From Treponema sp. (GTDB lineage: Bacteria; Spirochaetota; Spirochaetia; Treponematales; Breznakiellaceae), in the NCBI GenBank assembly GCA_009787695.1, contig WQSW01000013.1, positions 12,076 to 53,945 on the forward strand: a DNA stretch of 41,870 bases, in the 5' to 3' direction. Shown here piece by piece: positions 1-41,870 of the stretch. The position numbers and the translations under genes are program-made. A model generated the notes under the pieces. The model was not told the origin of the DNA. It did no database searches and saw only the letters and a program-made list of their open reading frames with translations. Within the stretch, counting starts at the first letter, position 1; each line of letters begins with the position of its first letter.

Positions 1-59
1 TGCATGTATCAATCAGTTTAATGCATGAAAAAGTTTTTTCTGCGATGCACAGGATATAA
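1..59 (+). CDS. ACT-domain protein, UPF0237 family (3' end only)
   Basis: The reading frame is open from the window edge to a TAA at 57-59 and ends in the residues MHEKVFSAMHRI. A C-terminus of the form 'E-x-F-x-AMHRI' is characteristic of the small UPF0237 ACT-domain proteins. That family is commonly encoded directly upstream of UPF0210 (DUF711), which is exactly what follows 18 bases later. Only about 19 codons are visible, so the call rests on the C-terminal signature and the gene pair. The family is presumed to be regulatory through amino-acid binding by its ACT domain; its ligand is not known. Confidence 0.7.
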   Translation, partial: HVSISLMHEKVFSAMHRI

Positions 60-77
60 TCAGGGACTGAAGAAAAG

Positions 78-1439
78 ATGTTATTTACACCGTTTGAAAT
101 TAAAGAAACTGTTGATATGTTTCTTCGCTATAAATTGGATATCCGCGCTATTACCTTAGGTGTTTCTCTTTTAGATTGCATTTGTTCGACAGGGGAGGCT
201 ACACGCAAAAAGATACGGGAAAAACTCTTACGAGTTGCAGGCCCTCTTGTTAAAACAGGCTGTGATATTGAGACCGAATACGGCATTCCGATTATAAATA
301 AAAGAATTTCTGTCACTCCGATTGCAATTGCCGCTTCATCAAGCGATGAAGAAGATTATACCCCTTTTGCAAAAATGTTAGACGAAACTGCAAAAGAGCT
401 TAATGTTGATTTTATCGGAGGATTTTCCGCTCTTGTTCAAAAAGGAATTTCAAGCGGTGATGAAAAGTTAATCCGCTCCCTTCCTTCAGCTTTATCTCAA
501 ACTGAACAAGTCTGCGCTTCTGTTAATGTTGCTTCTTCAAAAAGCGGTATCAACATGGATGCAGTGCGCCTAATGGGACAGACGATAAAAAAAATAGCAG
601 AGGCGACATCTGACAGAGACGGCATAGGCTGCGCAAAACTTGTCGTTTTTTGCAATGCCCCTGAAGATAACCCTTTTATGGCAGGCGCTTTTCACGGAGT
701 GGGGGAGGCGGAAAGCGTTCTTAATGTAGGTGTTTCAGGTCCCGGTGTAATAAAAGCCGCTTTAGAAAATTGCCGCGATGCAAACTTTGATGTGTTAGCC
801 GACACTATTAAAAAGACAGCGTTTAAAATAACACGCATGGGGCAGCTTGTTGGGATGGAGGCTGCAAAACGTATCGGCGTGCCTTTCGGCATTTTAGATT
901 TATCTCTTGCACCGACACCCGCAGTGGGAGATTCAGTTGCCCGCATCCTTGAAGAAATGGGGCTTGAAAGTGCAGGCACACACGGAACGACAGCAGCCCT
1001 TGCAATGTTAACCGATATGGTAAAAAAAGGCGGCATCATGGCATCAACTCATGTGGGCGGTTTCTCCGGCGCTTTTATTCCCGTCTCAGAAGACGAAGGC
1101 ATGGTTGCCGCAGTAAAGAGCGGCTGTCTTTCTTTAGATAAATTGGAAGCGATGACCTGCGTCTGCTCAGTTGGGCTTGATATGATTCCGCTTCCCGGTG
1201 ACACTTCCGCTCAGACGATTTCCGCAATCATCGCAGATGAGATGGCTATCGGTATGGTGAACAATAAAACTACCGCTGTGCGCGTCATCCCTGTTCCCGG
1301 AAAAAAAGCGGGTGAATGGGCAGAGTTCGGGGGTCTCTTGGGCGGCTCTCCTATAATGGCGGTAAACTCTGCAAAGAGCGATATTTTTATAAACCGCGGC
1401 GGAAGGATACCTGCGCCTTTGCATAGCTTTAGGAATTAG
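78..1439 (+). CDS. UPF0210 (DUF711 / 'PFL family') protein
   Basis: This 453-residue protein has the usual full length of UPF0210. The N-terminus ([20 protein letters not shown]) and the glycine-rich C-terminal part ([14 protein letters not shown] near the end) fit the family throughout. The family is named for structural resemblance to the pyruvate formate-lyase barrel, but no reaction is established for it. No signal peptide or membrane segment is seen, so it should be cytoplasmic. It lies 18 bases after the ACT-domain (UPF0237) gene, the standard partner, so the two are likely co-transcribed and may work together. The start at 78 is preceded only by a weak purine stretch (GAAGAAAAG). The family call is confident; the function is unknown. 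Confidence 0.92.
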
Positions 1440-1491
1440 ATTTAAACAGGTTTTTACCCTTATTTTTTCACAAAATTGCTGCTTTTTTACC

Positions 1492-1520
1492 TTGATTTTT
1501 TGTTATTTACCTGCTATTAT
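1492..1520 (+). promoter_or_regulatory. Sigma-70-type promoter for the AAA/DUF4143 gene
   Basis: A -35 box TTGATT (1492-1497) is followed after exactly 17 bases by a -10 box TATTAT (1515-1520). Transcription would begin near 1527, about 15 bases before the ATG at 1542. This rules out the longer reading that would begin at 1476, upstream of the promoter. Confidence 0.65.
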
Positions 1521-1541
1521 TACCCTTATAATTTGATAGTT

Positions 1542-2873
1542 ATGAAAAATGAGTATTTTAAGAGAAATATTGACGCTGTTTTGGCTTTTTGGGTTCAAGA
1601 AGAGGGGAGGAAACCCCTTTTACTTAGGGGGGCAAGGCAGGTTGGGAAAACATCTGCTGTAAGGGCGCTCGGTAAAAAATTCAAATTTTATGTTGAAATT
1701 AACTTTGATGATGATAAAGAAGCATGTGAATTTTTTAAAATGAATCTTGACCCTGCACAAATATGCAGCCGTCTATCTGTTTATGTGCAGACTCCGATTA
1801 TACCGGGAGAGACGCTTATATTTTTTGATGAGGTTCAAAGCTGTGTTGATGTAATTAAGTCATTAAGATATTTTTATGAAAAATATCCTGCTCAGCATAT
1901 TATTGCAGCAGGCTCGCTTCTAGAATTTGCACTCGATGAAATTCCGTCATTTGGTGTCGGCAGGCTTCATTCTGAATTTATGTATCCGTTTTCATTCTAT
2001 GAATTCTTGGAAGCATCAGGCGAAGAAATGTTATCTGATGCATGCAAAAACGCAGATCCGGAAAACCCGCTGCCTGAACCTATTCACAAGAAATTAATAG
2101 ATCGCTTTAAAGTTTTTCTGCTTGTCGGCGGTATGCCTGAAGCGGTTGCCGGTTTTCTGCAAACCAAAAACTTACTTGATAGTCAAAAAATAATTGAAGA
2201 TATAATAAATACATTCAGAGATGATTTTTCAAAATACCGCAAAAGAATGCCTTCTTTAATTTTAAATGAAGTTTTTGAATCGGTGATGTATCAAGTGCAG
2301 GGAAAATTTATTTATGAACATGCAGCGGTTGAAACGGGAAATGCAAGAGTTAAACAAGCGTTAGAGATGCTTATCATGGCAGGGCTTGCCATTCCTGTCA
2401 CGCATAGTGCTGCCAACGGTATACCTATAGGAGCTGAGATTAATCCTAAATACAGAAGGATAATTCCCTGCGATACAGGTATTTTTCTTCATATACTCGG
2501 CATCGATGTTTCAAAAATTCTTTTAACAGAAGATTTTAAAACTATTAATCAGGGAGCTTTAGCTGAAATATTTGCCGGTCTTGAATTGCTGAAAAGCGGG
2601 CGAACCCATGCTCAGAGGCAATTATATTGCTGGAGCAGGGAAAAAGCGCAAAGCAGCGCGCAGATTGATTATCTTATTCAGCGTGGAACATCAATTATTC
2701 CCATTGAAGTAAAATCAGGCACTCAGGGCGGAATGAAGAGTCTTGATATATTCATGAAAGAAAAAAATATTACACACGGTATCAGAACTTCTCTTGAAAA
2801 TTTCGCCAAAAAAGAAAAGTTTGATATTATACCGTTGTATGCGATCTCGAATCTGTATAATAATGAGATATGA
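1542..2873 (+). CDS. AAA-type ATPase with C-terminal DUF4143 domain
   Basis: This 443-residue protein belongs to the widespread AAA/DUF4143 family. The N-terminal P-loop ATPase shows Walker A GARQVGKT near residue 30 and a Walker B-like LIFFDEVQS near residue 105. The C-terminal DUF4143 region ends in IDYLIQRG ... IPIEVKSG, an arrangement resembling the D-(E/Q)xK core of PD-(D/E)XK nuclease folds. Cellular roles of the family are not established; members are often scattered and prone to transfer. I chose ATG 1542 because the promoter at 1492-1520 lies inside the longer open frame (from 1476), and because residues added by that frame are hydrophobic and unlike the family start. The stop overlaps the DUF362 start by four bases (ATGA), so translation of the two is probably coupled. 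Confidence 0.85.
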   Translation: MKNEYFKRNIDAVLAFWVQEEGRKPLLLRGARQVGKTSAVRALGKKFKFYVEINFDDDKEACEFFKMNLDPAQICSRLSVYVQTPIIPGETLIFFDEVQSCVDVIKSLRYFYEKYPAQHIIAAGSLLEFALDEIPSFGVGRLHSEFMYPFSFYEFLEASGEEMLSDACKNADPENPLPEPIHKKLIDRFKVFLLVGGMPEAVAGFLQTKNLLDSQKIIEDIINTFRDDFSKYRKRMPSLILNEVFESVMYQVQGKFIYEHAAVETGNARVKQALEMLIMAGLAIPVTHSAANGIPIGAEINPKYRRIIPCDTGIFLHILGIDVSKILLTEDFKTINQGALAEIFAGLELLKSGRTHAQRQLYCWSREKAQSSAQIDYLIQRGTSIIPIEVKSGTQGGMKSLDIFMKEKNITHGIRTSLENFAKKEKFDIIPLYAISNLYNNEI

Positions 2874-3925
2874 TTACAATAAACTACGGAAAAGATTATA
2901 CTAAAACAACTTCTGATACTCTTGCCGCTTCTGATATAAAAATATATTTACAAAAAGATTTTTCTGTTTCCATAAAACCTAACCTTGTTGTAGAACGCCC
3001 TGCAAGCGGCGGAGCGACTACGCATCCTGAAGTAATAGAAGGAATCATTTTATTTTTAAAAGATTTTGGAATAAAAAATATTAAAATAATTGAAAATTCA
3101 GCTTGCGGTCATAATACAAAAATGGCATTCAAAGCTTGCGGTTATGAAATACTGCATAAAAAATACGGCGTTGCGCTTATTGATTTAAAAGATGATAATT
3201 TTATTTCTCTTAAACATGACGGTATTGATTATAAAATAAGCGAGTTAGCTTTAAAAAGTGATTTTTTGATTAACGTTCCTGTTTTAAAAGCACATTGCCA
3301 GACAAAAATGACCTGCTGTATGAAAAATTTAAAAGGCTGTATGCCGCAAAGTGAAATGAGGCGTTTTCATGCGCTCGGTCTTAATAAACCAATTGCAGGA
3401 TTAAACTTCCTTTTAAAAACTCATTTTTGTGTGGCAGACGGCATCTGCGGCGATCTTAGTTTTGAAGAAGGCGGAACTCCTGTAGAAGCAAACCGCATAA
3501 TAACAGGGCAAAACCCCTTGTTTGTAGATTCATACTGCGCGCAGCTTATCGGTTACAACCCCGATGATATAGGTTATTTATCTTACGGTAAAAAATTAGG
3601 AATAGGCGAATATTTTTCACAGAAAACCAAAGTAACGGAACTAAACGCCGATCAAAAACCTGTTTGTCAAATAAAAAGCGATAGGATTGCAGATAAATAC
3701 CGCAGCCTTATAGAAGAAGATTGTGCCTGTTCGGTGTGTTATGCATCTTTAATTTTTGCATTGCATCGCAAAGGCGGTATCATAAGCGGGAAAAAAATAT
3801 GTATAGGGCAGGGTTTTAAAGGAAAGAGCGGCGGCTGTCTTGGTATAGGTAATTGCACAAAAGGTTTTAAAAAATATGTAAAAGGCTGTCCTCCAAAAGC
3901 TGCGGATATTTTGGCGTTTTTATAA
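2870..3925 (+). CDS. DUF362 domain protein with a C-terminal cysteine cluster (possible Fe-S protein)
   Basis: This 351-residue protein matches DUF362: the early segment SIKPNLV, the central DFLINVPVLKAHCQTKMTCC and the following GC-rich-residue loop NLKGCMP are typical. After the DUF362 core there is a cysteine-rich tail with C285-A-C287-x2-C290, C311, C323-x5-C329 and a terminal GCPP (C340). That number and spacing suggest an iron-sulfur cluster site, although the spacing is not a standard ferredoxin CxxCxxC. DUF362 proteins are common in anaerobes, often fused to ferredoxin modules; their reaction is not established. The gene overlaps the preceding ATPase by four bases, an odd but probably operonic partner. 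No signal peptide is seen. Confidence 0.82.
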   Translation: MITINYGKDYTKTTSDTLAASDIKIYLQKDFSVSIKPNLVVERPASGGATTHPEVIEGIILFLKDFGIKNIKIIENSACGHNTKMAFKACGYEILHKKYGVALIDLKDDNFISLKHDGIDYKISELALKSDFLINVPVLKAHCQTKMTCCMKNLKGCMPQSEMRRFHALGLNKPIAGLNFLLKTHFCVADGICGDLSFEEGGTPVEANRIITGQNPLFVDSYCAQLIGYNPDDIGYLSYGKKLGIGEYFSQKTKVTELNADQKPVCQIKSDRIADKYRSLIEEDCACSVCYASLIFALHRKGGIISGKKICIGQGFKGKSGGCLGIGNCTKGFKKYVKGCPPKAADILAFL

Positions 3926-3959
3926 AACTAATATTTTTAAAAGATGGTATAATAAAAAT

Positions 3960-4760
3960 ATGGATAAAATAAAATTTGAAGAATATTTAAATTATCAGCC
4001 CAAAAAATATGAAAACGCTTTATATTATACAATGAATTTATTTTATATCTCAAGTTGTATAATTTTAATGATATTATCATGGAAATATTTTCCTGTAGTA
4101 CAAAATATAATCTTTAATAAAGAGAATGATATTGTTTTCTCATTGTATTCAGTAGGTATTTTTTCTATTGCTTTATTCTTTTTAGCAATAGTTGTAAATT
4201 ATTTTATTTTTTATAAAATATTTTCATTAATTAAAGATTTTAAAAGAACAGTTATATATTATGATATACTAGGATCGAAAACAAGAGATTATAATATTTA
4301 CTTAAAGAAAGATAAAGCAAGTATTATTTTTATTATTGTTCTAATTGTTTTATCGTTGTTTTTTATACTTACTTCCATGTTTGTGCATTTAAGAATGAAC
4401 GATACAGGAATATATTATAATAAAATGTTTAATTTCAAAGAACAATATTACAGCTGGAGTGAATTAAAATCAGTATCAATTTATCCTAAAATTTCCAGAG
4501 GTAAAAATAAAAATTTATCCCCCGAATTTATTTTAGAGTTCGCAGAAAAGAAAATAGATATTTGGGACGGCGCAGGTCTTGGCTCTCCTGATGCTGATAT
4601 ATTAATAAAAACAATAAAAATGATAAATAAAAATACATCTTTAAAAATAAATAAAACAAGTGAATTTAACGATGAAGTGTTGGATTTATTATATAATAGT
4701 TCAACAAAAACGAAAAGAAATAATATAATTAAAGTTTTTGATTATTTAAATAAAATGTAA
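3960..4760 (+). CDS. AT-rich membrane protein of unknown function, three predicted TM segments
   Basis: I do not recognise this 266-residue protein as a named family. Three hydrophobic segments lie at about residues 25-45, 58-85 and 120-142. The remaining soluble half begins with a pattern (NDTGIYY ... YYSWSELKSVSIYP) reminiscent of bacterial PH-like domains, which often follow membrane hairpins; this resemblance is weak. The gene is visibly more AT-rich than its neighbours, with long A/T codon runs, which could mean recent acquisition. A perfect TATAAT (3948-3953) ends six bases before the ATG, and there is no Shine-Dalgarno sequence, so the mRNA may be leaderless. It ends seven bases from the converging ABC transporter gene. 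Confidence 0.6.
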   Translation: MDKIKFEEYLNYQPKKYENALYYTMNLFYISSCIILMILSWKYFPVVQNIIFNKENDIVFSLYSVGIFSIALFFLAIVVNYFIFYKIFSLIKDFKRTVIYYDILGSKTRDYNIYLKKDKASIIFIIVLIVLSLFFILTSMFVHLRMNDTGIYYNKMFNFKEQYYSWSELKSVSIYPKISRGKNKNLSPEFILEFAEKKIDIWDGAGLGSPDADILIKTIKMINKNTSLKINKTSEFNDEVLDLLYNSSTKTKRNNIIKVFDYLNKM

Positions 4761-4767
4761 AAAAATA

Positions 4768-6573
4768 TTATTCTTTGTACTGAGCCAAACATAAATCATA
4801 ATACCTGCCTTTAAGAGCCATCAGCTCTTCATGAGTGCCGCTTTCAACAATTTCTCCGTCAGAGATAAACAAAATTTTAGTGCAGTTTCTAATCGTAGAA
4901 AGACGGTGTGCAATTATAAAAGAAGTGCGTCCTTTCATGAGTGTTCGGATTCCCTCCTGCACAAGCTGTTCTGTACTTGTGTCGATACTGCTTGTCGCTT
5001 CATCTAGGATTAAAATTCTCGGATTGGAAATAAGTGTGCGTGTGAAAGCCAAAAGCTGCCGCTCTCCTGAAGAAATGCCGCCGCCTCTTTCTGTAATTTC
5101 TGTGTCGTAGCCTTGAGGAAGTTTTTCTATAAAGTGGTTTGCACCTAATGTTTTTGCTGTTGCGCGTATTTCTTCGTCTGTGGCATGAAGTTTCCCGTAA
5201 CGGATGTTATCTGCAATAGTTCCTGTAAATAAAAAACTGTCCTGCAGCATAATACCCATTTGGCTTCTTAGCGAGTGAAGCGTTACTTTCATTATGTCCT
5301 GTCCGTCAACTAAAATCTGCCCTTCTTCGATATTATAAAAACGTGAAAGAAGATTAACTATTGTTGTTTTTCCGGCACCTGTAGGACCTACAATTGCAAT
5401 ACTTTGCCCGGGATGAGCGTTAAAACTAATATTTTTAAGGATTTTTCGCTTCCCGTCATAACTAAAAAAAACATTTTTAAATTCAACATGCCCTCTTACA
5501 AAAGGAAAAGCTGTCGCATTCGGGACATCTTGTATCGTTATAGGCTCTGCGATTGTATCAAAAATCCTGTCAAGATACGCCATCGCTGTTATAAATGTAT
5601 TATAAATATTTGCAAGGTTAATAATCGGCTGCCAGAAACGCCATGCATAATTTCCCATAACAAGCAGCATTCCAAAACTTGCCATAGGGTTCATCCAGTA
5701 TACCCCCATAATATATACAAATGACCATACAAGCTGGCTTATCGATTCTGTGGAAAACCAAACCGTGTTGGAAATATAAATCGCTTTCATCCATGCATGA
5801 TTGCGCTCTTCTGTAAGGTTGCTCATAATATCAAGATTTGTTTTTTGTCTGTCAAAAGCCTGCGTTACGCGCACACCGTCAATCGATTCCTGAACATAGG
5901 CGTTTAAGTTTGCCCCTTTATTGCTGACAGCCTGCCAAGCGCGTCTTTGTGCAGGTTTTATAGTCCAAATAAAAAGCGCAAGAAGCGGAAGACCGATAAC
6001 TGTCACCGTTGCTAAATGAGGATCAACTTGATACATAAAGAAAATAATAAAAAATATATTCAACACTTCTATTACAAAGTTAATAATCCCGTTTGATAAA
6101 GCATCAGATACGCTGTTTACATAGGGAACGACACGCACAAATATTTTGCCGTGAGGTCTTGAGTCAAAAAAATTAAAAGATAATTTTTGTAAATGAGCAA
6201 ATAAATCCTGCCTTATATCATGAATGATACCTGCTCCTGCTTTTGCAACAAGAATATTTCTGATTGTGCTTAACGCAACGCTGATAATAATAGAAGCTGT
6301 TAAATACACTCCCATCATGAAAAGTTGTTTTACATCTTTATTGGGGACAGCTTCATCTAAAGCTGTTTTTATAAAAAGAGGTCCGACAAGGGATGCGATA
6401 CTTGAAAGAATACTGAAAATCAAAGAAAGTTTTAAATGCCCTTGCGCTTTAATTAAATATCCTAAAACACGCTTTACATTAAAAAGACTTACCTTCTCGT
6501 CAAGGTATTCGTCAACATCATAACGGTTGCGTTCTTTGGCGGTTTTTTGTTCGCGTTTTTTCCTCCAAAACAT
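4768..6573 (-). CDS. ABC exporter half-transporter, subunit with the catalytic Walker B (heterodimer partner B)
   Basis: This 601-residue protein has an N-terminal exporter membrane domain (six TM segments, about residues 40-330) and a C-terminal ATPase. Walker A is GPTGAGKTT (near 399), Walker B ILILDEATSS (near 521) with the catalytic Glu, and the switch His is in FIIAHRLS (near 552). Its signature motif is degenerate, ISSGE instead of LSGGQ. The partner encoded immediately upstream has the opposite pattern, so the two should form a heterodimer with one competent and one degenerate ATP site, like the TM287/288 and BmrC/BmrD exporters. The start ATG directly follows the partner's TAA; a GGAGGG inside the partner's end serves as its ribosome binding site. 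The substrate is unknown; drugs, lipids or peptides are possible. Confidence 0.92.
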   Translation of the reverse strand: MFWRKKREQKTAKERNRYDVDEYLDEKVSLFNVKRVLGYLIKAQGHLKLSLIFSILSSIASLVGPLFIKTALDEAVPNKDVKQLFMMGVYLTASIIISVALSTIRNILVAKAGAGIIHDIRQDLFAHLQKLSFNFFDSRPHGKIFVRVVPYVNSVSDALSNGIINFVIEVLNIFFIIFFMYQVDPHLATVTVIGLPLLALFIWTIKPAQRRAWQAVSNKGANLNAYVQESIDGVRVTQAFDRQKTNLDIMSNLTEERNHAWMKAIYISNTVWFSTESISQLVWSFVYIMGVYWMNPMASFGMLLVMGNYAWRFWQPIINLANIYNTFITAMAYLDRIFDTIAEPITIQDVPNATAFPFVRGHVEFKNVFFSYDGKRKILKNISFNAHPGQSIAIVGPTGAGKTTIVNLLSRFYNIEEGQILVDGQDIMKVTLHSLRSQMGIMLQDSFLFTGTIADNIRYGKLHATDEEIRATAKTLGANHFIEKLPQGYDTEITERGGGISSGERQLLAFTRTLISNPRILILDEATSSIDTSTEQLVQEGIRTLMKGRTSFIIAHRLSTIRNCTKILFISDGEIVESGTHEELMALKGRYYDLCLAQYKE

Positions 6574-8325
6574 TTATCTGCCCTCCGCCGATAATGCTTC
6601 GATACCCGAATTATGCTGCAAGGTCCAAATATTATGGTAAAAACCTTTCTGTGCCAATAATTCGCTGTGGTTTCCCCTTTCTATGATACGTCCCTTATCC
6701 ATTACAAGAATCATATCTGCCTTTCTAAATGAAGAAATCCTCTGCGCTATAATAATTTTTGTGCAGGGGAAATCAAGATTTTCAAGCTGCTTTTGGATAA
6801 ACTGTTCTGTCTCGCTGTCTACAGAAGAAGTGGTGTCGTCTAACACAAGAATGGAAGGCTCTGTTGCAAGCGCACGTGCGAGCGCAATTCTTTGACGCTG
6901 CCCGCCTGAAATTCCAACCCCTCTTTCTCCGACAAGAGTATCATAACCGTCGCTCATTTCATTTATAAAACTGTCTGCATCAGATTGAACTGCACGTTTG
7001 CGAATCGTTTCATCATCAAGATCGGGTCTGCCGTAAGAAATATTTCCTTTCGCAGAATCGGAAAATAAAAACACATCCTGCATTGCAAGCCCTATATGCC
7101 GCCTTAGCGAAGACAGAGTATAACGCCTTATATCTTCGCCGTCTAAAAGTACTGCCCCGTAATCCGGTTCATAAAAACGAGCAAGAAGATTGATGATTGA
7201 TGTTTTTCCCGCTCCCGTACTGCCGAGTATTCCGACAGTAGAGCCTGCTTCTATAGTAAAATTTATATCTTCAAGAATGACATTATCTTTTATGGAAAGT
7301 TTTATATCTCTGAACTCAATTTTACCGAGAGGCTTTTGCGTAAGTTCAACAGCTCCTGCAATATCGCTAATACCTTTTGGAGATTCCACAACTTCGCGTA
7401 TCATCTGTCCCGCTGACGTATAACGTTCCAAATCTGCCAAAAGAGGACCTAGCATCCACATCGGCATGGAGAGAGCCCATGTAAGAGAAGAGAACGCCAT
7501 ATATTCGCCGGGTGTCATCCATTCTTTGATAAGAAAAAAACCTCCTACGACAAGCATGATCACCATTAAAAGCTGGCTTGCAGTTTCCAGCCACGGCTGA
7601 TATTTCGCTACGATAAGGGCGTTTTCACAGCTTATATCGCGGAAGTCGGCATTTTGTTTTTCAACTTTTTCTTTTTCATGTTCTTCGCGTGCAAAAGCTT
7701 TTACAACGCGGTTTCCGTCAATATTTTCTTTTACGGCATTTCCCAAATCTGTAAGTTTTTCTCTTAGCATCATAAAACGAGGGCGCAATGTTTTTACAAA
7801 TCTTCTGCTTATAAAAAGAATAAAAGGCGTTACGGCAACAAGGCACAAAGCCAACTGCCAGTTAATAAAAAGATAGAAAATAAAAGTTGCCGCAAAGAGT
7901 GCAATCATCCCGATAAATTGATAAGAAACCCACGCTACTGTATGACGCAATCTATCAAGGTCTTGCGTCATGCGCGTCATTAAATTTCCTGTAGGGAAAA
8001 GCCCTAAAAAACGGAAATCCTGCCACTGGACTGTTTCGTACATATCGCGCCTTATGCGTGTCATTACATCGGTGCTTGCGATTTCCATCATTATTATCTG
8101 AAGATAATTAAGACCAAGCCGTACAAGCTGAACTATCATCATGATGATAAGCAGTTTGATAAGAGGAGAAGAATTTTGCGGGATAATCACTTCATCAATT
8201 ATTCTTTGTCCCAACATTGGGTTGATGACGCGCATTGCCGCTGTAAAAATGGTTATGAAAAGACCGCCTAAAAATACAGCCCGTCTGCCTTTCATGTAGT
8301 TCCATACCCAGACTATCTGTTGCAT
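6574..8325 (-). CDS. ABC exporter half-transporter, degenerate-site subunit (heterodimer partner A)
   Basis: This 583-residue protein has an exporter membrane domain followed by an ATPase. Walker A is GSTGAGKTS (near 371) and the signature ISGGQ (near 475) is canonical. The Walker B reads ILVLDDTTSS, with Asp replacing the catalytic Glu, and the switch position reads IIIAQRIS, with Gln replacing His. These are the marks of the degenerate subunit of heterodimeric exporters; its good signature completes the competent site formed with the Walker motifs of the downstream subunit. The start ATG is preceded by AAAGGA at suitable spacing. The gene follows the radical SAM gene by 65 bases, with no small peptide gene in the gap, and is immediately followed by its partner. 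Confidence 0.92.
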   Translation of the reverse strand: MQQIVWVWNYMKGRRAVFLGGLFITIFTAAMRVINPMLGQRIIDEVIIPQNSSPLIKLLIIMMIVQLVRLGLNYLQIIMMEIASTDVMTRIRRDMYETVQWQDFRFLGLFPTGNLMTRMTQDLDRLRHTVAWVSYQFIGMIALFAATFIFYLFINWQLALCLVAVTPFILFISRRFVKTLRPRFMMLREKLTDLGNAVKENIDGNRVVKAFAREEHEKEKVEKQNADFRDISCENALIVAKYQPWLETASQLLMVIMLVVGGFFLIKEWMTPGEYMAFSSLTWALSMPMWMLGPLLADLERYTSAGQMIREVVESPKGISDIAGAVELTQKPLGKIEFRDIKLSIKDNVILEDINFTIEAGSTVGILGSTGAGKTSIINLLARFYEPDYGAVLLDGEDIRRYTLSSLRRHIGLAMQDVFLFSDSAKGNISYGRPDLDDETIRKRAVQSDADSFINEMSDGYDTLVGERGVGISGGQRQRIALARALATEPSILVLDDTTSSVDSETEQFIQKQLENLDFPCTKIIIAQRISSFRKADMILVMDKGRIIERGNHSELLAQKGFYHNIWTLQHNSGIEALSAEGR

Positions 8326-8390
8326 GATGTTCCTTTGCGGATATTATGAAGTTTTTGTAAAATTTTAACAAGAGGATATTAATAAAATTT

Positions 8391-9581
8391 TTAAAAACCT
8401 TTAATCCTGTTTCCAAAAAGCATATTCTGATAACATCTTAAACAGCCGGGAAACATTCCGCCTTCTGATTCGTGTATGGCTTTTCGGAAACAGTTTGCGC
8501 GATCTCCGTTAACTATTTCTTTAAATGATTGTTCCTTGATGTTTCCTAAAATATAGTCAGGATAATCGGCGCAGAAATGCACATCGCCGTTGTAATTGAC
8601 ATTTGCCTGACACCAGGGGACGATGCAGTGATTGCGGACAGGGGTTTCAAGTTCGGCATAATAGGTGTGAGTTTTTTCCGGATTTAAAAAAGGGACAGTA
8701 ACTATCGGGTGACCGTAATTATTATTTTGTATATCCTGTAAAATGCTGTAAAGTTTTATTCCGTCTATTCCGGTGTTGTATCCTGTATTGTAAGCTTCAA
8801 GGCAGTCAATTTCGGTATCCAGTTTTTCTTTCATTAATTGTTTTTGCGCTGCAACTATGCTGTCGTTTGTATATGTCCCTAAATTGTAGATATGCAGATC
8901 GATATCATATTCCCTGCTCGCTTGCGCAAGGTTTGCTAAATCCATGTAATTTTTATTTGTTACGACAGTAACGACACCTAACAGCGGGTATTTTACATTT
9001 TGTTTTTTCTTTTCCCTGTTGATCGCTTTAAAACCCGCTATTACTTTGTCGTAAGAGCCTTTGCCGCGAAGTTCATCGTTTACATCACGGAATGCATCTA
9101 AAGAAACAAAAAGAGTGCTCCATCTGTCGCGAACTATTGTTTCTGCGTGTCTTTCAATTAAAGTGCCGTTTGTATTAACGCTTACAAAAAGACCTTTTTC
9201 GACCATGTATTTACATAGAGGGAAAATATCAGGATAAAGAAAAGGCTCGCCCCCCCAGACATAGATGACCGGTTTCTGAGGGGCTATTTCATCAACAAAT
9301 TTTTTCCATGTTTCAAGAGGGAGAATTTTTTTGCTTTCTTCTGCGGCACAGTCGTTCATTACGCCTTTGTCGCCGTATTGACCGCACATTACACAGCGCA
9401 GATTACAAGAACCTGTTAATTTAAAATAAACAAGCGCAAGATTTTTAAAATGATTATGCCCGTAATCTTTTTTTGGTAAGTGCCTTGCTTTTCCCATTCT
9501 CCAAAACCCTTTAGTTATTTCAGAAAATAAACCAAAGTTCGTTTTAAACATTTTGGGAATAACGGCTAAATTATTTTTCAC
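8391..9581 (-). CDS. Radical SAM protein with C-terminal SPASM-like domain
   Basis: This 396-residue cytoplasmic enzyme carries the radical SAM cluster motif in CNLRCVMC (near residue 60), which binds a [4Fe-4S] cluster and S-adenosylmethionine, and the GGEP motif (VWGGEPFLYP) that contacts the SAM amino group. The last 90 residues hold further cysteines (CIVPWC, HFCAD, NCF, CLRC), the pattern of a SPASM domain binding auxiliary clusters. SPASM enzymes often modify peptides or proteins, but others act on small molecules, and the substrate here is unknown. No precursor peptide gene is visible on either side. The gene lies 25 bases after fba and 65 bases before the ABC exporter pair on the same strand, so they may share a transcript. 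Confidence 0.88.
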   Translation of the reverse strand: MKNNLAVIPKMFKTNFGLFSEITKGFWRMGKARHLPKKDYGHNHFKNLALVYFKLTGSCNLRCVMCGQYGDKGVMNDCAAEESKKILPLETWKKFVDEIAPQKPVIYVWGGEPFLYPDIFPLCKYMVEKGLFVSVNTNGTLIERHAETIVRDRWSTLFVSLDAFRDVNDELRGKGSYDKVIAGFKAINREKKKQNVKYPLLGVVTVVTNKNYMDLANLAQASREYDIDLHIYNLGTYTNDSIVAAQKQLMKEKLDTEIDCLEAYNTGYNTGIDGIKLYSILQDIQNNNYGHPIVTVPFLNPEKTHTYYAELETPVRNHCIVPWCQANVNYNGDVHFCADYPDYILGNIKEQSFKEIVNGDRANCFRKAIHESEGGMFPGCLRCYQNMLFGNRIKGF

Positions 9582-9606
9582 TTTTTCTCCCGCTTAAAAA
9601 TTTGAT

Positions 9607-10605
9607 TTAAGCCTGTCCTGCCGAACCTAAGACATTTTTATTTTTATGCGCATAAAGTTTTTTAAGTTCATCTCTTGCAGGTCCGATTATTTTACGCGGG
9701 TCAAATTCTTCAGGCTGTTCAATCAAAATTTTACGGATAATAGCTGTCATTGCAAGACGTCCGTCAGAATCGATATTGATTTTACAAACCGCGCTTTGCG
9801 CCGCTTTGCGTAATTGATCTTCAGGGATACCGACAGAGTCAGAGAGCTTGCCGCCGAATTTTTCTATCATATGAACATATTCAATGGGGACTGAAGACGA
9901 ACCGTGCAGAACAATAGGGAAGCCCGGTATTTCTTTTTCTACTTTTTCAAGGATATCGAAGCGCAATGGAGGGGGGATAAGTATGCCGTTAGCATCTTTT
10001 GTGCATTGTTCAGGTTTAAACTTAGCGCGCCCGTGGCTTGTACCGATAGAAATCGCCAAGGAATCAACCTTTGTCTTGCTGACAAAATCGACAACTTCAG
10101 ACGGCTCTGTATAATGGCTGTGTTCTGAAGAAACATCGTCTTCTACGCCTGCAAGAACGCCCAGTTCCCCTTCCACTGTAACATAGTCTTTCTGCGAATG
10201 CGCAAACTCGCAAACCTTTTTGGTTAATTCAACATTTTCATTGTAAGGAAGATGAGAGCCGTCAATCATTACAGATGAAAAACCGGTCTCTATACAATCC
10301 TTGCAAATCTCAAATGAATCGCCGTGATCAAGGTGAAGGACTATGGGGATGTCATAGCCCAATTCATGAGCATACTCAACTGCGCCTTTTGCCATATTGC
10401 GGAGGATATTCTGGTTAGCGTATTTTCTTGCACCCGATGATACTTGAAGGATTACAGGCGATTTTGTTTCCACGCAAGCCATGATGATAGCCTGCATCTG
10501 TTCCATATTGTTAAAATTATATGCCGGAAGTGCATATTTACCCGTAATTGCTTTTTTAAAAAGGTCCTTAGTATTAACCAGACCCAATTCTTTATAACTT
10601 GTCAT
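9607..10605 (-). CDS. fba: Class II fructose-bisphosphate aldolase
   Basis: This 332-residue enzyme interconverts fructose 1,6-bisphosphate with glyceraldehyde 3-phosphate and dihydroxyacetone phosphate in glycolysis and gluconeogenesis. The class II zinc/catalytic motif HLDHGD is at residues 91-96 (catalytic Asp93, zinc ligand His94). Further zinc-ligand regions are the ISIGTSHG segment near 188 and VLHGSSS near 233, and NIDSDGR near 276 binds substrate phosphate. The start is supported by an AAGGAG site (complement of 10613-10618) eight bases upstream and a good promoter at 10634-10663. It is the first gene of the minus-strand run with the radical SAM and ABC genes, though housekeeping expression from its own promoter is likely. 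Confidence 0.97.
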   Translation of the reverse strand: MTSYKELGLVNTKDLFKKAITGKYALPAYNFNNMEQMQAIIMACVETKSPVILQVSSGARKYANQNILRNMAKGAVEYAHELGYDIPIVLHLDHGDSFEICKDCIETGFSSVMIDGSHLPYNENVELTKKVCEFAHSQKDYVTVEGELGVLAGVEDDVSSEHSHYTEPSEVVDFVSKTKVDSLAISIGTSHGRAKFKPEQCTKDANGILIPPPLRFDILEKVEKEIPGFPIVLHGSSSVPIEYVHMIEKFGGKLSDSVGIPEDQLRKAAQSAVCKINIDSDGRLAMTAIIRKILIEQPEEFDPRKIIGPARDELKKLYAHKNKNVLGSAGQA

Positions 10606-10633
10606 TATTTAACTCCTTAAATAGTATTATAAA

Positions 10634-10663
10634 ATAATAGAAGTATTTTACCTATTTCGTCAA
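10634..10663 (-). promoter_or_regulatory. Sigma-70-type promoter for fba
   Basis: On the minus strand TTGACG (10663-10658) is followed after 18 bases by TATTAT (10639-10634). Transcription would begin near 10627, giving a leader of about 20 bases with a strong AAGGAG before the fba ATG at 10605. The region 10606-10786 holds this and the divergent rimP promoter. Confidence 0.7.
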
Positions 10664-10689
10664 CGGGGCAAAAAAGAGCAAAAACCCTA

Positions 10690-10718
10690 TTGACATTATT
10701 TTCCAATAAAGATATGTT
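10690..10718 (+). promoter_or_regulatory. Sigma-70-type promoter for the rimP-nusA-infB-rbfA operon
   Basis: A perfect TTGACA (10690-10695) is followed after exactly 17 bases by TATGTT (10713-10718, four of six consensus bases). Transcription would begin near 10725, giving a leader of about 60 bases that contains the hairpin and the three-codon open frame described separately. Confidence 0.7.
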
Positions 10719-10741
10719 TTTATTAGTTTAATTCATCATTT

Positions 10742-10771
10742 AAAAAGGGCTTCAAAGGAGGCTCTTTTTTT
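10742..10771 (+). terminator. Leader hairpin with U-run (attenuator-like) before rimP
   Basis: AAAAAGGGC (10742-10750) can pair with GCTCTTTTT (10761-10769), with one G-U pair, around a ten-base loop, and the 3' arm ends in a run of seven T. This is the shape of a weak intrinsic terminator placed between the promoter and the first gene. The loop and the 3' stem contain AAAGGAGG (10754-10761), an ideal Shine-Dalgarno sequence, so folding could also control ribosome access. No upstream + strand gene needs terminating here, which favours an attenuator or translation switch. Confidence 0.45.
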
Positions 10772-10783
10772 ATGCGGGGATGA
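10772..10783 (+). promoter_or_regulatory. Three-codon leader open frame (Met-Arg-Gly-stop) before rimP
   Basis: ATG CGG GGA TGA begins ten bases after the strong AAAGGAGG (10754-10761). The rimP ATG at 10787 follows the TGA after only three bases, in the same frame. RimP itself has only a weak purine stretch in front of it, so ribosomes may load at the minicistron and reinitiate at rimP. This is inferred from spacing; a simple upstream error in the assembly could also create the TGA. Confidence 0.35.
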
Positions 10784-10786
10784 GGA

Positions 10787-11281
10787 ATGTTTTATAAAGG
10801 CATCGGTAAAGACGCGCAGAAAGGGTCTGCAAACTCCGTTTGCGCTTCTTTGCGCCTCAGTCTTGAGGAGGTTCTAAAAGGGTTAAAATATAATCTTATA
10901 GAACTGACTGTTTCAAAGCAAAAGGGCAGTGTGCAGATAAGAGCTGTCATTTACAACGGGCGCAGTATTGGAACAGATGATTGCTCAAAGGTTCACCGCG
11001 CCATTACTCCGAGGCTGGAATTAGCTTTTCCGGAGCAGAATATTTATCTTGAGGTTTCTTCGCCCGGCATAGACAGGCTTATAAAGGACGGCATTGAATT
11101 TGGTTTTTATACAGGCAAACCTGTGCGATGTTACAGAAACGATATTACAGAATGGACAAGAGGGATTTTAGAAAGCGCCGATGAAAAAGGTGTTGTACTT
11201 AAGACGAAAGATGGGACCGTTGTGTTACCATATGAAAATATAGCGAAAGCAAAACTAGATACAAATCAAATTGATTTGTAA
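10787..11281 (+). CDS. rimP: Ribosome maturation factor RimP
   Basis: This 164-residue protein is the RimP family assembly factor for the 30S ribosomal subunit. The signature LEVSSPGIDRLIKD (about residues 85-98) and the preceding VHRAITPRLE region identify it, and the C-terminal part forms the usual Sm-like barrel. It is the first gene of the classic rimP-nusA-infB-rbfA order and stops 15 bases before nusA. The N-terminus carries about 15 residues (MFYKGIGKDAQKG) before the conserved fold starts. The ATG lies three bases after the stop of a tiny leader frame, suggesting translation by reinitiation. Confidence 0.93.
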   Translation: MFYKGIGKDAQKGSANSVCASLRLSLEEVLKGLKYNLIELTVSKQKGSVQIRAVIYNGRSIGTDDCSKVHRAITPRLELAFPEQNIYLEVSSPGIDRLIKDGIEFGFYTGKPVRCYRNDITEWTRGILESADEKGVVLKTKDGTVVLPYENIAKAKLDTNQIDL

Positions 11282-11296
11282 AAAAGGAGGTGTAAA

Positions 11297-12778
11297 TTGG
11301 CTACCGATATATCGCATGCTATTAAGCAGTTAAATCAGGATAAAGGAATACCTGAAGAACTAATTTTAAAAACAATTGAAGATACATTGATTGCCGCATA
11401 CAAACACCGTTTCGGTCATGCAGATAATGCAATTGTACAGTTTGATGATGACAATTTAGAAGTAACGATTTATGCAAAAAAAAGGATTGTTGAACAAGAC
11501 GATGTTTACGATCCTGTAACAGAAATTGATTTAGATGAGGCAAGGGCAAAGCATCATGATGCAGAAATCGGGGACGAAATATTAGTGGAAATTGATCCTA
11601 AAGAATTTGACCGCATCGCTGTTCAAAGCGCAAAACAAAAAGCGCATCAGACAATGAGGGATTTTCAAAAGGACAGTCTTTATTCCGAATATAAAGATAA
11701 AGTCGGGGAACTTGTAAACGGTTATTATCAGCGTGAAAGAAACGGAACGATTTATGTAGATCTTGGAAAAATGGAAGGTGTGTTGCCTAAGAAGCACCAA
11801 TCGCCAAGAGAGATTTATCAAACTAATGACAGGATAAGAGCTTTAATTGTAGAAGTAAAAAAGGATTCAAACGGGCTACAAATTGTTCTTTCAAGAACGC
11901 ATGCTGAATTTGTCCGAGCAATTTTTGAGCTTGAAGTTCCAGAGATTTATGACAAAATCGTAGAGATTCACAAGATTGTGCGTGAACCGGGTTTCAGAAC
12001 AAAACTTGCAGTTTATTCAAACCGCGACGATGTCGATCCTGTCGGCGCTTGTGTCGGTCTTAAAGGCGTGCGTATTCAGGCTGTAATAAAAGAACTGGAA
12101 GGTGAAAAAATCGATATTTTAAAATACGATCCTGACCCCGTAAAGTTTATTAAAAACGCTCTTTCTCCTGCCGAAGTGCGCGAAGTAATTATCATGGACG
12201 AAGGCAAGCATCAGGCTTTGGCAATTGTAAATGATACGATGTTATCTTTAGCAATAGGAAAACAAGGGCTTAATGTACGTCTTGCAAACAGGCTTGTTGA
12301 TTGGAATATCGATGTTAAAACAGAATCGCAGTTTGCAGAAATGGATATTATAGCAGAATCAAGAAGAACGGCAATGGAACTTTTCGGAGATTCTGAAAGT
12401 TACGAAGATGAACTTTCGCGAATCAGCGATCTTCCGGGAGTGGACAGCCGTGTCGCGCAAATCCTTCTTGATAACGGCATAGATTACTTTGAGGATTTCT
12501 TGGGATTAAGCAATGATGAACTTGAAGCAAAAGGATTAACTTCTGCAGAGCTTGAAACATTGCGCAAACTCATAGAAGAATATGTAGAGATTGTTGAAGA
12601 AGATGAGTACGAAGAAGAAGATGAAGAAAAAGCAGACGAAGAAGAAATTGAAGAAGAAGCAGAAGAAGTCGTAGAATATGAATGTCCTGAATGCGGCGCG
12701 AAGATTACACTTGATATGACAACCTGTCCTTCATGCGGTATTGGATTAAGTTTTGAATACGAAGAAGAAGATAATTAA
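11297..12778 (+). CDS. nusA: Transcription termination/antitermination factor NusA with C-terminal zinc ribbon
   Basis: This 493-residue protein binds RNA polymerase and nascent RNA and modulates pausing, termination and antitermination. In order it shows the N-terminal polymerase-binding domain (about 1-125), an S1 domain (about 135-200), two KH domains (about 230-360) and a helix-hairpin-helix segment (about 375-433, with LPGVDSRVAQIL). After this comes an acidic stretch (about 434-460) and a CxxC-x10-CxxC zinc ribbon (C463, C466, C477, C480), which the standard bacterial NusA lacks. The start codon is TTG, chosen because AAGGAGGTG stands just before it and the translated N-terminus fits the family. 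It is in the rimP operon, 32 bases ahead of infB. Confidence 0.95.
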   Translation: MATDISHAIKQLNQDKGIPEELILKTIEDTLIAAYKHRFGHADNAIVQFDDDNLEVTIYAKKRIVEQDDVYDPVTEIDLDEARAKHHDAEIGDEILVEIDPKEFDRIAVQSAKQKAHQTMRDFQKDSLYSEYKDKVGELVNGYYQRERNGTIYVDLGKMEGVLPKKHQSPREIYQTNDRIRALIVEVKKDSNGLQIVLSRTHAEFVRAIFELEVPEIYDKIVEIHKIVREPGFRTKLAVYSNRDDVDPVGACVGLKGVRIQAVIKELEGEKIDILKYDPDPVKFIKNALSPAEVREVIIMDEGKHQALAIVNDTMLSLAIGKQGLNVRLANRLVDWNIDVKTESQFAEMDIIAESRRTAMELFGDSESYEDELSRISDLPGVDSRVAQILLDNGIDYFEDFLGLSNDELEAKGLTSAELETLRKLIEEYVEIVEEDEYEEEDEEKADEEEIEEEAEEVVEYECPECGAKITLDMTTCPSCGIGLSFEYEEEDN

Positions 12779-12810
12779 AAGGGAAAAGGAAAATTAAAGA
12801 AAGGAAAACT

Positions 12811-15363
12811 ATGGCGGAAGAAACTGACAAGACGAAAAAAACAAAAACACTGCTCATAAAACATTCACAAGCAGAAGCTCCAAGTGAAGCGCAGCCTTCA
12901 GCGGCAAAAGCTACACCGGAACAAAGCGGTGAGCATCGTAAGGTAAAGGTTGTAGTAAAAAAACCTACTGCATCCTCAGCACCCAAAAAAGTGCCTCCTA
13001 AAATCGTTGTCAGTACACCCGCAAAAGGGCAGAGCACAAGCGCTCCCAGAAAACCGCAGACCGAACAAGGTCAGACATCTGCACCGGAAAAACCGGGACA
13101 ACAAGGAGCTGATCCTTCAAAATCAAGCCCTTTTTCTATCGCACAGCGTCCTGCAGCCGCTGCAGGAAGGGTCGGCGGAAAATTAGTCGGCGGCGGTAAT
13201 CAAGGCGGTCATTCAAGCCGTCCTCCGCGTCAGGGGGGAAGCCAGCCGCGTGGAAATAGACCTAATGAACAGGGGCATAATAGGGGAGGCTCTCAGGGGG
13301 GGCATCGTCCTTCTTCCGGTTATCAGGGACAGCAATCAGGCGATCAGAGCAGAAGATTCCCTCAAGGCAATAAGCCGGGAGGTTTTCCTCCCCGTCAAGG
13401 TCAGGGCGGTAAACCGGGAGGCGGTTTTCAGCGTCCCGCGCAAGGCGGCAACCGCGGTACTCCCCCCCCTGCGGGACCAATACCTGAAGGAAAGGGAAAG
13501 CGAAAGTTTATCGCGAAGAAACCTGTTTACAACCGCAAAGAAAAAGAACTTGAGATGGAGGAAAAACTCCTTCAAACAAAAAAGAAAATAACACAAATTG
13601 CAAATCCGGTGCCTAAGTCAATCGAAATTATGGAAGTAATTTCAGTTTCTGAATTGGCAAAGAAAATGAATTTAAAAGCATCAGACCTAATTCAAAAATT
13701 GATGAGCATGGGTCAGATGGTAACAATCAATCAGCAAATTGACGCTGATACCGCAACCATATTGGCAGGCGAATACGGCGCTGATGTAAAAATTGTAAGC
13801 TTATATGATGAGACTGTAATTGAAACAACCTCCGATGATGATGCCGTTCTTCTTCCGAGACCTCCTGTTGTCACCGTTATGGGTCATGTCGATCACGGCA
13901 AAACTAAATTGTTAGACGCAATACGCAAAGCCGATGTCGTTTCAGGTGAGTTCGGCGGTATCACTCAGCACATAGGCGCATACATGGTAGAAACGCCTCA
14001 CGGAAGCCTTACCTTCCTTGATACACCCGGTCATGAAGCGTTTACACGCATGAGGGCGAGGGGCGCTCAGATAACGGATATCGTCATTCTTGTAGTTGCA
14101 GCAGATGACGGTGTTATGCCGCAAACCATCGAGGCAATCAATCACGCTAAAGATGCAAATGTTCCGATTATTGTTGCAGTAAATAAAATTGATAAACCTG
14201 AGGCAAATCCTGACAGGGTAAAGAGCCAGCTTTCAGATTTAGGTCTTATGCCTGAAGATTGGGGCGGACAGACTATGTTTGTGGAACTTTCTGCCTTGCA
14301 AAAAACAGGTATAGATAAATTAATCGAAGCGATTTTACTTGAAGCGGAACTTTTAGATTTAAAAGCAAACTTCCAAAGAACAGCGGAAGGTAAAATATTA
14401 GAATCGAAAGTTGATCACGGAAGGGGAATTGTCGCAACCGTAATGGTAGAAAGAGGAACCCTCGCTGTAGGAGATGCATTTGTCGCAGGTGTATGGCCGG
14501 GCAGGGTGCGTGCAATCTTTAACGATAAGGGAGAAAGAATTAATAAGGCAACTCCTTCCATGCCTGTAGAGATTTTAGGCTTTGAAGGAATCCCCAATGC
14601 AGGCGATCCCTTGCAGGTTGTAACTAACGAAAAGAAAGCAAGAGAGTTTTCTTCCAAACGTCAGGAATTAAAACGCTTTGAAGATGCAAAGATAATGAGA
14701 AAAGTTACAATGGATAACCTCCATGACATGATCAGCGACGGGGCGATTCAAGAACTTAAAGTAATTATCAAAGCAGACGTTCAGGGTTCCGCCGAAGCTT
14801 TAAAATCAAGTTTGGAAAAACTCTCTACTAAAGAAATCCGCCTTCATGTAATTCAGGCGCTGCCGGGTCCTGTAAACGAAGGGGACGTAGACCTTGCCAT
14901 TGCGTCTAACGCGATTGTAATTTGTTTTAACGTACGCCCGCTGCCTAAAGCAAAAATTCTAGCCGATCAGGAAAAAGTTGATGTTAGAAAATATAACATC
15001 ATTTATAAAGCGGTAGAAGAAATAAAACTTGCAATGGAAGGAATGTTAAAGCCTGACACAAAAGAAGAAGTGATAGGGACTGTAGAAGTAAGAGATACAT
15101 TCAAGGTACCAAAGATAGGCACTATTGCAGGATGTTATGTGCTGACAGGAATTGTTAAACGAAGCTGCACTGTCAATGTAATTAGAGAGCAGATAGTTAT
15201 TCACTCAGGAAAAATCGCTTCTTTAAAAAGATTTAAAGACGATGCACGCGATGTTGCAGCAGGTTATGAATGCGGTATAGGATTAGACGGTTTTGATGAT
15301 ATACAAATCGGCGATATTTTTGAAGTTATCGAAATCGTAGAAATTGCCCGCAAACTTAGCTGA
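12811..15363 (+). CDS. infB: Translation initiation factor IF-2
   Basis: This 850-residue GTPase places initiator tRNA on the 30S subunit and promotes subunit joining. The N-terminal 235 residues are low-complexity, first Lys/Ala/Pro-rich and then Gly/Gln/Arg-rich. An IF2 N-terminal domain (SVSELAKKMNLKASDLIQKL, near 275-295) follows, then the G domain with GHVDHGKT (near 357), DTPGHE and NKID, and the two beta-barrel domains with the C-terminal tRNA-binding domain. The ATG is preceded by AAAGGAAAAC. It lies between nusA and rbfA as in most bacteria. The Gly/Gln/Arg stretch is unusually long and of uncertain function. Confidence 0.97.
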   Translation: MAEETDKTKKTKTLLIKHSQAEAPSEAQPSAAKATPEQSGEHRKVKVVVKKPTASSAPKKVPPKIVVSTPAKGQSTSAPRKPQTEQGQTSAPEKPGQQGADPSKSSPFSIAQRPAAAAGRVGGKLVGGGNQGGHSSRPPRQGGSQPRGNRPNEQGHNRGGSQGGHRPSSGYQGQQSGDQSRRFPQGNKPGGFPPRQGQGGKPGGGFQRPAQGGNRGTPPPAGPIPEGKGKRKFIAKKPVYNRKEKELEMEEKLLQTKKKITQIANPVPKSIEIMEVISVSELAKKMNLKASDLIQKLMSMGQMVTINQQIDADTATILAGEYGADVKIVSLYDETVIETTSDDDAVLLPRPPVVTVMGHVDHGKTKLLDAIRKADVVSGEFGGITQHIGAYMVETPHGSLTFLDTPGHEAFTRMRARGAQITDIVILVVAADDGVMPQTIEAINHAKDANVPIIVAVNKIDKPEANPDRVKSQLSDLGLMPEDWGGQTMFVELSALQKTGIDKLIEAILLEAELLDLKANFQRTAEGKILESKVDHGRGIVATVMVERGTLAVGDAFVAGVWPGRVRAIFNDKGERINKATPSMPVEILGFEGIPNAGDPLQVVTNEKKAREFSSKRQELKRFEDAKIMRKVTMDNLHDMISDGAIQELKVIIKADVQGSAEALKSSLEKLSTKEIRLHVIQALPGPVNEGDVDLAIASNAIVICFNVRPLPKAKILADQEKVDVRKYNIIYKAVEEIKLAMEGMLKPDTKEEVIGTVEVRDTFKVPKIGTIAGCYVLTGIVKRSCTVNVIREQIVIHSGKIASLKRFKDDARDVAAGYECGIGLDGFDDIQIGDIFEVIEIVEIARKLS

Positions 15364-15401
15364 TAAAATGGGAATAGCACAGATTTTTTTATGGATTAAT
15401 T

Positions 15402-15764
15402 ATGCCGAATTTTAGAATGGAAAGGCTGGGGCAGACGATACAGGAAAAGATTAGCTCTTTTATTTTAGAAGGGAAAATAAAAGATAACAGGGTAACATCT
15501 TTTTTATCAATTACTAAAGTAAATGTTTCCAAAGATTTATCTTATGCCGATGTCTATGTATCTGATATTCGCGGACACATAAACGAAAAAGAAGTTGAAG
15601 GCTTGCAAAGCGCCGCAGGTTTTATTCAATCTCAGCTGGGACAAACTATGCACATAAGAAAAATTCCAAAACTTCGCTTTCACGGAGATACAAGCATCGG
15701 CGATGGTTTTGATTTAATTAAAAAGATTGAAAGCTTATCGGAAACAGAAAATAAAAAAGATTAG
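15402..15764 (+). CDS. rbfA: Ribosome-binding factor A
   Basis: This 120-residue KH-fold protein assists late maturation of the 30S subunit and 16S rRNA processing. The N-terminus (RMERLGQTIQEKISSFI), the central DLSYADVYVSDI and the C-terminal RKIPKLRFHGDTSIGDG are typical, and the length is normal. It closes the rimP-nusA-infB-rbfA operon. In many genomes truB follows directly; here truB lies about 6.9 kb away, past an interposed regulatory and surface-protein module. Its stop is only six bases from the end of the converging sensor gene, and no clear terminator is visible between them. Confidence 0.94.
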   Translation: MPNFRMERLGQTIQEKISSFILEGKIKDNRVTSFLSITKVNVSKDLSYADVYVSDIRGHINEKEVEGLQSAAGFIQSQLGQTMHIRKIPKLRFHGDTSIGDGFDLIKKIESLSETENKKD

Positions 15765-15770
15765 CTCTCT

Positions 15771-16448
15771 TTAAAATAAAAGCACTATTAACACAAAGAA
15801 GAAAAATACTATCAAAATACCTGCAATTGTTTCAAAAAGAATGATATTCATAACATTGTTATATTGAAATCTTGTAATATCAGCACCGACTAGTCCAAGA
15901 AATTCACCTGTATCTTTGTGAAAAATAGGCGCGTATGCTGAAAGCCTTGTACCATATTCAGTGTCTTCAAAGTTAATACCGGATGTTGGAAGCATTTTAT
16001 CATAAGCCTCTTTGTTTGCGGCGACAAGCGTATCTTTAACGCCGGGCGCGGTATACTCAGGGCTTGATGGGTCTTCGCCGCCGATAACATACATCATCAT
16101 GTCATTATCAATGCGCGTTTCAGTGTAAATATAAGTCACTTGGTCTGTATTAGCGCGTTTTATATTCATCATTAATTCTTTTGTACGGCTGTAATAATCC
16201 GATTCCATATCAAGTGTATTAAGAAAATTTTTATAACCCTCTGAATCAGATGCGATAACCGAAGCTACTGTTAATGCAACGGATTTGCATTTAAAAACTA
16301 ATTGTTCTCTGAGTATATTAGAAGCAAAATTATATGATATTATACCTGTAATTAATTTTAAAATACAAAACACGGAAGCGATCATAATAATTTGCAGTTT
16401 GGTGCGCTTTTTTCTTTTATCATCTGTTGAATTTATGCTGCTTTTCAT
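15771..16448 (-). CDS. Free-standing membrane sensor protein with Cache-like extracytoplasmic domain, no output domain
   Basis: This 225-residue protein has a basic cytoplasmic start, a TM segment at about 18-41, an extracytoplasmic domain at about 42-198 and a second TM segment in the last 26 residues. The extracytoplasmic part contains VTYIYTETRID, YVIGGEDPSSPEY and SAYAPIFHKDTGEFLGLVGADI, the pattern of Cache/PAS-like ligand-binding domains normally found in receptors. Here the protein stops right after the second TM segment, so no kinase, cyclase or chemotaxis output exists. It begins 35 bases after the kinase gene on the same strand, suggesting it feeds signals to that kinase. A receptor truncated by genome rearrangement is the alternative, since rbfA converges six bases downstream. 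Confidence 0.75.
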   Translation of the reverse strand: MKSSINSTDDKRKKRTKLQIIMIASVFCILKLITGIISYNFASNILREQLVFKCKSVALTVASVIASDSEGYKNFLNTLDMESDYYSRTKELMMNIKRANTDQVTYIYTETRIDNDMMMYVIGGEDPSSPEYTAPGVKDTLVAANKEAYDKMLPTSGINFEDTEYGTRLSAYAPIFHKDTGEFLGLVGADITRFQYNNVMNIILFETIAGILIVFFFFVLIVLLF

Positions 16449-16483
16449 AATATATCTCCAATCGATTTTATTTTAAAACATTT

Positions 16484-17782
16484 TTACTGTTCGCTCTGTT
16501 TCCAAACAGCAAACACATTGAACCACTTGTTGTCATACTTTATATGAAACATCTCGCCGAAACTGCCGATAACCGCCATAACGCTTTCAAGTCCGATCCC
16601 GCAAGCAATGTTTAATCCGTTATCTTTTGTGCTGATAAACTTTTCTCCGTCCAGAACAACCTCTCCGTTATATGTATTACGCAGCATAATTGTAAGCTGT
16701 TCCCCTTGCGGTTTTACGACAAGTTTTATTTGCCGTTCGTTTTCAATTTTAAGACAGGCTTCCACAGCATTTTCCAATAAGTTTCCAAGTACAATACACA
16801 TCTCATAATTCATCACTTTAAAATCAGGGGGTATATTAATTAAAACATTAAAATCTATATTTAATTCTCTGCACTTTCTTGCGTAATCTGCAATAAGAGA
16901 ATTAATTACAGGGTTATCGCAAAAATTAAGAAGTTCATTTTCTTCTAACTTGTTTTGTAACCCTATTAAATATTCATTGCTTTTTTCAGTTTCACCCCTG
17001 CGAAGCATATCAAGCGCGGTGTTAAGATGAAATTTATAATCATGCCTCATAATTTTTAAGACATCATACTGTTCATTCATTTTTCTGTAATGTTCTCTTC
17101 CTGTAGAAATAATATCACGCGCAAAATCGGCTTCATACTTTTGTTTCATTCTTTCGTGAGTGTTGATGATAGCAAAAAGCAAAATAAAAAAGCTCCAAAT
17201 AACAAAAGACATAATTACTAATGCCATTGTCAAATTAGATTGAAATAAAGGAGGTATAAATTCTAAAATAAGCCATGAAGCGGCTGCACTTAACAAATAT
17301 ATTATCCACTCCTTTTCATGTCCGTAAGCAAACACTTTTTTAAAAAGTTTTCTCCCTAATTTTAATACAAGTAATAAATAAATAAAATATAAAATAAATG
17401 TTATTATAATAAGCATTAAATAAGTTATATGTTCTCCGTACGGAATAAAAAAGTCTGAGAGTGTAATTCCCAGTAAGCGTAAAAAAGAAATTATTGTCAT
17501 TAACATAAAAAAGGCGAACATTCTTTGAAACAGCAATTCCTTAAAAAGTAAAATAACCAGCGGAAGGTATAAAAAAGATTGAAATATTTTGATTTTGTCA
17601 TTTAATTCAAAATATCCGTTTAAAATTAATGAAATATTTAATATTCCGCTGGCTAAAGTTATAATTGCAAAACTATTTATTACAAAAAAAAATGATTTTT
17701 TATAGGTCAGACAAAGCATCAAAACGAAAACACTTGTAAATACAGAAAAGAACGGAACAATAATTAATGCTATTTCTTTCAT
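16484..17782 (-). CDS. Sensor histidine kinase, AgrC-like (multi-TM plus GHKL ATPase)
   Basis: This 432-residue protein has about seven hydrophobic segments in its first 215 residues, followed by a cytoplasmic kinase. The phospho-acceptor motif MRHDYKFHL (His near 244) is the type found in AgrC/HPK10 kinases. The ATPase shows an N-box GNLLENAVEAC (near 330) and a G-box GIGLESV near 400, typical of the GHKL HATPase domain. Kinases of this class pair with LytTR regulators, and the regulator gene directly upstream overlaps it by four bases. There is no AgrD-like peptide gene nearby, so peptide sensing need not apply. The separate Cache-like membrane protein encoded next may supply the ligand-binding function. 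Confidence 0.88.
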   Translation of the reverse strand: MKEIALIIVPFFSVFTSVFVLMLCLTYKKSFFFVINSFAIITLASGILNISLILNGYFELNDKIKIFQSFLYLPLVILLFKELLFQRMFAFFMLMTIISFLRLLGITLSDFFIPYGEHITYLMLIIITFILYFIYLLLVLKLGRKLFKKVFAYGHEKEWIIYLLSAAASWLILEFIPPLFQSNLTMALVIMSFVIWSFFILLFAIINTHERMKQKYEADFARDIISTGREHYRKMNEQYDVLKIMRHDYKFHLNTALDMLRRGETEKSNEYLIGLQNKLEENELLNFCDNPVINSLIADYARKCRELNIDFNVLINIPPDFKVMNYEMCIVLGNLLENAVEACLKIENERQIKLVVKPQGEQLTIMLRNTYNGEVVLDGEKFISTKDNGLNIACGIGLESVMAVIGSFGEMFHIKYDNKWFNVFAVWKQSEQ

Positions 17783-18489
17783 TGCATATCCTTTTCCATT
17801 ACCCGCATATAATATTGATCGCTGAACTCTTTATAACTTCTTGAGATAGGCACTTTTCTGCCGCATCGTAAAATTATTTCTTTGCCGCGAATTTGTGTAA
17901 CAGCGTCAATATTAACCACATAAGACCTGTGGCATTGAGCGAAACGTCCGTCTGATGTTAACTGCGGCAAAATATCACCTAATGAAGCGAATATTACAAT
18001 TTCACTTCCGTCCAATAAACGAAAATAAACATTTTTATTTATTACTTCTACAAAAGAAATTTCATAAAAATAAACAAACCTTGTTAAATTTCTGGTTTCA
18101 ATTTTAATTCCTGCATTATCTTCGATTGGAGAAGTATTTTTAATTTCATTTAACAACCGTACAACATCTTTTGTATTAATAGGTTTTAATAAATAGAAGT
18201 AAGCTTTTACCTGATACGATTCAACTCCGTAATCTTTAGAAGTAGTAAGAAAAACAATTTTTCCGCCAAAACCTTCTGCACGCATTTTTCTTGCAAGCTC
18301 GATCCCGTTCATTTCCGGCATAATAATATCCAGAAAACAAACATCAATTTTTACATTTGTTTTTATATATTTAAGAACATCTTGAGGCTTAAAAAAATAC
18401 ATAACATTAGCTTCAAGGTCTGCTTCTTTTACAGCATTTTGCAGCTTAAGGGCTTCATCGCGAATATCATCGCAAATGAGAATATTCAT
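17779..18489 (-). CDS. LytTR-family response regulator
   Basis: This 236-residue protein has a receiver domain (about 1-120) with acidic residues D7-D8 and the phospho-acceptor Asp54 in CFLDIIMPEMNG. A LytTR DNA-binding domain follows (about 137-232), marked by IETRNLTRFVYFYEISFVEV and by RFAQCHRSYVVNIDAV. LytTR proteins bind pairs of short direct repeats about 21 bp apart and usually activate transcription. Such repeat pairs occur at 18560-18600 and 19172-19213, ahead of the two neighbouring surface-protein genes. The 158-base divergent region to the next + strand gene therefore probably serves both directions, so autoregulation is possible. It is translationally coupled to the kinase gene. 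Confidence 0.92.
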   Translation of the reverse strand: MNILICDDIRDEALKLQNAVKEADLEANVMYFFKPQDVLKYIKTNVKIDVCFLDIIMPEMNGIELARKMRAEGFGGKIVFLTTSKDYGVESYQVKAYFYLLKPINTKDVVRLLNEIKNTSPIEDNAGIKIETRNLTRFVYFYEISFVEVINKNVYFRLLDGSEIVIFASLGDILPQLTSDGRFAQCHRSYVVNIDAVTQIRGKEIILRCGRKVPISRSYKEFSDQYYMRVMEKDMQ

Positions 18490-18538
18490 GACTGTTATTT
18501 TATCATATTATTTAAAAATATGCCGCTTCTTTCTGAAA

Positions 18539-18600
18539 CTTATGTGTTTTATCCGCAAATTCAAGTGCATTTTACGCCGTTTCAAGTGTATTTTGCTCTG
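18539..18600 (+). promoter_or_regulatory. Direct repeats with 21-bp spacing: candidate LytTR operator of the outer-membrane protein gene
   Basis: TTCAAGTGCATTTT starts at 18560 and TTCAAGTGTATTTT at 18581, exactly 21 bp apart, so they face the same side of the helix. A poorer third copy, CTTATGTGTTTTAT, starts at 18539 in the same phase. This spacing is the known geometry of LytTR-family sites, and the regulator gene begins 50 bases to the left. On the other strand the core reads CACTTGAA, loosely like the AgrA half-site CAGTTAAG. A CATAAT -10 candidate lies at 18640-18645, 59 bases after the start of the second repeat. Confidence 0.7.
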
Positions 18601-18647
18601 TTTAATTTAAAAACCGCTTTTATTACTTTCTATCTTTGACATAATTA

Positions 18648-19172
18648 ATGATGCGCTTTTTATTAATTTTAATTTTTTTTATAGGAATGAATATACCATT
18701 ATTTGCTCAGGAAGAAGAAGAAAAGTCTGTTTTGCCGTCTGTACCTGTTAAAAGCGAGGAATTTTGGTTTTGCCCGAGTGCGGAAATTGCATTATACAGC
18801 GAATATAGTTTTTCATACGGAGCAGGCTTTGCAATAGCTTTCGGGAAAAAAACATCTTTCGGGCTGAAAGGAATTTTCTTTTTTGACGAAGCGAATGTAC
18901 TTGATGTATTGGAATTACATATTCTTTTACGTTTGTATCTTTTTAAAGGAACTTCTAACAATGGTCCGTTTTTTCAGTTAACAGGAGGGCCTGCGATTTT
19001 CTTTCCCAGAGAATTTGAAATTGTTCTTCCTGCTCAAATCGGTATGTTTTCCGCATGTTTAAGTTTCGGCTGGCGTTTTATTTTGGGAAAAAACTTTTTC
19101 ATTGAGCCTCAGGTTCGAGGCGGTTACCCCTTCTTAGCCGGAGGTTCTGTCTCTGCAGGGCTAAGGTTTTAA
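18648..19172 (+). CDS. Small outer-membrane beta-barrel-like protein
   Basis: This 174-residue protein starts with a signal peptide (MMRFLLILIFFIGMNIPLFA, probable cleavage before Q22). The mature part has alternating hydrophobic strands with Gly and aromatic residues, and it ends in SVSAGLRF with a terminal Phe, the usual signal for outer-membrane barrel insertion. I do not recognise a specific family. The start could be ATG 18648 or the adjacent ATG 18651. There is no Shine-Dalgarno sequence, and a CATAAT at 18640-18645 would start transcription at about 18651, giving a leaderless mRNA. The 21-bp repeats upstream suggest control by the adjacent LytTR regulator. Its stop touches the second repeat pair. 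Confidence 0.75.
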   Translation: MMRFLLILIFFIGMNIPLFAQEEEEKSVLPSVPVKSEEFWFCPSAEIALYSEYSFSYGAGFAIAFGKKTSFGLKGIFFFDEANVLDVLELHILLRLYLFKGTSNNGPFFQLTGGPAIFFPREFEIVLPAQIGMFSACLSFGWRFILGKNFFIEPQVRGGYPFLAGGSVSAGLRF

Positions 19173-19213
19173 TCACTTGTCTTTTGCGCCGTTTCATGTG
19201 CATTCTGCTCCAT
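19172..19213 (+). promoter_or_regulatory. Second 21-bp direct-repeat pair: candidate LytTR operator of the lipoprotein gene
   Basis: ATCACTTGTCTTTT starts at 19172 and TTCATGTGCATTCT at 19193, again 21 bp apart. Stretches around it match the first operator: GCGCCGTTTCA against ACGCCGTTTCA between the half-sites, and CTTTTATTA 35-36 bases after each second half-site. A TACAAT -10 candidate at 19252-19257 lies 59 bases from the start of the second repeat, the same distance as CATAAT in the first operator. The resemblance suggests both genes answer to the same regulator. Confidence 0.7.
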
Positions 19214-19301
19214 TTTGCGGAAATTCACTTTTATTAACTTATTTTCCTTAATACAATAAAACTACAATTAAAATCACGCAAGAAAGAGGCAAAAACCAGA
19301 A

Positions 19302-22300
19302 ATGAAACGATTTTACATCGTTCAAATTCTTTTTTCTCTGTTCATTTTTTCTTGCGCTAACCCCCTGATCACCCATATTGCCGAACCAAAAACTGTTTCT
19401 TTTGAAACAAACGGCGGCAGTAAGATTGATGATCAAATTATCTACCTTAATTATCCGATCCAGCGTCCCGGCGATCCTTCAAAAACTGACTTTAATTTTG
19501 ATAATTGGTACATTGATAATTCTACATTTGAACAATTGTGGAACTTTAGCTCAATACCTAAGACCGATATTACGTTATACGCAAACTGGATACCTTTAGA
19601 AACAGATATTGACAACGATACTACAGGCAGCGGCACTCAAGACGATCCTTTCTTAATTTGGAATGCAGATGATCTTCGCGCTATAGGACGCGGTATGTAT
19701 CTTGATTTGGACCGGCCGCTTGACGCTCATTATAAATTGATGGCTGATATTGAGCTTCCTGTACCGTCTGCACAAATGAGTAACTGGACAAAAATTGAAG
19801 GGGTATTTACAGGCGGCTTTGACGGTAATGGGCATATTATCAAAAATATGACGATTAACGTTCCAACTGATATACAGGCAAATCAAGGAATGTTTGATAT
19901 TATTGCAGATAGCGGCTATGTAAAAAATCTCGGACTTGCCGATGTAAGAATCTCAGGTCATAGCGCGCCGGAACTTGACAGCGGGATTGGCGGTATTGCG
20001 GGAAATATCGCAGGAAGCAACGCTTCAATTTCTAATTGTTTTGTAACAGGTGAAATTACCGTTTTTGCTTCTGTAGAAAGTATTTGGACGATTACAGGCG
20101 GAATAGCGGGATCGATAACGGAAGGAGCGAAGGTTTCAAATTGTTACACTAATGTTGTCATAAAAGGCGGGTTTGCAAGTAACGGATATTACGGTAGTTT
20201 TATAGGCGGCATAGCCGGTTTTAACGACGGTATAATTGAAAACTGTTATGCGAAAGGAAGCGTAATCGGTTTCTACCTTATCGGCGGAATTGCAGGGGCT
20301 GTAAATGATACAGGCATAATTACCAATTGTATCGCATTAAACAGCAGTGTAAGGTTAACGGTTACGCAGCCCACCCAATTAGGGCGTATAACAGGAGATA
20401 ACTTCGGCGCTCTTAACGGTAACTTTGCATTTAACAACATGGAAATAATGCGTGCCTCATCAATTAAAACCGGCATCGGAAACGCGGAAAATCATATAGA
20501 CGGGCTTGGCGTGTCAGCGGAAAATATTAAAACGCAATCGCAGTGGTTAGGTGCAAATTTCACCTTCGCCGGCAGCGAAGAATCTCCTTGGGTGTGGGAA
20601 TACGGTAAAATGCCGCGCTTGTGGTTTGAGGAAACGGGATCGAATTGGTCATCGCATTTAATTGACCCTGTCCCCTCTGTTTTTGTAAGCAAAGACGGCG
20701 GCGCAGATGAACAATATTTTAACCTGTCATCAGCGTTAGACGCAATTACTGCGGCGGGAGATTATATTGTAACGATAAGCGAAGATCAAATGATTTCAAA
20801 TAGAACATTTGCCATTGCTGATACTAATATTACTTTTATCAGTTCAGGCGCAGAACGAAAGATCCAATACAGTGGTTCTGCCTCTTCGTCAATGTTTACA
20901 TTAAATACTGCCAATACATCACTCACCCTTTCTAATAATATCACTTTAAACGGTATTGAAAGCTCAGGAACGGCAGCCCTTATCAGTATTACAAACGGCA
21001 CTTTTAGAATGCAAAGCGGTTCAAAAATTACAGGGCTTAACTCAATGAGCGCGGGGGGAGCTGTTAACATAAGCGGGACAAATGCGCGATTTAATATGGA
21101 AGGCGGAGAAATCAGCGGAAATAATACAAACGCTGCCGCAACCAGTACTGATGTAAACGGAGGCGTTACACTGCGGACAGGTTTCTTTAACATGAGCGGC
21201 GGAAAGATAACGGGAAACACTCATCAAGGTTCAAACAATGCGGATGTTTACATTGCTTCTACTGCTGTCGGTGCATTTACTCTTTCAGGAAATGCACAAA
21301 TCGGCACTCTTAAATTAAACGCAACATCGGCTTCCGCTTTAGCTTTTGTAAACATTTGTTCAACTTTTACAGGCAGCGTATCAAAAGTCAATCTAAGAGG
21401 AAATACCAGTACCGGAAATGATAACGGCTTTGAACTTATCATGACATGGTGGAATGATAAGGCAATACTGACAGGAGCGCAAGGATATTCTGTTACTGGT
21501 ACAGATGCGAACAGATTTACACTGGGGCTCTTTTTATCTAACGCAACAAGCAATAATACAGCGTCAATTATGCCGGTATTCGCAATCGGCAATTCAGGCG
21601 CGGATACAGGGAAATTAATATTGACAGATAACGCGCCTGTCATTCTAAACAATATTACAACAGGCGAAAAAGTGCGTTATCTGACATTCTATAATGCGAT
21701 TAATGCGGCAAGAACAGAAGGAACGGATTATTTAATAACGCTTAACATGGATCAGACAATGAGAAATCAGCCGTTAACTGCCGCTAATGTAAACATAACG
21801 CTTACCGGTGCAGGCGCAGAACGTACCATTCAATACAACGGAACTGAGAATCAAACATTATTTACGTTAAACGCAAACAACACAAGCCTTACGCTGGATC
21901 AAAATATAACATTAAAAGGTATCAATAACAGTTCGGCAAATCTTATCAATGTTGCTAACGGAAAACTTATCATGCGCGAAGGTTCAAAAATTACAGGTCA
22001 CTCCACTACAAATGCAAGCGGAGCTGTTAATATTTCAGGAACAAATGCTTATTTTGTCATGGAAGGCGGCGAAATAAGAGGAAACAATTCGTCTACCGCC
22101 GCAACCAGTATAAACGCAAACGGAGGAGTAACACTCGGCTCAAGCGGTTTCTTTACGATGAGCGGCGGTATTATAATGGATAACACGCATGGAACAGCGG
22201 CAGCGGATATTTACATTTCAAATAACAGGGTTGACAGTTTCACTCTGTCAGGTAATGCGCAAATAGGAACACTAAAGTTAAACGCTACCGGTCTTAGTAT

Positions 22301-22586
22301 AGGAGTTTCCAATTCTTCAAGCATAGCAGTCGGATCGGGCTTCACAGGAAGCGTTACATCACTCAATCTTGTTAGCAGTAATTCTTCTGATATAAATACG
22401 GTCATCGGTTATTGGAAGGACAGACCTATATTGACAAGCGCGGCAGGACACACACTTACTTCCGCAGATATTGGAAAAATACAATTTAAAAACTTCTTTG
22501 CAGTTAATTACGAAAACACTCAGTCAATTAATTTATCGCATGAATTAATCCTTGAAGCGCCTAATGCTGTGTTAAGGCAAAAGTAA
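19302..22586 (+). CDS. Large surface lipoprotein with InlB-like, GLUG and beta-helix-type repeats
   Basis: This 1094-residue protein begins with a lipoprotein signal peptide; the lipobox FIFS-C puts the lipidated Cys at residue 18. Residues about 31-95 (VSFETNGGS ... ITLYANW) form a Listeria/Bacteroides InlB-type repeat. Residues about 225-345 contain four GLUG-like units, each with GGIAG followed by a Cys (for example GGIAGFNDGIIENCY). From about 460 to the end there are two related copies of a roughly 315-residue domain rich in GSKITG, GGEISGNN and SGNAQIGTLKLNA, suggesting parallel beta-helix folding. Such architecture points to an adhesin or surface-binding protein; no catalytic motif is seen. 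GAGG upstream gives a moderate ribosome site. Regulation by the neighbouring LytTR protein is likely. Confidence 0.85.
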   Translation: MKRFYIVQILFSLFIFSCANPLITHIAEPKTVSFETNGGSKIDDQIIYLNYPIQRPGDPSKTDFNFDNWYIDNSTFEQLWNFSSIPKTDITLYANWIPLETDIDNDTTGSGTQDDPFLIWNADDLRAIGRGMYLDLDRPLDAHYKLMADIELPVPSAQMSNWTKIEGVFTGGFDGNGHIIKNMTINVPTDIQANQGMFDIIADSGYVKNLGLADVRISGHSAPELDSGIGGIAGNIAGSNASISNCFVTGEITVFASVESIWTITGGIAGSITEGAKVSNCYTNVVIKGGFASNGYYGSFIGGIAGFNDGIIENCYAKGSVIGFYLIGGIAGAVNDTGIITNCIALNSSVRLTVTQPTQLGRITGDNFGALNGNFAFNNMEIMRASSIKTGIGNAENHIDGLGVSAENIKTQSQWLGANFTFAGSEESPWVWEYGKMPRLWFEETGSNWSSHLIDPVPSVFVSKDGGADEQYFNLSSALDAITAAGDYIVTISEDQMISNRTFAIADTNITFISSGAERKIQYSGSASSSMFTLNTANTSLTLSNNITLNGIESSGTAALISITNGTFRMQSGSKITGLNSMSAGGAVNISGTNARFNMEGGEISGNNTNAAATSTDVNGGVTLRTGFFNMSGGKITGNTHQGSNNADVYIASTAVGAFTLSGNAQIGTLKLNATSASALAFVNICSTFTGSVSKVNLRGNTSTGNDNGFELIMTWWNDKAILTGAQGYSVTGTDANRFTLGLFLSNATSNNTASIMPVFAIGNSGADTGKLILTDNAPVILNNITTGEKVRYLTFYNAINAARTEGTDYLITLNMDQTMRNQPLTAANVNITLTGAGAERTIQYNGTENQTLFTLNANNTSLTLDQNITLKGINNSSANLINVANGKLIMREGSKITGHSTTNASGAVNISGTNAYFVMEGGEIRGNNSSTAATSINANGGVTLGSSGFFTMSGGIIMDNTHGTAAADIYISNNRVDSFTLSGNAQIGTLKLNATGLSIGVSNSSSIAVGSGFTGSVTSLNLVSSNSSDINTVIGYWKDRPILTSAAGHTLTSADIGKIQFKNFFAVNYENTQSINLSHELILEAPNAVLRQK
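20680..22560 (+). repeat. Tandem duplication of a ~950-bp segment inside the lipoprotein gene
   Basis: The protein segments encoded by about 20680-21600 and 21625-22560 align along their length. Shared landmarks in the same order include AERxIQYxG, SLTLxxNITLxGI, GSKITG, AVNISGTNA, GNAQIGTLKLNAT and FTGSV. The DNA copies have diverged, so this is an old duplication of one beta-helix-like domain. The boundaries are approximate. Confidence 0.8.
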
Positions 22587-22635
22587 AATATCCGTATATC
22601 GCATTATGCGCCTTTGTGGTAAAATAAAGGTAAAA

Positions 22636-23529
22636 ATGCAATCAGGTTTAATATTATTAAATAAAAAAACAGGGATCACATCCTTTGATGCGTTACGCGA
22701 TATAAAGCGTGCACTTGGGACAGGGAAAGTCGGGCATACAGGCACGCTTGATAAATTCGCGCAAGGGCTGATGCTTATTCTTACAGGAAAAGCTCTTAAA
22801 TTAAGCAGATGGTTTTCTCATTGTGATAAAAAGTATCAGGGAAGGGTACACTTCGGTATTGAAACTGATACACTCGATCCTGAAGGAGTGCAAATAGCGC
22901 AGGCTGCACTCCCTTCGCGCGAAGAAGTGGAAAAAGTTTTAAATCAATTTAAAGGAAATATAATGCAAGAACCTCCTGTTTATTCTGCAATTCACGTGGA
23001 CGGAAAACGCGCTTCCCGCCTTGCGCGTTCAGGAAACGCTCCGGAAATGAAAAAGCGCCCGGTTACCATTTACAATTTGGAATTAATCACATGGCAGCCT
23101 CCTTTTGCCGATTTTTTTATCCACTGCTCAAGCGGGACATACATTCGCTCTCTTGCAAGAGATATAGCTCTTGCCGCAGGAAGCAGGGCGCATTTATCCG
23201 CGCTTGTAAGAACGCAGATTGCCAATTTTTTTTTGAATGATTGTAAAATAAATCAGGAGGGAAGTGATATTCCTTTAGTAAACTCTATCACAAAAAATAT
23301 TACCGCCTCCTTAGGATTGCCTAGATTCGAGGTAACTGTGCAAGATGCGCAAAAAATCTTTCAAGGCAAACAATTAGAATCTATTTTAGAAAATAAAACA
23401 TTAATAACTAACCCGCTTCCTTCATCTTTACACTTTAAAGATGAAGCGGCTGTTTTTGAAGGAGATAACTTAATTGCCATGATTGAACAAAAAAATAACA
23501 TATGGAAATATAATTGCACGCTTTTGTAG
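22636..23529 (+). CDS. truB: tRNA pseudouridine(55) synthase TruB
   Basis: This 298-residue enzyme converts uridine 55 of tRNA to pseudouridine in the T-loop. The catalytic Asp39 lies in GHTGTLDKFAQG; the common form is GTLDPLATG, so the loop is slightly variant. The N-terminal LILLNKKTGITSFD and the later SCSSGTYIRSLARDIA-type segment (HCSSGTYIRSLARD) are typical. I chose ATG 22636 over the in-frame ATG 22606 because it has AAAGG just upstream and its product begins as the family does. The gene normally follows rbfA; here it follows the inserted surface-protein module, so it may depend on read-through or an unseen promoter. Confidence 0.94.
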   Translation: MQSGLILLNKKTGITSFDALRDIKRALGTGKVGHTGTLDKFAQGLMLILTGKALKLSRWFSHCDKKYQGRVHFGIETDTLDPEGVQIAQAALPSREEVEKVLNQFKGNIMQEPPVYSAIHVDGKRASRLARSGNAPEMKKRPVTIYNLELITWQPPFADFFIHCSSGTYIRSLARDIALAAGSRAHLSALVRTQIANFFLNDCKINQEGSDIPLVNSITKNITASLGLPRFEVTVQDAQKIFQGKQLESILENKTLITNPLPSSLHFKDEAAVFEGDNLIAMIEQKNNIWKYNCTLL

Positions 23530-23618
23530 CCGCGTATTTTACCCCCTCTTGACTATATTCCCGATTTATGCAAGTATCTGCTTATATATATGGGTTATTA
23601 TTTTATAGGAGTTAATTC

Positions 23619-23888
23619 ATGGCTTTAAACAAAGAAAGCGCCGCTGCAATTGTTGCCAAATTCGGCAAAAATGAGAAAGATACAGGCGCTACAGAGGTTC
23701 AGATAGCCCTGCTTACTGAACGAATCAAGGAGCTTACAGAGCACTGCAAGCAATTTAAAAAAGATAAATCCGGTCAAAGAGGGCTTTTGATATTGGTCGG
23801 AAAAAGACGGAGGATGCTGAAATACATTCAACGGACCAACCTGGAAGGATACCGCAAGTTGATCAAAGAGTTGGGACTGCGTAAATAA
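23619..23888 (+). CDS. rpsO: 30S ribosomal protein S15
   Basis: This 89-residue protein has the full normal length of S15 and binds the central domain of 16S rRNA early in 30S assembly. LTERIKELTEHCKQFKKDKSGQRGLLILVGKRRRMLKYI matches the family core only in pieces quoted here: TERIKELTEH, SQRGL-like GQRGL and GKRRRMLKYI. ATAGGAG stands eight bases before the ATG. A TTGACT at 23549-23554 may be a -35 box, but no convincing -10 is found at the right distance. The stop overlaps the pnp start by one base (TAATG), so the two are coupled, as is usual for this pair. Confidence 0.97.
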   Translation: MALNKESAAAIVAKFGKNEKDTGATEVQIALLTERIKELTEHCKQFKKDKSGQRGLLILVGKRRRMLKYIQRTNLEGYRKLIKELGLRK

Positions 23889-26068
23889 TGATGCAAAAAG
23901 TAACACTCATCGTCGCCGGTAAAGAATTGATTCTTGAGACCGGCAGAATCGCAAGGCAGGCGGGAGGCGCTGTCTTTGCACAATATGCAGGCTCGGCTGT
24001 TATCGCTACAGTCTGTTCATCTCATGATTCAATCGAAGGTCTTGATTATGTACCTCTTACCGTAGATTACAATGAAAAATATTATGCCGCAGGTAAAATC
24101 CCCGGCGGTTTTATAAAAAGGGAAAGCCGGCCTAAAGACAAGGAAATACTTGTTTCAAGATTAATAGACAGACCCATGCGTCCGCTTTTTGATAAAGCTT
24201 TCGGGCGCGAAATTCAATTGATCCCAACAACTCTTTCTACAGATCAGGTGAACCCCCCGGACATTCTTGCAATCATCGCTTCATCTGCCGCCGTTCATAT
24301 TTCTGACATTCCTTTTAACGGTCCTGTTGCAGGGGTGCGTGTTTGCCAAGTAGAAGGCGAGCTTATTGTAAACCCTACTTATGAGCAGATAGAAAAATCC
24401 ACAATGGAAATTGTGGTAGCAGGCACTAAAGACGGTATCACTATGGTGGAAGGCGGAGCGAAGGAAGTAAGCGAAGAGCTGATGATTCAAGCGCTCGACA
24501 AAGCCCATGCAATGATAAAAGAATTTTGCGCTCTTCAGGATAAGTTACGCGAAATTGCAGGGAAAGAAAAACTCCCCATTTTAAAATTGTCATATTCTCT
24601 GGAAAATGCAGATGCAATAAGAGCTGAAGCTTTTCCTAAATTACAATCCGCCTGTTTCCTTCCTACAAAACATGAAAGGCATGACGGCATTAAAGCTGTT
24701 AAAACAGAAATGGCAAATCTTTATGCAGAGCAGCTTGAAGATGAAAAACAAAAAAAACTTTTTAACGCTTTATTTGAAGAAATGGAATACGAAATCCTCC
24801 GCACATCAATTTTAAATAACGGCAAACGTGTAGACGGCAGAGGGCTTGAAGATATCCGCAATATCAATTGCGAGATAGGAATCCTTGCGCGCACTCACGG
24901 CTCTGCGCTTTTTACAAGAGGTGAAACTCAGGCGCTTGCAGTTACAACTTTGGGCACTGTTTTTGACGAGCAGATTTTTGATGATATCGAAGGCGACAAG
25001 CGCGAAAACTTTATGCTGCATTATAATTTTCCGCCCTACTCTGTAGGAGAGGTCGGCAGGACAGGAACAGGACGGCGTGAAATTGGGCACGGTCATCTTG
25101 CGCTGCGCTCCTTAAAAGCGATGATCCCTTCTAAAGAAGAATTCCCTTATACAATAAGGGTGGTTTCAGAAATTATGGAATCAAACGGCTCTTCTTCGAT
25201 GGCATCCGTTTGCGGCGGCACTCTTTCCATGCTTCATGCAGGCGTTCCAATGAAAAAACCGGTTGCAGGTATTGCAATGGGATTAATCACTTCAAGTTCA
25301 GGCGATAGGTTTGCAGTGTTATCTGACATTCTGGGAGAAGAAGATCATCTTGGAGACATGGACTTTAAAGTTGCAGGAACTAAAGACGGTATTACCGGTT
25401 TCCAAATGGATATAAAAATTGCAGGGGTAAGCCCTGAAATTATGAGCAAAGCGCTCGATCAGGCAAAAAGAGGCAGACTGCATATACTTTCCATTATGAA
25501 CAAATGTATTGATAAACCTGTCGATCAGATCAGCGAATACGCACCGAAAATTATCACCATAAAAATTGATGTTGATAAAATCGGCGCTCTTATCGGAACA
25601 GGCGGAAAAAATATCAAAGCGTTATGCGAACAATACTCTGTAAAAATTAATACCGAAGATGACGGAACAGTCACTATTTACGGAAAAAACACAAAGGATG
25701 CAGAAGAAGCAAAAGCAGCTGTTATCAGCGTTGTTTCCGATCCCGAATTAAACAGGGTGTATAACGGTGTTGTTAAAAAAATTATGGAGTACGGCGCATT
25801 TGTAGAAATACTTCCGGGAAAAGAAGGGCTTGTGCATATCAGTAAACTTTCAAGGCAAAGAATTGAAAAAATATCTGATGTAATAAAAGAAGAAGGACAG
25901 GTGATACCTGTTAAATTAATTGAAATTGATAAATTAGGAAGGTTGAGTCTTTCTTACATTGATGCAATCGATCCTGACGGCGCACCTGCTTCCCGCGCTC
26001 CTTCGGAAGGGCATGGGCGAAGCGAAAGAGAACGCCCGCGTCCGAACAGGAATGGTCCGCGCCATTAG
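23888..26068 (+). CDS. pnp: Polyribonucleotide nucleotidyltransferase (PNPase)
   Basis: This 726-residue exoribonuclease degrades RNA from the 3' end with phosphate and takes part in mRNA turnover. Two RNase PH-like domains are present (about 1-230 and 310-550; the second has FFRGETQ-like FTRGETQALAV and GRREIGHGHLALRSL). A KH domain follows (about 555-615, with IGALIGTGGKNIKALCEQ) and then an S1 domain (about 620-695, with EYGAFVEILPGKEGLVHIS). The last 25 residues are an Arg/Pro-rich tail. The start is MM; the first ATG overlaps the rpsO stop. A 12-bp perfect hairpin lies just beyond the stop. Confidence 0.97.
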   Translation: MMQKVTLIVAGKELILETGRIARQAGGAVFAQYAGSAVIATVCSSHDSIEGLDYVPLTVDYNEKYYAAGKIPGGFIKRESRPKDKEILVSRLIDRPMRPLFDKAFGREIQLIPTTLSTDQVNPPDILAIIASSAAVHISDIPFNGPVAGVRVCQVEGELIVNPTYEQIEKSTMEIVVAGTKDGITMVEGGAKEVSEELMIQALDKAHAMIKEFCALQDKLREIAGKEKLPILKLSYSLENADAIRAEAFPKLQSACFLPTKHERHDGIKAVKTEMANLYAEQLEDEKQKKLFNALFEEMEYEILRTSILNNGKRVDGRGLEDIRNINCEIGILARTHGSALFTRGETQALAVTTLGTVFDEQIFDDIEGDKRENFMLHYNFPPYSVGEVGRTGTGRREIGHGHLALRSLKAMIPSKEEFPYTIRVVSEIMESNGSSSMASVCGGTLSMLHAGVPMKKPVAGIAMGLITSSSGDRFAVLSDILGEEDHLGDMDFKVAGTKDGITGFQMDIKIAGVSPEIMSKALDQAKRGRLHILSIMNKCIDKPVDQISEYAPKIITIKIDVDKIGALIGTGGKNIKALCEQYSVKINTEDDGTVTIYGKNTKDAEEAKAAVISVVSDPELNRVYNGVVKKIMEYGAFVEILPGKEGLVHISKLSRQRIEKISDVIKEEGQVIPVKLIEIDKLGRLSLSYIDAIDPDGAPASRAPSEGHGRSERERPRPNRNGPRH

Positions 26069-26079
26069 AGGCTGTTTTT

Positions 26080-26110
26080 CCGTTAAAGCGTGAAGCAAAC
26101 GCTTTAACGG
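26080..26110 (+). terminator. Perfect 12-bp hairpin between pnp and dut
   Basis: CCGTTAAAGCGT (26080-26091) pairs without mismatch with ACGCTTTAACGG (26099-26110) around a seven-base loop. It starts 11 bases after the pnp stop. It is followed by TAAAAATAAATTT, not a T-run, so it may be a weak terminator, an RNA-stability or processing element, or an operator. The strength of the stem makes chance unlikely. Confidence 0.55.
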
Positions 26111-26152
26111 TAAAAATAAATTTCTTGTTACAGAAAAATAAAAGGAACAGGA

Positions 26153-26611
26153 ATGGAAGCCGAAACTTCAGAAGAAGTAATCATTAAAATTTTAAAAACA
26201 GATCCTCGTGTTATTCTTCCGCAGTATGAAAGCGAAAGCGCATCCGGTATGGATTTAAGAGCGTTTCTTACTAACGATATAACAGTGCCCCCGCTTGGAA
26301 GAGTGAAAATTCCAACAGGTTTAAAAATAGAAATTCCAAAAGGCTTTGAAGCGCAGGTGCGTCCGCGTTCAGGATTGGCAATTAAAACAGGGCTTACAGT
26401 TCTTAATTCTCCCGGCACTATCGATTCTGATTACAGAGGGGATTTAGAAATAATTTTAATTAACTTAAGTAATAGTGAAGTTATAATAAAAGATGCACAA
26501 AGGATAGCACAGCTTGTTATAGCACCTGTTAAACGTGCTGTTATTAAAGAAACTAATGAACTTTCTGTAACAATAAGAGGTACAAATGGTTTCGGATCAA
26601 CAGGGGTTTGA
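26153..26611 (+). CDS. dut: dUTP diphosphatase
   Basis: This 152-residue trimeric enzyme hydrolyses dUTP to dUMP and pyrophosphate, keeping uracil out of DNA and supplying dUMP for dTMP synthesis. All five family motifs are present: SGMDLRA (I), PRSGLAIKTG (II), PGTIDSDYRGDLE (III), RIAQLVI (IV) and RGTNGFGSTG (V). In motif V the usual second Gly is Asn. AAAGGAACAGGA precedes the ATG. Three bases separate its stop from the lptF start, so it leads the dut-lptF-lptG-tgt-HEAT-murB run, possibly with transcription entering from pnp past the hairpin. Confidence 0.96.
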   Translation: MEAETSEEVIIKILKTDPRVILPQYESESASGMDLRAFLTNDITVPPLGRVKIPTGLKIEIPKGFEAQVRPRSGLAIKTGLTVLNSPGTIDSDYRGDLEIILINLSNSEVIIKDAQRIAQLVIAPVKRAVIKETNELSVTIRGTNGFGSTGV

Positions 26612-26614
26612 TTT

Positions 26615-27921
26615 ATGTTTATAATCGGAAAAATATCTGCATCACAATCAGATTCACTGGAAAGCAAACGATATATTTCCCCGACTATTTTTCGTTATAT
26701 ATTAACAGAAATGCTTTTTTCTTTTCTTATTTGTTTCTTTTTTTTCTTTTTTATTTTTTTTGTAAATCAAATTCTTTTAATGGCAAAGGAAGTACTTACA
26801 AAAAGAGTTCCTTTTGATCAGGTTGCGCTTTTAATTCTTTATTCGCTGCCTACCGTAATTGCAATGTCAGCTCCGTTTGCTTCTCTTGTTGGAACACTTA
26901 TGACAGTGGGGCGTTTAACATCAGATAATGAAATTCTTGTTATGCTTTCATCAGGGCTTTCTTATAAAACTGTTTTTTATCCTGCAATAACAGTCGGTAT
27001 ATTAATTTCTCTTTTATCATTTTTTACAAATGATGTTTTGCTTCCTGCAGGAACCGTGCAGTTTAATAAATTGTGGCGAAAAATATTGGTTTCAACTCCC
27101 GCTATTGAATTAAAAGAAAATACTGTAAAAAGATTTCAAGATACGGTAATTGTGACAGGCGGTGTTACAGATAATGTGATTAATAATATTTTGATAATGG
27201 ATAAAACTAATGACGGCGAGCGCCGGATCATTATGGCAAATTCAGCTGAATTAAAAGACGGCGGAAAAGAAGGTTTAAGCTTAGACCTTGAAAAAGCTTT
27301 TATTCATTCATCAAAAGAAATGTTAAGACAAGATTATGATTATGCACTGTCAGATGTGCTTCAGTATTGGGTTTCTAACGAAGATATTATAAATGCTCCT
27401 ACAAGCGTAAGCCCGCGTGAAATGAGTTCGCGGGATGTTCAAACGCAAATTGTAAAAAGAAAAGGAGACTTGGCAGTAAGGGTAAATGACAGAAAGAGCA
27501 GGCTTTTAAATCATGCATACAATTTTGAATCTGCTCTAAGAGCGGGACCAATATCAGAAGCGTGGAATCGAAGAAATTCTCATATATCAAATTTTACACG
27601 CGATATAACAGCGATTGAAGCTGTAAAAAAAGACAGAAATCTAACTGTTCATATAATAGAAATATACAGAAAATTTTCAGTTCCTTTCGGTGCATTTTGT
27701 TTTGTTTTTCTTGCAGTCTCTCTTGGATTAATGGCAAAAAAAAGCGGACAAACAGTAGGCTTTATTTTTGGAAATATTATCGCAGTTCTTTACTGGTCTA
27801 TGCTTTTTATAGGTCAGACTATGGGTTTACGAGTCGGAACTCCGCCTTTCTGGTCAATGTGGCTTCCTAATATTTTATCGCTTGCAAGCGGTATTATACT
27901 TGCAATTATCAAGGTAAGAAA

Positions 27922-27925
<4 letters not shown>
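26615..27925 (+). CDS. lptF: LptF/LptG-family permease (first copy)
   Basis: This 436-residue inner-membrane protein belongs to the YjgP/YjgQ family. In LPS-bearing bacteria LptF and LptG with the LptB ATPase extract lipopolysaccharide from the inner membrane. The family start IFRYILTEMLFSF and a very hydrophobic segment (about 33-58) are followed by further TM segments to about residue 140, a periplasmic beta-jellyroll region (about 145-320) and three C-terminal TM segments. The extra N-terminal residues and a coil rich in charged residues (about 275-340) are longer than in the second copy. No good ribosome site is seen; coupling to dut is likely. Which copy is F and which is G is assigned by order only. 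Many treponemes lack classical LPS, so the cargo may be another glycolipid. Confidence 0.85.
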
Positions 27926-31555
<3,630 letters not shown>

Positions 31556-31569
31556 TTATCGGATTACTT

Positions 31570-32523
31570 ATGAGTATAATTAAAATAAAAGAAATAATCG
31601 ATCAATGTTTAATAAATAACCCTTGCAGCATTAGACTTTTTTTTGATGAGCCAATGAGATCGCATACTACTTTTAAAGTAGGAGGAAATGCAGATTGTTT
31701 GGTGCGCCCAATCGGCGAAGGTTTTACCGCATTTTGTATTGAATTATTAAATAACGCAAATGCTGAGAAAATACCAGTTTTCATTTTAGGGGGAGGGGCA
31801 AATATCGTTGTTTCAGATAAGGGAATTCGCGGAATTGTGATTGACATGAACGGATGGAAAGACGATGTTTGCCGCACAGAAAAAGGAAAAATAATTTTTA
31901 AAAGCGGAACAAAGATTGATGATGCGGCTATCATAGCAGGAAATGCAAGTTTATGCGGACTTGAGTTTCTATCAGGAATGCCCGGCACAATAGGAGGGGC
32001 TGTCTGGATGAATGCGCGCTGTTACGGCAGTGAGGTAGCAGATGTTTTAGGCTGGGTTGAAATAATCGTAAAAGAAAAAAATAAATATGTAATTAAAAAA
32101 ATTAATGTTAAAAAAAAAGATTTTGATTATAAAATAAGCCCTTTTCAAAAAATGGATTGTATAATAATAAAAGCCGCATTTAAATTAAAAGACGGTGATA
32201 AAGAAGAAATATTTGCCGAGATGGAAGAAATAAAAGAAGATCGCCAAAAAAAAGGACATTACGATTTTCCCTGTGCAGGCTCTGTTTTTAAAAACAATAA
32301 AGATTTCGGTAAACCTGTAGGGAAGATAATCGATGAATTAGGTTTAAAGGGATTTCAAATAGGCGAAGCGCAGGTTGCACCTTTTCATGGGAATATAATT
32401 ATCAATACTGGAAATGCAAAAGCTGCGGATATTCGCATACTGACAGAAGATATTGCTAAGAAAGTAAAAGATGCTAAAGGTTTTGTACTTGAACCAGAAA
32501 TTATTTTTGTTGGTGAGTGGTAG
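31570..32523 (+). CDS. murB: UDP-N-acetylenolpyruvoylglucosamine reductase
   Basis: This 317-residue FAD enzyme reduces UDP-GlcNAc-enolpyruvate to UDP-MurNAc with NADPH in peptidoglycan synthesis. HTTFKVGGNADCLVRP and LGGGANIVVSDKGIRG bind FAD. FLSGMPGTIGGAVWMNA is the family core, and the catalytic Ser lies in CAGSVFKN. The C-terminal segment with APFHGNIIINTGNA contains the usual last domain and the EPEI end that carries the catalytic Glu. The length is normal for a MurB. It lies 14 bases after the HEAT gene, ending the run before convergent genes. Confidence 0.95.
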   Translation: MSIIKIKEIIDQCLINNPCSIRLFFDEPMRSHTTFKVGGNADCLVRPIGEGFTAFCIELLNNANAEKIPVFILGGGANIVVSDKGIRGIVIDMNGWKDDVCRTEKGKIIFKSGTKIDDAAIIAGNASLCGLEFLSGMPGTIGGAVWMNARCYGSEVADVLGWVEIIVKEKNKYVIKKINVKKKDFDYKISPFQKMDCIIIKAAFKLKDGDKEEIFAEMEEIKEDRQKKGHYDFPCAGSVFKNNKDFGKPVGKIIDELGLKGFQIGEAQVAPFHGNIIINTGNAKAADIRILTEDIAKKVKDAKGFVLEPEIIFVGEW

Positions 32524-32538
32524 TTAAAAAAGAAAAGT

Positions 32539-33360
32539 TTAAATTTCAGTTTTCACATTGATATGTTTCGCGACTTTTTCGATCAATTCGCTGTCTTTAA
32601 AAGGTTTTACCATAAAATCACAGGCTCCCAAAGATATGGCTTCTTTAATATTAGCAAGCGTCCCCGCAGATGTCAGCATCATGATCGGGGTATGTTCGTA
32701 TCCTTGTAATTCGCGTATCATGGGAATAAGTTCAAATCCGTTATGAACAGGCATCAAATAATCAAGCAGGATTATATCGGGCTTTCTTAATTTTAAAAAA
32801 CTCAATACAGCCTCTGGTTTGCATATAGTATGCACTATATAATTATCGCTTAAAATTCTTTGAATTGTTTTTAATATAGTGACCGTATCGTCAACGGCAA
32901 GGACGCGCGGTTTTCCGTCATCTTCTTTTTCATTTTCTGACTTGCTCTGTGCCACATGCCTTTCGATACATTCTACAAGATTTATTGTTTCAACCGGCTT
33001 AATTAAATAATCCACCGCACCAAGTGCAAGCCCTTTAATCACGCTCTCCGTGTCATTATTGTTTGTAAAGAAAATAACCGGTATATCGGAATAACGATTA
33101 TCCGCTTTTAATGTTTTAATTATTTCATATCCGTTAACAACCGGCATACTTATATCTAAGAGAATTATATCGGGTTTGATTTTTTCCAGAATTTTAAACA
33201 TTACCGCAGATGACTCTGCAGGATATAAATCATGATACCTCGACAGCCTTCTTTTGAGTGTTATTAAACTGGTAGAAACATCATCAATATAAATAATTTT
33301 CAAACGCCCTTTTTCGCTGTCGGTATCTGATTCTGCAAACATCAATTGTGCATTTTCCAT
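32539..33360 (-). CDS. Tandem-receiver response regulator without output domain
   Basis: This 273-residue protein consists of two receiver domains, about residues 20-140 and 150-270. Each has a phosphorylatable Asp, in IILLDISMPVVNGYE and IILLDYLMPVHNGFE, and the conserved Lys in FLIKPVE-like LIKPVET and MVKPFKD. No DNA-binding, cyclase or other output domain is visible, so it probably works as a phosphate relay or by protein contact. It is encoded six bases after the hybrid kinase gene on the same strand, so the kinase is its likely phosphodonor. It converges with murB, with a 15-base gap and no obvious terminator. Confidence 0.88.
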   Translation of the reverse strand: MENAQLMFAESDTDSEKGRLKIIYIDDVSTSLITLKRRLSRYHDLYPAESSAVMFKILEKIKPDIILLDISMPVVNGYEIIKTLKADNRYSDIPVIFFTNNNDTESVIKGLALGAVDYLIKPVETINLVECIERHVAQSKSENEKEDDGKPRVLAVDDTVTILKTIQRILSDNYIVHTICKPEAVLSFLKLRKPDIILLDYLMPVHNGFELIPMIRELQGYEHTPIMMLTSAGTLANIKEAISLGACDFMVKPFKDSELIEKVAKHINVKTEI

Positions 33361-33366
33361 AAAAAC

Positions 33367-36300
33367 CTATCCTTTTAGTTTCTCAACGATTTCTTCAAAT
33401 TGCATTCTGTCAATGCTGTCTCGCAGCCAGCCGATAAGATCATTATCAGACTCGTATCTGTATTTCTCCAATTCAGTCATTGCTTTTTCCGCCCCGCCCA
33501 TATCATAGTCATTGCAGGCTTTAATTAATTTATGTAATTGTTTGATATCAGGTTTATCTGATAAAGGCTTTTCGCTTTCCGAGTTTATGTTTGTTAAAAT
33601 TTCTTTAATACCGCTAACAAGATTCCTTGCGTTTTCCATGAATGTGCTGTGATTTTTATTTATAAATTCCATATCGCCTGACATCCCCGCTTCTTCAAGG
33701 TTTTTTGCTTCTTCGGCAATCTGTTGTGCGAAAACATCAAAGCTGATTCCTTTAATTCCGTGAACTTTTATTATATATTCTGTAAGTGTATCCTCGCTTA
33801 CTGTTTCAATAGTATCAAGCATCGAACTTACACCGGCAGCGTATGAACGCAAAACATCAAAGAAAATTTTATCATTACCGTCAAAACGCTTAAACCCTTT
33901 TTCTATATCTAACCCTTTAATTTCTATGCCAGAGAATATTGAATCTGAAAACAGCGGTTCTAAAGGTTTTTCATTTTTTTGCTGCTTTTCATGTGCTTGT
34001 TTTCTTGCTTCATCTATAACTTCCTGCGGCTGCTTATCCCGTACATAAGTGTTCATAATAACATTTAACTGGCGCATATCAATCGGTTTTGAAATAAAAT
34101 CATTAAAATTATTCTGCATAAATATATCAGCCTTTCCTCCGACTGCGTTAGCCGTCAATGCGACAATCGGCTCTTTATATCCTGCTTCCCGTATACGTCT
34201 GACAGTTTCTATGCCGTCCATTCCCGGCATCATGTGATCCATAAAAATTACATCATATACATTCCCGTTTTGAATTTTTCTCAGCGCGTCAGCACCGCTG
34301 TTTGCAGAGTCGATTTCCTTTAGTGCGTAAGGCAGTATTAAACCTTTGGCGACATATATATTTGTATCAACATCATCAACGATAAGAACTCTGCCGTAGG
34401 GCATCGGCTCAATGGAGACTTGTATTTTTTTTATATATGCACTGTTATACATGCGGAATTTATTTAAGTTTTCCGCCATTTCGCTGCCTATCACATCGGA
34501 ATTAACTTTCCCTTGAAGCAGATGGATAGTAAATACAGAACCTTTACCAATTTCACTTTCTACAAAAATCTTTCCGTCCATCATATTGATCAGATTGCGT
34601 GTAATGGGCATGCCAAGCCCTGTGCCTTCTTTAGTGCTGTTCGCTTCCTGATTGAATCTGGCATATTCTTCAAAGAGTTTTTCCACCTGCTCTTTGGTCA
34701 TTCCATGTCCCGTATCTTTTACAGTGAATATAAGTAAAACTTTATCGCCGCTTGTTTTATTATCATCAATTGCGGCAGACAGGGTTACTTTGCCTGCCTC
34801 TGTGTATTTAAAAGCGTTACTCAGTAAATTGTTAAGTATTTGTTTTATGCGCAGCTCATCACCTAACAAAGTGACAGGAATGTTTTCATCTACATTAAGT
34901 TCAAATTCAATTATCTTACTGCCTATCCGCGTCATATTTAGCCGAACGGTGTCGCTGATCATACTTGCAAACTCATAATTTTTTTCCAGCAATTCAAGTT
35001 TGCCAGATTCTATTTTTGAAAGATCAAGAATATCGTTGATAATACTCATCAGCATATCACTTGATGAGTAAATCTTTTCAAAGGCTTCCACGGCATCAGG
35101 TGCAAGGTTTTCATTTCGGAGCTGGATTTCCGTGATGCCGATAATCGCATTCATTGGAGTACGGATTTCATGGCTCATGGTACTAAGGAAAGTACTCTTG
35201 GCTTTATTTGCCGCGACAGCCGCCTCGCGTTGTTCTTCGGCTTCCCTTTCACGCGCTTTCTGTTCCCTTAAATCCCTGATAAAACCTGCAACAAGGTAAT
35301 CGTCTTTGTATGAGATACGCACAAGAGTTCCTTCACATTCTATTAATTCTCCGTCAGATGCTTTATGTATCCATTCACTTTGAATTAATTCAGCCTCAAA
35401 CGCTTTCTTGATTAAAAAGGAAAGCTTCTCATCTGACTTTCTTCCGTCAGGCTGATATTCCGGAGAAAAAAATTGAAAATTATTAAGACATTCTTTTTTA
35501 CTTGATAATTTAAAAATTCTAACCAGTGCCTGATTGCAATAAGTTATATTTAAATTTTTATCCCATAACATGGCACCGAAAGGCGTAGCGTCAAGTATGG
35601 CGTGCATAAGTTCATCCATGTTCTTTAATCTTTGTTTGGCTATCTCATGCAATTTTTCTTCTTCGTTTATTCGTTCTTTCAGAGTTGTAACCATAGTATT
35701 CAGCGCGCCTGAAAGCTGTCCCAGTTCGTCATTACTATGTACCGTTATTTGATCATCAAGATTACCGTCTGCAACCCGCACTGCAAATTTGGTAATTTTA
35801 CGGACAGGTATGCTAATCCTGTTTCCAAGAATACTTGCCGCAATGGTAAAAATACTTATGATGCCAAGAGAACAAAGCAGTATTATGAGTAAAACCTTGT
35901 TTGTTTCTCTTGTTTGAAGATCCATAGGCATTGTGTTTGCCCACATACCGATTGTTTCTCCGTTATAATCTTTTATGGGCCAATATAATGTCATATACTG
36001 AGATCCGAAAAAATCGCTTTGAACGATAATATTCTCACCTTTTTTTAATACTGTGTCTGTTATGCGATCATCCTCAAGTTTTGCGCCGTTGTTTCGTCTG
36101 CCGGTTCTGTCTTTTAAACTGGTCATTAAAGTAATGTCATTTTTATAAAGGGAAAAATGTATACCCGTCAAATTGTACAGATTATCAGCATATTCTTCTG
36201 AGGCGATGTTTAAACCCAAAGATAAAGCGCCGATTAAAATACCGTCTTTATAAATCGGCGAAAAACAATTGATAGTGTATGGAACAAGGGCAGTCTCATC

Positions 36301-36768
36301 AAAAAAAAATCCAGAGGATATTTGCCCTTTAAGCGCCGATTGAATAACCCTACGGCTTGAGATGTCATCTTCCTTTAAGTCTGAGTGGCTTCTGAAAATG
36401 ACAATGCCATTGGAATCGGTAAAAGAGATCGAATCAATTTCACGGCTGAGCCATGATATATAAGTATTTCGCCTGATACTTTCTGTATCCGACCTTTGCA
36501 CAGCATCCGCAAGGTCAGGCAGCGAAGTGAGAAGCTCAGTTTCCTTTAATAATCTGTCTTCATCCTGCTGCTGCATTCTTTTTATCATAGACTGTATGGC
36601 TGTCAATTCTTTCTGTATAGTGAAATCAAGCAGCCTGCTCATCAAAATTATGGTTATACATAATATTGTTAAACCGGACGCTATTACACCTGACACGGCG
36701 ATTAGTATTATTTTACCGGAAATATTGAGTTTCATGCAATTTGATTTAAATTTAGTATCAATCATCAA
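33367..36768 (-). CDS. Hybrid sensor histidine kinase with Cache-like sensor, HAMP, PAS, receiver and Hpt domains
   Basis: This 1133-residue membrane protein contains a full phosphorelay. TM1 is at about 15-45, followed by a periplasmic Cache-type sensor to about 290, TM2 (about 292-315), HAMP (with NRISIPVRKI), and a PAS domain (about 385-500). The HisKA motif SHEIRTPMNAI has its His near 532, and the ATPase shows NNLLSNAFKYT, DTGHGM and GTGLGMPITR. A receiver follows with the phospho-Asp near 842 (VIFMDHMMPGMDG) and an Hpt domain with His near 1003 (KVHGIKG). The start is uncertain: ATG 36768 lies only 12 bases after a TATAAT, while ATG 36735 is an alternative. Neither has a clear ribosome site. 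Its partner is the tandem-receiver protein. Confidence 0.92.
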   Translation of the reverse strand: MMIDTKFKSNCMKLNISGKIILIAVSGVIASGLTILCITIILMSRLLDFTIQKELTAIQSMIKRMQQQDEDRLLKETELLTSLPDLADAVQRSDTESIRRNTYISWLSREIDSISFTDSNGIVIFRSHSDLKEDDISSRRVIQSALKGQISSGFFFDETALVPYTINCFSPIYKDGILIGALSLGLNIASEEYADNLYNLTGIHFSLYKNDITLMTSLKDRTGRRNNGAKLEDDRITDTVLKKGENIIVQSDFFGSQYMTLYWPIKDYNGETIGMWANTMPMDLQTRETNKVLLIILLCSLGIISIFTIAASILGNRISIPVRKITKFAVRVADGNLDDQITVHSNDELGQLSGALNTMVTTLKERINEEEKLHEIAKQRLKNMDELMHAILDATPFGAMLWDKNLNITYCNQALVRIFKLSSKKECLNNFQFFSPEYQPDGRKSDEKLSFLIKKAFEAELIQSEWIHKASDGELIECEGTLVRISYKDDYLVAGFIRDLREQKAREREAEEQREAAVAANKAKSTFLSTMSHEIRTPMNAIIGITEIQLRNENLAPDAVEAFEKIYSSSDMLMSIINDILDLSKIESGKLELLEKNYEFASMISDTVRLNMTRIGSKIIEFELNVDENIPVTLLGDELRIKQILNNLLSNAFKYTEAGKVTLSAAIDDNKTSGDKVLLIFTVKDTGHGMTKEQVEKLFEEYARFNQEANSTKEGTGLGMPITRNLINMMDGKIFVESEIGKGSVFTIHLLQGKVNSDVIGSEMAENLNKFRMYNSAYIKKIQVSIEPMPYGRVLIVDDVDTNIYVAKGLILPYALKEIDSANSGADALRKIQNGNVYDVIFMDHMMPGMDGIETVRRIREAGYKEPIVALTANAVGGKADIFMQNNFNDFISKPIDMRQLNVIMNTYVRDKQPQEVIDEARKQAHEKQQKNEKPLEPLFSDSIFSGIEIKGLDIEKGFKRFDGNDKIFFDVLRSYAAGVSSMLDTIETVSEDTLTEYIIKVHGIKGISFDVFAQQIAEEAKNLEEAGMSGDMEFINKNHSTFMENARNLVSGIKEILTNINSESEKPLSDKPDIKQLHKLIKACNDYDMGGAEKAMTELEKYRYESDNDLIGWLRDSIDRMQFEEIVEKLKG

Positions 36769-36780
36769 AAAATTGTTTAT

Positions 36781-36809
36781 ATTATACCATGTTTTGTCTT
36801 ATATATCTA
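36781..36809 (-). promoter_or_regulatory. Sigma-70-type promoter for the hybrid kinase operon
   Basis: On the minus strand TAGATA (36809-36804, four of six consensus bases) is followed after 17 bases by a perfect TATAAT (36786-36781). Transcription would start near 36774, six bases before the ATG at 36768. That would be a nearly leaderless mRNA if this start is right. Confidence 0.6.
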
Positions 36810-36813
36810 GAAG

Positions 36814-36834
36814 AAAGAGCTCCGATGGCTCTTT
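36814..36834 (-). terminator. Hairpin terminator of the acsC-acsV-rdgB-helicase run
   Basis: On the minus strand AAAGAGC, a seven-base loop and GCTCTTT form a seven-bp stem (36834-36814) that continues as TTTCTTCT. It lies 73 bases after the helicase stop and just before the promoter of the hybrid kinase gene, which is where a transcript end is expected. The T-run is imperfect. Confidence 0.5.
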
Positions 36835-36906
36835 ATAATCCGGTAATTCCAAAAACTTTTTTTCGGAAGAGCCGGCAGACTTTATTTAGAAAATAGTAAT
36901 AAAAAA

Positions 36907-38982
36907 TTATTTCTTTGCAAACATCGCTTTCATTTGAGCGATATATTTTGCAGCCTCTTCTTCTGATGCTTCTTCCTTTAACTTGTCGTTAATTTTTATC
37001 AATTCCTTAGGAATTTCATTTAAAAATGGGGAAGGGGAACACTCAACAGTATTTTGCAGTTTGCGTCTTTTTTTACAGCTTGTAATGTAGAGTTTTTCCT
37101 GCGCCCTTGTAATTGCAACATAAAAGAGGCGGCGCTCTTCTTCGATGCTCCCTGAATCTTCTTCATTCTCATCAAGGCTTTTTTCATGAGGGATAAGCCC
37201 GTCTTCTGCGCCTGCTATAAAAACAACGGGGAACTCCAATCCCTTTGCAGAGTGGATGGTCATAAGGTTTACTTTGCCTTCCTTGTCATCTTCGCCGTCG
37301 TCTCTTGTAATCAAACTGATGCGGTTTAACCAAGCATAAAGCCCTGCGTCAAGATTATCAGGGTCTGACTCCCAGTTTTGAATCATACGGATAAAATATT
37401 CGATGTTGCTGTATTTCCATCTTGCTTTTTTTTCATCTTTGTTATGTTCCATAACGAGGTAACTCCAATAATCAATCTCATCGATTAATTTATTAACGCA
37501 TTGCGATAATGACCAACTTCGTATTGTTTTTTCTTTGTCATCTTCATCTATAGAACGTCTTTCCAGAAAAAGACAGCGCATTTTTTCTATCATGGCGGAA
37601 AACTCTTCAAGTTCTGTCATCGCTTTAGCGTCTTGAAAAAGCTGTCCCTGACTTCTGGCGTAATTAACGCGCGTTATTGAAGCCCACAAACTTATGTGAT
37701 TTTTTTTTGTAATTTCGCTTAACATAGCGATTGTGGTTTTACCTATCCCGCGGCGGGGAGTGTTAATAATCCTAATGAGGCTTATATCATCATCAGGATT
37801 TGCTATTACCCGTAAATAGGAAATAATATCTTTAATTTCCTTGCGCTGAAAAAAACTTGTCCCTCCTGAAACGCGGTAGGGGATATTTTCTGCAAGAAAC
37901 GCTTCTTCTATGTTACGTGAAAGAGAGTTAGTCCTTGTTAAAACCCCGAAATGATGATAATTATAATCTTCCATTATTTTTAAAAGAGAAATTTGATTTG
38001 CGATAAACTCAGCCTCGTCAGTTTCATTTTCCGGGAGAAAAAGTTCTATGGGTTTTCCTCCTTCTTTCGGAGACCAGAGGTTTTTTCTCTTTCTGCTTTT
38101 GTTATGCGAAATAACACCGTTTGCCGCATCTAAAATTGTGGAAGTGGAGCGGTAGTTTTGTTCAAGTTTTATTTCGATAAGGGATGGAAAATCTTTCTCA
38201 AACTTTAAAATATTTTCGTAATTTGCCCCCCTCCATGAATAGATTGATTGATCATCATCTCCTACTACGCAGCAGTTTGCGTTTTCACCGCCTGCAAGAA
38301 GCTTCATCAATTTATACTGGATAAGGCTTGTATCCTGAAACTCATCTACCATTATATATTTAAATTTCTGCCTGTATTTTTGTAAAATTTCATCATTAGT
38401 TTGTAAAAGTTCCAAAGGGATAGTAAGAAGATCATCAAAATCTACAGCATTGAAAATTTTTAATGCACTCTGGTATTCGTTATAGACATTCTCTAAATCA
38501 AATGGAATGGAGTTGTCTTTCCAATCTGCTAATCCTGTTTTTATTTTTGAAAAAAACTGATTTAACTCATATAGATCAATTTTTTGATTGGCTAATTTAC
38601 ATTCTCTAAGCGATTCTTTAATAAGAGAAATTTTATCGGTTTCATCATAAACAGAAAAATTTCTTCTGTAGCCGAGAACTTCATGGTTATCTCTTATAAT
38701 TTCTAGCCCGAATGCATGAAAGGTGCTGACAGTAAGGCTTTGCAATTTCTTTTCTGTAAGTTCTTTAACTCTTGTCTGCATTTCACGCGCCGCTTTATTA
38801 GTAAAAGTGAGTGCAAGTATCGCAGACTGAGGAATTCCCTTTTCAAGCATATGCGCGATGCGGTAAGTTATAACCCTTGTTTTCCCTGAGCCTGCACCTG
38901 CAATAATTAAAACAGGTCCGTTGATTGAGCGAACCGCCTTTAACTGCGGTTCATTGAGCGCATCAATGTTGATCTTTGACAT
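36907..38982 (-). CDS. pcrA: UvrD/PcrA/Rep-family DNA helicase
   Basis: This 691-residue superfamily 1A helicase unwinds DNA 3' to 5' in repair and replication restart. The motifs are all present: AGAGSGKTRV (I), TFTNKAAREM (Ia), VDEFQDTS (II), GDDDQSIYSWRGA (III), QNYRST (IV), TIHSAKGLEFPVVF (V) and VAITRAQEKL (VI). The length is at the shorter end for PcrA/UvrD, and the C-terminal tail is short. Distinguishing PcrA from UvrD or Rep needs a tree, so the symbol is tentative. It begins 15 bases after rdgB on the same strand and ends the run that starts with acsC. Confidence 0.9.
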   Translation of the reverse strand: MSKINIDALNEPQLKAVRSINGPVLIIAGAGSGKTRVITYRIAHMLEKGIPQSAILALTFTNKAAREMQTRVKELTEKKLQSLTVSTFHAFGLEIIRDNHEVLGYRRNFSVYDETDKISLIKESLRECKLANQKIDLYELNQFFSKIKTGLADWKDNSIPFDLENVYNEYQSALKIFNAVDFDDLLTIPLELLQTNDEILQKYRQKFKYIMVDEFQDTSLIQYKLMKLLAGGENANCCVVGDDDQSIYSWRGANYENILKFEKDFPSLIEIKLEQNYRSTSTILDAANGVISHNKSRKRKNLWSPKEGGKPIELFLPENETDEAEFIANQISLLKIMEDYNYHHFGVLTRTNSLSRNIEEAFLAENIPYRVSGGTSFFQRKEIKDIISYLRVIANPDDDISLIRIINTPRRGIGKTTIAMLSEITKKNHISLWASITRVNYARSQGQLFQDAKAMTELEEFSAMIEKMRCLFLERRSIDEDDKEKTIRSWSLSQCVNKLIDEIDYWSYLVMEHNKDEKKARWKYSNIEYFIRMIQNWESDPDNLDAGLYAWLNRISLITRDDGEDDKEGKVNLMTIHSAKGLEFPVVFIAGAEDGLIPHEKSLDENEEDSGSIEEERRLFYVAITRAQEKLYITSCKKRRKLQNTVECSPSPFLNEIPKELIKINDKLKEEASEEEAAKYIAQMKAMFAKK

Positions 38983-38997
38983 ATATCTCCCAAATCT

Positions 38998-39600
38998 TTA
39001 TTTTAAATATTCTGCAATAAGTTTTCCCGCTTTCGCTCTGTGACTAATTTTATTTTTTTCTTCTGCTGATAGTTCTGCCAATGTGCGGTTAAACTCTGGT
39101 AAGAAAAAAATCGGATCGTAGCCGAAGCCGCCGTCCCCTCTTATTTCGCTTTTTTTTACTAAATGTCCTGTAAGAGTTTCTTGCACGATGATAAAACGGT
39201 CATTACCGAAAACAAGAGCCATCGCGCAAACAAAGTACGCGCTTCTTATTGGGTTATCTCCCAATTCGTCTAACAGCAAAAGATTACGCTGAGGGCTTTC
39301 AAGTTTTTTTCCGTTTGTTTGCCCGTAACGCGCAGATAAAACGCCGGGTCTGCCGCCAAGTGCGTCTACGCAAAGACCTGAGTCGTCCGCAATTACTAAG
39401 TCTGTATTACAATTCTCTTTAGTTATAAGTATTTTTTTTAACTCTTGCGCTTTTAATAATGCGTTTTCGCTGAAAGTTGCACCTGTTTCTTCCGGATCGA
39501 AAATTAATCCTTCTTCCGAAGGGATTAAAAGAGAAGCGCCTAGTATGGCAGATAATTCCTTCTTTTTATGTGCGTTATTTGTTGCAAACCATATTTTCAT
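38998..39600 (-). CDS. rdgB: XTP/dITP pyrophosphatase (RdgB/HAM1 family)
   Basis: This 200-residue enzyme hydrolyses non-canonical purine nucleotides such as dITP and XTP to monophosphates, keeping them out of DNA and RNA. The family start IWFATNNAHKKKEL, the DDSGLCVDALGGRPGVLSARY segment in parts (DDSGLCVDALGG, SARYG) and FGYDPIFFLPE with SHRAKA at the end are all present. The length is normal. No Shine-Dalgarno sequence is seen; a TATATT (complement of 39611-39616) ends ten bases before the ATG and could be a local -10 box. It sits 42 bases after acsV and 15 before the helicase gene. Confidence 0.94.
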   Translation of the reverse strand: MKIWFATNNAHKKKELSAILGASLLIPSEEGLIFDPEETGATFSENALLKAQELKKILITKENCNTDLVIADDSGLCVDALGGRPGVLSARYGQTNGKKLESPQRNLLLLDELGDNPIRSAYFVCAMALVFGNDRFIIVQETLTGHLVKKSEIRGDGGFGYDPIFFLPEFNRTLAELSAEEKNKISHRAKAGKLIAEYLK

Positions 39601-39642
39601 TATGTGTAATAATATAGTAAATTAATATTTTTGTAAATAATT

Positions 39643-41424
39643 TCATTCAAAAAGTTTTTTATCTGTATGAGGTAAAAATAACGCGCCTGTGTAGTGATCC
39701 ATATATTTTGCTTCGCTGCTTAAATCAATATAAGTGATTTTGGCGGTTAATTCATGCATCTTTTTTCGTTGTTCTTGCGAAACTAAGCAAAGATAGGCTC
39801 CTATTAATGAAGAGTTACCCAGAAATACAAATTTTTCATCGGGTAGACGCGGAAGCAAACCTATGGTTCTTGCATCTTCCAGATCTAGGAATCTGCCAAA
39901 GCCGCCTGCTACATAAACTTTATCTAAATCGTTAAACGACATATTTACACTGTCAAGCAAGGTTTGACAAGCGGAGAAAATCGCTCCTTTTGCGCGTATA
40001 AAATTGTCAATATCTGTTTCGTTGATGCTTATATTTTCGAATAACGCATATTCACCGTTTTTTTGGGAAAATTTCCCGGCAGAATCGATTATTCCGTTTT
40101 TAAAAAGTTCTGCAATTACAGAGATAATTCCGGAGCCGCAAATGCCGATAGGAGGCGCGCCGCCTATTGTTTGAATTTGCAAATTTTGTTTGTGCGTATT
40201 TAAGTTTGTATCTATTGATACTTTTTCTACTGCTCCTTTTTGAGCGCGAACTCCGTGTTTGATTCCTGCGCCTTCAAAAGCGGGTCCTGCTGAACAGGCG
40301 CAGGCGAAAATAAAATCGTCGTTTCCAAGTACGATCTCCCCATTAGTGCCTATGTCGATAAATAAAATAAGTTCTTTATTTGATTTATTTGTAAGTTTTG
40401 TACAAAGCAAGCCCGATGTAATATCGCCTCCGACATAACTTCCGACAGCCGGAGCGAAGAGGGCAGGGGCATTTTGACAAATATTAATTCCCAATAGATT
40501 TGCTGTGTAAATCTGCGGCTGGAAAACAGCTGGCGTGTAAGGTGAAAGCCTTAAATATTCAGGGATTACACCTAACAAAAGATGCGTCATTGTTGTGTTA
40601 CCTGCTAATGAGAGGCATAAAATTTGAGAAGGTTTAATTTCTGTTTTATTGCAAACATTATCAATCAATTCATTTATTGTATCTAAAATGCGTTTGCGCA
40701 ATTCGTTAAGATTTTTTTTTGCATAATTAATACGGCTTATTACATCTAAGCCGCACTCAATTTGTTTATTATATGTATTTTGTACTGCGATAATTTTTTT
40801 GCTTTCTAAATCAATCAGATAGATTGCAACTGTGGTTGTCCCTATGTCAACTGCAATACCGTAAGCAGAGGGTGTCTCTAAAGAAACGCAGTAAGCTGTA
40901 TTTTTGTTTAAATAGTAATATACAGTTAGTTCGCCGTCTTTTTCTCTTAATTTTTCAGGTAATTCGGCTAAAATGTTTAAAGGTATTTCTACATACTGAC
41001 ATTCAATTACTTTTTGAAAAGCTTTTATAAATCTATCTGCATCGGATAAGCCGTCTAAAAGAGCTGGTTTTGAAACTTGAAGATTAACTTTTTTTATAAA
41101 AGTTTCATCTGATATAATGTTTTGATAATATTTTGAAAGCGCTTGATCATCAAAATTTTCAAATCTGTCAATTTTATTTTCTGATTGATTAGAGAGAATT
41201 ACCGTTATCGGATATTCTGGAACAGATGTTTGGCAAATTAAAACAGATTGATCATTGTTCTCTTTAATTTGCACAAGGCATTTCTTACAAGTACCTTTGC
41301 CTCCGCATGGTGTTTCGATAAATACACCACCATGACGCGCCGCTTCTAAGAGAGATGAACCTTGCTTTGCTTCTATTGTGATAGGTTTGCTGTTATCTGC
41401 TGTTTTGAAAGTAATTATAGGCAT
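39643..41424 (-). CDS. acsV: Reductive activator of the corrinoid iron-sulfur protein (RACo/AcsV-like, DUF4445)
   Basis: This 593-residue protein has an N-terminal [2Fe-2S] ferredoxin domain with ligands C40-x5-C46-x2-C49 ... C64. A linker follows, then a large ASKHA-type ATPase region starting at about 185 (AVDIGTTTVAIYLID) with a second glycine-rich site (FIDIGTNGEIVLG). This is the architecture of RACo, which uses ATP to drive electron transfer and reduce inactive Co(II) cobalamin of the corrinoid Fe-S protein to Co(I) in the Wood-Ljungdahl pathway. The known RACo is somewhat longer (about 630 residues). The gene lies 47 bases after the gene for the large subunit of that target protein, which supports the call. 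DUF4445 proteins also activate other corrinoid proteins, so a broader role is possible. Confidence 0.88.
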   Translation of the reverse strand: MPIITFKTADNSKPITIEAKQGSSLLEAARHGGVFIETPCGGKGTCKKCLVQIKENNDQSVLICQTSVPEYPITVILSNQSENKIDRFENFDDQALSKYYQNIISDETFIKKVNLQVSKPALLDGLSDADRFIKAFQKVIECQYVEIPLNILAELPEKLREKDGELTVYYYLNKNTAYCVSLETPSAYGIAVDIGTTTVAIYLIDLESKKIIAVQNTYNKQIECGLDVISRINYAKKNLNELRKRILDTINELIDNVCNKTEIKPSQILCLSLAGNTTMTHLLLGVIPEYLRLSPYTPAVFQPQIYTANLLGINICQNAPALFAPAVGSYVGGDITSGLLCTKLTNKSNKELILFIDIGTNGEIVLGNDDFIFACACSAGPAFEGAGIKHGVRAQKGAVEKVSIDTNLNTHKQNLQIQTIGGAPPIGICGSGIISVIAELFKNGIIDSAGKFSQKNGEYALFENISINETDIDNFIRAKGAIFSACQTLLDSVNMSFNDLDKVYVAGGFGRFLDLEDARTIGLLPRLPDEKFVFLGNSSLIGAYLCLVSQEQRKKMHELTAKITYIDLSSEAKYMDHYTGALFLPHTDKKLFE

Positions 41425-41471
41425 AGGTAATTATATAATGTGTTAGTAAAGAGTATCAATGTATCAATTAA

Positions 41472-41870
41472 TTATTTCCCCAACACGCTCTTAATAAACC
41501 CTTCCATGTCCGCAGCCTCCGCAGGACCTACAAGAACTTTAAAGCCCGGAAGATTTTCTTCAAGCTCCCCCGATATTTGCGCGACATAGCCGGGTATTAC
41601 AATTTGGCGTGTGTCAACTTGATTTTCAAGATCGATTTCTTTGATAAACTTTGCGATGCTCGCTCCTGAAAATTTTCCCGCCGCCCAAGCTGTAAGTACG
41701 CTGAACCCTTCACATTCAGGGATTATAAGCCATGCGGAGATTCCTGAGTTTTCCACTTCGCCTGAAACTAAAAAGTAAGTTAGAGAGAAATTAGTCGTTA
41801 CAAAAATCGGAGATTTTCTGTCAGGCTCTCCGATTGCATAAAGTTTCGGTTCTACCTGTATCGGTTTTTG
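41472..41870 (-). CDS. acsC: Corrinoid iron-sulfur protein large subunit, C-terminal part (runs off the window)
   Basis: The frame is open from the window edge for 133 codons to the stop at 41472, so the 5' end is missing. An internal GTG at 41756 is not the start. The visible part reads LYAIGEPDRKSPIFVTTNFS, then VSGEVENSG, AWLIIPECEGFSVLTAWAAG, and IPGYVAQISGELEENLPGF with VLVGPAEA. This is the C-terminal cobamide-binding part of the acetyl-CoA pathway CFeSP gamma subunit (AcsC/CdhE), which carries the methyl group from methyltetrahydrofolate to acetyl-CoA synthase. The Fe-S domain would lie in the missing N-terminus. The activator gene acsV follows on the same strand. Confidence 0.9.
   Translation of the reverse strand, partial: QKPIQVEPKLYAIGEPDRKSPIFVTTNFSLTYFLVSGEVENSGISAWLIIPECEGFSVLTAWAAGKFSGASIAKFIKEIDLENQVDTRQIVIPGYVAQISGELEENLPGFKVLVGPAEAADMEGFIKSVLGK

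Follow-up and report, generated by a model that had tools for sequence, protein, structure and literature searches.

Tandem 21-bp repeats beside a LytTR two-component system as predicted operators of surface-protein genes in treponemes

LytTR systems and the treponeme locus

LytTR regulators bind 9-bp direct repeats that are mostly 12 bp apart (a 21-bp period), lie 4-11 bp upstream of the -35 element and are conserved in spacing while divergent in sequence (PMC6193735); the sites of AgrA centre near -60 (PMC4227749). The treponeme locus described here resembles AgrA of Staphylococcus aureus and HdrR/BrsR and other LRS of Streptococcus mutans in having same-orientation repeats with a 21-bp period. 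As with AgrA and HdrR/BrsR, the sites adjoin the regulator gene, centre near -60 and immediately precede a promoter whose -35 element is weak or poorly spaced (PMC6193735, PMC4227749). Unlike the Gram-positive AgrA, HdrR and BrsR sites, those at this locus have TTTTACGCYGTTTCA as half-site, precede treponeme outer-membrane protein and lipoprotein genes, and in some operators comprise three units.

Two further systems invite comparison. Like AtcSR of Treponema denticola, the locus encodes a LytTR response regulator and a membrane histidine kinase without a known sensor domain in a treponeme host (PMC12070737), whereas AtcR promoters have been reported at other genes (such as fliK, an ABC transporter and Hpk2/Rrp2). 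BtsR and YpdB of gamma-proteobacteria are likewise LytTR response regulators with few target promoters and a motif conserved across species (PMC5552118), but they respond to pyruvate and each governs a single transporter gene, whereas the kinase here consists of a membrane region and a GHKL domain. AtcR has been called the only LytTR protein in spirochetes (PMC12070737). LytTR genes are present in 25 of 40 genomes of the genus studied here, so this view does not hold and regulators of this type are common among spirochetes of the genus. Many of these genes are short, LytTR-only open reading frames of about 150 codons, one of which lies in the genome under study (contig C103, 2116-2403). The type of switch, LytTR direct-repeat operators, is already known and the target set is new: these are very probably sites of a known regulatory kind in bacteria where such sites are little described.

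The window, the whole 41,870-nt stretch of Treponema sp. DNA that was analysed, holds the locus as a block inside an otherwise housekeeping stretch (infB, rbfA, truB, rpsO and pnp, judged from translations). The genes of the block are:

15771..16448, minus strand: 225-aa protein with apparent terminal membrane helices (by eye) and without a Pfam domain, third gene of the operon
16484..17782, minus strand: sensor histidine kinase with an N-terminal membrane region and a GHKL ATPase domain (PF14501, E=7e-15)
17779..18489, minus strand: response regulator with a receiver domain (PF00072, E=7e-17) and a LytTR DNA-binding domain (PF04397, E=1.5e-13), proposed to bind the repeats
18648..19172, plus strand: predicted outer-membrane beta-barrel protein (OMP) of 174 aa, signal peptide by eye, with orthologues in the related genomes G169 and G166 and C-terminal similarity in G170
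19302..22586, plus strand: predicted lipoprotein of 1094 aa with Listeria-Bacteroides repeat and GLUG motifs; the order OMP, operator, lipoprotein is also found in G169

The match to the LytTR domain exceeds the cut-off for PF04397. An LRS is recognised by a receiver-less regulator and a membrane inhibitor protein; the regulator here has a receiver domain and is paired with a GHKL kinase, which places it outside that class. No match to AgrB was found among the five local proteins scanned. The 225-aa protein has the look of a lone membrane sensor. Its homologues in G166 and on G170 contig C94, with 80-83% identity, likewise adjoin this kinase, and it may be a sensing partner of the kinase, which has only membrane helices.

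Predicted repeat operators and promoters in the window

Two operators occupy the intergenic regions of the block: op1 precedes the OMP gene and op2 the gene for the 1094-aa lipoprotein.

18539..18559, plus strand: degenerate third 21-bp unit upstream of op1, an in-register match with 3 mismatches (PWM 30.3)
18560..18601, plus strand: op1, two 21-bp units
19172..19213, plus strand: op2, two 21-bp units, whose first base is the last base of the OMP stop codon

A sequence-only reading of the window had proposed two pairs of repeats with 21-bp spacing next to a LytTR regulator gene, and its coordinates proved correct to the base. In op1 the half-sites are TTCAAGTGCATTTT at 18560 and TTCAAGTGTATTTT at 18581, in op2 they are ATCACTTGTCTTTT at 19172 and TTCATGTGCATTCT at 19193, and both pairs are spaced by exactly 21 bp. 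The same reading had put the regulator gene 50 bases away, which is true when counted from 18539 to the regulator start at 18489 (minus strand); from the first good unit the distance is 71 bases.

The two operators are identical at 32 of 42 bases, a value reached by none of 500 shuffle pairs of the same regions (mean 23, maximum 28). Self-repetition at 21 bp was also significant against shuffles, with P<0.0005 in the first region and P=0.02 in the second. Lone half-sites with up to 2 mismatches number 49 in the window against 34 expected, at most a slight enrichment; it is the paired arrangement that is significant, and single half-sites are unremarkable. Genome scans were done with sequence patterns and profile models. 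When up to 3 mismatches were allowed, the pair pattern matched, in the full 2.82-Mb genome, op1, op2, the degenerate unit (18539/18545) and one weak match elsewhere, while the reversed pattern, run over the same 2.82 Mb as a control, gave no match. A repeat search of the window at default identity returned nothing, because the copies are imperfect.

The half-site that had been read from the window, TTCAnGTGnnTTTT, turned out to be an artefact of register. Similarity between op1 and op2 spans the entire 21-bp unit (TTCANGTGCATTTTRCGCYGT), so this half-site is one arbitrary slice of it, and across species conservation is best at TTTTACGCYGTTTCA. An ungapped alignment of seven operators has TGCATTTTACGCYGTTTCANGYGCATTYTGCKCYGTTT as its conserved block, with information content peaking around TACGCYGTTTCA. 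The best-conserved part of op1 is:

18570-18584, plus strand: TTTTACGCCGTTTCA

The classical LytTR half-site has the consensus [TA][AC][CA]GTTN[AG][TG]. We tried this consensus as a means of setting the half-site register and discarded it as indecisive: the match is too weak, the best register scoring 5.9 of 9 against a background of 4.4, with other registers almost equal. The register of a tandem repeat, which in some operators runs to three units, cannot be fixed from its sequence alone.

Downstream of the repeats, the two promoters are laid out alike:

18617..18622, plus strand: CTTTTA at the -35 position of op1, non-consensus, 17 bp before the -10 box
18640..18645, plus strand: -10 box CATAAT of op1, 59 nt past the start of unit 2
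19252..19257, plus strand: -10 box TACAAT of op2, 59 nt past the start of unit 2

Both the common distance of 59 bases from the second half-site to the -10 hexamer and the presence of CTTTTATTA at 35-36 bases had been noted from the window, and we verified both, with CTTTTATTA at 18617 (+36) and 19228 (+35). Of 17 operators, 12 have a -10 box within one 4-nt interval, at 57-60 nt counted from where unit 2 starts, and shuffles reached at most 7; when a single operator was kept per gene group, 8 of 10 had it there (shuffle maximum 5). Three more of the 17 have their -10 box at 48 nt, one helical turn nearer. The -35 position is usually held by a T-rich run, not TTGACA, and this recurs at many operators. 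From the end of the unit 2 core to the -35 position there are about 11 bp, so that the repeats lie just upstream of the -35 region. At op1 only 2 nt separate the end of the -10 box from the first ATG of the OMP gene (ATG at 18648/18651), and the predicted signal peptide requires this first ATG. The OMP message would therefore be leaderless or nearly so, unless the true start or the promoter is a different one.

Repeats and regulators in related genomes

Close orthologues of the regulator occur in unfinished Treponema genomes, several of which, to judge from isolate names such as Co191 and Emb289, may be termite-gut metagenome bins. G170, G169 and G166 each have the same 40-bp element, in unchanged orientation, upstream of their orthologous regulator; the repeats are thus present upstream of orthologous genes beside the same two-component system, as the sequence-only reading had anticipated. 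In G170 a second copy of the element directly precedes a barrel-protein gene. In G169 the element stands between a barrel-protein gene and a Flg_new lipoprotein gene with the repeat domain of the window's lipoprotein, which is the arrangement of the window, and the first operator, by the regulator, heads an apparent operon for a nucleotide cyclase, a FecR-domain protein, a barrel protein and an OMP (L116:5308-10208, minus strand). The same four genes follow in the same order on another contig of G166, then a degenerate repeat and a lipoprotein gene (L251:4-4568, plus strand). Since the OMP gene comes directly after op1 in the window and an operon takes this place in G169, we infer that the target genes were rearranged while the operator stayed put.

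With a first trained profile, an additional operator was found in the genome of the window itself, before another lipoprotein gene on contig C27. The proposal of a probable local regulon of OMP and repeat lipoprotein is therefore supported as to its targets and wrong as to its extent: at least one further operator on another contig makes the regulon wider than local, and a purely local regulon is ruled out. The first profile also found operators in G165 and G171 and further sites in G169. Cyclic-nucleotide-binding proteins are encoded behind some of them in G169 and G171, an HD-domain protein in G165 and a membrane protein of unassigned role in both G165 and G171, while several others stand before lipoprotein genes. 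The cyclic-nucleotide gene in G169 and on contig C93 of G171 comes after a lipoprotein gene related to that of the window. Homologues about 50% identical to the HD-domain protein exist in the other five operator-bearing genomes, none of them at a listed operator match. From its gene content, the regulon seems to join the surface with second-messenger signalling.

A second profile, built from 19 operators and run over 200 genomes of the family, gave matches below 1e-4 in only six; weak matches (E from about 5e-4 up), scattered over other genera, were treated as noise. Four of the six operator-bearing genomes have a regulator of at least 64% identity, and every genome with such a regulator has an operator (4/4), a co-occurrence with a probability of about 2e-7 (hypergeometric, calculated by hand and ignoring kinship). 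The association of operator and regulator that the sequence-only reading had proposed to look for in relatives thus held wherever a close regulator was found and broke down in G165 and G171, which have clear operators and in which no intact regulator was found (assemblies 86% and 70% complete, respectively). The only LytTR gene in G165 is receiver-less, and G171 gave no LytTR match. On contig C3 of G165, a stop-interrupted fragment of the same kinase remains about 70 bp from an intact operator (L157:5551-5688, minus strand, and 5761-5800, plus strand). This remnant suggests that the two-component system was recently lost here while its operator persisted, or else that another copy is missing from the assembly. 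A frameshifted receiver-like match on contig C28 of G165 was considered as a regulator remnant and not counted, as it could be a generic receiver. Extra copies of the system do exist: contig C94 of G170 (L125:848-887, minus strand; 892-1035, plus strand; 4308-6423, minus strand) carries a second one, cut by the contig end, and also a 48-codon regulator fragment directly beside an operator that faces a lipoprotein gene. In G161, whose regulator is 59% identical, no recognisable operator was found.

More distant regulators have a diverged 21-bp repeat of their own. We searched the regions upstream of 11 regulators for direct repeats, trying each spacing between 15 and 31, and the pooled score is exceptional at 21 (123, where shuffles reached no more than 111); the seven distant regulators alone show the 21-bp periodicity with P=0.003. 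In G152 the diverged repeat TACACGATTTCAAGGGCGATTTACACGAT has two copies genome-wide, one before the regulator and the other before a lipoprotein gene. In G177 diverged repeats are found only at regulator loci and at two lipoprotein loci, and one of these lipoproteins again has a Listeria-Bacteroides-type repeat (by eye). Relative to the genes they precede, the G177 repeats are oriented opposite to the operators of the window (L119, L120, L230).

A predicted surface-protein switch and alternative readings

Because a small group of related treponemes has the same sites before genes for surface proteins and signalling, the repeats are very probably docking sites of the neighbouring LytTR regulator, as predicted from sequence comparison. 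We consider it likely that the adjacent response regulator recognises the 21-bp direct repeats as its DNA-binding site and that it acts as a phosphorylation-dependent activator of surface-protein genes. The membrane GHKL kinase would phosphorylate the regulator, which would then occupy two consecutive units on the same side of the helix. From there, some 45 to 90 bp ahead of the transcription start, it would bring RNA polymerase to promoters with a good -10 box and a merely T-rich -35 position. The OMP gene would be switched on through op1 and the repeat-lipoprotein gene through op2, together with at least one additional lipoprotein gene at another place in the genome. Since op1 lies between the regulator gene and its divergent target, it may also set the expression of the regulator. 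While the repeats, their conservation, their positions and their association with this regulator clade are observed, we infer binding, phosphorylation dependence, activation rather than repression, and autoregulation. Several observations weigh against this reading: the clear operators of G165 and G171, where no intact regulator was found, the G161 regulator with no recognisable operator, the weak agreement of the half-site with the classical consensus, the near-absence of a leader at op1 and the reversed repeats of G177. The proposal connects outer-membrane and lipoprotein genes with a two-component system by way of a conserved promoter architecture, and it supplies a testable predicted binding motif and target set for LytTR regulators of uncultured treponemes, whose surface regulation is little known.

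A regulator that binds the repeats could instead repress, or mainly regulate itself, with the OMP and lipoprotein genes being secondary or oppositely controlled. The operators sit in the gap that separates the regulator gene from its divergent neighbour, the G177 repeats are oriented towards the regulator side, and autoregulation is central in many LytTR systems (PMC6193735), all of which would suit such a role. We nevertheless judge it unlikely, since operators also stand before genes distant from the regulator, keep a constant distance to the -10 box on the target side, and are placed upstream of the promoter rather than overlapping it.

It is rather improbable that the repeats are operators of another regulator common to the six genomes, with the LytTR gene a mere neighbour and possibly a target. 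The well-conserved operators of G165 and G171, where an intact regulator was not detected, and the variety of signalling genes that follow operators in relatives would fit this explanation. It is countered by the operator that every close orthologue has at the same intergenic position by the regulator, by the diverged repeats with the same 21-bp period in the same place at diverged regulators, by the broken kinase remnant retained at the G165 site, and by the 21-bp period of LytTR sites themselves (PMC6193735). Finally, no more than about 610 bp separate op1 from op2 and their resemblance extends past the repeats to the -10 box and CTTTTATTA, yet a recent promoter duplication or a functionless chance repeat is scarcely credible, given that shuffles exclude chance and that the element is kept in separate species and at unrelated genes, a conservation that contradicts mere local duplication.

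Beyond activation by the regulator at its operators, we tentatively entertain a broader possibility: one LytTR two-component system may control a regulon of surface proteins that gains and loses members from species to species (OMPs, repeat lipoproteins, the cyclase-FecR-barrel operon, cyclic-nucleotide-binding and HD-domain proteins), while an undescribed covarying leader RNA is present on some of the lipoprotein messages as well, so that the surface would be set by an operator together with a riboswitch-like element.

The leader RNA was noticed because the third operator, on C27, led to its gene. It is a 66-nt element before the C27 lipoprotein gene (G000:C27:37892-37957, equal to L231:1501-1566) and its homologues (L232-L250), and none was found in the window. 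It is predicted to fold, about 35 nt ahead of the start codon, as a closed three-way junction with a conserved AAACC...GGTTT stem and a CGTTG-type hairpin loop. A model built from three copies found 19 copies in 16 genomes of 8 genera when searched against 394 genomes of the order, and a weaker-scoring extra copy from a search of the genus brings these to 20 copies in 17 genomes. Among the 20 copies, 92.7% of pair cells are standard pairs, against about 50% or less in slid versions, and two-sided changes occur in 17 of 21 pairs (77 cells against 23 in shuffles), counts that lean towards the structure to which the alignment was fitted. In the loci scanned no Rfam family matched the element, which may merit study by itself. 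The genes downstream of it encode mostly predicted lipoproteins. Several copies adjoin a TATACC...GGAGGTATA stretch that could hide the ribosome-binding site.
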